From Flavobacterium channae (lineage in GTDB: Bacteria; Bacteroidota; Bacteroidia; Flavobacteriales; Flavobacteriaceae): a stretch of 64,000 bases of DNA. The position numbers and the translations under genes were made by a program. The notes under the pieces are model-generated. The model worked only from the letters and a program-made list of their open reading frames with translations, did not search any database and had not been told where the DNA came from. Within the stretch, counting starts at the first letter, position 1. Every line of letters begins with the position of its first letter. Where the stretch lies: positions 2,232,001 to 2,296,000 of the forward strand of contig NZ_CP089096.1 of assembly GCF_021172165.1 (NCBI RefSeq). Reading direction: 5' to 3'. Shown one piece after another: positions 1 to 64,000 of the stretch.

Positions 1-2
1 AA

Positions 3-992
3 GGTGATAAAGTTTACATGTATTTGGATGGATTACAAGTTTTCAATATCAATACAGGACAAAAACTTTGGGAATCGATCTATGAAAACGACATGGATGG
101 TGGCAACGGAGGCATGTTCTCTAACACAACGCAAAAAAAATATTACAGAACAATTGCTGATCCATTATTTACAAACAATGCGGTTTACATTGTAATGTTA
201 GGTGGAAGGGACCGAGCTAAATACGTTCAAAAACATGATTTAGAAAGTGGTAAAATCATGTGGACTTCTGAAAAAATTACAGGTGCTTTTTCTATGCCAA
301 ATATCTACAGATCGGGGGATAAAGTAATTGTTCAAGTTGGAGGAAAAGTACAAGTTCAAGAGTACAGAAAAGAACAACAACCAAATATTTATGGAGGAAC
401 TTACACTTCACTTGTTCCTTACATTTACTGGGATTATAAAGCGCAAAAAAATAGCTTAATAGCAATTGATGACAAAACAGGAACTACTTCATGGCGTTCT
501 GAAAGATTTGACAAACGTATTACAGATTTCATTATTCATGAAAATAAAAATGTTTTTGTTGGAGATGGCGATCAATTCTATTGCTATGACATTGCTTCGG
601 GAAAACAAATTTTTGATGTAAAACATAACGATGCTGGTGTTGGAAAAGCAAAAGACGTAATTGATTTTGGAGAAACTGTGGTAGTTTTATCTGAAAAAGG
701 ATTAGCATCATACAACAAAAAAGATGGTTCAAGAGCTTATGCAACTGAGAAAATTAAAGGAGTAGATTATTTCTATGATGTTAACGGAAACTACTTCTTA
801 CGCGACCAAAGAAACAGCAAAAACATTCTTCATGCAATTGATATGACAAATGGCGACACCAAAGGTTCTGTTCAATCGAAAGGAAAAGGTGGAAGTCCAA
901 AATACGGTGACGGTTTAGACATTACCGAAGATGGAGAATTCATTTTTGCTTTCAAAGGCAAAAAAGTTGAGAAGATAAAAGTGAATAATTAA
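3..992 (+). CDS. PQQ-like beta-propeller repeat protein, 5' truncated
   Basis: The reading frame is open to the left window edge, so the true start lies outside; an internal ATG at 18 is not the start. About 330 residues are visible. They contain recurring beta-propeller blade signatures of the kind N-x-x-TG-x-x-LW (for example INTGQKLWES near the left end and DDKTGTTSWRSE in the middle), typical of PQQ-like/WD-type repeat proteins related to BamB. No enzyme residues are recognised, so it is probably a secreted or envelope binding/scaffold protein; the signal peptide, if any, is out of view. A good terminator follows. The family call is fair; the function is unknown. Confidence 0.75.
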   Translation, partial: GDKVYMYLDGLQVFNINTGQKLWESIYENDMDGGNGGMFSNTTQKKYYRTIADPLFTNNAVYIVMLGGRDRAKYVQKHDLESGKIMWTSEKITGAFSMPNIYRSGDKVIVQVGGKVQVQEYRKEQQPNIYGGTYTSLVPYIYWDYKAQKNSLIAIDDKTGTTSWRSERFDKRITDFIIHENKNVFVGDGDQFYCYDIASGKQIFDVKHNDAGVGKAKDVIDFGETVVVLSEKGLASYNKKDGSRAYATEKIKGVDYFYDVNGNYFLRDQRNSKNILHAIDMTNGDTKGSVQSKGKGGSPKYGDGLDITEDGEFIFAFKGKKVEKIKVNN

Positions 993-1020
993 TTTGTTTT
1001 TTTTATAGTTTGATTACCGA

Positions 1021-1053
1021 AAGCGGATTGTCATTTGGCAATTCGCTTTTTTT
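1021..1053 (+). terminator. Rho-independent terminator after the PQQ-like gene
   Basis: A 10-bp stem (AAGCGGATTG pairing with CAATTCGCTT, one G-T pair) is followed by a run of T. It separates the propeller gene from the two-component module. Confidence 0.8.
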
Positions 1054-1055
1054 AA

Positions 1056-1073
1056 ATACGTCAAATGCCGTAT
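1056..1073 (+). promoter_or_regulatory. Inverted repeat ATACG-N8-CGTAT, putative response-regulator operator
   Basis: Perfect 5-bp inverted arms are separated by 8 bp. The same arms with the same spacing recur at 3762-3779, again 51-52 bp ahead of a tiny membrane-peptide ORF, and a TTTTAC hexamer sits 25 bp after the second arm in both copies. LuxR/NarL-type regulators usually bind short inverted repeats, and one is encoded between the two copies, so this is inferred to be its operator. Confidence 0.55.
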
Positions 1074-1125
1074 AGGAAATAGTGCAGTTTTAAACGAATT
1101 TTACTTAGCAAATAAAAGCTGAGTT

Positions 1126-1254
1126 ATGTCTAAATTATTTCTTTCCATCGAATCAATGAGTCAAAAGAAAGAGTTACATGTAATTCTTTTAAGTTTATTC
1201 GTTTTACTTTGTTTACTATTGAATGTATACAATCTCATTTATGTATTGCATTAA
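1126..1254 (+). CDS. Small single-pass membrane peptide (42 aa)
   Basis: The ORF runs from ATG to TAA and encodes 42 residues: a short polar N-terminus rich in Ser/Lys, a hydrophobic stretch HVILLSLFVLLCLLL, and the tail NVYNLIYVLH. An in-frame ATG at 1156 would give a 32-residue form with the same membrane segment. The tail resembles that of the 37-residue ORF at 3831-3944 (shared pattern L-N-x-Y-N-x-x-Y), and both have the same inverted repeat upstream at nearly equal distance. It precedes the histidine kinase by 60 bp. Function unknown; by analogy with other small membrane proteins controlled by LuxR-type systems it could be a regulated effector or a kinase modulator. Coding status is inferred. 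Confidence 0.55.
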   Translation: MSKLFLSIESMSQKKELHVILLSLFVLLCLLLNVYNLIYVLH

Positions 1255-1314
1255 TTTAAACGTATTTTAAATTTGATTTTATACATTTATGGTACCAATG
1301 ATTCCAATTTTAAA

Positions 1315-3090
1315 ATGAAGAATACTATAACATACCTGTTTGCAATATTTATTTCACAGCTATTTACTTTTAGCTGGAGTCAAACCTATACCACAAAACA
1401 AATAGATTCGGTTTTGAATATGCCATACGATGACATTGTTGCGAATACTTCCAAGTCATTACAACTGTTCAATAAAATTTTATCCGATGCTAAAAAACAA
1501 AACTACAAATTAGGTATTGCCAACAGTTATGATAAAATGGCACTTTGTTATTTTTATCAAAATAAGTATGATTTACAATCCAAATATATTTTCATGGCAA
1601 TTGATTATTTTAATCAATTAAAGCAATACGACAAAGTTGCCTCGCTTTATGGAAGTTATGGTTATCATTTAAAAAAACGCAACTTAGATTCTGGGATTTT
1701 GTACATGCAAAAAGGCTTGAAAATTGGTGAAAAACACAATGCAGAATACGAACTTAGAGCTATTTATGACAATTATGGTGTTTTAAAAGAAATGAAAAAA
1801 GAGTACGATAGTGCTTTTTTGTTCTACAATAAATCGCTGACTTTAAAAGAAAAAGCGAATGATAAAATTGGAATTCCGTATAGTTTGAATAAAATTGGAA
1901 TGCTTCAATTGACTTTAAAACAATTTGCTAAAGCGAAACAAAATTTAGACAAAGCCTATCAAATTCGATTAGAGATTGATGATAAAATTGGAATTGCAGA
2001 AAACCTCAATTTCTATGGTTACTACTATTTTGAAACCAAAGACCATCAAAAATCAATTGAATATTTCAACAAAGCTCTCGATTATAGTAAAACTTACAAT
2101 TACAATTATTTAACCCAAGACAATTATCAAAAATTATCTGAGTTGTACGAATTAAATTCCGATTATAAAACAGCATTGGATAATTTTAAAAACTATACTA
2201 TTTATAAAGACAGCATTTCTAATATCAATCTTAGGATAAAACAAGCAGAACTTGATACCGAGTTTGACACAGTACGAAAAGAAAAGGAAATTTTAACTCA
2301 AAAAGCAGATTTAGCCGTTAAAAATACTTATATTGTAATCATTGTTTCACTCTTAATTTTATCAATAATTGTTGGGTATTTTATGCTAAAAAATCAAAAA
2401 ATTAAAACCCTTCAATTGCAAAAAGAAAACGAATTAAAAGACGCATTACTTAAAATTGAAACTCAAAATCGTTTACAAGAACAAAGGCTACAAATTTCTA
2501 GAGATTTACATGATAATATTGGGGCACAATTAACCTTTATCATTTCATCTTTAGATTCTTTAAAATATGGATTTGCTGGCGAAAACCCTAAATTAGAAGA
2601 TAAATTAAACCGAATTAGTTCATTCACCAAAGAAACCATTTACGAGTTACGCGATACAATTTGGGCAATGAATAAAGAAGAAATTACTATTGAAGATTTA
2701 AAAACAAGAATTTCAAATTTTATCGATAATGCCCAACTTTCTTTAAACGGAATTGAATTCAATTTTAACTTTGACACTAAATCTTTCAAATCGTTTTCTT
2801 CGCGAGATGGAATGAATATTTATCGTTTAATTCAGGAAGCAGTAAATAACGCTATAAAACATGCTAATGCAAGTCAAATAAATGTTAGCTTTAAGGAAGT
2901 TGAAAGAAAGATTAAAATCATCATTCAAGATAATGGAAAAGGTTTTAGTACTGAAACAACTGAAATTGGAAATGGATTAAACTCTATGAAAAAAAGAGCC
3001 AAAGAATTAAATGGAGATTTCACTATTGAAACTAATAAACAAGGAACAAGTATCTATTTAAGTTTGCATAATTTAAACAACATAAATTAG
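1315..3090 (+). CDS. TPR-containing sensor histidine kinase (HisKA_3 type)
   Basis: A 591-residue sensor kinase. The ATG at 1315 is chosen over an upstream TTG at 1273 because it places a signal peptide (MKNTITYLFAIFISQLF) at the N-terminus. A periplasmic region of tetratricopeptide repeats covers about residues 30-320, followed by a membrane helix (YIVIIVSLLILSIIVGYFML) near 340-360 and a coiled linker. The NarL-partner H-box SRDLHDNIGAQ has its phospho-histidine at His399. The GHKL ATPase carries an N-box (EAVNNAIKHA) and G-boxes (DNGKGF, NGLNSMKKRAKEL). The response regulator gene starts 10 bp downstream, so the two are surely a pair. The signal sensed by the TPR domain is unknown. Confidence 0.93.
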   Translation: MKNTITYLFAIFISQLFTFSWSQTYTTKQIDSVLNMPYDDIVANTSKSLQLFNKILSDAKKQNYKLGIANSYDKMALCYFYQNKYDLQSKYIFMAIDYFNQLKQYDKVASLYGSYGYHLKKRNLDSGILYMQKGLKIGEKHNAEYELRAIYDNYGVLKEMKKEYDSAFLFYNKSLTLKEKANDKIGIPYSLNKIGMLQLTLKQFAKAKQNLDKAYQIRLEIDDKIGIAENLNFYGYYYFETKDHQKSIEYFNKALDYSKTYNYNYLTQDNYQKLSELYELNSDYKTALDNFKNYTIYKDSISNINLRIKQAELDTEFDTVRKEKEILTQKADLAVKNTYIVIIVSLLILSIIVGYFMLKNQKIKTLQLQKENELKDALLKIETQNRLQEQRLQISRDLHDNIGAQLTFIISSLDSLKYGFAGENPKLEDKLNRISSFTKETIYELRDTIWAMNKEEITIEDLKTRISNFIDNAQLSLNGIEFNFNFDTKSFKSFSSRDGMNIYRLIQEAVNNAIKHANASQINVSFKEVERKIKIIIQDNGKGFSTETTEIGNGLNSMKKRAKELNGDFTIETNKQGTSIYLSLHNLNNIN

Positions 3091-3100
3091 CCTCATTTCA

Positions 3101-3757
3101 ATGCAAAAAAACATCAAAACAGTTATCGTTGACGACAATACATTCCTAATCAAAGCCATTCAGGAAAAACTATCATTTTTTGACGATATTCAAATAAAAT
3201 TCACGGCTCTTGACGGATCTGATTTAATTACTAAAATAAGTTCAAATCATAATGTTGATGTTATTTTGATGGATATCGAAATGCCTGTTTTAAACGGAAT
3301 TGAAGCCACCGAAATCATAAAAAATAAATATCCTCACATCAAAGTTATCATGCTAACCGTTTTTGATAATGATGAAAATATTTTTAATGCCATAAAAGCT
3401 GGAGCTGATGGCTATTTACTTAAAGAAGTGGATCCAAAAACTCTTTACGAGGGAATTGTTGATACTTTAAATGGTGGTGCTGCAATGAATCCTTCGATTG
3501 CTTTAAAAACATTAAAGCTTCTTAGAAATCCTATCGATTTGAACAATAAAAAAGAAGAAGAAATCATCAAACTTTCTGCTCGAGAGATTGATGTTTTGGA
3601 ACAACTTAGCAAAGGATTAAACTACATAAACATTGCTGAGAATTTGTTTTTATCTCCTTCAACAGTAAGAAAACACATTGAAAATATTTATACAAAACTT
3701 CAAGTTCACAACAAATTAGAAGCGGTTCAAAAAGCCAAGAAAAACAATCTTATTTAA
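3101..3757 (+). CDS. NarL/LuxR-family response regulator
   Basis: 218 residues. The receiver domain (about 1-125) has the acidic pair Asp11-Asp12, the phospho-acceptor Asp58 in VILMDIEMPVLNG, and the switch lysine in LLKEVDP. A linker leads to a C-terminal LuxR helix-turn-helix with the usual landmarks (LSAREIDVLEQLSKGL, then SPSTVRKHIENIYTKL). It is the partner of the preceding TPR kinase. The inverted repeat ATACG-N8-CGTAT found on both sides of the pair (1056-1073 and 3762-3779) is the best candidate for its binding site, which would make the two small membrane peptides its targets. All phosphotransfer residues are intact. Confidence 0.93.
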   Translation: MQKNIKTVIVDDNTFLIKAIQEKLSFFDDIQIKFTALDGSDLITKISSNHNVDVILMDIEMPVLNGIEATEIIKNKYPHIKVIMLTVFDNDENIFNAIKAGADGYLLKEVDPKTLYEGIVDTLNGGAAMNPSIALKTLKLLRNPIDLNNKKEEEIIKLSAREIDVLEQLSKGLNYINIAENLFLSPSTVRKHIENIYTKLQVHNKLEAVQKAKKNNLI

Positions 3758-3761
3758 AAAA

Positions 3762-3779
3762 ATACGGCTTATGTCGTAT
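3762..3779 (+). promoter_or_regulatory. Second copy of inverted repeat ATACG-N8-CGTAT
   Basis: Same arms and spacing as the site at 1056-1073; the central 8 bp differ, which argues for selection on the arms. It lies 5 bp after the response-regulator stop codon and 51 bp before the ATG of the second small peptide. A TTTTAC hexamer is at the same offset as in the first copy. Confidence 0.55.
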
Positions 3780-3830
3780 TGATTTGAGCACAAAACTTTA
3801 TCACTTTTACAGTGTTATTATTTTGATGCA

Positions 3831-3944
3831 ATGAAGACGGATATTTTTACATTTTTAAGAAAAAACAAAATGACCATGATAATTATAATCATAGTCATTC
3901 TATTCTTGTTTTTAAATTGTTATAATATTCTGTATTGCAGCTAA
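3831..3944 (+). CDS. Small single-pass membrane peptide (37 aa)
   Basis: The ORF ATG-TAA encodes 37 residues: a basic N-terminus (MKTDIFTFLRKNK), a strongly hydrophobic run of Ile/Val/Leu/Phe, and the tail LNCYNILYCS. The tail parallels LNVYNLIYVLH of the 42-residue ORF at 1126-1254. An internal start (MTM before the Ile run) is possible. It ends 2 bp before the convergent ABC-F gene. The shared tail, the shared upstream inverted repeat and the matched spacing make a chance ORF unlikely. Predicted topology is N-in with a short periplasmic tail, an inference from the positive-inside rule. Function unknown. Confidence 0.55.
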   Translation: MKTDIFTFLRKNKMTMIIIIIVILFLFLNCYNILYCS

Positions 3945-3946
3945 AA

Positions 3947-5869
3947 TTAACTGTTCAGCATTTCAATTTCTAATTGAACTGTTTCCCAATCTTCTAATAA
4001 TTGTTCTAGTTCTTTTTTCTTCTTTTCATAAGCTGCAAAAAACGTAGCATCTTCAATATGTTTATCATAATTCGCAGCTAAAGCTTTATCATCTGCTTGA
4101 ATAGCTTTTTCTAATTGCTGAATTTGGCTTTCAATTTTACTTAACTTATTTTGAAGCGCTTTCGCCTTCTTTTGATCTTCGTATGAGATACTTTTTACAG
4201 CTTTCGCATTTTGAGATTGAGCATTCACTACAACATCTTTCTTTTCAATTTCACGCATATTCATAGCGTTTTTCTGTTCTAAGAAGAAATTGATATCACC
4301 TAAATATTCTCTGATTTTTTGGTCTTTGAATTCATATACAATATTTGACATTCCTTGCAAGAAATCACGATCGTGAGAAACAAGCAACAATGTTCCTTCA
4401 AATTGCTGTAAAGCGGCTTTTAAAACGTTTTTAGACTTAATATCCAAGTGATTCGTTGGTTCATCCATAACCAAAACATTAATTGGCTGTAAAAGCAATT
4501 TACATAGTGCTAAACGATTTCGTTCTCCTCCCGAAAGCACTTTTACTTTTTTCTCTACATCATCACCACGGAATAAAAAAGCCCCTAACATATCGCGCAC
4601 TTTTGAACGATTGGTATCAGTTGCCGCTTCTAGCATTGTATCTAATAATGTTTTTTCACCATCTAAATACTCCGCTTGATTTTGAGCAAAATATCCCAAT
4701 TGCACATTGTGGCCTAACTTAATCGAACCTTGAAACTCAAATTCATTCACAATGGCTTTCATAAAAGTCGATTTTCCTTGACCATTTTGTCCTACGAATG
4801 CGACTTTACTACCTCTTTCAACTAATAAAGAAATGTCTTTTAAAATAACCTTATCTCCATAAGCCTTTGTAACATGTTCTGCCTCTACAACTACTCTACC
4901 TGGAGTTTGAGAAACCGGAAACGAAATATTCATTACCGAATTATCATCTTCGTCTACTTCAATACGCTCAACTTTATCTAATTTTTTAATTAGCGATTGC
5001 GCCATCGAAGCTTTTGATGCTTTAGCTCTGAATTTCTCGATTAACTTTTCTGTTTCTTCAATTTTCTTAGCCTGATTTTTCTGAGTAGCCAATTGTTTTT
5101 CACGAATTTCCTGACGTAAAACTAAGTATTCAGAATACGGTTTACTGAAATCGTAAGCTTTCCCTAATGAAATTTCGATAGTTCTATTGGTAACATTATC
5201 CAAAAACATTTTATCGTGTGAAACAATTACAACAACTCCTGGAAAATTACGTAAAAACCCTTCTAACCAAATAATACTTTCAATATCCAAGTGGTTAGTA
5301 GGCTCATCCAGAAGTAAAATATCATTCGATTGTAATAATAATTTGGCTAATTCAATACGCATTCTCCAACCTCCAGAAAAAGTATCTGTTTGATTATCGA
5401 AATCTTCTCTTTTAAATCCTAATCCCAAAAGAATTTTTTCGGTATCTCCTACATAATTATATCCACCAAGCACTTCATAATGATGTGTAACATCACTTAA
5501 TTCTTCAATTAAGTCTGAATATTCTTGACTTTCATAATCGGTTCTTGTTACTAATTGATGATTGATTTCATCGATACGGAATTCGGCTTTTTTAATTTCT
5601 TCAAAAGCCATATAAGCTTCTTCTAAAACAGTTCTTCCCTTCACAAAATCAATATCTTGACGAAGAAACCCTATTTTTACTTCTTTTTCAGTTGCAATAG
5701 TTCCGCTATCTGGTTTAAAATCTCCCGCAAGCATTTTCAACATAGTTGATTTTCCCGCACCATTTTTTCCTACAAGACCTACTCTATCTCCAGAACCTAA
5801 ACGAAAAGTTACTTCTTCAAAAAGATAAGTTCCTCCAAAAGAAACCGATAAATTATGTATGTTTAGCAT
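3947..5869 (-). CDS. ABC-F family ATP-binding protein
   Basis: 640 residues with two ABC ATPase domains in one chain and no membrane segment, the ABC-F (Uup/YbiT/EttA) layout. First Walker A GKNGAGKST at 34-42, signature FSGGWRMR and Walker B ILLLDEPTNHLD; second Walker A GQNGQGKST, signature LSGGERNR and Walker B VLVMDEPTNHLD. The charged inter-domain linker (about 235-320) is the segment that reaches into the ribosomal E site in studied members. The last ~75 residues form a coiled coil, as in Uup-like proteins. It probably acts on translating ribosomes; a resistance role cannot be told from sequence. It converges on the small peptide gene and is divergent from the DUF983 gene. Confidence 0.9.
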   Translation of the reverse strand: MLNIHNLSVSFGGTYLFEEVTFRLGSGDRVGLVGKNGAGKSTMLKMLAGDFKPDSGTIATEKEVKIGFLRQDIDFVKGRTVLEEAYMAFEEIKKAEFRIDEINHQLVTRTDYESQEYSDLIEELSDVTHHYEVLGGYNYVGDTEKILLGLGFKREDFDNQTDTFSGGWRMRIELAKLLLQSNDILLLDEPTNHLDIESIIWLEGFLRNFPGVVVIVSHDKMFLDNVTNRTIEISLGKAYDFSKPYSEYLVLRQEIREKQLATQKNQAKKIEETEKLIEKFRAKASKASMAQSLIKKLDKVERIEVDEDDNSVMNISFPVSQTPGRVVVEAEHVTKAYGDKVILKDISLLVERGSKVAFVGQNGQGKSTFMKAIVNEFEFQGSIKLGHNVQLGYFAQNQAEYLDGEKTLLDTMLEAATDTNRSKVRDMLGAFLFRGDDVEKKVKVLSGGERNRLALCKLLLQPINVLVMDEPTNHLDIKSKNVLKAALQQFEGTLLLVSHDRDFLQGMSNIVYEFKDQKIREYLGDINFFLEQKNAMNMREIEKKDVVVNAQSQNAKAVKSISYEDQKKAKALQNKLSKIESQIQQLEKAIQADDKALAANYDKHIEDATFFAAYEKKKKELEQLLEDWETVQLEIEMLNS

Positions 5870-5927
5870 TTACTAAGTTTATACGTTTATATGTAATAAT
5901 TGTTACACTCAGAATACTTACTTGTTG

Positions 5928-5935
5928 TACCTTTG
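5928..5935 (+). promoter_or_regulatory. Bacteroidota -7 element TACCTTTG
   Basis: Matches TAnnTTTG and ends 17 bp before the DUF983 ATG at 5953. No TTG at standard spacing was found upstream, so only the -7 element is claimed. Confidence 0.45.
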
Positions 5936-5952
5936 TGTAAAATATTTTGCAA

Positions 5953-6366
5953 ATGTTAAAAAAAGGATCCAAATTAAATAGTATTTTAACAGGAAGTTGT
6001 CCAACTTGCCAAGAAGAAAGCATGTATTTAGACAAAAATCCGTATAATGTTACAAATGTTTATAAAATGCACGAAAATTGCAGCCATTGTGGAACAAAAT
6101 ACAAAATGGAGCCATCGTTTTTTTATGGTGCCATGTATGTAAGTTATGCACTAGGAATTGCTTTTGGAGTTGCTGCATTTGTTATCACATATTTTTTTAT
6201 TGGTGAACAAAGTTTGATTACCAATTTCATAATTATTATTGCAACACTTGTAGTTTTCATGCCCGTTATCATGAGATTATCTCGCAACATATGGATCAAC
6301 ATGTTTATAAGCTATGATAAAGATTGGGAAAAACATAAAGATGAGAAAAAACCAACTTTACGATAA
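5953..6366 (+). CDS. DUF983 family membrane protein
   Basis: 137 residues from the ATG at 5953; a TTG two codons earlier is less likely. The N-terminal part holds two CxxC pairs (CPTCQEE and CSHCGTKY), probably a zinc ribbon. Two hydrophobic helices follow (ALGIAFGVAAFVITYFFIG and LITNFIIIIATLVVFMPVI), then a short charged tail. The order zinc ribbon, F-Y-G-A-M-Y-V-S-Y motif, two helices is the DUF983 signature. The family's biochemical role is not established. It is a single gene, closed by a strong terminator shared with the convergent oxidoreductase. Confidence 0.85.
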   Translation: MLKKGSKLNSILTGSCPTCQEESMYLDKNPYNVTNVYKMHENCSHCGTKYKMEPSFFYGAMYVSYALGIAFGVAAFVITYFFIGEQSLITNFIIIIATLVVFMPVIMRLSRNIWINMFISYDKDWEKHKDEKKPTLR

Positions 6367-6367
6367 C

Positions 6368-6400
6368 AAAAAAGCCGAAATTAATTATTTCGGCTTTTTT
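6368..6400. terminator. Bidirectional terminator between DUF983 and oxidoreductase genes
   Basis: A perfect 14-bp stem (AAAAAAGCCGAAAT and its complement) with loop TAATT and T runs on both strands. On the minus strand the stem lies inside the last codons of the oxidoreductase, whose stop codon straddles the stem-loop junction. Confidence 0.85.
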
Positions 6401-7436
6401 TATAACATCTAACAATATCTATTTCTTTTTCTAATGTTTTACCATTTACAATATGTTCGAATAATTGTTTAGCTAAATAAGGTCCTAACATAACTCCTCT
6501 TGTTCCTAAACCATTTAAAACATGCAATTGTAGATAATCAGGATGTGTTCCTACAAGAGGTCTTCTATCTTTAACCGTAGGACGAACACCTCCAAAATGC
6601 TGTACAATTTCAAAATCACAAGAAATAATTTCTTTTAATTTTTCAACTAATTCTTCTCTACCTTCATCTGTTGGTGTGTTTGTTTTGTCTTGCCAATTAT
6701 ACGTGGCTCCAACCTTGTATAAATCGTTACCAATAGGAAGAATAAAAACACTTGATTTAATTACAACATCTAAATCTAAATCTTTAGCTTTAATGATAAG
6801 CAATTCACCTTTTGTACCATCTAAAGGTAAGTCATTAAAATAAGGATTAGAATGCAAACCGAAGCCTTCAGAAAAAATGATATGTTTTGCTTTAATATCT
6901 TTATAAACAATATATTCATCGAAAAACTGAATTTCACTATAATCAAATCGTTCTTTTTTTAATAAATCAATTCCTTTAAGATAATTTAAATAGGAAAAAA
7001 TCAAGCTATTTATATCAAGATAACCTGTTTCATTTACTAAACCATATTGAAATGGAGAATCAATTGATGAATACTTTTTAGTAATTAACGTACTATTTAA
7101 AAAAGGAGACAAATTAGGTTTATCAGCAGCTTGAAACCAATTGTTTTGTTCCTCTATAGATGCCAATTTTCTCAAAATTGGAATCTTAAAATCGAAAACA
7201 ACATTTAATTTATCTTGAATTTGATGATAAAGTGGAAATGCAAATTCCAATTGCTCTTTAGCTTTCCAAACTTCACTAAAACGCTTTAAAACAACAGGAT
7301 TATATAAACCTCCAGCAATACGAGAAGATGGTTGAGAATTATCATCAAAAACAACAATACTTTTATTAGCATTCAAAGCTATTTCTGCAAAAGAAATACC
7401 AGCAAGACCACTACCAACAATAATAAAATCTATCAT
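6381..7436 (-). CDS. FAD-dependent oxidoreductase (DAO/GlyOx-like fold)
   Basis: 351 residues. The N-terminal dinucleotide-binding motif is DFIIVGSGLAGISFAEIAL, followed by an acidic beta-strand end (VVFDD). A C-terminal FAD-contact segment HFGGVRPTVKDRRPLVGTHP is shared by D-amino-acid-oxidase-like proteins, and GLGTRGVMLGP closes the fold. The substrate is not deducible. It lies 65 bp downstream of gldN in the same direction, but a terminator at 7450-7479 separates them, so it is probably transcribed on its own. I recall a gene of this type next to the gld operon in other Flavobacterium; whether it serves gliding is unknown. Confidence 0.85.
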   Translation of the reverse strand: MIDFIIVGSGLAGISFAEIALNANKSIVVFDDNSQPSSRIAGGLYNPVVLKRFSEVWKAKEQLEFAFPLYHQIQDKLNVVFDFKIPILRKLASIEEQNNWFQAADKPNLSPFLNSTLITKKYSSIDSPFQYGLVNETGYLDINSLIFSYLNYLKGIDLLKKERFDYSEIQFFDEYIVYKDIKAKHIIFSEGFGLHSNPYFNDLPLDGTKGELLIIKAKDLDLDVVIKSSVFILPIGNDLYKVGATYNWQDKTNTPTDEGREELVEKLKEIISCDFEIVQHFGGVRPTVKDRRPLVGTHPDYLQLHVLNGLGTRGVMLGPYLAKQLFEHIVNGKTLEKEIDIVRCYKKSRNN

Positions 7437-7449
7437 GGTGTAAAATTAA

Positions 7450-7479
7450 AAAACTCTTACCAAATGGTAAGAGTTTTTT
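7450..7479 (-). terminator. Terminator of the gldKLMN operon
   Basis: A 12-bp perfect stem (AAAACTCTTACC and complement) with a 4-nt loop, just after the gldN stop. Its A/T flanks give a T run on the minus strand. Confidence 0.8.
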
Positions 7480-7501
7480 AAATGAAATTGGAGAAATACT
7501 A

Positions 7502-8437
7502 TTAATAATTCCACATATCTTGTTCAAAGTCACGAATCTTTTCTTTTACGCGATCAGATTCTAATAATTGCATTTGAGCGTTTTCTTTCATATAGTCAGC
7601 AATTTTACGGTCACCGTAAACATTCTCTTCTAAATAAATCATACCACTAAAACGACGAGCGTTTAACATATGATCAAAAGAAAATGGCATTGCAGAGTTT
7701 CTATTATTGAAAGCTTTTGCTTCATGAAGAATATCTCTAGTTGATGGGAAATAAACCCAAAATAATTCAACTGGTTCAGATGCTTCAGGAGCAGTACCGT
7801 TTTTCTTATCGAAAACGTCTGGCATAACAGGGCAAATTCCTAATAATCTATATTTTAATTCACCTTGTCTTTTATCAAAATACCAGTAACCTACAATTTT
7901 GTAAGCAATAACATCGTAAGCTTCAATTTCAGTTTTTCTGATATATTCAGCGTCAATTTTTTTAGTACCTTTTCTGTAAGCCTCTAAATCTTCATTCATT
8001 TGCTCAAGACCAACATCTGTAGTATCAACAGTGAACAAAGAAGATTCAATATCTTTTAAAGTCTTTTTAGTAGTAAAATAACTTGAATCATAAACTTCAG
8101 TTATCTTACCTTCTTTAATACCATTAACTAAAACATTGTAAAGAGGTCTTCTGTCTGGAGATGACATTACATCACCTTCAACTGGGAAATATAAAGGGAA
8201 ATTAACTCTTTCATCTAAATCGATGAATTCCCAAATACGCTTACCCATTAAGATATCTCTATCATGTACATAACCATATGGTAGAGGTTTATCATTATCA
8301 GCACTTAATTCAGCCTCAGTTTTTTTCCCGATTTGATCAGGTGTCTTAGCATTTAATAAATTTGACTGAGCAAAAGTAGAAGTACTTAAACTTAATACTA
8401 AAATTGCAATACTATTTCTCCAATTCATTTTATTCAT
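7502..8437 (-). CDS. gldN: Gliding motility / type IX secretion protein GldN
   Basis: 311 residues. A signal peptide (hydrophobic IAILVLSLSTSTFAQ) is followed by a soluble periplasmic domain with family landmarks YGYVHDRDILMGKRIWEFID and DKRQGELKYRLLGICPV. In studied T9SS, GldN (PorN) binds the GldK lipoprotein in a periplasmic ring beneath the outer membrane and links it to the GldLM motor. It is last in gldK-gldL-gldM-gldN, 40 bp after gldM. Only one gldN copy is present; F. johnsoniae has a second, gldO, next to it, but here the next gene is the oxidoreductase. Confidence 0.95.
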   Translation of the reverse strand: MNKMNWRNSIAILVLSLSTSTFAQSNLLNAKTPDQIGKKTEAELSADNDKPLPYGYVHDRDILMGKRIWEFIDLDERVNFPLYFPVEGDVMSSPDRRPLYNVLVNGIKEGKITEVYDSSYFTTKKTLKDIESSLFTVDTTDVGLEQMNEDLEAYRKGTKKIDAEYIRKTEIEAYDVIAYKIVGYWYFDKRQGELKYRLLGICPVMPDVFDKKNGTAPEASEPVELFWVYFPSTRDILHEAKAFNNRNSAMPFSFDHMLNARRFSGMIYLEENVYGDRKIADYMKENAQMQLLESDRVKEKIRDFEQDMWNY

Positions 8438-8477
8438 TTTTTATTTGGTCTATATTATAAACTCAAATTAATTTAAA

Positions 8478-10010
8478 TTATTGTATTTCGTAAGTACAGA
8501 TAGATACTTTTTTAGCCATCTGATCAATTCCAGAGAAACTAGCTTTGATTTCAGAAATAACAACTACATCTCCTTTTTGTGCTTTCGAAATTGCTGCTCT
8601 AGCTCTAGCGTCCATTTTGTTACCATTAACTACGATTGTAGGTTGACCTGGAACTTTAACGTTGAATTGAGTTACATTAACAGTTACTGGGAAATCGAAA
8701 TCTTCCATTACAGCTGTTACTGAACAAACTTCTAAGTTAGATTTAGGACCTTTGTTTTTCTCAGAACCACCAACTTTTCCTGTTGGAGCAGGTAAACCTT
8801 TAATTCTGAAAACTTGAGAACTAGTCATTGCTTTACCATCAGGCATTGTAGCATTAACATTAATTTTAACTTCGCTACCAGCTTGTGGTTTTAACATAAA
8901 TTTACCGTCACCAACTTTAGACATTCCTGGAGCACTAGCATTTACTTTGTTAGAAGCAATACCAGGTACAGAAATAGAAATTGGGTTAGGAACTCCACGG
9001 TAAACAACGTTCATCTTATCAGCAGAGATAATAGCTTGGTTTGGTCTAGGAACAACTACATATTTACCTTCGAATTTCAATGGAATTTCTTTACCATCTT
9101 CCATGAAACCAAATTCTCCAGAAATATTTTGCTCTCCAATTCCTCCAGCTGTCATCGAAATAACTGCTTGTCCGTTTTCAATTTTACCAGGACCTTTGAA
9201 TGATGTTGGTACTGTATTAGCATCATAACGACCTAAAACAACTTTACCTGTTACTTGCTCTCCAGCAAAATATGCGTTTTTATCCAAAACTACAATTGCT
9301 TGGAAGTTTTTCATAGAAGCAGCAGTTTGCAAAGCATTTCCTAAAAATAAATTGTAAGCACCTGCCTCTGTATTTTTAACATCATTTTGCATAGCTGTTA
9401 ATAAAGTAAGAGTTGAAACAGCAGGAAAACCTTTAGTTTTATAATCTAAGAATTTTTGCTTAACTCCTTCTCTGTTAGTAATATCAGCTGTTGAAAATTT
9501 CTTTTCAATTTCTTTGATAAAAGGAATGTATTTTACATCATTTCCTAATACCTTTTTAATATCAGCTACATATTTATCAATTTTAGAAACAATTTCTGTT
9601 CCTCTTGGGCTATACCCATCACCTTGAAACCATTTTTCGTCAATTGTTGACTTATCCATTGCTTCGAATGGTAATTTTCCTGTTTTCTCATCTGGTTCAA
9701 TACCTTCAACAACTTCAGCTTTAACAGTTTCTAAAAAGGCTGAAAAATCTTTAGAAATCTTAGCAACTTCTTTAGCTTTTCTTGCAGGCTCTGCATATTT
9801 TGCAGGCTCATCTGCCGCTTTAGTATCTAAAGCACTTAATAATGTTGCATTAGCTTGCTCAGTTAATACATTCGATTCTGTAAACTTGTCATTGAAGTTA
9901 CCAAAAGCAGTTAATACTTCTTTTGACATGTTTAATGCTAACATCGCGATGAAAACCAAGTACATTAGGTTAATCATCTTCTGTCTAGGGGTTAATTTTC
10001 CTCCTGCCAT
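8478..10010 (-). CDS. gldM: Gliding motility / T9SS motor protein GldM
   Basis: 510 residues. The N-terminus MAGGKLTPRQKMINLMYLVF and one membrane helix (LMYLVFIAMLALNMS, about 14-30) are the classic GldM start. A long periplasmic part follows, built of helical and beta domains (D1-D4 in known structures). The membrane helix sits inside the GldL pentamer and the periplasmic domains reach to GldK/GldN, so that proton-driven rotation is passed to the secretion and gliding machinery. Length agrees with F. johnsoniae GldM. It lies 49 bp after gldL and is co-transcribed. Confidence 0.96.
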   Translation of the reverse strand: MAGGKLTPRQKMINLMYLVFIAMLALNMSKEVLTAFGNFNDKFTESNVLTEQANATLLSALDTKAADEPAKYAEPARKAKEVAKISKDFSAFLETVKAEVVEGIEPDEKTGKLPFEAMDKSTIDEKWFQGDGYSPRGTEIVSKIDKYVADIKKVLGNDVKYIPFIKEIEKKFSTADITNREGVKQKFLDYKTKGFPAVSTLTLLTAMQNDVKNTEAGAYNLFLGNALQTAASMKNFQAIVVLDKNAYFAGEQVTGKVVLGRYDANTVPTSFKGPGKIENGQAVISMTAGGIGEQNISGEFGFMEDGKEIPLKFEGKYVVVPRPNQAIISADKMNVVYRGVPNPISISVPGIASNKVNASAPGMSKVGDGKFMLKPQAGSEVKINVNATMPDGKAMTSSQVFRIKGLPAPTGKVGGSEKNKGPKSNLEVCSVTAVMEDFDFPVTVNVTQFNVKVPGQPTIVVNGNKMDARARAAISKAQKGDVVVISEIKASFSGIDQMAKKVSICTYEIQ

Positions 10011-10059
10011 TTTTCCTTAAATTAGTTTTAATTAATAAATTATTTAATGATAAAACTAA

Positions 10060-10692
10060 TTATCCTCTGTTATTCATAGCAGAAAGCATACCACCATAAA
10101 CTGCATTTAAAGATGCAATGTTAGATGTCATTGACTGCATTTGCTCTTTTAATTTAGCAGCATTATCAGCAATTTCTTTATTAGCTTGTGCATTTCTATC
10201 AGCACTTTCTAATTGAATTTTGTATAAATTATTTAAAGCTTCCATTTGAGCTGCAGCTGTAGTCATTTCTTCAGCATATTTCTTTTGACCTGCCATAGCA
10301 TCAACAGTAGGAGAAATTGATTTTGCAGCACCTTCAAAGTTTTTAATACTATTTCCTAAGCTTGCCATTAACTCACCATCAATTTTAGCTTCTTTTAACA
10401 TATTATCTAATTTTTGAGATAATAATCCTTGAGCCTCAGCTGGATTTTCTTTTTTATCTTTTGGTTTAGCCTCACCACCTGCTAATTCAGGATAAACTAA
10501 AGACCAATCTAATTCGTTTTCTACTGGTTCAAACGCTGATAATGCGAAAATCGCTGCCTCTGTTAATAAACCTACAACAAGCATTGGTCCTGCACCTGGC
10601 CAGTGCATTAATTTGAATAATGCTCCAACGATTACTACTGCCGCTCCCATTCCGTAAAGGAATCCCATCACTTTTTTGCTTAAAATTGCCAT
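10060..10692 (-). CDS. gldL: Gliding motility / T9SS motor protein GldL
   Basis: 210 residues. Two N-terminal membrane helices flank the sequence KLMHWPGAGPMLVVGL, and a glutamate in the second helix (LLTEAAIFALSAFEP) corresponds to the residue implicated in proton flow in GldL. The rest is a cytoplasmic, helix-rich tail predicted to be coiled. GldL forms the inner-membrane pentamer around GldM and powers the type IX secretion system and gliding. It is the second gene of the gld operon, 57 bp after gldK. Confidence 0.95.
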   Translation of the reverse strand: MAILSKKVMGFLYGMGAAVVIVGALFKLMHWPGAGPMLVVGLLTEAAIFALSAFEPVENELDWSLVYPELAGGEAKPKDKKENPAEAQGLLSQKLDNMLKEAKIDGELMASLGNSIKNFEGAAKSISPTVDAMAGQKKYAEEMTTAAAQMEALNNLYKIQLESADRNAQANKEIADNAAKLKEQMQSMTSNIASLNAVYGGMLSAMNNRG

Positions 10693-10749
10693 AATAAATA
10701 AAATTTAGTTAGTTAAGTTAATTATAATATAATAAAAATTGGTTAAATA

Positions 10750-12132
10750 CTATTTTGGTCTTGTTCCTGTTGCAGCAGTACCCATATAATCTTGAACTGT
10801 TCTGAATCCGATATAACTTCTTGCAGAGTCAGCATATTCGTAATCACGAGTTGAAACTTGTAAGAAGTAAGCAACATCTTTCCAAGAACCTCCACGAACT
10901 ACCTTTCTTTGATTTTTCTTATCAGCAACATGTGGATTCATTGTAGATACGAACTCATATGCTTCAGCGTAATAAGAAGACTCAGTCCATTCCGAAACAT
11001 TACCAGCCATGTTGTACAAGTTGAAATCATTTGGCTCGTAAGATTTAGCTTCTACAGTGTACAAAGCACCATCAGCTGCGTAATCTCCACGATTTGGCTT
11101 GAAGTTAGCCATAAAACAACCTCTATCATTTTTAGCATAAGGACCACCCCAAGGATAAGTTCCACCTTCAATTCCACCTCTAGCAGCATATTCCCACTCA
11201 GCCTCTGTTGGTAAACGGAATGAGTTTACTTGATCTCTTCCTTTTTTCTTTTTAATATAAGCATTTTTATACATTGTTCTCCAAGCACAAAATGCTTTAG
11301 CTTGATTCCAAGAAACACCTACAACTGGATATTCTCCATAAGCTTGATGCCAAAAATAATCATTATGCATTGGCTCATTGTATGAGTAAGCGAAATCTTT
11401 TATCCATGCAGTTGTATCAGGATAGATTTCAATTGGCGGAGCATCTTCATAGAAGTTTTTACGTCCTTTTTTCTTAACCGCCTTATTTAAATCTACTTGA
11501 TTGTATTTGAATTTTAATTTTGAAGCATCAATAGTTTTTAAACCATTATATGATTCAGACTCAGGTAAATACATAGAATCCATTACTTCAACGTAATATT
11601 CATCTGGATATTTACTAGGCTCTTTAACAAGCTTAATCTTTTTGTTTAATTTTCTACCTGCATAGATATCATCATCAGTTCCTACACTGTAATAATTCTC
11701 ATACATGTATTTATCATAAGGAGTCATTTTCGCAGGATCAACATCAGCGAAAGCAAAATCACCAATACTTCCACCTTTACCACTCCCTGAACCAGGTTTT
11801 TGACCTTGCTCATCAGCTAAAATAGCTAAACGAGTTCTAATAGTAGAATCTTTTACCCATTCAACAAACTGACGATACTCACTATTAGTGATTTCTGTTT
11901 CATCCATATAAAATGAACGAACAGTAACCGTCTTAGTTGGCGCGTCCTGAATGTTAGCTAAATCATCATCGGATTTACCCATAATAAAGGCTCCTCCAGG
12001 GATTAACGTCATTCCGTAAGGTTTTTCGGGATGCCACTTTCTCCCTTTAACTCCTACTAATTCTCCTTTATCGCCTTTACCACAACTGATAAATAATGAC
12101 AAAATTGCTGAAAATGCAACAAACTTCTTCAT
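10750..12132 (-). CDS. gldK: Gliding motility / T9SS lipoprotein GldK
   Basis: 460 residues from the ATG at 12132; the frame extends upstream to a GTG at 12246, but only the ATG gives a proper lipoprotein signal (MKKFVAFSAILSLFISC, lipid-anchored Cys17). The mature part resembles the formylglycine-generating/sulfatase-modifying fold (MTLIPGGAFIMG, DETEITNSEYRQFV, FRLPTEAEWEYAARGG, MAGNVSEWTES, VVRGGSW). In GldK this fold is structural: it forms the periplasmic outer-membrane ring with GldN. First gene of the gld operon. Confidence 0.95.
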   Translation of the reverse strand: MKKFVAFSAILSLFISCGKGDKGELVGVKGRKWHPEKPYGMTLIPGGAFIMGKSDDDLANIQDAPTKTVTVRSFYMDETEITNSEYRQFVEWVKDSTIRTRLAILADEQGQKPGSGSGKGGSIGDFAFADVDPAKMTPYDKYMYENYYSVGTDDDIYAGRKLNKKIKLVKEPSKYPDEYYVEVMDSMYLPESESYNGLKTIDASKLKFKYNQVDLNKAVKKKGRKNFYEDAPPIEIYPDTTAWIKDFAYSYNEPMHNDYFWHQAYGEYPVVGVSWNQAKAFCAWRTMYKNAYIKKKKGRDQVNSFRLPTEAEWEYAARGGIEGGTYPWGGPYAKNDRGCFMANFKPNRGDYAADGALYTVEAKSYEPNDFNLYNMAGNVSEWTESSYYAEAYEFVSTMNPHVADKKNQRKVVRGGSWKDVAYFLQVSTRDYEYADSARSYIGFRTVQDYMGTAATGTRPK

Positions 12133-12288
12133 ATAAACTTGGGTTAAATGTAATTTCTTTTTTAAGGGCGTAAACCTATTCAATAATTTTGAAAAAAACA
12201 ATTTTTTTTTCAAAAACGTGCAAAAAATATTGAAATTTAACTTCACACCTGTTTTAACAATGCTTTAACACTTTGGAAAATAGCTATT

Positions 12289-13437
12289 TTAAACGATATT
12301 TCGTCTTTGAGCTTTCCACCATCTTTCAGGTATTTCCTGCTCGCAAGCTGCTAAATAATCTTCATGTGTGCAAGGTAATAACGTATTTCTTTTTAATTTA
12401 TTGTTAACATTTGTTAAAAACGGTATTTCAATCCACCATCTTTCTGTTTTATTGCTCTTAAAAAAGACTAATTCTTCATCATCAATAGGAACAATATACT
12501 TAATGTAATTTTCTTTTGTTCCAAATGGATATTCATGAGAACGAAAACAAAATCCTTCTATAAAATACCATAAAATTTGCGAAACCAACATCGCTTCATT
12601 TTTGTTTGGATTAAAATCAAATACTCCAAACGATGTTACTTTATCACTTATTCCGGCATATCTTGACAATGCACAGATTTCTTTTCCTGTGAATCCATTT
12701 GGATTAAAAACATCAAAATTTCCTGAATAAGATGATTGAACAACATTCATATCTATACTTACTAAATCAGCATCTCTAAAAACAGGTTCTGCAACAACAA
12801 TATTATTTGATACTTCTCCTAAACGATATGCCTCAAAATATAATTTTTCGATTAAATCGATTTCTTCTTGTGAATTAAAATAGGTTTGATATCCTAAATT
12901 ACTATAGTTAAAAAGATTATTAGGCTCTTCAACAATTACTTTTGACAAAAATGATTCTGAAATCTTATTGGTTTCTTTTGCAAAATCAAATTGATTATCA
13001 ACAGCAACCAAATTTACCATTTGATCCAAATTATCATAAGCGCGATACATTGAATAGGTTAAATCTTGACTGCCTCCAATAACAATTGGAATTATTCGTT
13101 TTTTAATCAATTCGGTAACCAAACTTTTAACAACAAAATAAGTATCTTCGATACTAGCTCCTGCTTCAATATTTCCTAAATCTACAATCGAAGCATTCCA
13201 ATTGCCAGGATACAAACTATAAAATTTCTTTCTAAAATTATCAAAAGAAAAATCATCGTTATCTTTTTCAGCACCTCTATGCTCATTTACAGTAAAAATT
13301 GCAATCGAAATATTGTCTAAAATAGGAAAATCGGTTTTAGTATGAAATACAACCTTTTTGCCTAACGTTTGATTAGACAAAGATTGTAAAAAATCTTCAA
13401 AAGATTCACTTATTGGCTGTAAAAAATCAAAAACCAT
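12289..13437 (-). CDS. Arginase-fold protein (annotated in relatives as formimidoylglutamase), probably not a canonical enzyme
   Basis: 382 residues with the ureohydrolase layout: IPIVIGGSQDLTYS replaces the GGDHS motif, VAVDNQFDF replaces DAHxD, and VSIDMNVV replaces SxDxD. Three of the six classical manganese ligands are therefore changed (His to Gln twice, Asp to Asn once). The fold call is good; catalysis of arginine, agmatine or formiminoglutamate hydrolysis is doubtful. It is 5 bp downstream of topA and 156 bp ahead of gldK, all on the same strand. Co-transcription with topA is likely. A link to gliding is only positional. Confidence 0.75.
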   Translation of the reverse strand: MVFDFLQPISESFEDFLQSLSNQTLGKKVVFHTKTDFPILDNISIAIFTVNEHRGAEKDNDDFSFDNFRKKFYSLYPGNWNASIVDLGNIEAGASIEDTYFVVKSLVTELIKKRIIPIVIGGSQDLTYSMYRAYDNLDQMVNLVAVDNQFDFAKETNKISESFLSKVIVEEPNNLFNYSNLGYQTYFNSQEEIDLIEKLYFEAYRLGEVSNNIVVAEPVFRDADLVSIDMNVVQSSYSGNFDVFNPNGFTGKEICALSRYAGISDKVTSFGVFDFNPNKNEAMLVSQILWYFIEGFCFRSHEYPFGTKENYIKYIVPIDDEELVFFKSNKTERWWIEIPFLTNVNNKLKRNTLLPCTHEDYLAACEQEIPERWWKAQRRNIV

Positions 13438-13442
13438 TTATT

Positions 13443-15944
13443 CTATTTCTTTTTAGCGGTTGTTTTCTTTGCAGGCGCTTTTTTAGCAGCTGTTTTTTTA
13501 GCTGGAGCTTTCTTTTCAATCATTTCTTGCACCTGAGCCAAAGTTAATTTAGATGCATCAACATCTTTACTTAATTCTATTTTGATTTTACCTTTTGTAA
13601 TAACTGATCTTCCCCAACGTGCTTTTTCTACTTTAATTCCTTCTTCAGTCCAATCATGAATTACTTTATCGATATCTTTTTGTAATTTTTCTTCAATTAA
13701 TTCATTTAAATCAGATTGAGATAAATTATCAAAATTGTATTTTTTGTTTACGTTAATAAACATTCCATTCCACTTTATAAATGGACCAAAACGTCCAACT
13801 CCTTTTTGAATTGGTAAATTTTGATATGTTCCGATTGGAGCATCTGCTTGTACTTTCTCATCAATTAATCCTTGAGCAGTTTCCATCGTAACGTCCATAG
13901 GATCTACTCCTTTAGGTAATGAAATGAATTGTGAACCAAAACGAACATAAGGTCCAAAACGACCATTATTTACTTCAATTTCTTCTCCTTTATATGTACC
14001 TAACTGTTTTGGAAGTAAAAATAAATTTAAAACTTCTTCTAAAGTAATATTACCAATATTTTGATCTTGACGCAAACTAGCAAATTGTTTGTTTTCATCA
14101 TCTGCATCTCCAATTTGAGCCATCGCTCCATATTTACCTAAACGAACCGAAACCTGTTTACCAGAAACTGGATGAATTCCTAAAATACGTTCACCACTTT
14201 CTCTATCGGCATTCTTTTCAACATCAATTACATTTGGGTGGAAATGTTTGTAAAAATCATTCATCATTTTAGCCCAATCCACTTTTCCTTCAGCAATTTC
14301 GTCAAAATCTTGTTCTACTTTAGCCGTAAAATTATAATCTAAAATAGTATTAAAGTTTTTAACCAAGAAATCATTTACAATAATTCCAATATCTGTTGGA
14401 ACTAATTTCCCTTTATCTGAACCTACATTTTCAGTTAAAACTTGCGATTTTATTGTTCCATTTTGCAAAGCAATTTGATTGTATTTTCTTTCTTGACCTT
14501 CGAAACTTCCTTTTTCCACATAAGTTCTAGCAATAATAGTAGAAATTGTAGGTGCATAGGTTGATGGACGACCAATTCCTAATTCCTCTAATTTTTTTAC
14601 CAAAGAAGCTTCAGTATAACGACTTGGAGGACGTGAAAAACGTTCCGTAGCCGTGATATAATTGTTAGTCAATTTCTCATTAACTTTTAAAGCAGGTAAC
14701 ATTCCTTCTTGTTCTTCATCATCTTCGTCATTTCCCTCTAGATATACTTTTAAGAAACCTTCAAACTTGATAACTTCTCCAGTTGCTGTAAAAGTTTCAG
14801 AATGATTACTAGCTTCAATCTTCACATTAGTACGCTCTAATTCTGCATCACTCATTTGAGAAGCTAATGTTCTTTTCCAAATTAAATCATACAAACGTGC
14901 TTGATCTCTATCAATATCTACAGTGTGACGGGACATATCCGTTGGACGAATTGCTTCGTGTGCTTCTTGCGCTCCTTTTGATTTTGTGTTAAAATTTCTA
15001 GGTTTAGAAAATTCTTTACCATAATAACTTGTAATCTCAGCCTGAGCTGCTGTCATAGCTTCTTGCGATAAGTTTACACTATCCGTTCTCATATAAGTAA
15101 TAAGTCCGGCTTCATATAAACGTTGTGCAATTTGCATGGTAATTCCAACAGGCAAATACAATTTTCTTGCAGCCTCTTGCTGTAAAGTTGAAGTTGTAAA
15201 TGGTGCTGCTGGCGATTTTTTTGTTGGCTTCGTTTCTAAGTCTCCTACTTTGTAAGATGAGCCAATATTTTTATTTAAGAAATCTTCTGCTTCTTTTTTA
15301 GTTGCAAAATTCTTAGGTAATTTTGCTTTGAAAGATTTACCAGCTTCGTTTGTGAATTCAGCTGTAATGCTGTAAGAAGCTTCTGGTTTAAAATCTTGAA
15401 TTTCTCTTTCTCTCTCAACAATCAAACGAACAGATACTGACTGAACACGACCAGCAGACAAACCTCCTTTTACTTTTTTCCAAAGAACTGGAGACAATTC
15501 ATATCCTACCAATCTATCTAAAACTCTTCGGGCTTGTTGAGCGTTTACTAAGTTGTAATCAATTCCTCTTGGATTTTCAATTGCTTTTTGAATAGCTGTT
15601 TTTGTAATCTCATGAAAAACGATACGTTTTGTTTTTTCTGGCTTTAATTTCAATTCTTCTGCAAGGTGCCAAGAAATTGCTTCTCCTTCGCGGTCCTCAT
15701 CGGAAGCCAACCAAACCATTTCGGCATTCTTAGCTAATCCTTTTAATTTGGCCACCAATGCTTTTTTATCAGACGAAACTTCGTATTTAGGTTTAAAACC
15801 ATTCTCTACATCTACTCCAATTTCTCTCGAAGGCAAGTCTGCAATATGTCCATAACTTGACTCTACTTGATACTCACTTCCTAGAAATTTTTCGATAGTT
15901 TTTGCCTTTGCAGGTGACTCAACGATTACTAAATTCTTTGCCAT
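13443..15944 (-). CDS. topA: DNA topoisomerase I (type IA)
   Basis: 833 residues. TOPRIM domain starts NLVIVESPAKAKTIEKFLG with the metal motif DEDREGE at 82-88. The catalytic tyrosine is Tyr284 in LITYMRTDS, and the helix GIGRPSTYAPTIST is conserved. C-terminal repeats (GRFGPYVRFG and GRFGPFIKWN) resemble the topoisomerase C-terminal modules without zinc cysteines. The last 25 residues are a Lys/Ala/Pro tail, likely a DNA-binding extension. It relaxes negative supercoils by cutting one strand. The arginase-fold gene follows 5 bp downstream. Confidence 0.97.
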   Translation of the reverse strand: MAKNLVIVESPAKAKTIEKFLGSEYQVESSYGHIADLPSREIGVDVENGFKPKYEVSSDKKALVAKLKGLAKNAEMVWLASDEDREGEAISWHLAEELKLKPEKTKRIVFHEITKTAIQKAIENPRGIDYNLVNAQQARRVLDRLVGYELSPVLWKKVKGGLSAGRVQSVSVRLIVEREREIQDFKPEASYSITAEFTNEAGKSFKAKLPKNFATKKEAEDFLNKNIGSSYKVGDLETKPTKKSPAAPFTTSTLQQEAARKLYLPVGITMQIAQRLYEAGLITYMRTDSVNLSQEAMTAAQAEITSYYGKEFSKPRNFNTKSKGAQEAHEAIRPTDMSRHTVDIDRDQARLYDLIWKRTLASQMSDAELERTNVKIEASNHSETFTATGEVIKFEGFLKVYLEGNDEDDEEQEGMLPALKVNEKLTNNYITATERFSRPPSRYTEASLVKKLEELGIGRPSTYAPTISTIIARTYVEKGSFEGQERKYNQIALQNGTIKSQVLTENVGSDKGKLVPTDIGIIVNDFLVKNFNTILDYNFTAKVEQDFDEIAEGKVDWAKMMNDFYKHFHPNVIDVEKNADRESGERILGIHPVSGKQVSVRLGKYGAMAQIGDADDENKQFASLRQDQNIGNITLEEVLNLFLLPKQLGTYKGEEIEVNNGRFGPYVRFGSQFISLPKGVDPMDVTMETAQGLIDEKVQADAPIGTYQNLPIQKGVGRFGPFIKWNGMFINVNKKYNFDNLSQSDLNELIEEKLQKDIDKVIHDWTEEGIKVEKARWGRSVITKGKIKIELSKDVDASKLTLAQVQEMIEKKAPAKKTAAKKAPAKKTTAKKK

Positions 15945-15963
15945 TACTCATTTTTTTGAATCG

Positions 15964-15971
15964 CAAAAGTA
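15964..15971 (-). promoter_or_regulatory. -7 element TACTTTTG upstream of topA
   Basis: Fits TAnnTTTG on the minus strand, 19 bp before the topA ATG. No TTG at 17-23 bp spacing was seen, so it is a partial match. Confidence 0.4.
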
Positions 15972-16139
15972 TAGGTTTTTTTTAAATTTTAACATCTCTC
16001 TCATTTTTTTACGAACAAATAACTCTTTTTTCGGATAAAATACTCCTATATATATAAGTGTAAAAACCACTAAAATTGGTTACTTACAAATAGCAAAAAA
16101 AATAAATTGAAAATTTCATGTTAAACCTTTTCTGCCATC

Positions 16140-16171
16140 TTGTCAGATTTTATAATTTAGTATTATCTTTG
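16140..16171 (+). promoter_or_regulatory. Bacteroidota promoter for miaB
   Basis: TTG at 16140-16142, 21-bp spacer, TATCTTTG at 16164-16171; 26 bp before the miaB ATG. The rest of the 253-bp gap between topA and miaB is AT-rich with no ORF. Confidence 0.65.
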
Positions 16172-16197
16172 CAGACTGATTTAAAGGAAATCTTTAT

Positions 16198-17646
16198 ATG
16201 GAAAAGGAAATTGACGAGAAAAAACAAGGCCAAAGTTTGGTTTTGGATCAAAAAGAAGGAAATACAAAAAAACTTTTTATAGAAAGTTATGGTTGCCAAA
16301 TGAATTTTTCGGATAGCGAAATTGTGGCATCTATACTATATGATAATGGTTACAATACCACTCAAAATCTTGAAGATGCTGATTTAGTATTAGTAAACAC
16401 TTGTTCTATTCGTGATAAAGCAGAACAAACGATTCGAAAACGTTTAGAAAAATACAACGCCGTTAAAAAAATAAATCCTACAATGAAAGTTGGGGTTTTA
16501 GGTTGTATGGCTGAGCGTTTGAAAAGTCAGTTTTTAGAAGAAGAGAAAATTGTGGACATGGTGGTTGGACCTGATGCTTACAAAGATTTACCCAATTTAT
16601 TAGCTGAAGTTGAAGAAGGAAGAGATGCTATCAACGTAATTCTTTCAAAAGAAGAAACGTATGGCGATATTGCTCCTGTTCGTTTAAACAGTAATGGAGT
16701 AAACGCTTTTGTATCTATCACAAGAGGTTGCGACAATATGTGTACATTCTGCGTTGTACCATTTACTCGTGGTCGTGAGCGTAGTCGTGAACCACAAAGT
16801 ATCTATGATGAGATTCAAGATTTATATGATAGAGGATTTAAAGAAGTTACTTTATTAGGTCAAAATGTTGATAGTTACCTTTGGTATGGTGGCGGTTTGA
16901 AAAAAGACTTTGATAAAGCAACTGAAATGCAAAAAGCAACTGCAACTGATTTTGCTCAATTACTTGACAAATGTGCGGCATTGTTTCCAAAAATGCGTTT
17001 TAGATTTTCTACTTCGAATCCGCAAGATATGCACGAAGAAGTATTGCATGTTATTGCTAAACATCATAACATTTGCAACTACATTCACTTACCTGTTCAA
17101 AGTGGAAGCACACGAATTTTAAAAGAAATGAATCGTCAACACACGCGTGAAGAATACATGGCGTTGATTGACAAAATATATTCGATTATTCCAGATATTT
17201 CATTATCACAAGATATGATTGCTGGTTTCCCAACAGAAACAGAAGAAGATCATCAAGACACTTTAAGTTTAATGGAATATGTAAAATACGATTTCGGATT
17301 CATGTTTGCGTATTCGGAACGTCCTGGAACATTAGCTGCTCGTAAAATGGAAGACGATGTACCAGAAGAAGTTAAAAAACGTAGATTAACTGAAATTGTA
17401 GATTTACAACAAAAACACGGTTTAGAAAGAACGCAACGTTTCATCGGACAAGAAGTAGAAGTTTTGATTGAAAAAGAATCAAAACGTTCTGATGCTCATT
17501 GGAGTGGAAGAAATTCTCAAAACACAGTAGTGGTTTTCCCAAAAGAAAATTATAATGTTGGTGAATTCGTAATGGTAAAAATCACAGATTGTACAGCTGC
17601 AACTTTAATTGGAGAAGCGGTTGGATATTCTGAAATAATGAATTAA
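16198..17646 (+). CDS. miaB: tRNA-2-methylthio-N6-dimethylallyladenosine synthase MiaB
   Basis: 482 residues. The N-terminal MTTase domain has its cluster cysteines at Cys33 (ESYGCQMN), Cys69 ([11 protein letters not shown]) and Cys103 (GCMAER). The radical-SAM domain has Cys178-x3-Cys182-x2-Cys185 ([10 protein letters not shown]), and a TRAM domain lies at the C-terminus (about 410-475). The subfamily is MiaB rather than MtaB or RimO, judged by the [11 protein letters not shown] and [11 protein letters not shown] segments. It adds the methylthio group to A37 of tRNAs reading UNN codons. An inserted GxxExxY cassette follows and then the sigma-54 activator. Confidence 0.96.
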
Positions 17647-17654
17647 AAATATAA

Positions 17655-17682
17655 GCCACGGATTAAAGGATTAACACAGATT
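17655..17682 (+). repeat. Left inverted repeat of the GxxExxY cassette
   Basis: Begins GCCACGGATT and contains internal GGATT/AGATT echoes. It matches the complement of 18062-18089 at about 23 of 28 positions. Confidence 0.65.
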
Positions 17683-17687
17683 TCAAT

Positions 17688-18059
17688 ATGGGACTTTATA
17701 GAGAAGAAGAAACTTTTAAAATTATTGGAATTTGTATGGAAGTTCACAGGAATCTTGGTCCAGGATTACTTGAAGTAGTATATAAAGATGCGTTAGAAAT
17801 AGAATTTAAAGCAAATAATATTCCTTTTGAAAGAGAAAAAGAATTTTCAATCGAATATAAGGGAATTATATTACCGCATAAATTTTATGCAGATTTCATT
17901 GTAAATGAAGATATTGTTTTAGAAGTAAAAGCAGTAAAAGAATTTTCTGGAGAACATACTGCACAAGTATTGAATTATATGAAACTTTCAGATTCAGAAA
18001 TTGGATTATTAGTGAATTTTCAAAACAAATCATTACAACATAAAAGATTAGTTTTTTAA
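17688..18059 (+). CDS. GxxExxY protein
   Basis: 123 residues. The family-naming motif is GPGLLEVVY, with Gly26, Glu29 and Tyr32 as G-x2-E-x2-Y. A later FYADFIV / DIVLEVKAV pair (Asp, then E-x-K) looks like a PD-(D/E)XK nuclease core, to which I believe this family is related. The biological role is unknown. It starts 41 bp after miaB and ends 44 bp before the sigma-54 activator, inside inverted repeats, so it appears inserted into an otherwise ordinary gene string. Base composition is not clearly different from the neighbours. Confidence 0.85.
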   Translation: MGLYREEETFKIIGICMEVHRNLGPGLLEVVYKDALEIEFKANNIPFEREKEFSIEYKGIILPHKFYADFIVNEDIVLEVKAVKEFSGEHTAQVLNYMKLSDSEIGLLVNFQNKSLQHKRLVF

Positions 18060-18061
18060 TT

Positions 18062-18089
18062 AATCCGTGAAAATCATTCAATCCGTGGC
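18062..18089 (-). repeat. Right inverted repeat of the GxxExxY cassette
   Basis: Read on the minus strand it starts GCCACGGATT, then diverges slightly from the left copy and ends CACGGATT. It begins 2 bp after the GxxExxY stop codon. Confidence 0.65.
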
Positions 18090-18103
18090 AAAAAAATAAA
18101 AAA

Positions 18104-19360
18104 ATGGAATCAGTACAAGCTATAAAACAACGATTTGAAATTATTGGGAACGACCCAAAACTCAATCGTGCCGTGGAGAAAGCCATTCAGGTTGCTCCAA
18201 CGGATATTTCAGTATTGGTAACAGGTGAAAGTGGTGTTGGAAAAGAAAGCATTCCAAAAATTATACACTCGCTTTCACACAGAAAACACGGAAAATATAT
18301 TGCAGTAAACTGTGGTGCAATTCCTGAAGGAACTATAGATTCAGAATTATTTGGACACGAAAAAGGTTCGTTTACAGGAGCGACTAACACGCGTGAAGGT
18401 TATTTTGAAGTAGCCGATGGAGGAACTATATTTTTGGACGAAGTTGGCGAATTACCTTTAACCACTCAAGTCCGTTTATTACGTGTTTTGGAAAATGGCG
18501 AATTTATCAAAGTAGGTTCATCGCAAGTTCAAAAAACGAATGTTCGTATAGTAGCGGCTACAAATGTAAATATGTTTGAAGCCATTGAAAAAGGAAAATT
18601 TCGAGAAGACTTATTCTATCGTTTAAGTACCGTAGATATTATGTTGCCGCCACTTCGTGAGCGTAAAGACGACATACATTTGTTATTTAGAAAATTCGCT
18701 TCAGATTTTGCTCATAAATACAAAATGCCACCTATTAAATTAGAAGATAATGCAGTAGAATTGCTTTTAAAATATAGATGGAGTGGAAATATTCGTCAAT
18801 TACGAAATGTTGCCGAACAAATTTCAGTTTTAGAAACAAAACGTGATATTTCATCTCAAACACTTCTCTCCTATTTACCAATGGAAAACCCTAATTTACC
18901 ATCGGTTATTGGGACACCAAAATCGGAAAGCGACTTTAGTAACGAGAGAGAAATTCTGTACAAAGTTCTTTTCGATATGAAAAGTGATTTGAACGATTTA
19001 AAAAAATTAACTTTAGAACTGATGCAAAACGGAAGTTCGAAAGTACAAGAAGCAAACAAAGGATTAATTCAAAAAATTTATGGTAAACCTGAAGAAAATG
19101 CTGTTTTTGAAGAAGAACCAAGAGTAGAAATGATTCCGAATCAAACTAATTTAATTCAGGATGAGTTTGATGATGACGACGAAAACTATTTGTTTGCAGA
19201 AACGGTTGATGAAGAAGAAACATTGAGTTTAGAAGCTAAAGAAATCGAATTGATTAAAAAATCTTTAGAAAGAAACAAAGGAAAAAGAAAAGCTGCTGCT
19301 GATGAATTAGGAATTTCGGAACGCACTTTATATAGAAAAATAAAACAATACGATTTATAA
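18104..19360 (+). CDS. Sigma-54-interacting AAA+ transcriptional activator
   Basis: 418 residues. The AAA+ domain begins almost at once: Walker A GESGVGKES (41-49), the sigma-54 contact loop GSFTGA at 88-93 (usual form GAFTGA), Walker B GGTIFLDE at 106-113, and the arginine-finger region FREDLFYRLS. There is no N-terminal receiver or GAF domain, so its input is unclear. A low-complexity acidic linker leads to a C-terminal Fis-type helix-turn-helix (AADELGISERTLYRKIKQY). Its stop overlaps the lptE start (TAATG). A sigma-54-like sequence occurs 1.8 kb downstream before groES. It is probably an enhancer-binding protein for RpoN promoters. Confidence 0.9.
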   Translation: MESVQAIKQRFEIIGNDPKLNRAVEKAIQVAPTDISVLVTGESGVGKESIPKIIHSLSHRKHGKYIAVNCGAIPEGTIDSELFGHEKGSFTGATNTREGYFEVADGGTIFLDEVGELPLTTQVRLLRVLENGEFIKVGSSQVQKTNVRIVAATNVNMFEAIEKGKFREDLFYRLSTVDIMLPPLRERKDDIHLLFRKFASDFAHKYKMPPIKLEDNAVELLLKYRWSGNIRQLRNVAEQISVLETKRDISSQTLLSYLPMENPNLPSVIGTPKSESDFSNEREILYKVLFDMKSDLNDLKKLTLELMQNGSSKVQEANKGLIQKIYGKPEENAVFEEEPRVEMIPNQTNLIQDEFDDDDENYLFAETVDEEETLSLEAKEIELIKKSLERNKGKRKAAADELGISERTLYRKIKQYDL

Positions 19361-19863
19361 TGAAGTATTTCAAAATCATACTAGTATTATCTATTTCACT
19401 TCTTTTAAATAGTTGTGGTATTTATAATATGACTGGTTCTCAACCTATTAATGCTAAAACGTTTCAGGTAAATTATTTCCAAAATAATGCACCATTAGTA
19501 GAACCTGGAATTGAAAGAACTTTTACATTAGAATTACAAGACATCATACAAAGTCAAACAAATCTAAACTTAGTTAGTCAAGGCGGTGAATTAATTTACG
19601 AAGGTGAAATTACAGATTATCGTATTACACCTATGACTGCTACTGCAGATCAAAGAGCGGCTCAAAATAGATTAACAATTACTATTTTAGTTCGATTTAC
19701 AAACCGAAACAAAGAAGAAGATGATTTTGAAAAGCGTTTTTCATTCTATTATGATTTTGACGCCAATCAACAATTAGTTGGTTCACAATTAACAACAGCA
19801 TTAGATGTTATTTTTGAACGTATTACACAAGATGTTTTCAATGAGTCATTAGCTAAATGGTAA
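19360..19863 (+). CDS. lptE: LptE-family outer-membrane lipoprotein
   Basis: 167 residues. A lipoprotein signal ends in LLLNSCGIYNMTG (Cys19). The mature domain has the LptE pattern: an early aromatic-rich strand, then a helix ending LQDIIQSQTNL, a YEGEITDYRI strand, and a C-terminal ALDVIFERITQDVFNESLAKW helix. LptE plugs the LptD barrel and helps place lipopolysaccharide in the outer leaflet. It overlaps the sigma-54 regulator by one base and is followed within 15 bp by the next gene, so it is translationally linked to its operon. Confidence 0.85.
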   Translation: MKYFKIILVLSISLLLNSCGIYNMTGSQPINAKTFQVNYFQNNAPLVEPGIERTFTLELQDIIQSQTNLNLVSQGGELIYEGEITDYRITPMTATADQRAAQNRLTITILVRFTNRNKEEDDFEKRFSFYYDFDANQQLVGSQLTTALDVIFERITQDVFNESLAKW

Positions 19864-19878
19864 TTAATTTATAAACTT

Positions 19879-20685
19879 TTGAATATATCTGATTTAACAT
19901 ATCTTTTAAACAAGCCCGAAACTATAAATGAAAAGCAAACCATTGCTTTAGAAAATGTAGTTTTGCAGTTTCCTTATTTTCAAGCGGCTCGTGCTTTACA
20001 CTTAAAAGGATTGTACAATCAAGAAAGTTTTAGATACAATTACGAATTAAAGAAAACAGCTGCAAACACAAGCGATAGAACTATTTTATTTGAATTTATT
20101 ACTTCTGATAATTTTACAGCCATTCAGCAAGAGAAAATCGATGAAATTCAAAAATCATTATTGGATATTGAAGTTCATCATGTTGAAGAAGTTATTGTAA
20201 TACCAGAAATTATACCTATAGAAATAGAAGAAACAACTCAAGAAGTTGAATCTACCACAGAAACATCAGAAGAAAAATTAGAAATTGGAAAACCTTTGCA
20301 ATTTACACCATCAGAAAGGCATTCCTTTCAAGAATGGTTACAATTGACAAAATTTGCACCTATAGAACGTAATTCTGATGAAAAAAACGATGTAAACGAG
20401 GTCGAAAAACAAAAAAAACTAGACTTAATTGATAAATTTATTGAAGCTAATCCAAAAATTGCTCCAATAAAAGAAACAACCAAAGCACCTGCAAATATTA
20501 GCAAAAGCGTTGAAGAGCCAACGCATCTAATGACCGAAACTTTAGCAAAAGTATATTTGGAACAAAAAAAATATACAAAAGCCATACAAGCTTATGAAAT
20601 ATTAATTTTGAAATATCCAGAAAAAAGTAGTTTCTTTGCAGACCGAATAAATGAAATCAAAAATTTACAACAAAATAATAATTAA
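19879..20685 (+). CDS. Conserved flavobacterial protein with C-terminal TPR
   Basis: 268 residues from a TTG at 19879. No earlier in-frame ATG fits and the first internal ATG codes for a residue beyond 200, so TTG is forced. The N-terminal ~95 residues (starting MNISDLTYLLNKPE) are helical. The middle is acidic and low-complexity, rich in Glu, Thr and Ile. The C-terminal ~45 residues form one tetratricopeptide-like hairpin (LAKVYLEQKKYTKAIQAYE). No signal peptide. It sits between lptE and secG in one operon, which hints at an envelope-related role, but its function is unknown to me. Confidence 0.75.
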   Translation: MNISDLTYLLNKPETINEKQTIALENVVLQFPYFQAARALHLKGLYNQESFRYNYELKKTAANTSDRTILFEFITSDNFTAIQQEKIDEIQKSLLDIEVHHVEEVIVIPEIIPIEIEETTQEVESTTETSEEKLEIGKPLQFTPSERHSFQEWLQLTKFAPIERNSDEKNDVNEVEKQKKLDLIDKFIEANPKIAPIKETTKAPANISKSVEEPTHLMTETLAKVYLEQKKYTKAIQAYEILILKYPEKSSFFADRINEIKNLQQNNN

Positions 20686-20687
20686 TT

Positions 20688-21050
20688 ATGGGATTCACAG
20701 GTTTTTTAATTGCGATAACAATTGTTTGTTTTTTATTAATCTTAGCTATTATGGTTCAAAACCCTAAAGGTGGAGGTTTATCTTCTTCATTTGGTGGTTC
20801 TCAACAATTAGGTGGAGTTCAAAAAACAACTGACTTTTTAGATAAAAGTACTTGGACATTAGGTGGAATTTTAATTGCTTTAATTTTACTTTCTAGTTTA
20901 AGTTTTAATGGAGCTGCATCTGGTTCTAAAGTTTTAGGTGAAGACGAAACTTCTGCTCCTTCAACTACAATCCCAACAACTCCAGAAGCTACAAAACAAG
21001 CTGCTCCTGCTGCTACACCAGCTCCAACAGCTACAGATTCTACAAAATAA
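20688..21050 (+). CDS. secG: Preprotein translocase subunit SecG
   Basis: 120 residues with two membrane helices: GFLIAITIVCFLLILAIMVQ at the N-terminus and WTLGGILIALILLSSLSF near 55-75. They are joined by the SecG signature QNPKGGGLSSSFGGSQQLGG. A Thr/Ala/Pro-rich tail of ~45 residues extends beyond the usual SecG core, as in other Bacteroidota. It is the accessory subunit of SecYEG. It lies 2 bp after the preceding gene and is the last of that operon, followed by a strong terminator. Confidence 0.95.
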   Translation: MGFTGFLIAITIVCFLLILAIMVQNPKGGGLSSSFGGSQQLGGVQKTTDFLDKSTWTLGGILIALILLSSLSFNGAASGSKVLGEDETSAPSTTIPTTPEATKQAAPAATPAPTATDSTK

Positions 21051-21070
21051 GAATTAAAAAACAATATATA

Positions 21071-21102
21071 AATGCCAGCATGTCAGTGCTGGCATTTTTT
21101 TT
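21071..21102 (+). terminator. Terminator after secG
   Basis: Perfect 10-bp stem AATGCCAGCA / TGCTGGCATT with a 6-nt loop and a long T run. It insulates groESL from the upstream operon. Confidence 0.9.
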
Positions 21103-21114
21103 AAGGAAAAATTG

Positions 21115-21144
21115 TCAGAAAATCGCTTTGGCACAATTTCTGAA
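21115..21144 (+). promoter_or_regulatory. groES upstream element: inverted repeat overlapping a sigma-54-like site
   Basis: TCAGAAA (21115-21121) and TTTCTGA (21137-21143) form a perfect inverted repeat. Within it TGGCAC at 21129 plus the later TG at 21141 resembles TGGCAC-N5-TTGC, but the -12 half is poor (CTGA). No CIRCE element and no TAnnTTTG box was seen in the 139-bp groES leader. It may be the heat-shock control site; sigma-54 use is tentative. Confidence 0.4.
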
Positions 21145-21189
21145 AAACAACAAGCAACAAAATAATTTTAATAAACAAAATATACAACT

Positions 21190-21465
21190 ATGTCATTAAA
21201 CATTAAACCAATTTCAGATCGCGTAGTGATTGCTCCATTGGCAGCAGAAACTACAACAGCTTCAGGAATTATTATTCCAGACACTGCAAAAGAAAAACCT
21301 CAAAAAGGAACAGTGGTAGCCATAGGAAATGGAAAAAAAGATTACACTATGACTGTTAAGGTTGGGGATACAGTTTTATACGGTAAATATTCAGGAACTG
21401 AGTTCAAATATGAAGGTAAAGATTACCTGATTATGAGAGAAGATGAAATTTATGCAATTTTATAA
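21190..21465 (+). CDS. groES: Co-chaperonin GroES
   Basis: 91 residues, the normal length. N-terminal [16 protein letters not shown] and the mobile loop [20 protein letters not shown] are typical; the roof strand and C-terminus ([13 protein letters not shown]) are intact. It forms the heptameric lid of the GroEL folding chamber. groEL follows after 50 bp and is surely in the same transcript. Confidence 0.98.
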
Positions 21466-21491
21466 CAATCGAAGACTGAAAAATTAAGTAA

Positions 21492-23141
<1,650 letters not shown>

Positions 23142-23161
23142 TTAAAAAATTAATAGTTTAT

Positions 23162-23197
23162 AAAAAAACCGATTAGATTTTCTAATCGGTTTTTTTT
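23162..23197. terminator. Bidirectional terminator between groEL and the HMA gene
   Basis: Perfect 16-bp stem (AAAAAAACCGATTAGA and complement) with a 3-nt loop, giving T runs on both strands. It serves groEL on plus and the metal operon on minus. Confidence 0.88.
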
Positions 23198-23198
23198 A

Positions 23199-23543
23199 TT
23201 ACTCCATTCTTTCGTATAAACAACAACCATGCAACTTCTCGTAAACCGCATCACTTGCTTTTATATACTGTGTATCATGGCCAGCTAACGCAATTGCTTT
23301 GGCAACATCTTCTTTAGAACATTTAGTTTCATCAATGATTAAATGAATATCTCCATGTTCGGAATGCCATTCAGCACTTTTAACTCCTTTAACTGAATAA
23401 GCAGCTTTTTCTATTCGCTTTTCACACATTCCACAATTTCCAGCTACTTTAAACTCTACATTTTTGTTTTTGCTTTTCTTTTCTTGTGCTACCATTGTAA
23501 ATGAAAAAAGACAAGCTAATACTAATAAAACTAATTTTTTCAT
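23199..23543 (-). CDS. Secreted heavy-metal-associated (HMA) domain protein
   Basis: 114 residues. A signal peptide (KLVLLVLACLFSFTMVAQ) is followed by a ferredoxin-like HMA domain with metal motif GNCGMCEKRIEKA (Cys37 and Cys40). Later residues (HDTQYIKASDAVYEKLHGCCLYERME) add a His and a Cys-Cys pair. It probably binds copper or a related soft metal in the periplasm. It follows the TonB receptor by 23 bp in the same direction, and with the HYC_CC_PP protein forms a three-gene metal-linked set. Transport direction and metal identity are not shown by sequence. Confidence 0.85.
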   Translation of the reverse strand: MKKLVLLVLACLFSFTMVAQEKKSKNKNVEFKVAGNCGMCEKRIEKAAYSVKGVKSAEWHSEHGDIHLIIDETKCSKEDVAKAIALAGHDTQYIKASDAVYEKLHGCCLYERME

Positions 23544-23566
23544 ATTTCTATTTGTTTTTAAATTGA

Positions 23567-25849
23567 TTAATTAAGAGCTTCATGCTCTTCCATGTTATGA
23601 TTTTCTTTTCTATCTTTTATTTTAAAACGTAATCCAGCATAATACATTGCACCAAATGTTGGCCCATATATCATACTACTATCAAAATAAGTACCAAACG
23701 GGTTATCATTTTGAACAATTCCATTTTTTTGTTTGTAATTCCCCATATTCTCACCTCCTACATACACTTCAAATGTGCTAGAAAATGTTCTTGTAATTTG
23801 CGCATTTAAAACCCCAAATGCAGGCGCATATTCATTCAATTGATAAGCAGTAGGATTCGACTGTGTAAACGGTAATCTTTGTTCACCTAACCAATTATAT
23901 GTAACATCAAATTTCCACTGTTGTCCTTTGTCTTTAATATGTGTTTCATAAGCTAAATTACCAAAAACTCTGTGCTTAGCCTGAAGCGCTCTTTGCATTT
24001 GTCCTGTAGTAAACTGAGTTTGCACATCGTAATACTTATAAGCAGTTTTAAAAGTCAAATGCGTCATTAAATCAATAGAAAATTCAGCTTGAAATGAATT
24101 TGCGAAACTTTTTCCATCTAAATTATAAAACAATACTTCTTGAGGAGAATAATCGATATCTACTACAGCTTGGTTTTGGAAATCTGTACGATAATAATCT
24201 AAAATTATTTCAGAATCTTTTCCAGCTAATTTGAATTTTTGAATAAAACTCAAACCATAATTCCAAGCTATTTCAGGATCTAAACCATATAATTTTCCGT
24301 TTGTATTTAAAATTGAAAAACTTCTATTTGATGCAAATAATTGTTGGTTTTCGGCAAAAATATTAGCCGCACGTTTTCCTCTTCCTGCTGAAGCTCTAAT
24401 TACTGCTTCTTTCCAAGGATTGTAACGAATATGCAATCTTGGTGTAATAAAAGTTCCTAAACGATTGTGATTATCAACACGTCCACCAGCAACTAAACTG
24501 AAATTATCCGAATTATCATAAGTATATTCGAAAAATGCCCCAACAGAATTATCAACTCTTGAGAAATCGCGACTAAAATTCACATCAACTAACTCATTAT
24601 AATCGTCATACGAAAAATTAATTCCTGTTGTAAATTTATTTTTAGTGTTATTGATTATAGAATTAAATAAAAGATTTGAATAAAAACTTTTCTGTTGAAT
24701 ATTGTATTGGTTTAACCCAAAATACGATTCTTGTTTGTGTGATTGAAATGAATTTTGGAATCCAAAACTTTGATAGGGCATATCTGGAAATACATAACCT
24801 GTTTTGTTTGAAATCTCAATCTTTTCGGTATTAATTTCACTTCCCCAAGCATTCGTTGTTAATCTATCTGTATCAGGATTAAATTTCATTTCTCCAGCTT
24901 GTTTTTCATCGTTCATATATCGAACATTTAAAAAACTAACAATTCCATTTTCAGCATCGTTGTATTGCCAACGATTTAAAATATTAACTTGTTTTCCAAT
25001 TGGTCCATCTAAAAAACCATCATTATTCATATCATTTTTACCTACACGAGTATTTCCGTGTAAGAATAATGTTGAACTTAATTTATCTGAAAATTTATTA
25101 TTAAAATGCGTGTTAATTTCATAACGCTGATCTTGCGATGCATAAGCATTCAAGAAAAATGGAATGTCATTTATAGGTTTTAAAACCTCGTAATTAATTT
25201 GTCCCGAAATACTTTCATAACCATTAATTACACTTCCAGCACCTTTAGTAATCTGAATACTTTCAACCCACGTCCCAGGAACAAAAGACAAACCGTAAGC
25301 TTGTGATGCTCCACGAACAGAAGGAATATTTTCTTCGGCAATTAAAATATACGGACTTGTTAATCCTAACATTTTTATTTGTCGATTTCCTGTTACTGCA
25401 TCAGAAAAATTCACATCGATAGAAGGATTGGTACTAAAACTTTCAGACAAGTTACAACAAGCTGCTTTTAACAACTCCTTCTGTCCCATCACTTGTACAT
25501 TTTGAACCTTATACAAAGAGTGTTCGGTTCCTTTTTTAGTTTTAGCAATAGTAACTTCTCTAAGTGTATTAACTTCTTTTAAAATAACAGAAACAGCATT
25601 GCTAACTACGTCTATTTTTTGAGTTTCAAAACCAATATAACTAACAACTAACGAAGAAGTTTCTGGTGATTTCTTTAAAGTAAAATTTCCATTTTCGTCA
25701 GTTGTGGTTCCAATAGAAGTATTGAACCAAAAGACATTTGCCCCTAACAAAGGCTGATTATTTTCGTCTGTAACTATTCCTTTAATGGTTTCTTGTGAAT
25801 AAATAAAAGTAGAAACAAAGAATAGCAAAAACGCTATATTTTTAAACAT
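23567..25849 (-). CDS. TonB-dependent outer-membrane receptor, probably metal-related
   Basis: 760 residues. A signal peptide is followed by a carboxypeptidase-regulatory-like domain (IKGIVTDENNQPLLGANVFW, about 22-100), then the plug (GQKELLKAACCNLSESF with a Cys pair, DAVTGNRQIKMLGL, and VNGYESISGQINYEV-like end), then the 22-strand barrel ending in an aromatic residue region (YYAGLRFKIKD) with a short His/Glu-rich tail. It imports a ligand across the outer membrane using TonB energy. Neighbours (HMA protein downstream, Cys-rich HYC_CC_PP protein upstream) suggest copper or another transition metal; this is inference. Confidence 0.9.
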   Translation of the reverse strand: MFKNIAFLLFFVSTFIYSQETIKGIVTDENNQPLLGANVFWFNTSIGTTTDENGNFTLKKSPETSSLVVSYIGFETQKIDVVSNAVSVILKEVNTLREVTIAKTKKGTEHSLYKVQNVQVMGQKELLKAACCNLSESFSTNPSIDVNFSDAVTGNRQIKMLGLTSPYILIAEENIPSVRGASQAYGLSFVPGTWVESIQITKGAGSVINGYESISGQINYEVLKPINDIPFFLNAYASQDQRYEINTHFNNKFSDKLSSTLFLHGNTRVGKNDMNNDGFLDGPIGKQVNILNRWQYNDAENGIVSFLNVRYMNDEKQAGEMKFNPDTDRLTTNAWGSEINTEKIEISNKTGYVFPDMPYQSFGFQNSFQSHKQESYFGLNQYNIQQKSFYSNLLFNSIINNTKNKFTTGINFSYDDYNELVDVNFSRDFSRVDNSVGAFFEYTYDNSDNFSLVAGGRVDNHNRLGTFITPRLHIRYNPWKEAVIRASAGRGKRAANIFAENQQLFASNRSFSILNTNGKLYGLDPEIAWNYGLSFIQKFKLAGKDSEIILDYYRTDFQNQAVVDIDYSPQEVLFYNLDGKSFANSFQAEFSIDLMTHLTFKTAYKYYDVQTQFTTGQMQRALQAKHRVFGNLAYETHIKDKGQQWKFDVTYNWLGEQRLPFTQSNPTAYQLNEYAPAFGVLNAQITRTFSSTFEVYVGGENMGNYKQKNGIVQNDNPFGTYFDSSMIYGPTFGAMYYAGLRFKIKDRKENHNMEEHEALN

Positions 25850-25903
25850 AATGATTTATTTATTGTTATTAATTCTTTATAAAGTCAGAATAAAAACAAT
25901 AAA

Positions 25904-26311
25904 TTATGCGTAAAAAACCAATTGACAATATAGTTTATAGAGTGGCGGTGCATTTGAATCGCAATAAAATGCAGCGTCGTTTGATGTTGTAGAAAATGGC
26001 ACAAACGGAACCAAAGTTGCAGTCCATTCTGTATTAAAAACCGCTTGATCTAAATCTAATTGAAGTACTTTAACAAGAACATCATCGGTTTTCTTTTCTA
26101 CTTTAATAAGTTTATTTGAACAACATGAACTATGCGAATTTTCTTTCACACAACAAGAGGTTGTTTTCTCTACATACGGTTCTTCTTCATGAAATTGAAA
26201 TGAAACAGAAGCTATTTCATCTTTACAATAATGCACAGATAGACTCAACCCTAAATTGGCTAGCAATATTAGAGAAGCAAGAAGTGTACTTATGTATTTT
26301 TTCAAATTCAT
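25904..26311 (-). CDS. HYC_CC_PP family protein
   Basis: 135 residues. N-terminal signal/membrane helix (TLLASLILLANLGLSLSVHYCKDE) contains the HYC motif. Then come two Cys-Cys pairs (TTSCCVKENSHSSCCSNK), and near the end NAPPLYKLYCQLVF supplies the PP motif. These three marks define the HYC_CC_PP family of Bacteroidota, usually near TonB receptors and metal genes. It is probably an envelope metal-binding protein. The downstream receptor starts 54 bp later. A -7-like TACTTTTG lies only a few bases before the ATG (26316-26323), so the transcript might be nearly leaderless; this is weak. Confidence 0.8.
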   Translation of the reverse strand: MNLKKYISTLLASLILLANLGLSLSVHYCKDEIASVSFQFHEEEPYVEKTTSCCVKENSHSSCCSNKLIKVEKKTDDVLVKVLQLDLDQAVFNTEWTATLVPFVPFSTTSNDAAFYCDSNAPPLYKLYCQLVFYA

Positions 26312-26356
26312 TAGTGCAAAAGTATAAAATTGAAAATTAAAATCTATTAAAATTTT

Positions 26357-27712
26357 CTAAATTTCAATTACTTGGCCTAAAAATGGAACCTGACAATTAA
26401 AACCATATTGCTCTTCGACTTTTAATCTTAGTTCATCAGCGGCTTCATTTTCCCCATGAACCATAAATACTTTTTGTGGTTTAGTTTCTAGTTCTGACAA
26501 CCAATTTAACAGGTCTTTCTGATCACCATGAGCAGACAAACTTTCAATTAAAATAATGTTTGCCAAAACTGGATAATAATTCTCATAAATTTTAATTTCT
26601 TCAACACCTTCGAGCAATTTTCTTCCACGAGTTCCTTCTGCCTGATACCCTACTAATGTTACAGTAGTTTCTGGTTTCGAAATCAATTTTTCTAAATAAG
26701 ACAAAACTCTTCCTCCTGTTATCATACCACTGGCCGCGATAACCACTTTTGGTCTTTTATCAAAAACAGCATTCATACTATCTTTAAAATCAGAAATTAA
26801 TGTAAAAACTTTGCGCATTTCATCACAATCCTCAAAAGAAAGCTTGTGCCAAGTTCGATTGCCTTTAAAAACATCTAAAACACTAATTCCCATAGGAGTA
26901 TCTATTATAAATGGAATATCTGGAAGTCGATCTTCTTTTTTTAATTGCCAAATCAGATACATCATTGTTTGCACTCTTTCTACTGCAAAACTTGGAATTA
27001 CAACCGTTCCTCCTCTATTAAATGTATTATTAATAATAGTGTCGAGTTCAAACATAGCATCTGTTTGTGGATGCAATCTATTTCCATAAGTACTTTCTAA
27101 GAAAACATAATCAGCTTTTTTAGGTTTTTGTGGAGGAAACATCAAAACATCATCATCTTGACCAATATCTCCGGAGAAAACCAAAACTTTCCCATCAATT
27201 GTAAGTTCAATCGAACATGCACCTAAAATATGACTTGCATAAAAGAATTTGAAAGAAACACCATCTTCTAAAACAACATCTAAATCTTTTTCAACAACTC
27301 TGAATTTTGGAATAACAGCATCAACATCAACTTCTGTATAAAGCGGTTCGGCTGGCATGTGTTTTGAAAAATGTTCTTCATTCGCTTTTTTTGCTTCTTC
27401 CTCTTGAATTTTAGCACTATCATACAAAATCAAACGCGAAATTTCTTTAGTAGGACGAGTACAGAAAATTTTACCTTTAAACCCTTCTGCAACCAATTTC
27501 GGCAACCAACCGCAATGATCTAAATGTCCGTGAGTAAGCACTACAAAATCTATGGTTTCGGGCAAAACTCCTAGTGGCTCACGATTTAATTCACGCAACG
27601 ATTTAATTCCTTGAAACATTCCACAATCAATCAAAATTCTCAAATTATTGTGTTCAATTAAGGTTTTTGAACCTGTTACGGTTCCGGCTCCACCTAAAAA
27701 ATGAATTTTCAT
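26357..27712 (-). CDS. Metallo-beta-lactamase / beta-CASP family RNA-processing hydrolase
   Basis: 451 residues. The MBL core has MKIHFLGGAGTVTGSK, then the zinc motif THGHLDHCGW, a later HILGACS histidine and SGDIG aspartate. The beta-CASP insert shows FAVERVQ, IDTPMG and the KVVIAASGMITGGRVLSYL segment, and the last zinc-related histidine motif is ESLSAHGDQKDLLNWL plus VHGENEA. This is the YSH1/CPSF-like bacterial group, expected to cut RNA endo- or exonucleolytically. It lies 11 bp downstream of the ATP-cone/nuclease gene on the same strand, so the two are probably co-transcribed. Confidence 0.92.
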   Translation of the reverse strand: MKIHFLGGAGTVTGSKTLIEHNNLRILIDCGMFQGIKSLRELNREPLGVLPETIDFVVLTHGHLDHCGWLPKLVAEGFKGKIFCTRPTKEISRLILYDSAKIQEEEAKKANEEHFSKHMPAEPLYTEVDVDAVIPKFRVVEKDLDVVLEDGVSFKFFYASHILGACSIELTIDGKVLVFSGDIGQDDDVLMFPPQKPKKADYVFLESTYGNRLHPQTDAMFELDTIINNTFNRGGTVVIPSFAVERVQTMMYLIWQLKKEDRLPDIPFIIDTPMGISVLDVFKGNRTWHKLSFEDCDEMRKVFTLISDFKDSMNAVFDKRPKVVIAASGMITGGRVLSYLEKLISKPETTVTLVGYQAEGTRGRKLLEGVEEIKIYENYYPVLANIILIESLSAHGDQKDLLNWLSELETKPQKVFMVHGENEAADELRLKVEEQYGFNCQVPFLGQVIEI

Positions 27713-27723
27713 GATTAAAATTT

Positions 27724-28548
27724 TTAGTTCAACAATTGGTTCGCCTCTTTTATGACATTTTTAATTCTATTATGACTCAATTCAATCGCTTTTAAAATAT
27801 CTGTATTTTGAACCAAATCTTTTATAGTAATGCAATCTAAAATAAGTAAATGTTCTTTTTCAGCTTTTGTGAGCGTGGTTAAACACGTAATTGGGTAAAC
27901 TCTTAACAAATCGATTAACTCTCTAATTCCTTTTTTTTGAGGATAATCCCAGCTCAGAAGATTCAACCCTGAACAAGTACCAAACTGAACAGCATCTGAA
28001 GTAAACCTGCTATTTGTTACTATTAAACATTTTGAAATTTGTCTTTTCTCGGAAAAAAGATTGTATTGCTTTTCCTTAATATCGTTAAAGCGAGACAAAA
28101 TATACATCGGCACCTTAACATCGCTTTTCGCATCTTGATCAGAATGAAATTTACATTCAATCATGGTTACTTCTTCATTTTTAAAGAGCAAAACATCTAT
28201 CTCATGAGAAATACATTTCCCTTGTAGGGTTTCATTCACTTTGGTATGAAAACCCTGATCTTGCATCAACTTTGCTATAAACTTCTCAAAGAAAAATCCG
28301 GCAGGACCTAAACCAAGTAATGCAGTTCTTAAATTGTATCGAGCAGCATGAACATTTGAACAATTTTTAAGTAATTGAAATGCCTTTTTATAAATTTTCT
28401 TTGAAGGAATACCTTCATACATTTCGCTTTCAATTTCACTAACAATCTTTTCTGCCAATGTCTGATTCGCTCCTGATTTTCGGAGTGAATTGATTAATTT
28501 TTGTCTATCATAATGAACTAATTCACCAGAAAACTTAGTGACTTTCAT
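27724..28548 (-). CDS. ATP-cone domain fused to an Mrr-like PD-(D/E)XK nuclease
   Basis: 274 residues. Residues 1-90 resemble the ATP-cone, the nucleotide-sensing domain of ribonucleotide reductases and NrdR (MKVTKFSGELVHYDRQKLINSLRKSGA). Residues ~85-210 look like a restriction-type nuclease: HEIDVLLF (Asp118), then TMIECKFH (Glu131, Lys133), the D-x(n)-E-x-K pattern. The last ~60 residues are helical, with ITIKDLVQNTDILKAIELSHNRI reminiscent of a helix-hairpin-helix. It could be an ATP- or dATP-regulated nuclease in repair or defence. The beta-CASP hydrolase follows 11 bp downstream. Domain assignments come from motif reading only. Confidence 0.75.
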   Translation of the reverse strand: MKVTKFSGELVHYDRQKLINSLRKSGANQTLAEKIVSEIESEMYEGIPSKKIYKKAFQLLKNCSNVHAARYNLRTALLGLGPAGFFFEKFIAKLMQDQGFHTKVNETLQGKCISHEIDVLLFKNEEVTMIECKFHSDQDAKSDVKVPMYILSRFNDIKEKQYNLFSEKRQISKCLIVTNSRFTSDAVQFGTCSGLNLLSWDYPQKKGIRELIDLLRVYPITCLTTLTKAEKEHLLILDCITIKDLVQNTDILKAIELSHNRIKNVIKEANQLLN

Positions 28549-28581
28549 TTTATTATAATTTATACCTAAAGGTACTAAAAA

Positions 28582-29025
28582 TTAACGAGATAATTTCTGA
28601 TAATAAAACGCTGGAATAAATAAAACCAAAAAAAGTGGTTGGATTAAAAATCGTCTGATATAGAACAAAATCAAATAATCAGGCTGATTTGAAAAATGAA
28701 GTAATCCAAAAAATATAGTAATTAAAACTACGAAAAGCACTAAAAACAAATATCCTGAAAAAGCTACCAATTGCTTTTCGTTGAATAAGAATTTAATCAT
28801 CATCAATGAAAAAACTGTATTTAAAAGATATCGTAGAAACAAATTTAAAAACAGCAAACTCTGATTTAAATCGGGTAATGGTTTGTTCTGGTAATCTGTT
28901 TTAAAAAAAGCCAAAAAAGGATCATAGAACAAATCGTCTTCAAATGCTCTTATTAGAATTAACCCTACTAAGGCTAAAACTATAAAAAAAATGCTCTTTC
29001 TATCTTTAAGCAGTTTTTTTAACAT
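28582..29025 (-). CDS. Exosortase F system-associated membrane protein
   Basis: 147 residues with four or five hydrophobic segments (SIFFIVLALVGLILIRAF; LNLFLRYLLNTVFSLMMI; YLFLVLFVVLITIFFGLL; a final FLVLFIPAFYY). The early sequence RAFEDDLFYDPFLAFFK and the position directly after an XrtF exosortase match the exosortase F-associated family. Its start overlaps the XrtF end by 20 bp, so the two are translationally coupled. It probably assists the exosortase in the inner membrane; the mechanism is not known. Confidence 0.8.
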   Translation of the reverse strand: MLKKLLKDRKSIFFIVLALVGLILIRAFEDDLFYDPFLAFFKTDYQNKPLPDLNQSLLFLNLFLRYLLNTVFSLMMIKFLFNEKQLVAFSGYLFLVLFVVLITIFFGLLHFSNQPDYLILFYIRRFLIQPLFLVLFIPAFYYQKLSR

Positions 29026-29575
29026 AGCCCGAAAATTTGGTTACCCATAAAATCCACAATATAAACACAACTCCATAAATAAAAAGTGGAAAAATAGTGC
29101 CATGCAAAATTTCTTCATATTCTGGATAGTAATACAATGCAAAAGACAACAACGCAATTCTAATGATATTTAAAACATGAATCAATACGACACCTGATAC
29201 GATGTATAACAAAGTTTTTTTCCAACTTGTCGAAAATGCAAAGATAAAAGCCGCAAACAATATCATAACGCTTACTGCATTGCAACCTTCTATAACTCTT
29301 GCTACATATTTATTATTGTACAATATTTTTAAAGAAGGTTCCAAATCATGCTTGATAGACTTTACATCATCCGTAAAAATCATCATGAATTGTTTCGTTT
29401 GATTTGCAACAATTTCGGTAAAACAATCCACTTCATTTTTTGTTACATCATATTGATTCAAATACATTTTGTAAAAAAAAGTGAATACAACATAGAAAAG
29501 TAAAAACTTTATTAAAAAAGCAAAAAATGGTTTGTATTGATTAAATGTGTTTTTCAAAAGATGGATTTTTAACAA
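29006..29575 (-). CDS. xrtF: Exosortase XrtF
   Basis: 189 residues from the TTG at 29575; a second TTG at 29557 would give a start beginning MKNTFNQYKPF, which looks more natural, and no ATG is available. Several membrane helices are present, and the exosortase/archaeosortase catalytic triad is intact: Cys98 in VIEGCNAVSV, Arg139 in HVLNIIRIALLS, His158 in EEILHGTIFPLFIYG. Exosortases are thought to cleave and transfer proteins carrying C-terminal sorting signals. No PEP-CTERM-like target gene is visible in the window. It is coupled to its accessory gene. Confidence 0.88.
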   Translation of the reverse strand: MLKIHLLKNTFNQYKPFFAFLIKFLLFYVVFTFFYKMYLNQYDVTKNEVDCFTEIVANQTKQFMMIFTDDVKSIKHDLEPSLKILYNNKYVARVIEGCNAVSVMILFAAFIFAFSTSWKKTLLYIVSGVVLIHVLNIIRIALLSFALYYYPEYEEILHGTIFPLFIYGVVFILWILWVTKFSGYVKKTA

Positions 29576-29606
29576 AAATATAGATTTTTTAATACCATAT
29601 TATAAA

Positions 29607-29614
29607 TACTTTTG
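29607..29614 (+). promoter_or_regulatory. -7 element TACTTTTG for the GAF-domain gene
   Basis: Fits TAnnTTTG, 15 bp before the ATG at 29630. No clear TTG upstream at the usual distance. Confidence 0.4.
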
Positions 29615-29629
29615 TAAAAAAATATTTTT

Positions 29630-30085
29630 ATGACATTTGAAGAATTAAAACCTATTGTTTCTGGAATCATTTCGAAAGAAAATAATACGCGAGATGAAAA
29701 ATTGAAAGAAATTTGTCAATTATTGAGTGACAACATAAGCTATTACAATTGGGTTGGTTTTTATTTCGCTAATCATGAAACAAGAACATTGCATTTAGGT
29801 CCATATGTAGGAGCAGAAACAGATCATACTGTAATTCCATTTGGAAAAGGGATTTGCGGACAAGTTGCAGAATCGAATGCTAATTTTGTGGTTCCAGATG
29901 TAAAAGCGCAGGACAATTACATTGCTTGTAGCTTTACAGTAAAATCAGAAATTGTAGTTCCTTTGTTTGTAAACGGAAATAATATTGGTCAAATCGACAT
30001 CGATTCTCATGTTATTGACCCTTTCACAGAAGCCGACGAACGCTTTTTAGAGTTTGTAAATGAAGAAGTTGCAAAGTTATTCTAA
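29630..30085 (+). CDS. GAF-domain protein, free methionine-(R)-sulfoxide reductase-like
   Basis: 151 residues, one GAF domain. Segments YYNWVGFYF, LHLGPYVG, IPFGKGICGQVAES and NYIACSFTVKSEIVVPL are those of the fRMsr family. Two of the three family cysteines are present (Cys76 and Cys100); the third, expected around residue 66, is a histidine. It may still reduce free methionine-R-sulfoxide with a single resolving cysteine, or be a ligand-binding relative. It is a monocistronic gene divergent from xrtF. Confidence 0.8.
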   Translation: MTFEELKPIVSGIISKENNTRDEKLKEICQLLSDNISYYNWVGFYFANHETRTLHLGPYVGAETDHTVIPFGKGICGQVAESNANFVVPDVKAQDNYIACSFTVKSEIVVPLFVNGNNIGQIDIDSHVIDPFTEADERFLEFVNEEVAKLF

Positions 30086-30092
30086 GTTTAAC

Positions 30093-30122
30093 TTGTTATT
30101 TTAAAAAATAAAATTACCTTTG
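30093..30122 (+). promoter_or_regulatory. Bacteroidota promoter for rpsO
   Basis: TTG at 30093-30095, 19-bp spacer, TACCTTTG at 30115-30122, 56 bp before the rpsO ATG. A near-perfect consensus match. Confidence 0.75.
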
Positions 30123-30178
30123 CACACGAATTGCAACCATACAATTCATACATAAAAATCATTTAAAATAATATTGGC

Positions 30179-30448
30179 ATGTACTTGACAAAAGAAACTA
30201 AAGCTGAAATCTTCGCTAAACACGGAGGAAAAGCTGAAAACACTGGATCTGCTGAAGGGCAAATCGCATTATTTACATTTAGAATTTCTCACTTAACTGA
30301 GCACTTGAAAAAAAATCGTCACGATTATAACACTGAGCGTTCATTAGTTCTTTTAGTAGGTAAAAGAAGAAGTCTTCTTGACTACTTAAAAAAGAAAGAT
30401 ATCAACAGATATCGTGAAATTATTAAAGAATTGAATATTAGAAAATAA
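30179..30448 (+). CDS. rpsO: 30S ribosomal protein S15
   Basis: 89 residues, the standard length. GSAEGQIALFTFRISHLTEHL and the highly conserved HDYNTERSLVLLVGKRRSLLDYL (in part) identify S15, which binds the 16S rRNA central domain early in 30S assembly. As in many bacteria, pnp follows. Here a terminator separates the two genes, though the same rpsO-pnp order is kept. Confidence 0.98.
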   Translation: MYLTKETKAEIFAKHGGKAENTGSAEGQIALFTFRISHLTEHLKKNRHDYNTERSLVLLVGKRRSLLDYLKKKDINRYREIIKELNIRK

Positions 30449-30456
30449 TCAACTTA

Positions 30457-30477
30457 AGGGGCTTCGTGCCCCTTTTT
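30457..30477 (+). terminator. Terminator after rpsO
   Basis: AGGGGC / GCCCCT stem with a TTCGT loop and five T. It may allow partial read-through to pnp. Confidence 0.8.
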
Positions 30478-30582
30478 GTTTTATTTATATTGATTGAAAA
30501 AGTTTGGTTTTTCATTGGGTTACAAACAACTACACACACAACAACACAACTGACCCTTTGTTTAATTTAGAATTAAAAATTT

Positions 30583-32751
30583 ATGATTCCAAAAGTATTC
30601 CAAGAAGTTATCGATTTAGGTGACGGAAGAAACATCTCAATCGAAACTGGGAAATTAGCCAAACAAGCAGATGGATCTGTTGTTGTTCGTATGGGCGACG
30701 CTATGTTACTAGCAACAGCAGTATCTGCAAGAACTGCAAATCCTGGAGTTGATTTTTTACCGTTAACAGTAGATTATCGTGAAAAATTTGCCGCTGCAGG
30801 TCGTTTTCCTGGAGGTTTCTTCAAAAGAGAAGCGCGTCCAAGTGATAGCGAAGTTTTAACAATGAGATTAGTTGATCGCGTATTGCGTCCACTATTCCCA
30901 GACGATTACCATGCTGAAACGCAAGTTATGATTCAATTAATGAGTCACGACGACAATGTTATGCCTGATGCTTTAGCTGGTTTAGCTGCTTCTGCTGCAT
31001 TAGCAGTTTCTGACATTCCATTTTACAATTTAATTTCTGAAGTACGTGTTGCACGTGTTAATGGAAAATTTGTAATTAACCCAAGCAGAGAAGAATTAGA
31101 ACAATCTGACATCGATATGATGATTGGTGCTTCTAAAGATTCTGTTGCCATGGTTGAAGGTGAAATGAAAGAAATTTCAGAAGCTGAAATGGTTGAAGCA
31201 ATTAAATTTGCTCACGAGGCTATCAAAATCCAAATTGAAGCTCAAGAAAGACTAAGAGCTGCAGTTGGTTCACCAGCTTACAGAGAATATGAGCCAGAAA
31301 AAGAAGACGAAAGCGTTTATGCAAAAGTAAAAACTGCTTCTTACGATAAATATTATGCAATTGCTCAAGAAGCTTCTGCAAAAAGCGAAAGAGGAGAAAA
31401 ATTTGCTGTAGTTAAAGAAGAAGTTAAAGCATTATTCACAGAAGAAGAATATGCAGAAAATTCAGATTTAGCAGAATTGGTAAGCAAATACAACTATAAA
31501 GTTCAAAAAACAGCTGTTCGTAACGTAATTTTAGAAAAAGGAATTCGTTTAGACGGAAGAAAAACAACTGATATTCGTCCAATTTGGTGTGAAGTTGATT
31601 ATTTACCATCTGTACACGGTTCATCACTTTTCACTCGTGGAGAAACTCAAGCTTTAGCAACTGTAACTTTAGGAACTTCTAGAGAAGCAAACGTAATTGA
31701 TTCTCCATCAGAACAAGGTGAAGAGAAATTCTATTTACACTATAACTTCCCTCCTTTCTCTACAGGTGAAGCAAAACCTTTAAGAGGAACTTCAAGAAGA
31801 GAAGTTGGACATGGTAACTTAGCACAACGTGCATTAAAAAATATGATTCCTGCAGATTGTCCTTATACAATTCGTGTAGTTTCAGAAGTATTAGAATCTA
31901 ATGGTTCTTCTTCTATGGCTACCGTTTGTGCTGGAACAATGGCATTAATGGATTCAGGAGTTCAAATGGTAAAACCAGTTTCTGGTATTGCAATGGGATT
32001 AATTACAGATGGAGAAAAATTCGCTGTATTGTCAGACATCTTAGGTGACGAAGATCACTTAGGAGATATGGACTTCAAAGTAACTGGAACTGCAGATGGT
32101 ATTACTGCTTGTCAGATGGATATCAAAATCGACGGTTTACGTTACGATATTATGGAGCAAGCGTTAGGACAAGCAAGAGATGGTCGTATGCATATTTTAG
32201 GTAAAATCACTGAAACTATTGCACAACCAAGAGCAGAAGTTAAACCTAAAGCTCCAAAAATTATCACAAGAACAATTCCTGGAAACTTTATTGGTGCATT
32301 AATTGGTCCTGGTGGAAAAGTAATTCAAGAATTACAAAAAGCTACTGGAACAACAATTGTTATTAATGAAGTAGACGAACAAGGTGTTGTTGAAATTTTA
32401 GGAACAAATCAAGAAGGAATCGATGCAGTATTAGCAAAAATTGATTCTATCGTTTTCAAACCAGAAATGGGAGAAGCTTACGAAGTAAAAGTAGTTAAAA
32501 TGTTAGATTTTGGTGCAGTTGTAGAATATACTAAAGCTCCAGGAAACGAAGTTTTATTACACGTATCTGAGTTGGCTTGGGAAAGAACAGAAAACGTAGC
32601 TGACGTTGTTAAAATGGGAGATGTTTTCATGGTTAAATATTTAGGAGTTGATCCTAAAACTAAAAAGGAAAAAGTATCTAAAAAAGCACTTTTACCTAGA
32701 CCTCCTAGAGAAGAAAAACCAACTGAGAAAAAAGATAAACCTCAAGGTTAA
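30583..32751 (+). CDS. pnp: Polyribonucleotide nucleotidyltransferase (PNPase)
   Basis: 722 residues with two RNase PH domains (first [18 protein letters not shown]; second ending in the active segment with [16 protein letters not shown]), a KH domain ([15 protein letters not shown]) and a C-terminal S1 domain ([23 protein letters not shown] region) with a charged tail. It degrades RNA 3' to 5' by phosphorolysis and is a degradosome component. The 134-bp leader has an unusual AC-rich tract (about 30523-30553) but no clear promoter box. Confidence 0.98.
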
Positions 32752-32772
32752 TTTAGTTAAGTTAATTCATAT

Positions 32773-32808
32773 AAAAGCCCAGTTTCAAAATTGAAACTGG
32801 GCTTTTTA
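32773..32808 (+). terminator. Terminator after pnp
   Basis: Perfect 16-bp stem starting AAAAGCCCAGTTTCA with a short loop and T run. Confidence 0.9.
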
Positions 32809-32878
32809 AATTATTTTTATTTTTTTTGTAACTTTTTTGAAACCTCTTACGTATAACTACTAGAACTTTTAAAAAAGT

Positions 32879-32884
32879 AAGGAG
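32879..32884 (+). promoter_or_regulatory. Strong Shine-Dalgarno sequence (AAGGAG) before rpoD
   Basis: AAGGAG lies 8 bp before the rpoD ATG. Most genes here lack such a site, as expected in Bacteroidota where the ribosome hides its anti-SD. It is thus unusual and may matter for translation control. Confidence 0.6.
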
Positions 32885-32892
32885 AAATATAA

Positions 32893-33756
32893 ATGAGACA
32901 GCTTAAAATCACCAAGCAGGTTACCAATCGTGAAACTGCTTCCTTAGACAAATACCTACAAGAAATTGGAAAAGTTGACCTTATAACTGCTGACGAAGAA
33001 GTAGAATTAGCACAAAGAATTAAAGCCGGAGATCAAAGAGCTTTAGAGAAATTAACAAAAGCTAATTTACGTTTCGTAGTTTCAGTAGCAAAACAATACC
33101 AAAATCAAGGACTAACCCTACCTGATTTAATTAACGAAGGAAATTTAGGATTAATTAAAGCCGCTCAACGTTTCGACGAAACTCGTGGATTTAAATTTAT
33201 TTCATACGCCGTTTGGTGGATTCGTCAATCTATCTTACAAGCTTTAGCAGAACAATCGCGTATCGTACGTTTACCATTAAACAAAATTGGTTCTATCAAC
33301 AAAATCAATAAAATGTACGCGTTATTAGAGCAATCACAAGAACGTGCTCCATCTGCTGAAGAAATTGCCAAAGAATTAGACATGACAGTTAATGACGTTA
33401 AAGAGTCAATGAAAAACTCTGGTCGTCATTTATCTATGGATGCTCCTTTAGTTGAAGGTGAAGATTCAAACTTATACGACGTTTTACGCTCAGGTGAATC
33501 TCCAAATCCAGATAGAGAATTAATCCATGAATCGTTACAAACTGAAATTGAAAGAGCATTAGAAACATTAACTCCAAGAGAGGCTGATGTTGTTCGTTTG
33601 TATTTTGGTTTAGGTGACCAACACCCAATGACTCTAGAAGAAATTGGAGAAACTTTCGATTTAACTCGTGAGCGTGTACGTCAGATTAAAGAAAAAGCAA
33701 TTAGAAGATTAAAACATACTTCTAGAAGTAAAATATTAAAAACATATTTAGGATAA
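32893..33756 (+). CDS. rpoD: Primary RNA polymerase sigma factor (RpoD/SigA)
   Basis: 287 residues, the short Bacteroidota form without region 1.1. Region 1.2 is [18 protein letters not shown]. Region 2 has [37 protein letters not shown] and the -10 recognition part [15 protein letters not shown]. Region 3 is [13 protein letters not shown]. Region 4 has the [24 protein letters not shown]. It directs transcription from TTG/TAnnTTTG promoters such as those seen in this window. It has its own strong Shine-Dalgarno site and tandem terminators. Confidence 0.97.
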
Positions 33757-33774
33757 TACCTAAATTACAGTAAC

Positions 33775-33798
33775 AACAGTCTAAGACTGTTCGTTTTT
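33775..33798 (+). terminator. First terminator-like hairpin after rpoD
   Basis: AACAGTC / GACTGTT stem with a 3-nt loop, followed by CG and six T. Confidence 0.65.
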
Positions 33799-33811
33799 TG
33801 ATTGATGATTG

Positions 33812-33843
33812 AAACTCCGGCTGATTACCGGAGTTTTATTTTT
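33812..33843 (+). terminator. Second terminator after rpoD
   Basis: AAACTCCGG / CCGGAGTTT stem with a 7-nt loop, followed by a T-rich run. Confidence 0.8.
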
Positions 33844-33889
33844 TGAGATAAGTTCAAGATTTTGAATATTCAACTTGGAATTTTAAATG

Positions 33890-33917
33890 TTGAAATGTTT
33901 TAAATATTGTACATTTG
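33890..33917 (+). promoter_or_regulatory. Bacteroidota promoter for rpe
   Basis: TTG at 33890-33892, 17-bp spacer, TACATTTG at 33910-33917, 28 bp before the ATG. The leader is AC-rich, like that of pnp. Confidence 0.7.
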
Positions 33918-33945
33918 CACACAACAACACACACTTTAAGATTTT

Positions 33946-34605
33946 ATGAAAAATACACTTATTGCTCCATCAGTTCTTGCAGCTGATTTTGCTAATTTAC
34001 AACGCGATATCGAAATGATTAATTCAAGTGAGGCTGATTGGTTTCACATTGACATTATGGATGGCGTTTTTGTTCCTAATATTTCTTTTGGAATGCCAGT
34101 TTTAGATGCTATCAACAAACACGCAAAAAAAACAATTGATGTACATTTAATGATTGTTGATCCAGATCGATATATTGCTACGTTTAAAAAACTTGGTGCA
34201 GATGTACTTACTGTTCATTACGAAGCATGTACTCATTTACACCGAACACTTCAAGCTATAAAAGCTGAAGGAATGAAAGCGGGAGTTGCATTAAATCCTC
34301 ACACAAATGTAGATTTACTAGAAGATATCATCCAAGATATTGATTTAGTTTGCATAATGAGTGTTAATCCAGGATTTGGAGGACAATCTTTCATAGAAAA
34401 CACTTATTCTAAAGTTGAAAAACTAAAAGCTTTAATCAACAGAAAAAATGCTTCAACACTAATTGAAATTGATGGTGGCGTAACCAACAAGAATGCTAAA
34501 CAATTAGCCGACGCTGGCGCTGATGTATTAGTTGCCGGAAGTTATGTTTTCGGCGCTCAAGATCCAATTGCAACGATTACAGATTTAAAAGTAATAACAA
34601 AATAA
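33946..34605 (+). CDS. rpe: Ribulose-phosphate 3-epimerase
   Basis: 219 residues, TIM barrel. IAPSVLAADFANL, the metal/catalytic strands FHIDIMDGVFVPNISFG and IDVHLMI, VNPGFGGQSFI, and IDGGVTNKNAKQLADAGADVLVAGS (shown in part) are the family markers. It interconverts ribulose-5-phosphate and xylulose-5-phosphate in the pentose phosphate pathway. It is a single gene with its own promoter and a bidirectional terminator. Confidence 0.97.
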   Translation: MKNTLIAPSVLAADFANLQRDIEMINSSEADWFHIDIMDGVFVPNISFGMPVLDAINKHAKKTIDVHLMIVDPDRYIATFKKLGADVLTVHYEACTHLHRTLQAIKAEGMKAGVALNPHTNVDLLEDIIQDIDLVCIMSVNPGFGGQSFIENTYSKVEKLKALINRKNASTLIEIDGGVTNKNAKQLADAGADVLVAGSYVFGAQDPIATITDLKVITK

Positions 34606-34612
34606 TTTTCAA

Positions 34613-34647
34613 AAAAAAAGCCTAACCGATTTGGTTAGGCTTTTTTT
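34613..34647. terminator. Bidirectional terminator between rpe and the CBS gene
   Basis: Perfect 15-bp stem (AAAAAAAGCCTAACC and complement) with loop GATTT; T runs on both strands. The end of the CBS gene touches its T tract. Confidence 0.88.
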
Positions 34648-35062
34648 AATATTGATCAATTAAGTATTTTATTAAATCGGTTGTAGTTATAATACCTACA
34701 AGTAAATCTCCTTCACATACAGGCAAAGCATGAAACTCTTTTGTGGCTAAAATTTGTGCCGCTTCTTTAATAGTGGCATCTGGTGCTATAGAAACCAATT
34801 TTTTTGCCATAACTTGTTCTACCGTAAACATATTATAAACTGTTGTATCTACATCATCCTCGTCATCAATTGCATCAGCAAAAGAGATTCGTAAAAGATC
34901 GGTATAACTTAACATCCCTACAATTTTGTTACTATAAACAACAGGAATGTGTCGTATGTGATGCTTTTTAAATAGCATTTCGGCTTTAGTTAAATCATCT
35001 GATAAATTTAACTTTACTACGTTTTTTGTCATTATTGTTGACACAGGAACCTTTTGTTTCAT
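34646..35062 (-). CDS. CBS-domain pair protein
   Basis: 138 residues made of two CBS domains and nothing else: the first near 5-60 (STIMTKNVVKLNLSDDLTKAE, then HIRHIPVV), the second near 80-138 (VMAKKLVSIAPDATIKEAA, then EFHALPVCEGDLLVGIITTTD). CBS pairs bind adenosine nucleotides and usually regulate something else. Between the domains is an acidic segment (DAIDDEDDVDTT). The target is not known. Its start codon lies in one arm of an inverted repeat (35060-35095). Confidence 0.9.
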   Translation of the reverse strand: MKQKVPVSTIMTKNVVKLNLSDDLTKAEMLFKKHHIRHIPVVYSNKIVGMLSYTDLLRISFADAIDDEDDVDTTVYNMFTVEQVMAKKLVSIAPDATIKEAAQILATKEFHALPVCEGDLLVGIITTTDLIKYLIDQY

Positions 35063-35095
35063 AAGTGTAAGTTTTAAATGTTAATGTCACTTATG
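35060..35095 (-). repeat. Inverted repeat spanning the CBS gene start codon
   Basis: CATAAGTG at 35060-35067 and CACTTATG at 35088-35095 are perfect complements separated by 20 bp. One arm contains the ATG, so an mRNA hairpin could hide it, or the repeat may be an operator. The adjoining 165-bp gap up to the MtfA-like gene holds nothing else recognised. Confidence 0.4.
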
Positions 35096-35227
35096 TTATC
35101 GCTTTTCTGTAAAAGAATTTAAAAATTAAAATTGACTATGAAGCGACTTCATGACCTTGAGTTTATACTGACATAAAGTTACTCAATAATTAAGCATCAA
35201 AACATGATATATATCAGAAAACAAAGA

Positions 35228-36082
35228 CTATTCTGAAATGAAATATTTTTCATTAAAATTAATCATATGCTTCACTTTCAAAAAGATAGAAGGAAATTTT
35301 TGTTTAAATTCTTCTGGAGATTCAAAGAAATATTCTAACAATACTGCTACAAATTCAAATTGGTTTTCGTAAGCATAATCACGTAAAAATCCAGATTCAA
35401 CTAAACGATGTTTTACTTCAGGTTTTGAGACCACACGAAATAAATTTTGAAGTGATTCATTAAATAATACAAAAGTTGTTTTATCACTTTTTAAGGCATA
35501 AATATGAAAAGCGTGGGTAAACTCATGCAATCCTAAATTCAGATTATCATTTGTAATATCAATTCCTTCTTTAAAATGTTTCCACGAAAAAACAATACAT
35601 TCCATTCTCGAATTGAATTCTCCTTTATGGTAATTATCATTTTGAGACGAATAGTAAATATCTGGATAAATGACAATTCTTTTAAAAAGCGGATTCAAAT
35701 ATTCACGCATTCCAAAGGTTAACATCACATAAGTTGCAGAAATAGTTACTTTCATTTCTTCTGTAACTTCAATATCTCTTCCTTCAAAATTATAATGATA
35801 AATTAACTTAGCTACTCGGTGTTCAAAATAACGCTTGTATTTAGGTTTTAATCGATTGTAAAATTGAAAATTAGAGGTTAAAATATGCTTTCGAGAATCG
35901 CTTAAGTTTAAAAAATTTACATTAGCAAATACAACTAATGGCTTTTTGTAATTTCGTAAATACACAATCTCAGTTACATAGAATGCAAATGCAAAAAAGA
36001 TTGCTGCAAACGGAGCAACAACTACAAACATTGCAATATAATCTGCTAAAAACAATTCGTGTTCTATAGGTGGCGTTTGCAT
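35228..36082 (-). CDS. Zinc-dependent peptidase, MtfA/M90-like
   Basis: 284 residues. An N-terminal membrane helix (FLADYIAMFVVVAPFAAIFFAF) is followed by a cytosolic domain. The zinc motif is HEFTH at 186-190, with a further acidic residue in FNESL about 20 residues later. This HExxH plus the layout ANVNFLNL...NFQFYNRL resembles MtfA (Mlc titration factor), the M90 family, though the N-terminal helix is an addition relative to E. coli MtfA. The substrate is unknown. Confidence 0.8.
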   Translation of the reverse strand: MQTPPIEHELFLADYIAMFVVVAPFAAIFFAFAFYVTEIVYLRNYKKPLVVFANVNFLNLSDSRKHILTSNFQFYNRLKPKYKRYFEHRVAKLIYHYNFEGRDIEVTEEMKVTISATYVMLTFGMREYLNPLFKRIVIYPDIYYSSQNDNYHKGEFNSRMECIVFSWKHFKEGIDITNDNLNLGLHEFTHAFHIYALKSDKTTFVLFNESLQNLFRVVSKPEVKHRLVESGFLRDYAYENQFEFVAVLLEYFFESPEEFKQKFPSIFLKVKHMINFNEKYFISE

Positions 36083-36132
36083 AATTTGGGGACTATTTTA
36101 CAAATAACGTAAAAATAATGTTTATATGAAAT

Positions 36133-36159
36133 AAAAAAACACCAAGCTATGTTGGTGTT
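36133..36159 (-). terminator. Terminator after tRNA-Arg
   Basis: AACACCAA / TTGGTGTT stem with a short loop; the A run at 36133-36139 gives a T run on the minus strand, just downstream of the tRNA. Confidence 0.75.
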
Positions 36160-36168
36160 GTAATAATG

Positions 36169-36242
36169 TGACTTCGAAGGGAGTCGAACCCCCAACCGCT
36201 GGAGCCGAAATCCAGTGCTCTATCCAGTTGAGCTACGAAGCC
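36169..36242 (-). tRNA. tRNA-Arg(TCG)
   Basis: The complement folds as a 74-nt cloverleaf: acceptor GGCTTCG/CGAAGTC, D arm GCTC/GAGC, anticodon arm CTGGA-TTTCGGC-TCCAG, T arm with TTCGACT loop, discriminator A. The loop TTTCGGC places TCG at 34-36, reading CGA (Arg). The T stem has two G-T pairs. CCA is not encoded. Confidence 0.93.
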
Positions 36243-36256
36243 CTTTATAAGATAAC

Positions 36257-36310
36257 AGAACAAAGAAAAAAGAATAAAGACCTCAATCTTTGCTCTTTTT
36301 TCTTTGTTCT
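36257..36310. repeat. Long A/T-purine hairpin between tRNA-Arg and yqeY
   Basis: Arms AGAACAAAGAAAAAAG (36257-36272) and complement (36295-36310) are a perfect 16-bp inverted repeat, with an inner AAAGA/TCTTT stem. It begins 10 bp before the yqeY stop side and could be its terminator, though it lacks a clear trailing T run. Confidence 0.55.
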
Positions 36311-36320
36311 TTCTTCTTAC

Positions 36321-36770
36321 TTAAACTAATAATTTCTTTACAATTCCAGAAATTACTTTTCCTTCAGCTTGACCTCCAATTTGAGTAGTAGCTAATCCCA
36401 TAACTTTACCCATTGAAGCGATTCCTGAAGCGCCAGTTTCTGAAATAATTTTAGCAATAATTGCTTCTACTTCTGCTTCTGACAATTGAGCTGGTAAGAA
36501 TTTTTCGATAACTGCAATTTGAGCCAATTCTGGTTCTGCTAAATCAGGACGGTTTTGTTTTGTGAAAATTTCCGCACTATCCTTACGCATTTTAACCAAA
36601 CGCTGTAACATTTTTACTTCTTGATCTTCAGTTAATGTATCTGTTGCTCCAGCTTCTGTTTTAGCCAAAATAATTGCCGATTTAATTGCTCTTAACGCTT
36701 CTAATGCAACGCTATCTTTTGCTTTCATGGCTTCTTTCATTTGATCCATGATTTTTACTTCTAAACTCAT
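36321..36770 (-). CDS. GatB/YqeY domain-containing protein
   Basis: 149 residues, all one YqeY domain: MSLEVKIMDQMKEAMKAKDSVALEALRAIKSAI (in part), EDQEVKMLQRLVKMRKDSAEIF and a C-terminal GKVMGLATTQIGGQAEGKVIS. It resembles the tRNA-binding tail of GatB, but a free-standing YqeY's role is not settled. It is located just upstream of tRNA-Arg on the same strand and downstream of ftsZ, separated from ftsZ by a terminator. Confidence 0.92.
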   Translation of the reverse strand: MSLEVKIMDQMKEAMKAKDSVALEALRAIKSAIILAKTEAGATDTLTEDQEVKMLQRLVKMRKDSAEIFTKQNRPDLAEPELAQIAVIEKFLPAQLSEAEVEAIIAKIISETGASGIASMGKVMGLATTQIGGQAEGKVISGIVKKLLV

Positions 36771-36871
36771 ATATTTCTGTTTATTTCTTAATTATTTTCC
36801 TTTTTTAATCACCAAAAACTAATAATCTATTATTAAGAATTGGCCTAAAAAAATCCTTGGCAAAGGTAATA

Positions 36872-36903
36872 AAAAAACCCGAAGTTCTATCTTCGGGTTT
36901 TTT
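36872..36903 (-). terminator. Terminator of the division/wall cluster
   Basis: AAAAAACCCGAAG / CTTCGGGTTTTTT hairpin with a TTCTAT loop just after the ftsZ stop on the minus strand. Confidence 0.88.
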
Positions 36904-36927
36904 GGGGTAGGTTAGTTTTTTGCAGAT

Positions 36928-38904
36928 TTAATCCACATTATCGTGTAGGAAAGAATTGTTTGAACGCAATTGGATATCGTCGTTGCTATCTGTTCCTAAT
37001 GACATTCTAGATTGATTACTAGCAGTATTTGGTGTAGAAGTTACATCAAATCCCATTCTTTTATAAGCAGGAATTCTCTCAAACTCATCAATTTGCGCAT
37101 TGCTATTATTGAATTTATGATTGAATTCTTTCATTTTTCTTTTACGCTCTTCAGCTCTGAATTTCAACGTTTCTTCAATTGACATTTCTATAGGAGAAAC
37201 ATTGTCCAACTGAATTGCATCTTCTAATTTTGGAGTATTTGTTTTCATTGTGAAATTCAACTCCTCGTCTACTGGTTCAGTTACTACATCAACTGGTTTT
37301 GAAGCTACTAATTCGTTTTCTTTTTCTAAATAGTCTTCTAAAGAGTATTTGATAACACCGTTTTGGTTTACTTCTGTAACAGGAACTACGTTGATTGGAT
37401 CTTTAACTTCCATGTTGCGTGTTTCTGCAGATAAATCGAAAACAATTGGAGTATCTTTTACTTCTTCTTTAGTTCCAAATAAATCTAATGAAAAACTTAC
37501 TTCTTCTGTTGCTACTACAAATTCAGGATCTTTTACTTCGATTTCTCTGATTTGAGGAGTAATGATTTCGAATGATGGCGCTACATTTGGTGTAATTACT
37601 TCAAACGTAACATCGATATTTTTAATCAATTCAGAAGTTGGAACCAAATCCATTGCTGGAGCAATTGGTGTATGAATTTCAAACTTTGGCTCTTCGATTT
37701 CCTCTTCTAAAGTGAAAACAATTTTCTCTTCAACTGCTTCATCACTAACAGGATTAATAATTTCTGCTTTAACTTCTTCTACTTTTGGAGTTTCAAAAAT
37801 AGGATTGTTAACTGAGATATTTGAAGCTGCTTTATTCATTAATTCATGAACAATTTTTTGCTCATCTTCTAATGAATGAATAATTTTCTTTGGTTCCGTA
37901 TTAACAATCTCCGCTTGTTGCTCGATATTAAATCCAGTAGCAATAACAGTTACAGAGATAGCTTCTCCTAAAGCTTCTTCTTCACCAACTCCCATGATGA
38001 TGTTAGCATTGTAACCTGCTTCCGATTGAATAAAATCGTTGATTTCTCCAATTTCATCAATTGTGATTTCGTTAGCTTCATCAGTACCAGAAACGATTAA
38101 TAATAATACATTTTTAGCACCTGTAATTTTATTATCATTTAATAAAGGAGAATCTAACGCACTAGAAATCGCTTGTTTAGCTCTATCAGAACCAGAAGCC
38201 GTTGCAGAACCCATGATAGCCGTACCGCTGTTTGACAACACCGTTTTAGCATCTTTAAGGTCGATATTTTGTGTATAGTGATGCGTAATAACTTCAGCAA
38301 TTCCTCTAGAAGCAGTAGATAACACTTCGTCTGCTTTTGAGAAACCAGCTTTGAAACCTAAGTTTCCATATACTTCACGTAACTTATTATTATTGATAAC
38401 AACTAAAGAATCTACTTGTTTACGTAAACGTTCTACTCCAGCTAACGCTTGCTCAGAGCGAACTTTTCCTTCAAATTGAAAAGGAATCGTAACAATACCT
38501 ACTGTTAAAATATCGCGTTCTTTTGCCAATTGAGCAATTACTGGAGCAGCACCTGTTCCGGTTCCACCACCCATTCCGGCAGTAATGAAAACCATTTTGG
38601 TGTTACTATCCAACATTTTTTCAATTTCCGCAATACTTTCAATAGCAGACTGCTGTCCTACTTCAGGATTTGCACCAGCACCTAATCCTTCTGTTAAGCT
38701 AACACCTAACTGAATCTTATTTGGTACAGGACTATTTTGTAATGCCTGAGAATCAGTATTACAAACTACAAAATCAACACCTTTAATGCCTTGTTTAAAC
38801 ATGTGGTTAATGGCATTACTACCTCCACCACCAACGCCGATTACTTTAATCACGTTAGATTGGTTTTTAGGTAAATCAAATGAAATGTTTCCAAATTCTG
38901 ACAT
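36928..38904 (-). CDS. ftsZ: Cell division protein FtsZ
   Basis: 658 residues, much longer than the ~390 of E. coli. The tubulin-like GTPase core (about 1-320) has [14 protein letters not shown], the GTP motif [12 protein letters not shown], and the T7 catalytic loop with [13 protein letters not shown] nearby. A ~270-residue acidic linker follows. The membrane-anchor-binding peptide (IPAYKRMGF) sits about 37 residues before the end, followed by a Ser/Asn/Asp-rich tail, so it is not at the extreme C-terminus. It polymerises into the Z ring. It is last in the cluster, 11 bp after ftsA. Confidence 0.97.
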
Positions 38905-38915
38905 AGTATCTCCTT

Positions 38916-40295
38916 TTATTCTGCGTTATCTAAAAATTCTTTAATCTTATCTATATACTTATCAAAAAACGAACGTTTGATACGATCATCCGTTGTTTCA
39001 ATTTTGATAGGTTGTGATGCTTTTGGCTCTTCTTTTTCTTCCTCAATAATTGGTTCTTCAACCACAACTTGAGGACGAACCACAACTACTGGTTCTTCTT
39101 TTTTCATTTCTACAAATGGTGTAGCACTTTTTGTATTATTTCTAATACTGTTCATTACTAAACCAACAGCTGTAGCATATAATGGACTTGACAATTCTTC
39201 GTCTGAGTTTCCTGCTAAGTGCTCGTTTGGATAACCAATTCTTGTATCCATTCCTGTAATGTATTCTACTAACTGTTTGATGTGTTGCAATTGTGCGCCA
39301 CCTCCTGTTAATACAATACCAGCAATAAGTTTTTTCTTAGGATCTTCATGTCCATATAATTTAATTTCAGCATAGACTTGTTCAATAATTTCCACAACTC
39401 TTGCGTGAATAATTTTTGATAAGTTCTTCAACGAAATTTCCTTTGGCTCTCTGCCTCTTAATCCAGGAATAGAAACAATTTCATTGTCTTTATTTTCTCC
39501 TGGCCAAGCTGAACCAAAACGAGTTTTTAACAACTCTGCTTGTTTTTCAATGATTGAACATCCTTCTTTAATGTCTTCTGTAATTACATTTCCTCCAAAA
39601 GGAATAACTGCAGTATGACGAATAATACCATCTTTAAAAATGGCTAAATCGGTTGTCCCACCACCTATATCTATTAAAGCAACTCCTGCTTCTTTTTCTT
39701 CTTGACTTAATACAGCGTCTGCTGATGCTAATGGTTCTAACGTTAATCCAGATAATTCAAGACCTGCACTTTTAATACATCTTCCTAAATTACGAATCGA
39801 CGCTGCTTGTCCAACTACCACATGAAAACTAGATTCTAATCTACCGCCATACATTCCGATAGGCTCTTTAATTTCGGCTTGACCGTCGATTTTAAATTCT
39901 TGTGGTAACACGTGAATAATTTCTTCACCTGGTAACATTGCCAATTTATGAACCTGCCCTATTAAAGCATCAATATCAGCATCACCAATCACTTCTTCTG
40001 CATTAGAACGACTGATATAATCGCTATGTTGAATACTACGAATGTGTTGTCCAGCGATACCAACAACCACATCGTTAATTTTATATCCAGAATCGTTTTC
40101 AGCATCTGCTACTGCTTGCTGAATCGATTGTATAGTTTGTGTAATATTATTCACAACACCTCTATGAACACCTAAGCTTTTTGATTTTCCTACTCCAAGA
40201 ATCTCAAGCTTTCCGTATTCATTCTTCTTCCCTATCATTGCTACAATTTTAGTTGTACCAATGTCTAATCCTACTGCAATGTTGTCTTTGTTCAT
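38916..40295 (-). CDS. ftsA: Cell division protein FtsA
   Basis: 459 residues, actin-like ATPase. Phosphate-1 motif GLDIGTTKIVAMIG at the start, a 1C domain, phosphate-2 ALIDIGGGTTDLAIF, and adenosine motif GIVLTGGGAQL. A variable, Glu/Pro-rich tail is followed by a predicted amphipathic helix SFFDKYIDKIKEFLDN that would tether it to the membrane. It anchors FtsZ filaments. It lies between ftsQ (8 bp) and ftsZ (11 bp). Confidence 0.97.
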   Translation of the reverse strand: MNKDNIAVGLDIGTTKIVAMIGKKNEYGKLEILGVGKSKSLGVHRGVVNNITQTIQSIQQAVADAENDSGYKINDVVVGIAGQHIRSIQHSDYISRSNAEEVIGDADIDALIGQVHKLAMLPGEEIIHVLPQEFKIDGQAEIKEPIGMYGGRLESSFHVVVGQAASIRNLGRCIKSAGLELSGLTLEPLASADAVLSQEEKEAGVALIDIGGGTTDLAIFKDGIIRHTAVIPFGGNVITEDIKEGCSIIEKQAELLKTRFGSAWPGENKDNEIVSIPGLRGREPKEISLKNLSKIIHARVVEIIEQVYAEIKLYGHEDPKKKLIAGIVLTGGGAQLQHIKQLVEYITGMDTRIGYPNEHLAGNSDEELSSPLYATAVGLVMNSIRNNTKSATPFVEMKKEEPVVVVRPQVVVEEPIIEEEKEEPKASQPIKIETTDDRIKRSFFDKYIDKIKEFLDNAE

Positions 40296-40303
40296 AACGT
40301 TAA

Positions 40304-41026
40304 CTATTTCTTACAAACCACTTGTTGCGTAAACATTAAGTTTACTTCTTTATAATTTTTAATCATTGTATCTTTTATTGCATGATGATAAAAAGCTTTG
40401 TAATTCTTGAGCTTTTTCTCAACATTTATTGGTTTTCCAAATGCTATTGTATAATCATAGCTTCTATTGGTTAAAACCACATTACCCGAAGGCATAACCT
40501 TGGCTCCAGTAATATTTTTACTCAAGAAATCATCTTTTTTGATTTCATTAAACAAAAACAAAAACGGCCTACAATTTTCTTCACTAATTTCACCAGATAC
40601 AAGTGGAACTCGTGCAGAAAAATTCTCCGACAATGACACTCTAACACCTTTTGAATCAAGGTAATAACTCTCATTCTCAGTAATAACTCTTACGATTGGG
40701 GTCTTTTGAGTAATACGCGTATTTAGAAATCCGTCTACTGTTGAAAAAACTTGCGCTTTTTCAATCATCTCGTGATCATCGAGAACAGTTTCTAAAGTAT
40801 TCAAATCTACTTTATCTTTTTGTATTCTTGAACTACCTCCCAAATTTTGTATTAACAAGTTATTAACCATTTCATGTGTTAAAAACATATTCTCATTCGA
40901 TTCGAATTTAATATCTATCTTACTGATTTTACGTTCACTATTTCGCTTTGACGAGAAAGAGTAAAGAAAAATCATTATAAAAATGATTAACACTAATCGA
41001 ATAGTATGCCAATTAATTCTTCTCAT
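40304..41026 (-). CDS. ftsQ: Cell division protein FtsQ
   Basis: 240 residues, bitopic: a short cytoplasmic N-terminus, one membrane helix (TIRLVLIIFIMIFLYSFSS), then a POTRA-like part and beta domain (IEKAQVFSTVDGFLNTRITQKTPIVRV). Sequence conservation is low, but position between murC and ftsA and topology support the call. It is a scaffold of the divisome (FtsQ-FtsL bridge). Its start overlaps the murC end by 14 bp. Confidence 0.9.
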   Translation of the reverse strand: MRRINWHTIRLVLIIFIMIFLYSFSSKRNSERKISKIDIKFESNENMFLTHEMVNNLLIQNLGGSSRIQKDKVDLNTLETVLDDHEMIEKAQVFSTVDGFLNTRITQKTPIVRVITENESYYLDSKGVRVSLSENFSARVPLVSGEISEENCRPFLFLFNEIKKDDFLSKNITGAKVMPSGNVVLTNRSYDYTIAFGKPINVEKKLKNYKAFYHHAIKDTMIKNYKEVNLMFTQQVVCKK

Positions 41027-42359
41027 GAAGCGCTTTTTTTAGATCTTTTACTAGCTCTCCTATGTCGCCAGCTCCTATTGTTACAAACACATCGGCATCT
41101 GAATTTTCAAAAGCTGTGAACAACTCGTCTTTGCTAACTAATTTCTTATTTGGATTGTTAATTTTATTCAACAACCAAGTCGAATTTACACCTTCCATAG
41201 GCAACTCACGAGCAGGATAAATTTCCAACAATAAAATCTCATCAAAATTGCTAAGGCTTTCGGCAAAACCATCTACAAAATCTTTCGTTCTACTGAACAA
41301 ATGCGGTTGAAAAGCAGCGATGATTTTCTTACCAGGATACAATTCACGAACCGCTTGATGCACCGCGTTAATTTCGGTTGGATGGTGCGCATAATCATCA
41401 ATATAAACCAATTTTTCTTCTCTAATTTGGAACGAAAAACGTCTTCTTACTCCTTTAAAACTTGCTAATGCTGCAATTATTTTTTCATTGGAAACGCCAT
41501 ACGATTTCGCCATAGCAAAAGCTAATAATGCGTTTGTTAAATTGTGATGACCAGGTAATCCAAATTTTACATTTTGAACTACTTCAGTTGGTGTTTTTAC
41601 ATCGAATACATAAAACCCGTTTTCGATTCGGATATTTTGTGCAGAAAAATCGGCATCATTGTTAACTCCGATAGTATTTCCTTCCAATGGTAATCCTTTG
41701 ATTACGTATAAATTTTCACTTGGAGTTTTGGCTGCGAATTCTCTAAAAGAATCTTCTATACTTGCTGCATCGCCATAAATATCTAAATGGTCAGCATCCA
41801 TTGAAGTTACACAAGAAACATTTGGATGTAAATGCAAAAACGAACGATCAAACTCATCAGCCTCTACAACGGTAACTGTTTTACCAGAACCAATTAAATT
41901 AGAATTGTAATTTTCAACGATTCCACCTAAAAAAGCAGTTACATCTACTCCACTTTCATATAAAACGTGACCTAAAATACTTGAAGTTGTTGTTTTTCCG
42001 TGCGTTCCAGCAACAGCAAAACAATAGGTGTCTTTTGTAATGATTCCCAACACTTCAGCACGCTTTTTAATGGTGTAGCCTCTTTCAACGAAATAATTCC
42101 ATTCCGAATGCGAAACAGGAACAGCTGGCGTTACGATTACTAATGTATTTTCTAAATAAAAATCGGTTGGAATTAAACTAATGTTATCTTCAAAATGAAT
42201 TTCTAAACCGATAGCTTGCAATTCATCCGTTAGTTGCGTTGGCGTTTTATCATACCCTACTACTTTTTTTCCAATGTATTGAAAATAACGCGCTAAAGCA
42301 CTCATTCCGATACCTCCGATTCCGATGAAATAAACGTTATGTATTTGATTTAGATTCAT
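41013..42359 (-). CDS. murC: UDP-N-acetylmuramate--L-alanine ligase
   Basis: 448 residues. The N-terminal Rossmann region is VYFIGIGGIGMSALARYF, the ATP P-loop is AGTHGKTTTSSILGHVL, and the central and C-terminal Mur ligase motifs are VVEADEFDRSFL, NLTNALLAFAMA and DDYAHHPTEI. It adds the first L-Ala to UDP-MurNAc. It lies between murG (3 bp) and ftsQ (overlap). Confidence 0.97.
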   Translation of the reverse strand: MNLNQIHNVYFIGIGGIGMSALARYFQYIGKKVVGYDKTPTQLTDELQAIGLEIHFEDNISLIPTDFYLENTLVIVTPAVPVSHSEWNYFVERGYTIKKRAEVLGIITKDTYCFAVAGTHGKTTTSSILGHVLYESGVDVTAFLGGIVENYNSNLIGSGKTVTVVEADEFDRSFLHLHPNVSCVTSMDADHLDIYGDAASIEDSFREFAAKTPSENLYVIKGLPLEGNTIGVNNDADFSAQNIRIENGFYVFDVKTPTEVVQNVKFGLPGHHNLTNALLAFAMAKSYGVSNEKIIAALASFKGVRRRFSFQIREEKLVYIDDYAHHPTEINAVHQAVRELYPGKKIIAAFQPHLFSRTKDFVDGFAESLSNFDEILLLEIYPARELPMEGVNSTWLLNKINNPNKKLVSKDELFTAFENSDADVFVTIGAGDIGELVKDLKKALHEKN

Positions 42360-42362
42360 TTT

Positions 42363-43451
42363 TTATTTGATTAATTTAATAATCTCATCTGCAATTTGCT
42401 TTGTAGCATTTGGCAGTGCTAATTTTTTTATATTTTGACTTAATTCTGCTTGTTTATTTTCATTTGAAATTAAGTCTGAAAAAACAGTTTCAAACTGCGT
42501 TTCTAATTCTGATTCTTTAATTAGAATAGCACCTTTTTTATCTGAAATAGCTTTCGCGTTTTTTGTTTGATGATCCTCAGCAACATTTGGTGATGGAATG
42601 AAAATTGTTGGTTTTCCAACAATGCACAATTCCGAAACAGATGATGCTCCAGAACGAGAAATTACAATATCCGCAGCAGCGTAAACCAAATCCATTTTAT
42701 CAATAAAAGCTACTACTTGAACGTTTTCTCTATCGTTATATTTTGTGTACTCATTCAAATACAATTTACCGCATTGCCAAATGACTTGTATGTTTTGACT
42801 TAGTAGAAAATCTAACTCTTTTTCAATCAATTGGTTAATTCTTCTTGCACCTAAACTTCCTCCTAAAACCAATATTGCTTTTTTATTTGCATCCAATTTA
42901 AAATAAGCAATTGCTTCACTTTTACTAGCTTCGTTAATTAAATCTTGACGTACTGGATTTCCAGTTAAAATCATTTTATCTTTTGGAAAAAATCGTTCCA
43001 AATTTTCGTAAGCCACGCAAATTTTATTCGCTTTTTTAGCCAATAATTTATTCGTGATTCCTGGATACGAATTTTGCTCTTGAATTACCGTTGGAATATG
43101 CAACATCGAAGCTACTTTCAAAACCGCGCCACTTGCAAAACCTCCAGTTCCAATAACTACATCCGGTTTAAAACTTTTAATGATTCGGAATGAATTCCAC
43201 ATACTTGAAAGTAATTTGAATGGAAACATCGCATTATCTAAAGTCAGTTTTCTTTGAATTCCCGAAATCCATAATCCTTTGATAGCATAACCTGCTTGAG
43301 GCACTTTTTGCATTTCCATTTTATCTTTGGCTCCTACAAAAAGAAACTCAGCCTCTGGAAAACGAGATTTTAATTCGTTTGCAATCGCAACGGCTGGATA
43401 AATATGTCCGCCTGTACCGCCACCGCTTATTATGAATCTAGGTTTTTTCAT
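42363..43451 (-). CDS. murG: UDP-GlcNAc--lipid I N-acetylglucosaminyltransferase MurG
   Basis: 362 residues, GT-B fold. The N-terminal glycine-rich loop is [18 protein letters not shown], then GTGGFASG and IQEQNSYPG, with the C-terminal donor motif [24 protein letters not shown] (in part). It converts lipid I to lipid II on the inner face of the membrane. Its ATG overlaps the ftsW stop by one base. Confidence 0.97.
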
Positions 43452-44806
43452 TATTTTTTATTTAAAACTGCATTCATCGGATTTTGTCCGTTTACTAACA
43501 CATCTCCATTTTCATCTTCAATTAAAGATTCTCTAATTGAACTTTTCATATCATTTATTTTTTGCTGATTTTCATCAGCCTCTTTTTCTTCGTTAAGTGC
43601 TACTTGCGCATCAATTATTTGTTGCAATGCTTCATCGCGTTTGCGTTTTTCTTCTAAATCTAATGCAACTTCTTCTTCTTTTTTGGTAACGCTCAAAATA
43701 ATCCCAATTGCAATACATGTCATCCATATAGAAGTACCACCACTACTAATTAACGGCAAAGGTTGACCAGTAACTGGAAGCAATTCTACAGCAACTCCCA
43801 TATTAATGAATGCTTGAAATATTATTGAAAACCCAAGTCCAATTATGAGTAATTTTCCAAATAAAGTAGAAGCCTTTTGTGCATTGATAATAAATCTAAA
43901 AAACAGTAACAAGTATAAGCCTATAACCGTTAAAGCGCCAACCAATCCGTATTCCTCAACGATGATGGCAAAAATAAAATCGGAAGAAGATTGTGGTAAA
44001 AAGTTTTTCTGAACACTTTTTCCGGGACCTAATCCTTTTATCCCACCAGAAGCAATCGCAATTTTAGCCTTTTCAATTTGGTAATCGTCTTCATTTGGTG
44101 TGTCTTTTGTAAATCGTTCAATTCGTTTTTCCCAAGTATTTACCCTACTAAAAAATTTATTTTCTGGAAATGCTTTTGCTAATAATATGAACAATAACAT
44201 AGCGCAAGCTCCCATTCCTAAAATGTAGCCCAAGTATTTTAACGGATATTGTCCGATAAAAATTAGCATACAAATCATGGCAAAAATTAATGCAGTTGTT
44301 GAAAAGTTAGCTGGTAAAATAAGTATTAAAACAGCACCAACTGGCACCCATAATTCAAGGAAAGATTCTTTAAACGTATATTCTTTATCGCTAACCTTTG
44401 CTAAGTAACGCGCTACATAAACCATTAACACAATAAAGGCCAATGTAGACGTTTGAAAACTAACTCCAACAAAAGGAATTTGAATCCAACGACTAGCATT
44501 TGCTCCACCAATTTCAGTTCCTTTAAACAAGGTATAAACCAACAATAACAATACCAATGGAATTCCGAAAATGGACAATGCTTTAAAATAATGATATGGC
44601 ATTTTGTGAATCCAAAAGATAATCACAAAACCTAACAGAACGTGTATTGCATGTTTGATAAGATGACCAATAGTAGTTCCGTTTCCGATAACGTAAACCA
44701 AATTAGTACTAGCACTATAAACTGGTAAAAAAGAAACCAAAGCCAATAGAAAAACTATTGCCCAAATGGTTTTATCTCCTCTTATTTTACCAATTACATC
44801 AAACAT
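43451..44806 (-). CDS. ftsW: SEDS family glycosyltransferase FtsW
   Basis: 451 residues with about ten membrane helices (LVIFWIH..., [44 protein letters not shown]). The last segment is the SEDS signature. A cytoplasmic tail of ~75 charged residues extends beyond the usual end. With FtsI it forms the septal peptidoglycan synthase. Located between murD and murG as in most cell-wall clusters. Confidence 0.95.
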
Positions 44807-44818
44807 ATTTCTTGTTTC

Positions 44819-46153
44819 TTATAAATTAAAAATTGCTTGTTTGAATTGTCTTCCTCTGTCTTCGTAGTTTTCAAACAAATCAAAACTTGCACAAGCTGGC
44901 GATAACAATACGCTATCTCCTTTTTCTGACAATCTTTGCGCCAATTGAACCGCTTCAGACATAGAAGAAGTTTCAACCATTACATCAACAACATTATTAA
45001 ATGCGTTTATAATTTTAGAATTATCAACACCTAAACAAACAATAGCTTTTACTTTTTCGCGAACCAATGGCATTAATTCGTCATAATCATTTCCTTTATC
45101 AACACCACCTACAATCCAAACTGTTGGAGTAGTCATACTATCCAAAGCATAAAAAACAGAATTTACATTAGTAGCTTTAGAATCGTTGATGTATTGCACA
45201 CCTTGGATTTTTAAAACTTTTTCTAATCGATGTTCTACACCTTGAAAATTAGTCAAACTCTCTCTGATAGTTTGCTTTCTAATATTTAACAATTGCGCTA
45301 CAGCTGTTGCTGCCATTGCGTTTTTAATATTGTGTTTTCCTTCTAGTGCTAGTTCGTTGATTGGCATAGTAAATAAATCGTTTTTAATTGTGCTATTAAT
45401 GTTGTTGTCTTCTATAAATCCTCCGCCATTTTCTGGTTTATTCGATAATGAAAAAGGAACTTTGTTTGCTTTAATCTTGTTGTTGCTTAACCAATTTTTG
45501 ATTGCTTCATCTTCTTCATCGTAAATAAAAAAATCAGCTTCTGTTTGGTTCTTTGTAATCCTAAACTTTGAATTGATATACAAACTAAAATCGTAATTAT
45601 ATCTGTCCAAATGATCAGGACTTATATTTGTTAGTATTGCTATGTGTGGTTTATAATTTACAATTCCGTCCAATTGAAAACTGCTCAATTCTAAAACATA
45701 AATATCGTGCTTGTTTTCTGCGACTTGCCATGCAAAGCTTTTTCCAATATTCCCTGCCAATCCTACATTTAATCCACCTTGTTTTAACAAATGATACGTT
45801 AAAAGCGTTGTTGTTGTTTTTCCGTTACTTCCCGTTATCCCAACTGTGGTTGCATCTGTAAATTGAATAGCAAACTCTATTTCAGAAATTACCGAAATTC
45901 CTTTTTCAATTAGCTTTTTTACAATCGGAGCTTTTTCAGGAATTCCCGGACTTTTCATTACTACATCGGCATTCAGAATTAATTCTTCTGTGTGCTTTTC
46001 ATCTTCCCAAGGAATTTTATTAATTGTAAGAACTTCTTTGTAATTTTCTTTTATTTTTCCAAAGTCCGACACAAAAACATCGTACCCTTTTTTCTTTCCT
46101 AATATGGCGGTTCCTACTCCACTTTCGCCTCCGCCTAAAACTACCAATCGCAT
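44819..46153 (-). CDS. murD: UDP-N-acetylmuramoylalanine--D-glutamate ligase
   Basis: 444 residues. MRLVVLGGGESGVGTAIL opens the N-terminal domain; the ATP loop is GITGSNGKTTTTLL; NISPDHLDRY, KHNIKNAMAATAVA and the C-terminal NDSKATNVNSVFYAL / SPACASFDLFENYEDRG motifs follow. It adds D-Glu to UDP-MurNAc-L-Ala. It is 1 bp after mraY, and ftsW follows after 12 bp. Confidence 0.97.
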   Translation of the reverse strand: MRLVVLGGGESGVGTAILGKKKGYDVFVSDFGKIKENYKEVLTINKIPWEDEKHTEELILNADVVMKSPGIPEKAPIVKKLIEKGISVISEIEFAIQFTDATTVGITGSNGKTTTTLLTYHLLKQGGLNVGLAGNIGKSFAWQVAENKHDIYVLELSSFQLDGIVNYKPHIAILTNISPDHLDRYNYDFSLYINSKFRITKNQTEADFFIYDEEDEAIKNWLSNNKIKANKVPFSLSNKPENGGGFIEDNNINSTIKNDLFTMPINELALEGKHNIKNAMAATAVAQLLNIRKQTIRESLTNFQGVEHRLEKVLKIQGVQYINDSKATNVNSVFYALDSMTTPTVWIVGGVDKGNDYDELMPLVREKVKAIVCLGVDNSKIINAFNNVVDVMVETSSMSEAVQLAQRLSEKGDSVLLSPACASFDLFENYEDRGRQFKQAIFNL

Positions 46154-46154
46154 C

Positions 46155-47375
46155 TTATCTTAATTTTAAAGAAACGAGTGAAAAAATTGCCAATAGAATT
46201 CCAACAATCCAAAAACGTGTTACGATTCTACTCTCATGATATCCTTTTTTCTGATAGTGGTGGTGCAATGGAGACATTAAGAAAATTCGTCTTCCTTCGC
46301 CATATTTCTTTTTGGTGTATTTGAAATAACTCACTTGTATCATTACCGATAAATTTTCAGCTAAGAAAATTCCACATAATACTGGAATCATTAATTCTTT
46401 ACGGATTGCAATTGCAATAACTGCGATAATTCCTCCAATAGTTAAACTTCCAGTATCGCCCATAAAAACAGATGCTGGATAAGCGTTGTACCAAAGGAAT
46501 CCAACCAAAGCTCCAACGAAAGCTGCTATGTAAATAGTCATTTCACCTGAATTTGGGATATACATAATATTCAAGTAATCTGAAAAAATAATGTTACCCG
46601 AAACAAAAGTGAAAATACCGAGCGTTAATACAGAAATTGCAGATGTTCCTGCTGCTAAACCATCTATTCCATCGGTTAAATTTGCACCATTTGAAACCGC
46701 AGTGATGATTAAAATTACCATTGGAATAAAAATCAACCAAGCATAATCTTTATAATTATCGCCCATAAAAGACAACACTTCTGCATAATCAAACTCGTTG
46801 TTTTTCATGAAAGGAATTGTAGTTGCTGTAGACTTTTCCTCTAAATCAGATGGTTTTATATTGTTTTCAATTTTTACTCGAGATGACATTGTATCCTTTC
46901 GAACTGTTACATCAGGACTTATATACAAAACAGTTCCAACAATTAATCCAAGTCCAACTTGACCAATAACTTTAAAAATTCCTTTTAAACCTTGTTTGTC
47001 TTTTTTGAAGATTTTGATATAATCGTCGATAAAACCAATTGTTCCCATCCAAAGCGTGGTTACAATCAATAAAATAATGTAAATATTATTCAGCTTTGTC
47101 AATAATAAAACCGGAATTAAAGTTGCCAAAATAATGATGATTCCACCCATAGTTGGCGTACCAGCTTTAGCAGTTTGCCCTTCCAAACCAAGTTCGCGAA
47201 CAGTTTCTCCAACTTGTTGGTTTCTTAAATAGTTGATGATTATTTTACCGTAAATTGTTGCAATTAACAACGACAAAATAAAAGCTAATGCCGAGCGAAA
47301 AGTAATGTATTGAAACACTCCTGCTCCCGGAACATCAAATGCTTTGTCTAAGTATTGAAAGATGTAGTATAACAT
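46155..47375 (-). CDS. mraY: Phospho-N-acetylmuramoyl-pentapeptide transferase MraY
   Basis: 406 residues, about ten membrane helices. Conserved motifs include [16 protein letters not shown], the acidic [16 protein letters not shown], the catalytic [12 protein letters not shown], and [11 protein letters not shown] plus [11 protein letters not shown]. It is longer than the ~360 of E. coli because of a ~50-residue loop after [20 protein letters not shown], a feature I regard as usual in Bacteroidota. It makes lipid I. Confidence 0.97.
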
Positions 47376-47411
47376 ATTGTTTGCTTAGTTTTAAAGGTTA
47401 ATTGTTGGCTT

Positions 47412-48875
47412 TTATTTATTTAATTGTTGTAATAATTCGGTTACTATTTTAAAATCATCAAAATCAGTTCGTACACCGTTAATCTCTTGATATGTCTCGT
47501 GACCTTTTCCGGCAATAAGAATAATATCATTTGGATTTGCTAATTGACACGCCGTTTTGATAGCTTGCTTTCTATCTAAAATCGAAACTGTTTTCTTGAA
47601 ATTTTGAGGTTCAACTCCTTTTTCCATTTCTTCAATAATCGTCTCTGGATTTTCGCTTCTTGGATTATCAGAAGTAAAAATGGCTTTATCACTTAATGAT
47701 GATGCAATATTCGCCATTATTGGTCGTTTTGCTTTATCTCTATCACCACCACAACCTACAACTGTAATTAATTGTTCGTTTTTTGTACGAATATCTTCGA
47801 TAGTTTTCAACACATTTTCCAATGCATCTGGCGTGTGAGCATAATCTACAATTGCTGTAATATTTGTCTCTGAAACAATAAATTGAAATCTTCCTGAAAC
47901 ACTTTCTAATTCGGAAAGTAAACGTAACGCTTCTACTTTTTCGATTCCAAGTTCAACAGCAACTCCAAAAATTGCCAATAAATTATAAGCATTAAAAGAA
48001 CCAATTAACTTTACCCAAACTTCGTTATCGTTGATTTTTAACAACAATCCTGATAATTGGTTTTCTAAAATTTGCGCTTTATAATCAGCATATGATTTTA
48101 AAGCATAAGTCAATTTTTTAGCTTTCGTATTTTGAAGCATTACCAAGCCGTTTTTATCATCGATATTGGTAATTGCAAAAGCATCTTTTGGTAAATGATC
48201 AAAAAATGATTTTTTAACATCGCGATATTCTGCAAACGTATTGTGATAGTCTAAATGATCATGAGATAAATTGGTAAAAACGCCACCTGCAAACTTTAAC
48301 GCTTCCGTTCTTTTCTGATGAATACCGTGAGAGCTTACTTCCATGAAACAAAACTCGCAACCCGTTTCAACCATTAAATCTAAATAACGATTGATTGTTA
48401 ATGAATCTGGAGTTGTATGCGTTGCTTTAAATTCTTGTTCATCAACCATTATTTTAACTGTTGACAACAAACCAACTTTATATCCTGCTCTTTTGAATAA
48501 TTGATACAACAAAGAAGCAATAGTTGTTTTTCCGTTTGTTCCTGTAATTCCAACTAATCGAATATTTTCGGAAGGATTATTATAATAATTAGCCGATAAG
48601 AAAGCCAAAGCTTCGTTAGAATCTTTTACTTTTATATACGTAACACCATTTACAATTACATCTGGAAACTCTTCGCAAATAACAGCAACAGCTCCAAGGC
48701 TTAGAGCTTTTTCTATATATGCATGTCCGTCAGAAATTGTTCCTCTGATAGCCACAAAAACATCATTCAATTCAACTTTTCTTGAATCAAATTCAATTTT
48801 AGAAATCGTCACATCAGTAGTTCCATGAACTGCTTCAATTCCTACTTTATATAATATGTCTTTTAATTGCTTCAC
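47412..48875 (-). CDS. murE: UDP-MurNAc-L-Ala-D-Glu--meso-diaminopimelate ligase
   Basis: 487 residues from a GTG start that overlaps the ftsI stop (GTGA). The ATP loop is VGITGTNGKTTIASLL; TPDSLTINRYL and SHDHLDYHNTF follow. The substrate-choice motif is SDNPRSENPE: DNPR is the signature for meso-diaminopimelate addition rather than lysine, so the peptidoglycan should be the usual Gram-negative mDAP type. It follows ftsI directly. Confidence 0.97.
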   Translation of the reverse strand: MKQLKDILYKVGIEAVHGTTDVTISKIEFDSRKVELNDVFVAIRGTISDGHAYIEKALSLGAVAVICEEFPDVIVNGVTYIKVKDSNEALAFLSANYYNNPSENIRLVGITGTNGKTTIASLLYQLFKRAGYKVGLLSTVKIMVDEQEFKATHTTPDSLTINRYLDLMVETGCEFCFMEVSSHGIHQKRTEALKFAGGVFTNLSHDHLDYHNTFAEYRDVKKSFFDHLPKDAFAITNIDDKNGLVMLQNTKAKKLTYALKSYADYKAQILENQLSGLLLKINDNEVWVKLIGSFNAYNLLAIFGVAVELGIEKVEALRLLSELESVSGRFQFIVSETNITAIVDYAHTPDALENVLKTIEDIRTKNEQLITVVGCGGDRDKAKRPIMANIASSLSDKAIFTSDNPRSENPETIIEEMEKGVEPQNFKKTVSILDRKQAIKTACQLANPNDIILIAGKGHETYQEINGVRTDFDDFKIVTELLQQLNK

Positions 48876-50857
48876 GATAATTCGATAATAATTGTTTGAT
48901 TTTTATTGAATGCCTGACCTGATGTTAACGATTGACTTTTTACTCTTCCAGCACCACCTTTAACTTTCACTTTCAAACCCAAATTTTCAAGTAAAGCCAC
49001 AGCATCCATTCCTTCCATACCTTTTACATTAGGCACAATTCGAGTTTCTTTTTCTACTTCTTTATAATATTTTAAATACTCACTTTCCTGAGAAGCAACT
49101 TTAGCATCTATGTTTTTTACATGATTCGTTGATGGTGAATCAGTAAATATTTTTTGTGCGATTCTTTTGAAAACTGGTCCAGCAACATCGGCACCATAAT
49201 ATCCCGCAGCCACATTTGGTTTATGCACTACAACAATACAAGAATATTTAGGTTGGTCTGCTGGAAAATATCCTACAAACGATGAAGCATAATACAGTTT
49301 CGATTTATCTTTATAATTAACCTGAGCTGTTCCTGTTTTGCCAGCCATTGAAAAATCTTTAGAATACAATTTTGAACCTGTTCCTTTTTTCACCACATTC
49401 TCTAAAACTTTTCTCACTTTATCTAAAGTCTCTTGAGAACAGATTTTTGGATTGATTACTTCTGTATTGTATTTTTTGATGGTTTTACTCCATTCTTTAA
49501 TTTCGCTTACAAATATTGGCTTAATCATTACTCCATCATTTGCAACGGCATTGTACAATGTTAAAGTTTGCAAAGGCGTTACAGACAAACCATAACCAAA
49601 AGCCATCCAAGGCAATGAAACTCCAGACCAACGATTTGTTCCAGGCTGAGGAATAACTGGAATTCCTTCACCTTTAATAGGCAAACCAAGTGGTTTATTC
49701 AATCCGTAACTATTAATTCTATCTACAAATTGTCTTGGATTATCTTTATAACTGTTGTAGACAGATTGTACTACAACTGTATTTGAAGAAACTTCGAAAC
49801 CTCTTGCCAAAGAAATTTTACCATAACCTCCTTTATGAGAATCGCGTACTCGTCGTCCATAATATTCAATTTCACCTCCTTTTGAATCATAAATTGTACT
49901 CGTATCGGCTTTTTTATCGTCGATTACCGCAATTAAATCCATTAATTTAAAAGTTGAACCAGGCTCATGAGATTCTGTAATTGCATAGTTTTGCGTTTCA
50001 TAGTACGAACCGTCTTCTGCTCTTCCTAAATTTGAAATAGCTTTTACATGTCCGGTTTTTGTTTCCATTACAATTACACAACCATGGTCGGCACTGTAAT
50101 GTTCTAACTGTTTCAACAAAGCATGATGTGCAATATCTTGAATGTAAACATCAATAGTTGAAATGATATCGTAACCATCTTGTGGTTCTTTCTCATTTAT
50201 ATCGCTAATAGGTTTCCATTGATTTTTTGCAATTTTTTGCATCATACGATGACCATTCTTTCCATTCAAATAATCGCGAAAAGCATATTCTAATCCTTTT
50301 CCATCTTCGTTTGAACGTTCATAACCAATAGTTCTTTTTGCAACCAAACCAATAGGATGTTCTCTAACAATTTTTTGTTCAATGATTAAACCACCACGGT
50401 TTGCTCCTTTATTAAACAACGGAAACGACTTCAGACGCATTTGCTCTGTATAACTTAACTTCTTTGCAATAAAAACGTAACGACTTTTATTAGCACGCGC
50501 TTTTTGTAATTTAGCTTGATAATGTCCTGATGATTTTCCGAACATTACTGAAAGTGAATCAGAAAGCGCTTCTATATTTTCTTTGAAATGTTCAGATGAA
50601 GGTGCAACCGCATCAAAATAGATTGTATATTCTGGAATTGAAGTTGCCAATAAACTACCATCAGCTGAATATACATTTCCTTTATTAGCTGGAATTGTAA
50701 AATTCTTTACTGTTCTTTCCTTTGCTAACTGTCTATAATAAGGACCTTCAACCCACTGAATATTGTTCAGTTTTATCAAAATAAATACAGCCATCATGAA
50801 AAACACAACAGCTACAAAATACATGCGATACGATATTTTTTTATCTTCTATTGCCAT
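48872..50857 (-). CDS. ftsI: Division-specific penicillin-binding protein FtsI (PBP3-like, PASTA-bearing)
   Basis: 661 residues. One N-terminal membrane helix (YFVAVVFFMMAVFILIKL), a PBP dimerisation domain, then the transpeptidase with SxxK in HEPGSTFKLMDL, SxN in FEVSSNTVV and KTG in MAGKTGTAQ. A C-terminal PASTA domain of ~60 residues (VPNVKGMEGMDAVALLENLG) is more like Gram-positive SpoVD/PBP2x than E. coli FtsI. It cross-links septal peptidoglycan with FtsW. It overlaps ftsL by 10 bp and murE by 4 bp. Confidence 0.95.
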   Translation of the reverse strand: MAIEDKKISYRMYFVAVVFFMMAVFILIKLNNIQWVEGPYYRQLAKERTVKNFTIPANKGNVYSADGSLLATSIPEYTIYFDAVAPSSEHFKENIEALSDSLSVMFGKSSGHYQAKLQKARANKSRYVFIAKKLSYTEQMRLKSFPLFNKGANRGGLIIEQKIVREHPIGLVAKRTIGYERSNEDGKGLEYAFRDYLNGKNGHRMMQKIAKNQWKPISDINEKEPQDGYDIISTIDVYIQDIAHHALLKQLEHYSADHGCVIVMETKTGHVKAISNLGRAEDGSYYETQNYAITESHEPGSTFKLMDLIAVIDDKKADTSTIYDSKGGEIEYYGRRVRDSHKGGYGKISLARGFEVSSNTVVVQSVYNSYKDNPRQFVDRINSYGLNKPLGLPIKGEGIPVIPQPGTNRWSGVSLPWMAFGYGLSVTPLQTLTLYNAVANDGVMIKPIFVSEIKEWSKTIKKYNTEVINPKICSQETLDKVRKVLENVVKKGTGSKLYSKDFSMAGKTGTAQVNYKDKSKLYYASSFVGYFPADQPKYSCIVVVHKPNVAAGYYGADVAGPVFKRIAQKIFTDSPSTNHVKNIDAKVASQESEYLKYYKEVEKETRIVPNVKGMEGMDAVALLENLGLKVKVKGGAGRVKSQSLTSGQAFNKNQTIIIELS

Positions 50858-51204
50858 ATTTTTAATTTATCCCAAAAACTCTTTTTACTTTCTTTATCTT
50901 CAACTATTATTTTAACCGGAGGAACTTCAGATGGCAAAATTTGACGTGTTTCCATCTTTTTTGCCACAGTAGATTCCATTCTTAATTTCATTAATTCAGA
51001 ACGTCTATCAACAAATTCAGAGCGTAATTCTTTAACTTGATTGTTTAATTCGGTAATTCGGTAATTTTTCGCATCGTACTGATGGTTATTTGCAATTGCA
51101 AACATTCCTAAAATCACTAAAAAAACTATGAATTTCCAGTTCTTAAGAGCGTCATCACTTATAAGAAACTTTGCTTTTAATAAACTGTAAATTCCGTCTT
51201 TCAT
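50848..51204 (-). CDS. ftsL: FtsL-like cell division protein
   Basis: 118 residues. Topology is FtsL-like: a cytoplasmic N-terminus, one membrane helix (WKFIVFLVILGMFAIANN), then a periplasmic coiled coil (TELNNQVKELRSEFVDRRSELMKLR). Sequence similarity to FtsL is always weak, so the name rests on size, topology and place between rsmH and ftsI. Confidence 0.82.
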   Translation of the reverse strand: MKDGIYSLLKAKFLISDDALKNWKFIVFLVILGMFAIANNHQYDAKNYRITELNNQVKELRSEFVDRRSELMKLRMESTVAKKMETRQILPSEVPPVKIIVEDKESKKSFWDKLKIWQ

Positions 51205-51208
51205 TTTT

Positions 51209-52117
51209 TTATAATTTTTCTGCTATTCTTAGTTTAGCACTTCTAGCTCGATTGTTAATTGCTATTTCTTCTTCTGTAGGAACAATTAGTTTTCCTATAC
51301 TTTTGAATGGGACTTCAAAATTTCCAAAAAAATCTCGTTCTGGTTCCCCTTCAAACATTCCGTTTCTAATAAAACGCTTTACCAATCTATCTTCTAATGA
51401 ATGGTACGATATTACACTTAATCGTCCTCCTGGTTTTAAAATTTCTAAAGATTGCTCCAAAAACTCTTTTAAAACATCCATTTCCTGATTTACTTCAATT
51501 CGAATGGCTTGATATATTTGAGCTAAAATTTTATTGCTTTTATGTCCCGGCAAAAACTTCGCTAGCACTTTTTTTAACTCTTCAGAATTTCTAATTTCTT
51601 TATCTTTTCGAGCCGTAACAATCACATTCGCCATTGCTCTTGCATTCTTCAACTCACCATAATCAAACAACACACGTGCAATATCTTGTTCATCATAATC
51701 ATTCACCACGTGATAAGCACTTATCTCACCTTTTTGATTCATTCTCATATCCAATTCTGCATCAAATCGAGTTGAAAAACCTCGTTCTGCGACGTCAAAC
51801 TGATGAGAAGAAACACCTAAATCAGCCAAAATTCCATCAACTTGTTTGATTCCGTGAAAACGCATAAATCGCTTTATGAATCGGAAATTCTCATTAATCA
51901 AAGTAAATCGTTCATCATCGATTGCATTTTTAAGCGCATCTAAATCTTGATCAAAAGCAAATAACTTACCATTAGAACCTAAACGACTCATAATTTCTCT
52001 CGAGTGACCGCCACCACCGAAAGTAACATCCACATACACTCCATCAGGACGAATATTCAATCCATCAACCGTTTCTTTTAACAATACTGGATTATGATAT
52101 TCCATCTTCGTCGTCAT
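51209..52117 (-). CDS. rsmH: 16S rRNA (cytosine(1402)-N(4))-methyltransferase
   Basis: 302 residues. The N-terminal HNPVLLKETVDGL, SAM-binding DVTFGGGGHSREIMSRL, ILADLGVSSHQFD and RGFSTRFDAELDMRMN, and C-terminal YHSLEDRLVKRFIR mark RsmH (MraW). It methylates N4 of C1402 in 16S rRNA. The chosen start overlaps mraZ by 26 bp; an alternative ATG four codons later would overlap by 14 bp. Confidence 0.96.
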   Translation of the reverse strand: MTTKMEYHNPVLLKETVDGLNIRPDGVYVDVTFGGGGHSREIMSRLGSNGKLFAFDQDLDALKNAIDDERFTLINENFRFIKRFMRFHGIKQVDGILADLGVSSHQFDVAERGFSTRFDAELDMRMNQKGEISAYHVVNDYDEQDIARVLFDYGELKNARAMANVIVTARKDKEIRNSEELKKVLAKFLPGHKSNKILAQIYQAIRIEVNQEMDVLKEFLEQSLEILKPGGRLSVISYHSLEDRLVKRFIRNGMFEGEPERDFFGNFEVPFKSIGKLIVPTEEEIAINNRARSAKLRIAEKL

Positions 52118-52562
52118 TTAAATTACCCATCACTTCTTCTGCCAAGTCTGCGAAATCGTCTGTAGCGTTTTCAATCGCACTTTCGTACTTATCTTTATCC
52201 CAAATTTCAACAATATTAATTGCCGAATTCAAAACAATATCTTTATCTATTTGTGCAAAAACCACTAAATCTTTTGGAATTAAAAGCCTACCAGTTGCAT
52301 CAATCTCTACCATTTTAACTCCAGCCGTAAATCTTCTGATAAAATCATCATTCTTTTTCACAAAACGATTTAGCTTATTGATTTTCAACATCATTTTATT
52401 CCACTCACTCATTGGAAACAATTCCAAACAAGGTTGAAAAACCGAACGTTTTAAAACAAAACCATCCTCTAAAGAACCCAATTGTTTCTTTAGCGAAGCA
52501 GGTATCATTAGCCTCCCTTTGGCATCTACCTTACATTCGTATGTTCCGATTAATGTTTTCAA
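52092..52562 (-). CDS. mraZ: Transcriptional regulator MraZ
   Basis: 156 residues from a TTG start at 52562; no in-frame ATG exists upstream, and the second residue onward (KTLIGTYECKVDAKGRLMIP) matches the expected MraZ start. Two SpoVT-AbrB-like repeats are seen: YECKVDAKGRLMIPASLKKQ and VEIDATGRLLIPKDLV. MraZ forms a ring that binds repeated boxes upstream of its own cluster and represses it. Five such boxes lie at 52607-52672. Confidence 0.95.
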   Translation of the reverse strand: MKTLIGTYECKVDAKGRLMIPASLKKQLGSLEDGFVLKRSVFQPCLELFPMSEWNKMMLKINKLNRFVKKNDDFIRRFTAGVKMVEIDATGRLLIPKDLVVFAQIDKDIVLNSAINIVEIWDKDKYESAIENATDDFADLAEEVMGNLNDDEDGIS

Positions 52563-52588
52563 TTTTTTCTTTTGAGATATAATATGGA

Positions 52589-52596
52589 CAAATTTA
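52589..52596 (-). promoter_or_regulatory. -7 element TAAATTTG of the mraZ promoter
   Basis: Exact TAnnTTTG on the minus strand, 26 bp before the TTG start. A possible -33 TTG occurs 24 bp upstream, slightly too far, within the MraZ boxes. Confidence 0.55.
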
Positions 52597-52606
52597 GAAA
52601 TTTTTT

Positions 52607-52672
52607 ACCACTTTTTACCACAAACTACCACTTTGTTAATAAGTTTTTGAATTGAAAACCACCGTTTACCAC
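52607..52672 (-). promoter_or_regulatory. Array of five MraZ boxes upstream of mraZ
   Basis: On the plus strand ACCAC begins at 52607, 52617, 52627, 52658 and 52668. Read on the minus strand these are GTGGT units (AGTGGTA or similar) spaced exactly 10 bp within each cluster, with about 31 bp between clusters. MraZ of other bacteria binds GTGG/TGGG direct repeats at 10-bp period. They overlap the promoter region, so autorepression is expected. The rest of the 336-bp gap to the hydrolase gene is AT-rich, apart from that gene's promoter. Confidence 0.8.
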
Positions 52673-52836
52673 TTTTAACAAAAGAATATTTGTAAAATCA
52701 AGATTTAAGCAGAAAATCGACAGTAAAATTTCATTCTATAATTTTTCTTTTTCACACATAAAATGGCTTAAAATTGTTGATAACTAAGATTTTAGAAGTG
52801 TTAAAAGCTTTAAAAAAACTCCCGTATTTTTTTCTT

Positions 52837-52864
52837 TTGATTCTTTAATAAAATAGTATATTTG
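52837..52864 (+). promoter_or_regulatory. Bacteroidota promoter for the alpha/beta hydrolase
   Basis: TTG at 52837-52839, 17-bp spacer, TATATTTG at 52857-52864, 34 bp before the chosen ATG. Confidence 0.72.
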
Positions 52865-52898
52865 TCAAACATGAGAACTAACACAGGAAGTGGAATTT

Positions 52899-53654
52899 AT
52901 GTTAAAGAAAGAAAAGAAATATACCTATTTTGAAGCTGGAGAAGGAACTCCGATAATCATACTACACGGATTAATGGGAGGCTTAAGTAACTTTGACGGC
53001 GTGGCAAATTATTTTCCACCAAAAGGGTACAAAGTTATAATACCAGAACTACCTATTTACACTCAAAATATTTTAAAAACCAACGTTAAAGCTTTTTCAA
53101 AATTTGTGAAAGACTTTGTGGTTTTTAAGGGTTTTGACAAAGTAATTTTACTAGGAAACTCACTTGGAGGACACATCGGATTGTATTTTACTAAAATGTA
53201 TCCAGAATTAGTAAAAGGTTTAGTTATTACTGGAAGTTCAGGATTATATGAAAGCGGAATGGGCGAAAGTTATCCAAAACGTGGTGATTACGAATACATT
53301 AAAAAGAAAGCTGAAGATGTATTTTATGATCCTGCAATTGCCACTAAGGAAATTGTGGACGAGGTTTTTGCTACAGTTAACGACAGAATCAAATTGATTA
53401 AAACCTTAACCATCGCTAAAAGTGCTATTCGTCATAACATGGCAAAAGATTTACCAAAAATGACTACGCCAACATGTATTATTTGGGGAAGAAATGACAA
53501 GGTTACACCACCAAATGTAGCTGAAGAATTTGACAAGCTTTTACCAAATTCAGAATTATTTTGGATAGACAAATGCGGTCATGCAGCCATGATGGAACAC
53601 CCAGAACAATTCAACGAAATTCTTTATAGTTGGTTACAAAAAAACAATATATAA
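52899..53654 (+). CDS. Alpha/beta-hydrolase
   Basis: 251 residues from the ATG at 52899, which has AGGAAG 8 bp upstream; a GTG three codons earlier is less likely. The alpha/beta-hydrolase fold has oxyanion segment IILHGLMGGLSNFD, nucleophile elbow LGNSLGGHIG (Ser), acid IIWGRNDKVTP (Asp) and histidine CGHAAMMEHPEQF, so the triad is complete. The substrate is unknown. It is transcribed from its own promoter. engB follows after 35 bp that hold a terminator-like hairpin. Confidence 0.9.
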   Translation: MLKKEKKYTYFEAGEGTPIIILHGLMGGLSNFDGVANYFPPKGYKVIIPELPIYTQNILKTNVKAFSKFVKDFVVFKGFDKVILLGNSLGGHIGLYFTKMYPELVKGLVITGSSGLYESGMGESYPKRGDYEYIKKKAEDVFYDPAIATKEIVDEVFATVNDRIKLIKTLTIAKSAIRHNMAKDLPKMTTPTCIIWGRNDKVTPPNVAEEFDKLLPNSELFWIDKCGHAAMMEHPEQFNEILYSWLQKNNI

Positions 53655-53657
53655 CAG

Positions 53658-53683
53658 TTCCCCTTTTGGGGAATTTTATTTTA
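53658..53683 (+). terminator. Terminator-like hairpin between hydrolase and engB
   Basis: TTCCCC / GGGGAA stem with a TTTT loop and a T-rich tail. It sits 7 bp before the engB ATG region and may attenuate read-through. Confidence 0.55.
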
Positions 53684-53689
53684 TAGCTT

Positions 53690-54313
53690 ATGAAAATTAA
53701 TACCGCCGAATTTATAATTAGTAATTCTGAAGTTGATAAATGTCCGAAAGAACGTTTACCAGAATACGCTTTTATTGGTCGCTCTAACGTAGGAAAATCA
53801 TCATTGATTAACATGCTGACCAACCACAAGAATTTGGCAAAAACCTCATCAAAACCAGGAAAAACACAATTAATAAATCATTTTAAAATCAACAACAATT
53901 GGTTTTTAGTAGATTTACCAGGATATGGTTATGCTCGTGTTTCAAAAAAAACAAAAGCTGTTTTCCAGCAATTTATTACCGATTATTTTGAAAGAAGAGA
54001 ACAATTAGTTTGCGCTTTTGTTTTGATTGACATTCGATTAGAAGCACAAAAAATCGACTTAGAATTCATGGAATATTTAGGCGAAAGCGAAATTCCGTTT
54101 AGTATAATTTTTACCAAAGCTGATAAAATTGGAAAAACGAAAGTTGACTCACATGTTGCTGCTTACAAAAAACAAATGTTAGCTAATAATTGGGCAGAAA
54201 TGCCACCATACTTCATTACCTCATCATTAGACGCCATAGGAAGAGAGGGTATTTTAGAATACATCAATCAAATCAATGAAGATGTATTCAATAGTAGTAA
54301 TGATTTTATTTAA
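53690..54313 (+). CDS. engB: Ribosome biogenesis GTPase EngB/YsxC
   Basis: 207 residues, one TRAFAC GTPase domain: G1 GRSNVGKSSLI, G2 region SKPGKTQLINHF, G3 DLPGYGYA, G4 TKADKIGK, and G5 TSSLDAIGREGI. Length is normal for YihA/YsxC/EngB, which acts in late 50S subunit assembly. It precedes the convergent gldC. Confidence 0.96.
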   Translation: MKINTAEFIISNSEVDKCPKERLPEYAFIGRSNVGKSSLINMLTNHKNLAKTSSKPGKTQLINHFKINNNWFLVDLPGYGYARVSKKTKAVFQQFITDYFERREQLVCAFVLIDIRLEAQKIDLEFMEYLGESEIPFSIIFTKADKIGKTKVDSHVAAYKKQMLANNWAEMPPYFITSSLDAIGREGILEYINQINEDVFNSSNDFI

Positions 54314-54324
54314 ACTCAAAATAT

Positions 54325-54358
54325 AAAAAAAGCCGCTAATTAATTAGCGGCTTTTTTT
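54325..54358. terminator. Bidirectional terminator between engB and gldC
   Basis: Near-perfect palindrome (AAAAAAAGCCGCTAAT and complement) with T runs on both strands; it overlaps the stop codon of gldC by 2 bp. Confidence 0.9.
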
Positions 54359-54683
54359 ATGCTTTTAAATCCATTTTTTCTGCGAAGTAATCACAAAAAT
54401 CACGCATTGTATCAGACATTTTTTCATCTGCAGTAGCACGTTGAAATGTATCAGCCATTGCAACTAATGTTTGGTGAAAGAATTGTTTCATTTCATCAAC
54501 TGGCATATCTTTTGTCCATAAATCAATACGAAGCGTTTCTTTAGCTTTGCTATCCCAAACAGACAACAACATTGCTTTTGCTTCTTCTTGTTCTACACCG
54601 CCATCTTGAGCCGTCCATAATAATTTTTCAGGAACATTATTCTCATCTAATCCAACGGTAATTTTTATATCTGATTTTTTCAT
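54357..54683 (-). CDS. gldC: Gliding motility protein GldC
   Basis: 108 residues, cytosolic, no signal peptide. The sequence KSDIKITVGLDENNVPEKLLWTA and the C-terminal MRDFCDYFAEKMDL match GldC of F. johnsoniae as I recall it. GldC is not strictly needed for gliding; its loss gives partial defects. It follows gldB by 8 bp, in the gldB-gldC order known from F. johnsoniae. Confidence 0.9.
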   Translation of the reverse strand: MKKSDIKITVGLDENNVPEKLLWTAQDGGVEQEEAKAMLLSVWDSKAKETLRIDLWTKDMPVDEMKQFFHQTLVAMADTFQRATADEKMSDTMRDFCDYFAEKMDLKA

Positions 54684-54691
54684 TCTTTATC

Positions 54692-55654
54692 TTAAGGCTT
54701 TTTTGGTTTATATTTTGAATTATCGAAAATGGTTTTAGTATCCATTGCCATTAATTCTTGCAAAGTTACTTCTTCATGGTTTTCCATATAACTTCTTACA
54801 ATTTGCCAACCTAACCATTGCCCAACTCTTCCTGGAGTTTGATTGTCTATTTCTAAATAAAATTTAGAAAAAGGCGCTGGCTTTATAAATCGTAATTCAT
54901 TTTTAGGATTAGAATCAAACAACAATTTGTTTTCAACTAAATTACTCCACATATAATATTCGTTTTCTTGACAAAACTTAATTTGTGTATCGGTATACCC
55001 TATTTTATCAGCATCAGAATAAAACGGAATCAATTTATCTTTTATGTACAATTCTTTACCATAATAAATCATAGCAGACAACAAAGTTCTATCTGAAGGT
55101 GGTGCAATTTTTCCATAACAGAAAGTTGAAACCAAATCGGGTAAAATTTGATTCTTTTCTAATGTTTGCTTTTTATATTCTGGAAAATCAACATAAAAAC
55201 GATGTTCTTTTCCTAAATAGCAATCCAAAGAAACCAAAGCTAAAGTATCTACATAAAATGCTTTTGCTTCTGTATCAACTTCGTTAATTACTGTAATAAC
55301 TCTTGGTGTTTTGTATTTTGGAAAATAATACTGAACATACGCAAACATCTTTTCCATATCCGATTCAATTGAACCTAAATTTGGATACTTAACTTGTACT
55401 TCTTTGTATAATTCTTTTAAAAGCGGATTCTTTAATTTATTCACCCAAATAGAATCTGGATTTCCATCTGGAAAAAAGAATGGATATTGCGCTTTAATTT
55501 TTTGTAAATCCTCTGGTTTTGATTGATAAAAAATTTGGTCGAAACGTTCAACTTTAAATTGGATTGGAATATTAGCAACAGCTTCTTCTACCTTACTATC
55601 TTCCTTACAAGAAAATAAAGTAATCGCAACAAGGGCAAATAATAATTGCTTCAT
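54692..55654 (-). CDS. gldB: Gliding motility lipoprotein GldB
   Basis: 320 residues. Lipoprotein signal MKQLLFALVAITLFSCKED (Cys16). The mature sequence FKVERFDQIFYQSKPEDLQKIK, YPFFFPDGNPDSIW, and CYLGKEHRFYVDFPEYK followed by a C-terminal NQTPGRVGQWLGWQIVRSYM are GldB features. GldB is required for gliding and for GldJ stability in F. johnsoniae. It is divergent from nadE and is followed by gldC. Confidence 0.93.
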   Translation of the reverse strand: MKQLLFALVAITLFSCKEDSKVEEAVANIPIQFKVERFDQIFYQSKPEDLQKIKAQYPFFFPDGNPDSIWVNKLKNPLLKELYKEVQVKYPNLGSIESDMEKMFAYVQYYFPKYKTPRVITVINEVDTEAKAFYVDTLALVSLDCYLGKEHRFYVDFPEYKKQTLEKNQILPDLVSTFCYGKIAPPSDRTLLSAMIYYGKELYIKDKLIPFYSDADKIGYTDTQIKFCQENEYYMWSNLVENKLLFDSNPKNELRFIKPAPFSKFYLEIDNQTPGRVGQWLGWQIVRSYMENHEEVTLQELMAMDTKTIFDNSKYKPKKP

Positions 55655-55735
55655 TTGATGTATTTTTTATATTTTTATCAAAACTATTTTGGTTTGCAAA
55701 TATACAGTTATCGACTAATAAATTTTCATAAAAAA

Positions 55736-56542
55736 ATGACAAATTCCGACACTTTCCAAGCAGAAAAAATCAATCAACATATTGTAAAATGGTTACTCGA
55801 CTATGCTACTAACGCAAAAGTTAATGGTTTTGTTGTAGGGATTTCTGGAGGAATTGATAGCGCCTTAACTTCTACATTATGTGCACAAACAGGATTACCA
55901 ACACTTTGTGTAGAAATGCCAATACATCAAGCAGAAAGTCATGTTAATAGAGCTAATGAACATATTGCACAATTAAAGAATCGATTTCCTAATGTATTTA
56001 GCGAAAGAGTAGATTTAACGCCGGTTTTTGAAACATTCAAATTACAAGTTCCATCTTCTGAAAATGAAGCAAAATTAAATCTTTCTTTAGCCAATACTAG
56101 AGCACGTTTGAGAATGACAAGTTTATATTATTTAGGCGGAATTCACGGATTATTAGTTGCCGGAACTGGAAACAAAGTCGAAGATTTTGGCGTTGGATTC
56201 TTTACTAAATATGGTGATGGTGGCGTTGATATTAGTCCGATTGCAGATTTAGTGAAAAGCGAAGTACGTTTGCTAGCAAAACATTTACAAGTTCCGGAAA
56301 GTATATTAGTTGCAAAACCAACTGATGGCTTATTTGGTGACGACAGAAGTGACGAAGACCAAATAGGTGCAAACTATGACGAATTAGAATGGGCAATGAA
56401 CCAAAAAGAGAACGGAAAAACCATTGAAGATTTTTCTGGAAGAGAAGCAGAAGTCTTTAAAATTTACTCAAGATTGAACAGTATAAACCAACATAAAATC
56501 AATCCAATTCCGGTCTGCAAAATTCCTAAAGATTTTAAATAA
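55736..56542 (+). CDS. nadE: NH3-dependent NAD(+) synthetase
   Basis: 268 residues from the ATG at 55736; the frame extends 30 codons upstream into gldB's leader, but that part (rich in Tyr/Phe) is not NadE-like. The PP-loop is VGISGGIDSALTS (37-42), then GTGNKVEDFGVGFFTKYGDGG and DLVKSEVRLLA, with DGLFGDDRSDEDQIGA. There is no glutaminase domain, so it uses ammonia. It performs the last step of NAD synthesis. It lies opposite gldB. Confidence 0.94.
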   Translation: MTNSDTFQAEKINQHIVKWLLDYATNAKVNGFVVGISGGIDSALTSTLCAQTGLPTLCVEMPIHQAESHVNRANEHIAQLKNRFPNVFSERVDLTPVFETFKLQVPSSENEAKLNLSLANTRARLRMTSLYYLGGIHGLLVAGTGNKVEDFGVGFFTKYGDGGVDISPIADLVKSEVRLLAKHLQVPESILVAKPTDGLFGDDRSDEDQIGANYDELEWAMNQKENGKTIEDFSGREAEVFKIYSRLNSINQHKINPIPVCKIPKDFK

Positions 56543-56621
56543 TTATATTAAATTAACAAGTAATTACATTTTTTTTATTAACTTTGGTAATAAATTATGA
56601 ATAATGTAATTTCTTTTAGTT

Positions 56622-57254
56622 ATGATTAAAATATGTATCGCAGATAGCTTACCCGTTGTATCCCAAGGATTGCAATCGTATTTTCAAGGTAACAGTAGAA
56701 TGGAAGTTGTAGCAGTTGCTAAAAACTTAGAATCATTGTTGAATATTTTAAACAATAAACGTTGCGATGTTCTTCTTCTTGACGTAGAATTAGATGGCTT
56801 GTCGAGTATACGCGATATTAAAAGCTTACTAAAAGATTTTCCTGATTCGAAAATTATGCTTTTCACAAACGTTTCTGAACAAATGTATGCACCAACCGCA
56901 ATAAAAGCAGGAGTTTCGGCTTACATTCCAAAAAGAAGCGAACTTAAAGAAGTTGAATCTGCAATTTCTAAAGTAGTTACTGAAGGTAAAGTTGTCTTTA
57001 GCGACGATGTTAAGAAAAGTATTGAAATCCTAAGCAAAGGAAAAAAATCAGAACGCTTATTTAAAAAATTATCTACACGTGAAATTGAAGTATTACGCTA
57101 TTTGAATGACGGAAAGAAAAACAAAGAAGTTGCTCAAATTTTAGGTTTGGATGAAAAAACAATCAGTACTTATAAATTACGATTATTAGCCAAACTAAAC
57201 GTTACCAATCTTGTAGATTTACTTAAAAAAGCAAAAGATTTAGACATAATTTAA
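56622..57254 (+). CDS. Orphan LuxR-family response regulator
   Basis: 210 residues. Receiver domain 1-120 with phospho-acceptor Asp54 in VLLLDVELDGL and switch lysine in IPKRSEL, but the usual acidic pair is only half present (IADSLP instead of ADDHP). The C-terminal LuxR HTH is LSTREIEVLRYLNDGKKNKE then LDEKTISTYKLRLLAKL. No kinase is adjacent. It converges with dnaG and the two stop codons overlap, without a terminator between. The target and signal are unknown. Confidence 0.9.
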   Translation: MIKICIADSLPVVSQGLQSYFQGNSRMEVVAVAKNLESLLNILNNKRCDVLLLDVELDGLSSIRDIKSLLKDFPDSKIMLFTNVSEQMYAPTAIKAGVSAYIPKRSELKEVESAISKVVTEGKVVFSDDVKKSIEILSKGKKSERLFKKLSTREIEVLRYLNDGKKNKEVAQILGLDEKTISTYKLRLLAKLNVTNLVDLLKKAKDLDII

Positions 57255-59227
57255 TTGTATCTGGATAAAACTCTACCTAAACTCTTCGAAAAAATATGCG
57301 TTAGGCCTAAATAAGCCATAACCATTTCTAGCGTTTCTGAATTATCAGCTTGCTCTTCGTTTGAAATATTTGATTTCAAATCATCAATGATGTTGTTGAC
57401 CAAATACCAACGCAAGGTAATTATGGTCTCGGTTACATATTGACTTATTGTTTCTTCTTTTTGCTTCACATAAATTTGTTGTACTTCCCAATTATGCAAC
57501 ACTTCACGCTCTTCATTCATAAGAATAGTCGTTACTTCTTGCGCTAATTCTTCTGGAAGTTGCATCAAATATTTATCCAATTCAAAAGATTCATTTTCGT
57601 TAAAATAAGCAATCAAATGATTATAAATAGCTTTAAAAATTGGATTTGCTAATTCGACTTCATCTTCTTGTAAACTCAAATAAATACGTTGAAAAACTTT
57701 ATAATTATTTTGCTCTTTAACCTCAACCATTCCCCCTTCTTCATTTTGAGCTAAAATTGTATCTTCAAAACTTACTTCTTTATCACCATACAACAATAAA
57801 ATTTGAATTATTTTATGTTCTAATTCGTATTGAATATCAATTTTGGAAGTAGGTTGAGAAATTTCATTCTTAACTACTTCAAAGGCTTTTTGCTCTTCTT
57901 TATATTGTTTATTAGCTTCTGATAAATCTTTCTTAACTAATTGCGCTAAAGTATTAAAAAGTACATCTTCGGAAATATCCATAATGCGTGAACATTCTTT
58001 GATGTAAACTTCTCGTTTAATGCGATCTGGAATTTTAGAAATACTAACTACCATATCACGAATTAAGTCAGCTTTCTTAATAGGATCGTTTTTTGCTTCT
58101 TGCATCAACAATGAAGCCTTAAACTGAATGAAGTCTTTTGCATTTTCTTCGAAATATAATTGCAAATCTTCATACGAAGTTTTTCGAGCAAAACTATCTG
58201 GATCATCGCCATCAGGAAACGTACATACTTTTACATTCATTCCAGCTTCCAAAATCAAATCGATTCCACGAATAGAAGCACGAAGTCCAGCAGCATCGCC
58301 ATCAAAAAGTACTGTAATATTTGGCGTTAAGCGATTAATCAAACGAATTTGATCTGGAGTTAAAGCAGTTCCTGAAGACGCTACTACATTTTCAATCCCG
58401 GCCTGATGCATTTGAATAACATCTGTATAACCTTCAACCAAATAACAATTATTCAATTTAGCAATAGATTGCTTGGCATGAAAAATTCCGTAAAGCACTT
58501 TACTCTTGTGGTAAATTTCGCTTTCCGGAGAATTTAAATATTTAGCTGCCTTTTTATCATTAGTAAGAATACGTCCTCCAAATCCTAAAACACGACCACT
58601 CATGCTTTGAATTGGAAACATTACACGACCTTTAAATCGATCGAATTGTTTGTCGTCTTTAACAATAGAAAGTCCGGTTTTTTCTAAGAATTCCAACTTA
58701 TATCCTTTCCCAAGCGCTTCTTTTGTAAAAGCATCCCAAGTTTCTGGAGAATATCCTAAACCAAACTTCTTAATTGTATCGGTTGTAAAACCACGTTCTT
58801 TAAAATAAGACAAACCAATGGCTTTTCCTTCTTCGGTTTCTAATAAAGTATATTGAAAATATTTCTGCGCAAACTCGGAAACCAAATACATACTTTCCTT
58901 TTCATTGGCTTGCGCTACATCTTCATCCGTTTGAACAGTTTCTTCAATTTCAATATTGTACTTTACAGCCAAATATTTAATTGCTTCGGGATAAGTAAAA
59001 TGCTCGTGCTCCATTAAAAAAGTCACAGCATTCCCTCCTTTCCCAGATGAAAAGTCTTTCCAAATTTGCTTAACTGGCGACACCATAAACGAAGGCGACT
59101 TTTCGTTTACAAACGGAGACAAACCTTTTAAATTACTTCCTGCACGTTTAAGCTGAACAAAATCACCAATAACCTCCTCAACTCGGGCGGTTTCAAATAC
59201 TTTTTCTATGGTGTCTTTAGAAATCAA
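57251..59227 (-). CDS. dnaG: DNA primase DnaG, lacking zinc ligands
   Basis: 658 residues from a TTG start (MISKDTIEKVFE follows the known pattern). The N-terminal domain keeps the primase zinc-finger frame but not its ligands: LSPFVNEKSPSFMV replaces CPFHxEKTPSF, and WKDFSSGKGGN replaces FxCFGCGxGGD. The TOPRIM catalytic core is intact (LVEGYTDVIQMHQAG, VLFDGDAAGLRAS, DGDDPDSFA), and a helicase-binding C-terminal region follows. It makes RNA primers for replication. The 4-bp overlap with the response regulator at the 3' end is convergent. Confidence 0.95.
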   Translation of the reverse strand: MISKDTIEKVFETARVEEVIGDFVQLKRAGSNLKGLSPFVNEKSPSFMVSPVKQIWKDFSSGKGGNAVTFLMEHEHFTYPEAIKYLAVKYNIEIEETVQTDEDVAQANEKESMYLVSEFAQKYFQYTLLETEEGKAIGLSYFKERGFTTDTIKKFGLGYSPETWDAFTKEALGKGYKLEFLEKTGLSIVKDDKQFDRFKGRVMFPIQSMSGRVLGFGGRILTNDKKAAKYLNSPESEIYHKSKVLYGIFHAKQSIAKLNNCYLVEGYTDVIQMHQAGIENVVASSGTALTPDQIRLINRLTPNITVLFDGDAAGLRASIRGIDLILEAGMNVKVCTFPDGDDPDSFARKTSYEDLQLYFEENAKDFIQFKASLLMQEAKNDPIKKADLIRDMVVSISKIPDRIKREVYIKECSRIMDISEDVLFNTLAQLVKKDLSEANKQYKEEQKAFEVVKNEISQPTSKIDIQYELEHKIIQILLLYGDKEVSFEDTILAQNEEGGMVEVKEQNNYKVFQRIYLSLQEDEVELANPIFKAIYNHLIAYFNENESFELDKYLMQLPEELAQEVTTILMNEEREVLHNWEVQQIYVKQKEETISQYVTETIITLRWYLVNNIIDDLKSNISNEEQADNSETLEMVMAYLGLTHIFSKSLGRVLSRYN

Positions 59228-59250
59228 TTGATTTGTATTTTGGAAAGATT

Positions 59251-59279
59251 CAAAGATACAAAGTTGCTCTGTTATTCAA
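59251..59279 (-). promoter_or_regulatory. Bacteroidota promoter for dnaG
   Basis: On the minus strand: TTG (59279-59277), 18-bp spacer, TATCTTTG (59258-59251), 23 bp before the TTG start codon. This supports the TTG as the true start. Confidence 0.72.
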
Positions 59280-59294
59280 TAAAAAAATAAAAAC

Positions 59295-59327
59295 AAAAAA
59301 GCACCCCATAAAATGAAGTGCTTTTTT
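59295..59327 (-). terminator. Terminator after the 534-aa outer-membrane protein gene
   Basis: AAAAAAGCAC / GTGCTTTTTT hairpin with a 13-nt loop; T run on the minus strand. Confidence 0.7.
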
Positions 59328-59356
59328 AAAACAGAGAACTTAACTTAACCCCAAAT

Positions 59357-60961
59357 TTAATTAAAATCAAAGCGTATACCTAAGGAAACGTTGTTTTGAT
59401 CTATATTATTGTTTTTAAACATCGGATTTAAGTCATATTTAACATATAAACTAGTTTGCCCATATCCTAAATAAGCGCTCAACCCGTATGTAAAGTCAGA
59501 AACATTAAAATCGCCTTTTTGTCTTTCTTTTACTTTTACATCGTCAACTTCGTATTTTAAAATTTGTTTTGACTTAATACGAACTCCACCATAACCTCCA
59601 ATTCCTAAACGAATTGATTCATGCGTTCTGAAATATGTTTTTGTTCCATCTTTAGATAGTTTTTTTGGCGTAAAATCGAATTCTAAATGTAATGGCGCAA
59701 CTAAATACACATTACGAAAACGTGATTCATCTAATTTAACTGTTGATTCTACTAAATCTGTTTGATTTCCGTTTTTAACGAAGTAACGATTGTCTGTTGG
59801 GCGCAAATTGTTATACATTAACGACAATCCGTATTTAGCATGTAACAAGTTATTGTTTTTGAAAATTCTTGAATTATACGTAATTCCCCACTCATAAAAA
59901 TGAGAACCCCAAACTCTATAATCTGAATCTTCTAAACTTTCACCTTCAGTTACTACATTATTTAATCCAAAAGCAAAAACAAATTGCGAAGTAGTTCTTT
60001 TTGATTTACGCTCTTTTTTATCTTCATTTCCATTGTAAATCTTCATTGAACCTAAATCAATTTCAGTAGTATCATCACCTATTTCTCCATCAGACCCACC
60101 TATTACAATTCTAGTTCCACCTTTTTTCTTTGGACTTCCACTTACTATTTTTCCATCAACTTTATCTTTTACTAACTGTGCCAATCGTGCTTCTTCAATT
60201 GCAACTTTAGTTTCAATGTTTTGAGCGTGTTTTTCAGCTACTTCCAATTTTAAGTCTTGTGCTTTTTCTCCTGAAATTTCACCATTTTTCACTTGTAAAT
60301 CGATAGCTTCAACTTCTTTCTTTAAAGCATTTTTTTCTTCAGAGGTTATCTTTTCAATACTTTTAGCAATAGCTTTAGCCTTATCTTCAAAAGATATATT
60401 TTTCAAATCTCTTCCTTTTATAGTTCCAGTTTCGGAAACAGCATCATCAACAATTTCAATTTGAATATCTTTAAACCAAATTTGACCTGTTCCGTCTAGC
60501 AAAACTCCATAAGAAAAATCTGTTGCATCTTGAGGCACAAATAAAACAACTTCATATTTAGTCCAATCATTTGTTCCTACAATAGCTCTAGGATGCATAT
60601 TATCAAAAGCAAGAACTTTATCATTATAATAATCAATTCGCATCCAAAGACCTGCCCAAGATTTTACATTTTCACTTTTAACATAACCTATCATTTTGAT
60701 AGTTTTTCCTAAATATAAATCTGGCTTACCTGATTGCATTAAAGTTCCAAATCCATCTATTTTTTTATCAATAGATTTGATAGTAAACACTTCTTGCTCA
60801 TTACTAGACTTGTTTTTTACAGAACCCATTTCGTAACTTTCCGACTTGGTTCCGCGTGCCATCCACTCGGTTGATTTTTCAATAGTTTCTGCTTCCTGAG
60901 CGACAACTTTTGTTAGTAAACTAAACACAATAACGATTGTGTACAAAATAATTTTTTGCAT
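59357..60961 (-). CDS. Modular envelope protein: ligand-binding-like domain, coiled coil, beta-barrel
   Basis: 534 residues. Signal peptide to about 21 (IVFSLLTKVVAQ). Residues ~65-165 hold a beta-rich module (GFGTLMQSGKPDLYLGKTIK, MIGYVKSENVKSWAGLWMRI, GTGQIWFKDIQIEIV) that I recall as an extra domain fused to AraC-type regulators, a possible small-molecule or carbohydrate binder. Residues ~190-270 are helical and charged (coiled coil). From ~325 to the end alternating strands and a terminal Phe-containing segment (NNVSLGIRFDFN) suggest an outer-membrane barrel. It is third in an ECF sigma/anti-sigma operon. Function unknown. Confidence 0.65.
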   Translation of the reverse strand: MQKIILYTIVIVFSLLTKVVAQEAETIEKSTEWMARGTKSESYEMGSVKNKSSNEQEVFTIKSIDKKIDGFGTLMQSGKPDLYLGKTIKMIGYVKSENVKSWAGLWMRIDYYNDKVLAFDNMHPRAIVGTNDWTKYEVVLFVPQDATDFSYGVLLDGTGQIWFKDIQIEIVDDAVSETGTIKGRDLKNISFEDKAKAIAKSIEKITSEEKNALKKEVEAIDLQVKNGEISGEKAQDLKLEVAEKHAQNIETKVAIEEARLAQLVKDKVDGKIVSGSPKKKGGTRIVIGGSDGEIGDDTTEIDLGSMKIYNGNEDKKERKSKRTTSQFVFAFGLNNVVTEGESLEDSDYRVWGSHFYEWGITYNSRIFKNNNLLHAKYGLSLMYNNLRPTDNRYFVKNGNQTDLVESTVKLDESRFRNVYLVAPLHLEFDFTPKKLSKDGTKTYFRTHESIRLGIGGYGGVRIKSKQILKYEVDDVKVKERQKGDFNVSDFTYGLSAYLGYGQTSLYVKYDLNPMFKNNNIDQNNVSLGIRFDFN

Positions 60962-60995
60962 GACTGTTTGATTTTCGATTAATGATGATTTTTAT

Positions 60996-61679
60996 TTATT
61001 CGTAATTTCTATTTGCAAGAGCAGATTTAGCATCTTGAAATTTTCGGTTCAATTTATCTAAAGTAGTTTCTTTGTGCGTTTCGTCTAATTCTTTCTCAAC
61101 ATTTGTTAGCAAAGAATTTGCATCAATTTTCATTTTAGATTTTACAGTTGTTTTTTTATCAGAAGTAATTACCTTTTCTCCAGTTTCTGCTTCAACCAGG
61201 AGATTTTCTGGCGTTACATATTTATATGTATCAGTTGATGGATAATGGTTAATAGCTAATGGGTTTTCTTGAACACCATTCTCTTGTTTAATGATTTTAT
61301 TAACTTTTTCTGACTTTTTATTTCTTACCGTTTTTACATGATTCGTTTCATTCTGAACTAAAACAGGTTGTTCTTTTTCAAATGAAATTACATCTGATTT
61401 AATTGTTTCAGCAGAATCAACTTCCTCATTAACTGTTGTTACAATTGTATTTGTATTATTAGTATTTGGTGTTTCGCTTGAATTGAAAAGGAAAAATCCC
61501 AATCCGAAAAAAAGTAAAGTTGAGGCAGCTATAAACAACCAACCATAACCCTTTTTTGGCTTTTTATCTTCAGAAACCGTCAACATAGCATCTAAACGGT
61601 CCCAAGCCTGAGCAGAAGGCTGAATTTCTCTAGCATTCAGCTTTTCTCTTATTTGATTATCTAATTTATTTGGTTTCAT
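60996..61679 (-). CDS. Putative anti-sigma factor
   Basis: 227 residues. A cytosolic N-terminus with KLNAREIQPSAQAWDRLDAML, one membrane helix (GYGWLFIAASTLLFFGLGFFLF, about 44-65), then a Thr/Asn/Glu-rich periplasmic region. It begins 70 bp after the ECF sigma gene and is followed by the modular envelope protein, the arrangement of sigma/anti-sigma pairs in Bacteroidota. No known zinc-anti-sigma motif is seen. The call is from topology and context. Confidence 0.7.
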   Translation of the reverse strand: MKPNKLDNQIREKLNAREIQPSAQAWDRLDAMLTVSEDKKPKKGYGWLFIAASTLLFFGLGFFLFNSSETPNTNNTNTIVTTVNEEVDSAETIKSDVISFEKEQPVLVQNETNHVKTVRNKKSEKVNKIIKQENGVQENPLAINHYPSTDTYKYVTPENLLVEAETGEKVITSDKKTTVKSKMKIDANSLLTNVEKELDETHKETTLDKLNRKFQDAKSALANRNYE

Positions 61680-61749
61680 AAATTTCGTTATATTTTTTAT
61701 AGTAATTTATGCAATCGCCTTAAATTTATAAGTGTTTGTTTTCAACAAA

Positions 61750-62328
61750 CTATCTTATAGTGGCGATGTCATTTAGTCTATTTTTTAATTCTGTGATTTG
61801 TTGTTGCAATAACTTCCGAGCGTGTGATAATTGCGATTTTGATGTTCCTTCACTTATTTTAAGCATTTCGGCTATTTCCTGATGTTTGTATCCTTCTATC
61901 GCATATAAATTAAACACCATTTTGTAACCATCGGGTAAATTATCAATCATGTTTTGAATATCATCTACCGAAAAATCTTCCATTTCATAAACCGATTCAC
62001 TTTCGCTTATAGTAACATCTTCAATATCATGATGATTGAAATTATTCTTTTTCACCCGAAGAAAATCAATACATTCAAATATCATTATTCTTCTAATCCA
62101 ACCTTCAAAACTTCCTTTGTACTCAAAATTTTTCAGATTAGTAAACACTTTCATAAATCCAGTAATCATTACATCTTCTGCATGGTGTATATCCTTGATA
62201 TACTGACGACAAACACTCAACATTTTAGAAGAAAACTTGGCATATATCTGCTGTTGTGCTTGTCGATTATTTTCGACAGCCAACATTATAAGTTGTTTTT
62301 CCTCTTGATGTAATTGAATTACTTTCAT
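61750..62328 (-). CDS. ECF-type RNA polymerase sigma factor
   Basis: 192 residues. Region 2 includes VCRQYIKDIHHAEDVMITGFMKVF and FEGWIRRIMIFECIDFLR. A short acidic linker follows, then region 4 with LPDGYKMVFNLYAIEGYKHQEIAEMLKISEGTSKSQLSHARKLL (in part). Regions 1 and 3 are absent, so it is a group 4 (ECF) sigma. It likely controls its own operon and is restrained by the membrane protein that follows. The signal is unknown. Confidence 0.93.
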   Translation of the reverse strand: MKVIQLHQEEKQLIMLAVENNRQAQQQIYAKFSSKMLSVCRQYIKDIHHAEDVMITGFMKVFTNLKNFEYKGSFEGWIRRIMIFECIDFLRVKKNNFNHHDIEDVTISESESVYEMEDFSVDDIQNMIDNLPDGYKMVFNLYAIEGYKHQEIAEMLKISEGTSKSQLSHARKLLQQQITELKNRLNDIATIR

Positions 62329-62419
62329 TTAAAATTTAGAATTCAGTACTTAAAATTTTGCTTCTAATTATATAGACGAGAATGATTTTAAAATGGTTGT
62401 ATGAAAAGTTGAAAAAAAA

Positions 62420-63400
62420 TTATTTTTTTCTTTCAATAACGTAATTTACCATTAAAATAAGGGAATCTTTATAGGGAGATGTTGGGAAATCTTGTAGTAA
62501 TAAAAGTGCTTCTTGCTGAAATTGTACCATTTTAGCTTCAGCGTAAGTTAATCCGTTTTTATCTTTTACAAACTGGATTACTTCTTTTACACGCTTTTTG
62601 TCTTTGTTATAGTTTTTTACCGAGTTAATAACCCAGCTTTTTTCTTTTGGAGTACAATTGTTCAACGCATAAATTAAAGGCAATGTCATTTTTTGCTCTT
62701 TAATATCAATACCTGTTGGTTTTCCAATTGCATCATCAGTATAATCAAACAAATCGTCTTTAATTTGGAAAGCCATTCCTATAAGCTCTCCAAATTTTCG
62801 CATCTTTTCAACCAAAACAACATCCTCAGGAACAACTGAACAAGCGCCAAGCGAACAACAAGCCGCAATTAAAGTAGCAGTTTTTTGACGAATTATTTCA
62901 TAATAAATATCTTCTGTTATATCTAATCTTCGGGCTTTTTCAATTTGAAGCAATTCACCTTCACTCATTTCACGAACAGCAACCGAAATAATTTTCAATA
63001 AATCAAAATCATTATTATCGATAGAAAGCAACAATCCTTTTGATAGTAGATAATCGCCAACTAAAACGGCAATCTTATTTTTCCATAACGCATTTAAAGA
63101 GAAGAAACCACGACGTTTGTTACTATCATCTACAACATCATCATGAACCAAAGTTGCTGTATGAATTAATTCAATAACCGAAGCACCTCTAAAAGTTCTT
63201 TCATTAATTGTTCCTCCGGAAACCATTTTAGCAGTTAAGAAAACAAACATTGGTCGCATTTGCTTTCCTTTTCTGTTTACAATATAATGAGTGATTCTGT
63301 TTAATAAAGCTACTTTTGAAGACATAGAATCGCGAAACTTCTCTTCAAAGAGTTCCATTTCATTTGCGATGGGTAACTTTATTTGTTCGGTTATTTTCAT
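62420..63400 (-). CDS. Polyprenyl synthetase (octaprenyl/heptaprenyl diphosphate synthase type)
   Basis: 326 residues. KQMRPMFVFLTAKMV, first aspartate-rich motif HDDVVDD (Asp87, Asp88, Asp91) and second KDDLFDYTDDAIGKPTG are those of trans-isoprenyl diphosphate synthases. Chain length is not told by sequence here, but the long all-trans type for the menaquinone side chain is the best guess in this lineage. It has a clear promoter and is monocistronic, 91 bp from the ECF sigma gene downstream. Confidence 0.93.
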   Translation of the reverse strand: MKITEQIKLPIANEMELFEEKFRDSMSSKVALLNRITHYIVNRKGKQMRPMFVFLTAKMVSGGTINERTFRGASVIELIHTATLVHDDVVDDSNKRRGFFSLNALWKNKIAVLVGDYLLSKGLLLSIDNNDFDLLKIISVAVREMSEGELLQIEKARRLDITEDIYYEIIRQKTATLIAACCSLGACSVVPEDVVLVEKMRKFGELIGMAFQIKDDLFDYTDDAIGKPTGIDIKEQKMTLPLIYALNNCTPKEKSWVINSVKNYNKDKKRVKEVIQFVKDKNGLTYAEAKMVQFQQEALLLLQDFPTSPYKDSLILMVNYVIERKK

Positions 63401-63408
63401 TTAGGATT

Positions 63409-63438
63409 CAAAAGTACGAAAACAATTGATAAAGCCAA
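63409..63438 (-). promoter_or_regulatory. Bacteroidota promoter for the polyprenyl synthase
   Basis: On the minus strand: TTG (63438-63436), 19-bp spacer, TACTTTTG (63416-63409), 8 bp before the ATG region, so the transcript would have a very short leader. Confidence 0.65.
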
Positions 63439-63465
63439 AGATTTAGATTTTGAAAATAATAAATC

Positions 63466-63505
63466 AAAAAAAAGAGACTTCAAAACCAATTGAAATCTCT
63501 TTTAA
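63466..63505 (-). terminator. Terminator after the right-edge gene
   Basis: AAAAGAGA / TCTCTTTT outer stem and TTCAA / TTGAA inner stem with small bulges; a T run follows on the minus strand. Confidence 0.7.
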
Positions 63506-63521
63506 ATTATTCATTACATCT

Positions 63522-64000
63522 TTATTTCATAAAAGTATCAACGAATTGTTGCTCACTATCTCTTAATGGAAAAATATTGTTTTTATCCCAAAACTTCTCG
63601 GTGTAATTTGTGCCAGCTTCGAATATAGTTTTACCCCCAAAACCACTTTCTGGCAACTCAACGTCATTTTTACAATCTAGAACTAACAAATCGAAAGTTG
63701 TACTAATGTTATCATGAACCTTTTTACCCATTTGCATATACAAACTAAAACTATTTTTATAATAAACCAATTCATACTGGTCTTTTACAAATTTGAATTT
63801 ACACCAAACTGCCTGATCATTCAGTTTAAACTTGGCAATTAATATATTTCTAAGTTTTGAATTTTTCTTATGAGATTCAGCCAATTCCACTTTAAACTCA
63901 ACTATTTTATTTGATTTATTATCTACAATTACGTAGCCTTCATACAACAACTCATCACTATTTGGATCAGGAATTATTTTTATGAATTCATATTCAAAAC
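63522..64000 (-). CDS. 3' end of a hypothetical protein, possibly of the carboxypeptidase-regulatory-like type (5' truncated)
   Basis: The frame is open to the right window edge; a TTG at 63950 is not the true start, since in-frame codons for FEYEFIKIIPDPNSDELLYE continue upstream. About 159 residues are visible. The beta-rich sequence and the end GTNYTEKFWDKNNIFPLRDSE resemble the C-terminus of secreted Bacteroidota proteins that begin with a carboxypeptidase-regulatory-like domain. That is a recollection. The function cannot be told. Confidence 0.6.
   Translation of the reverse strand, partial: FEYEFIKIIPDPNSDELLYEGYVIVDNKSNKIVEFKVELAESHKKNSKLRNILIAKFKLNDQAVWCKFKFVKDQYELVYYKNSFSLYMQMGKKVHDNISTTFDLLVLDCKNDVELPESGFGGKTIFEAGTNYTEKFWDKNNIFPLRDSEQQFVDTFMK

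What the first reader, a model, noticed from the sequence alone, without database searches (positions are those of the whole stretch)
1056..3944. Two-component system bracketed by two related tiny membrane peptides with matching operators
Seen: ORFs of 42 and 37 codons flank a TPR kinase/LuxR regulator pair. Both have one hydrophobic span and end in a similar tail (LNVYNLIY and LNCYNILY). Each is preceded by ATACG-N8-CGTAT, with 52 and 51 bp from the second arm to the ATG, and a TTTTAC at the same offset. The spacers and coding parts differ, so this is not a recent duplication. Established: LuxR-type regulators bind inverted repeats, and LiaR-like systems control small membrane proteins. Inference: the regulator drives both peptides, which act at the membrane or feed back on the kinase. 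I know of no description of this module.
Basis: partly seen in the sequence, partly recalled or inferred. Interest (0 to 1): 0.72.

Follow-up and report, generated by a model that had tools for sequence, protein, structure and literature searches.

The report
Tiny membrane peptides beside their regulator
In a group of Flavobacterium species, two tiny conserved membrane peptides flank a sensor-regulator gene pair, and both appear to be switched on by that regulator through the same kind of DNA switch that it uses for neighbouring envelope genes.

Summary
Both repeats and both ORFs are present. Close relatives keep peptide 1 with its repeat (9 of 9) and peptide 2 (8 of 8 contigs reaching it; repeat degenerate in one). 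Codon-level constraint marks both as genes (pN/pS 0.29, 0.26). The 'TTTTAC' is the Bacteroidetes -7 box at a fixed offset: A at +23 in 43 of 44 non-redundant repeats, the whole box in 18 of 19 from kinase-fetched loci. The repeat thus spans about -52 to -35, an activator-like position. The composite promoter occurs in 80 of 299 genus genomes and tracks the TPR kinase (both in 68; Fisher 1e-42).

The unit is wider than first read: a third site precedes a secreted-protein operon, and the kinase operon is probably autoregulated. The peptides (8 of 299 genomes) are optional members of a local regulon; one genome keeps peptide and promoter without the adjacent pair. Function is inferred: membrane output or kinase feedback. 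DNA binding was not tested. A second NarL-type system with tandem sRNA-like units and tiny membrane peptides was noticed in other genera.

The parts
1020..1053 (+). terminator-like hairpin with T-run, between the PQQ-propeller gene and operator 1
   Evidence: fold -16.1 kcal/mol, z -6.2; the pattern scan listed no terminator in 950-4000
1056..1073 (.). operator 1, ATACG-N8-CGTAT, about -52 to -35 of the inferred start
   Evidence: repeat present before peptide 1 in 9 of 9 close relatives
1096..1103 (+). -7 box GAATTTTA (consensus TAnnTTTG), start inferred near 1108
   Evidence: sequence; fixed offset in 44 sites; numbering from passages of PMC6847099
1126..1254 (+). peptide 1, 42 aa, one hydrophobic span, tail LLLNVYNLIYVLH
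   Evidence: pN/pS 0.29 in 10 sequences; single helix 3-41 in AlphaFold2
1268..1275 (+). possible internal promoter -7 box TAAATTTG before the kinase (TTG at 1246-1248, spacer 19)
   Evidence: box in 10 of 10 loci, TTG in 5 of 10
1315..3090 (+). TPR sensor histidine kinase, 591 aa
   Evidence: Pfam TPR_12, HisKA_3, HATPase_c
3101..3757 (+). NarL/LuxR-type response regulator, 218 aa
   Evidence: Pfam Response_reg, GerE; alignment of 14 regulators
3762..3779 (.). operator 2, ATACG-N8-CGTAT, 4 bases after the regulator's stop
   Evidence: exact in 8 of the 9 loci (window included) that hold peptide 2
3802..3809 (+). -7 box CACTTTTA, start inferred near 3814
   Evidence: sequence
3831..3944 (+). 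peptide 2, 37 aa, one hydrophobic span, tail LFLNCYNILYCS
   Evidence: pN/pS 0.26 in 8 of the 9 sequences (the 38-aa one of L041 was left out)
18..992 (+). 3' part of the PQQ-propeller gene, last gene of the upstream operon whose operator lies outside the window (G000 2230224-2230241)

Best explanation
The TPR-kinase/LuxR pair controls a small local regulon. The activated regulator most likely binds as a dimer to ATACG-N8-CGTAT centred near -43.5, taking the place of a -33 element, and recruits RNA polymerase to a TAnnTTTG -7 box. Three such promoters serve this locus. One drives a secreted-protein/PQQ-propeller operon, one drives peptide 1 together with the kinase and regulator (positive autoregulation), and one drives peptide 2 alone. 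The peptides are real, distantly homologous inner-membrane proteins, inferred N-in/C-out, with an LLNxYNxxY tail at the periplasmic edge. They are made when the system is on. I think their most likely role is to act in the membrane on this family of TPR kinases as feedback (about 0.45), with an envelope output next (about 0.4). Supported here by computation: ORFs under protein-level constraint, promoter anatomy, co-occurrence and clustering. Inferred: binding by this regulator, activation rather than repression, topology and peptide function.
For: ORF conservation, offsets and codon constraint. Repeat to -7 box spacing: 44 non-redundant sites, A at +23 in 43, TTT in 43/44/43, purine at +29 in 44; a second look at loci fetched by kinase similarity only gives 18 of 19, on the kinase strand each time. 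Composite promoter in 80 of 299 genomes versus 3 reversed-control hits. Co-occurrence with the kinase 68/11/12/208, Fisher p 1.3e-42; 95 of 129 listed sites in kinase genomes lie within 10 kb of a listed kinase. 21 of 23 strong peptide-profile hits in the fetched loci have the repeat upstream (most of these hits are also members of the profile). Regulators conserved over the helix-turn-helix. The -7 numbering is from PMC6847099 passages.
Against: No binding, expression or translation data; a site at -52 to -35 could in principle also repress. 11 of 79 kinase genomes lack an exact composite promoter and 12 promoter genomes lack a kinase at E 1e-40. Palindromes of the same outline but other inner bases, at the same spacing, sit far from these kinases and must belong to other regulators. 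The window genome has a second TPR-kinase/LuxR locus with its own site, so cross-regulation is possible. G164 keeps peptide and promoter without the adjacent pair, which speaks against feedback on that kinase only. Only 8 of 79 kinase genomes have a strong peptide match. The related FimR bound its promoter in vitro with no significant difference with and without phosphorylation (PMC1974823 passages).
Confidence: 0.72

Rival explanations
1. The peptides are plain envelope outputs of the regulon (small accessory subunits of membrane proteins), with no effect on the kinase.
For: Many other genes right after the promoter have signal-peptide-like or lipoprotein-like starts (signal peptides judged by eye). 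The peptide with its promoter persists in G164 where the adjacent pair is absent.
Against: In two clades (the window clade; G173 with SM15) a peptide stands between the promoter and the kinase gene, and all 8 genomes with a strong peptide match have a TPR kinase of this family somewhere.
Confidence: 0.4
2. Another regulator, for example the paralogous LuxR regulator of the second locus, acts at these sites.
For: The second locus has a composite site of the same outline (L174), and 13 relatives of the regulator, that paralog included, are 64-94 % identical to it.
Against: Sites cluster around TPR kinases. The three sites of this locus share ATACGNC-N4-GNCGTAT; the second-locus site keeps only the left half of it.
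Confidence: 0.12
3. The repeats are intrinsic terminators of the upstream genes rather than operators.
For: Some relatives have a T-run right after the repeat (44 of 163 distinct composite sequences in the loci then held have at least 5 T near its end); one such site folds at -9.2 kcal/mol.
Against: At the window sites there is no T-run; site 1 forms the repeat stem at only -2.7 kcal/mol (z 0.06), and the best fold of site 2 is not the repeat stem. A separate terminator-like hairpin lies before site 1. A terminator would not need a -7 box at one fixed offset.
Confidence: 0.03
4. Peptide 1 is a regulatory leader ORF of the kinase operon (attenuation), not a functional protein.
For: It precedes the kinase by 60 bases.
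Against: Amino-acid constraint; peptide 2 and the G164 copy are followed by a convergent gene, so they lead nothing; in Rfam only two sub-threshold matches near here, neither in the peptide-kinase interval.
Confidence: 0.04
5. The peptides are membrane-active toxins of the small hydrophobic kind, induced under stress.
For: Size, one span and positive N-terminus resemble such peptides (recalled).
Against: Specific conserved N-x-Y tail and conservation at one locus over the window clade; no antitoxin gene was noticed, but none was searched for.
Confidence: 0.07

Closest known systems
MgrB with PhoQ/PhoP (Enterobacteria)
   Same: A 47-aa single-span N-in/C-out membrane protein of the regulator's own regulon that inhibits the sensor kinase (PMC8404706, abstract and section on sequence analysis)
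   Different: No family match for our peptides; different kinase class (TPR/HisKA_3), regulator (NarL type) and promoter; two peptides rather than one; effect on the kinase unknown here
FimS/FimR of Porphyromonas gingivalis
   Same: Kinase with a periplasmic TPR sensor (PMC11053733 passages) and a regulator that activates mfa1 by binding its promoter directly (PMC1974823 passages); our kinase scores 72.6 bits to the FimS model
   Different: Far below the FimS cut-off of 600 bits; targets are fimbriae; the terms 'binding site', 'inverted repeat' and 'consensus' have no occurrence in PMC1974823; tiny peptides were not looked for there
LiaRS/VraSR-type systems controlling small membrane proteins (recalled)
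   Same: NarL-type regulator and HisKA_3 kinase controlling membrane proteins next door (recalled)
   Different: LiaS model 61.9 bits versus cut-off 450; LiaS has no TPR domain (recalled)
GacA/Rsm tandem sRNAs (recalled), for the second system noticed in passing
   Same: A NarL-type regulator beside repeated sRNA-like units each with its own palindrome
   Different: Different bacteria and RNA; in six loci Rfam reported tRNA only; tiny membrane peptides attached

Membership tests
TPR-HisKA_3 sensor kinase with NarL/LuxR-type regulator | TPR_12, HisKA_3, HATPase_c above cut-off; Response_reg and GerE above cut-off | tested here: met
FimS (NF053520) | score above curated cut-off 600 bits | tested here: not met
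   72.6 bits
LiaS (NF052531) | score above curated cut-off 450 bits | tested here: not met
   61.9 bits
MgrB | match to a known Pfam or NCBIfam family for the peptide | tested here: not met
   no Pfam match of the two window peptides at E 0.001; in NCBIfam at E 1 only TIGR04420 for peptide 2, E 0.18, below its cut-off; among 17 members at E 1 only scattered Pfam matches, best E 0.0076, MgrB not among them
MgrB-like feedback protein (works like) | inhibits or modulates the sensor kinase of its own regulon | not testable with these tools
   needs genetics
MgrB-like feedback protein (works like) | transcribed from the system's own regulated promoter | tested here: inconclusive
   promoter anatomy and co-occurrence fit; binding not tested
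Bacteroidetes sigma-ABfr promoter | -7 box TAnnTTTG close before the transcript | tested here: met
   fixed box at +22 to +29 after the repeat: A 43, TTT 43/44/43, purine 44 of 44; the first T is kept in only 13 of 44 and the last G in 30 of 44; in the two window promoters neither is kept
Class II activator promoter | activator site next to or overlapping the -35/-33 region | tested here: inconclusive
   inferred -52 to -35 from box numbering; start sites not mapped

The most novel reading that the evidence does not exclude
Flavobacteriaceae NarL-type regulators commonly keep, right beside their own gene and under their own palindrome/-7 promoter, tiny single-span peptides with a conserved Asn in the C-terminal third. 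In two systems whose peptides show no detectable homology (the TPR-kinase locus here; a NarL-type regulator with tandem sRNA-like units in other genera) these have arisen independently and serve as a dedicated membrane feedback or signalling arm of the regulator.
Probability: 0.25. Interest if true: 0.76.

Novelty: new variant of a known kind. Interest (0 to 1): 0.58.

Why it matters
It gives a testable operator, regulon and promoter geometry for a class of TPR-kinase/LuxR systems that is found in 79 of 299 sampled genus genomes and for which I found no functional description in the searches listed under tried and rejected. It also adds two related, nearly unannotated membrane peptide types to the short list of small proteins wired to a sensor kinase. 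The peptide profile found only three proteins in a 5.8-billion-protein collection, so such genes are probably being missed by annotation.

Tried and rejected
Relaxing the composite promoter to 3 mismatches in the own genome gave 137/118 hits against 115/132 for the control, so weaker regulon members cannot be read from sequence. In one search, 19 of 299 genomes had a peptide-profile match at E 0.01; I counted the 8 with a match at E 5e-12 or better and dropped the 11 whose best match is E 2e-4 or weaker. A 35-aa look-alike in L053 was not matched by the profile at E 1 and is not claimed. Homology between these peptides and the tiny peptides of the second system was tested and not found. Pfam, NCBIfam, PDB and Rfam gave no family for the peptides or this region. 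In the regulator tree the peptide label needs 3 changes, but one labelled row is the paralogous regulator of G173; the count was not redone without it. The fifth repeat of the own genome (1551437) lies inside an ORF and lacks the -7 box (not among the composite sites); it was dropped. Papers: ten searches (three of them returned no paper at all) showed no title on this module. PMC6847099, PMC1974823 and PMC11053733 were seen as passages, PMC8404706 as abstract and one section, the rest as listings. The co-occurrence test used genome lists copied by hand; its distance test used only places that those outputs listed (63 kinase places typed, promoter list cut short by the tool). In one search, repeats within 80 bases of a locus end were dropped.
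Full report
OBSERVATION. The pattern ATACG-N8-CGTAT is found exactly at 1056-1073 and 3762-3779 and nowhere else in the window; 0.04 are expected. The 42-codon and 37-codon ORFs start 52 and 51 bases after the repeats. Between them lie a TPR kinase (TPR_12, HisKA_3, HATPase_c) and a Response_reg/GerE regulator. The whole genome has five such repeats and none of the reversed control. Three of the five belong to this locus. The third lies 1.8 kb before the window and precedes a YbjN-domain secreted-type protein, a 123-aa protein and the PQQ propeller whose end is seen at 18-992. A fourth precedes a second TPR-kinase/LuxR locus. The fifth lies inside an ORF and has no -7 box.

THE PEPTIDES ARE GENES. 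Nine genome records carry the kinase at 86-92 % identity. Peptide 1 is present in all nine with the repeat at +51/52. Peptide 2 is present in the eight whose contig reaches it. With the window that makes nine loci, the repeat being exact in eight and degenerate in L041; in L040, L043 and L046 the frame has an earlier ATG at +6, before the inferred transcript start. Substitutions follow codons: variable columns by codon position are 14/3/25 (41 codons) and 12/5/14 (36 codons), and pN/pS is 0.29 (10 sequences) and 0.26 (8 of 9 sequences; the 38-aa one was left out). In 1.24 Mb of fetched loci, 23 distinct frames match the peptide profile at E below 2e-10, and 21 of them have the repeat upstream; the other two are the degenerate site and a contig edge. 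Most of the 23 are also members of the profile, so this count is not independent. In 299 genus genomes, 8 have a strong match (for G164 the tool noted a stop in the aligned stretch, but the 37-aa frame itself is open). The two peptide families align over their C-terminal halves (hhalign probability 95.9 %, unrelated control 2.0 and 2.5 %). AlphaFold2 gives one helix, residues 3-41, mean pLDDT 77.8. Charges at the N-terminus suggest N-in/C-out (inference). No known family matches.

THE PROMOTER. I oriented 66 repeats from 29 loci by the downstream gene and reduced them to 44 that are less than 75 % alike. At fixed offsets after the repeat they show A (+23, 43 of 44), TTT (+26 to +28; 43, 44 and 43 of 44) and A/G (+29, 44 of 44). 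This is the -7 box TAnnTTTG described for Flavobacterium johnsoniae, with T-12, A-11, T-8 to T-6, G-5 (PMC6847099 passages), although the first T is kept in only 13 of 44 and in neither window promoter. It explains the TTTTAC at the same offset. In 24 of the 25 loci that fetched by kinase similarity, 19 non-redundant repeats (of 41) were found; 18 have the box at exactly +23, each time on the kinase strand. By that numbering the repeat spans -52 to -35 and the peptide leaders are 17-18 bases. A terminator-like hairpin stands just before site 1 (the pattern scan did not list it). A possible internal promoter box TAAATTTG stands 13-14 bases after the peptide-1 stop in 10 of 10 loci, with a TTG at the usual place in only 5.

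LINK TO THE REGULATOR. The composite pattern occurs exactly in 80 of 299 genus genomes, with 3 reversed-control hits in all. The kinase (E below 1e-40) occurs in 79. Both: 68; kinase only: 11; promoter only: 12; neither: 208; Fisher p 1.3e-42. Of 129 listed promoters in kinase genomes, 95 lie within 10 kb of a listed kinase. Of the other 34, 17 are in just two genomes (G061, G277) and have ATACGT[AG]T-type palindromes. With the inner bases fixed (ATACGNCNNNNGNCGTAT), 15 of 20 chosen kinase genomes had matches, mostly near a kinase by my reading, and none had a control hit. In the wider family 126 of 299 genomes have the composite pattern, with 10 control hits by my count of the rows. Fourteen regulators are well conserved over the helix-turn-helix.

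THE UNIT IS A LOCAL REGULON. The 31 gene maps show this kind of promoter before secreted-type or lipoprotein-like genes, before kinases and before regulators; L088 has no exact repeat. Families were tested for some members only: YbjN, GSCFA, DUF6252, DUF4230 and FGE-sulfatase above cut-off; a TonB-tail-like (AgmX/PglI) and an OmpA-like match below cut-off. The locus often lies next to an alaS-like and a GSCFA gene (my reading; GSCFA tested once). The kinase is preceded directly by the promoter in L048, L049 and L085, and by promoter plus peptide in the window clade and in G173 and SM15, which form one clade in the regulator tree. Peptides are thus optional. In G164 the peptide with its promoter stands alone between a GSCFA-like gene and the ABC-F-like gene, while a paralogous pair lies 25 kb away. 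That one case favours an output role, or action on a paralogous kinase.

MECHANISM. Best supported: a regulator-activated promoter with the palindrome in place of the -33 element; positive autoregulation of the pair with peptide 1; peptide 2 as a separate transcript. The peptide role is not shown. MgrB (PMC8404706, abstract and one section) shows that a protein of about this size and topology can act on a kinase. The P. gingivalis FimS paper (PMC11053733, passages) shows the same kind of periplasmic TPR sensor and suggests a polypeptide ligand. I put feedback on TPR kinases at 0.45 and envelope output at 0.4.

NOVELTY. Membership in FimS or LiaS fails the curated cut-offs. Ten searches of the held library (listed under tried and rejected) showed no description of the module. 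New variant of a known kind: two-component control of small membrane proteins, with new peptide families and a defined promoter.

SECOND SYSTEM. In other genera of the family (27 loci examined), palindrome/-7 promoters follow one another in tandem; in the larger maps read in detail (L190-L196) they stand right after a NarL-type regulator gene, and most of these maps have neighbours that look like TatD, asparaginase and odhB genes (my reading; one regulator and one neighbour were scanned). Of 60 sites, 52 are followed within 20 bases of the box by GCTATTAA, and 27 (in 24 of 27 loci) are followed by a 32-59 aa single-span ORF. Sixteen aligned units from L190-L195 end in a terminator-like hairpin in which 11 of 14 pairs show changes on both sides. 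In 18 aligned peptides an Asn near the end is invariant. A strict form of the promoter-unit pattern was found in 0 of 150 genus genomes. These peptides are not shown to be homologous to those of the finding.

Noticed in passing
L190-L196, L200-L219 (other Flavobacteriaceae genera): 1-4 ATACG-N8-CGTAT/-7 promoters (after a NarL-type regulator gene in the maps read, L190-L196), most of them driving a conserved sRNA-like unit (GCTATTAATTA..., covarying terminator-like hairpin), then in 24 of 27 loci a tiny single-span peptide ending like ...INILV; Rfam reported only tRNAs in L190-L195.
   Followed up: partly
G000 2230224-2230780 (L006:4224-4780), outside the window: The first gene of the upstream secreted-protein operon has its usual start (+60) out of frame with the rest in this genome, unlike the nine relatives; an alternative ATG lies before the inferred transcript start. 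Described only.
   Followed up: partly
G061, G277, G231, G016, G149: Other palindromes of the type ATACGTATWWATACGTAT with the same spacing to a -7 box, scattered over the genome; one site (L199) precedes a 25-aa hydrophobic ORF.
   Followed up: partly
L197:4645-4662 and several sites: ATACGTAATTCATCGTATTGATT... and close variants recur in several genera; in L197 the site lies right after a GSCFA-like gene and before a lipoprotein-like gene.
   Followed up: no
L081 (G240), between kinase and regulator: A 31-aa hydrophobic ORF (MDTILQHL...IALNIAFIVFY) at +58 after a composite promoter, not matched by the peptide profile.
   Followed up: no
L053:1774-1881: 35-aa hydrophobic ORF with an LLLNIYN tail beside the YbjN-like gene, not matched by the peptide profile.
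   Followed up: no
G000 858386-864502: A stretch recurring at 252 bp or multiples of it in most steps (listed), perhaps a long repetitive gene.
   Followed up: no
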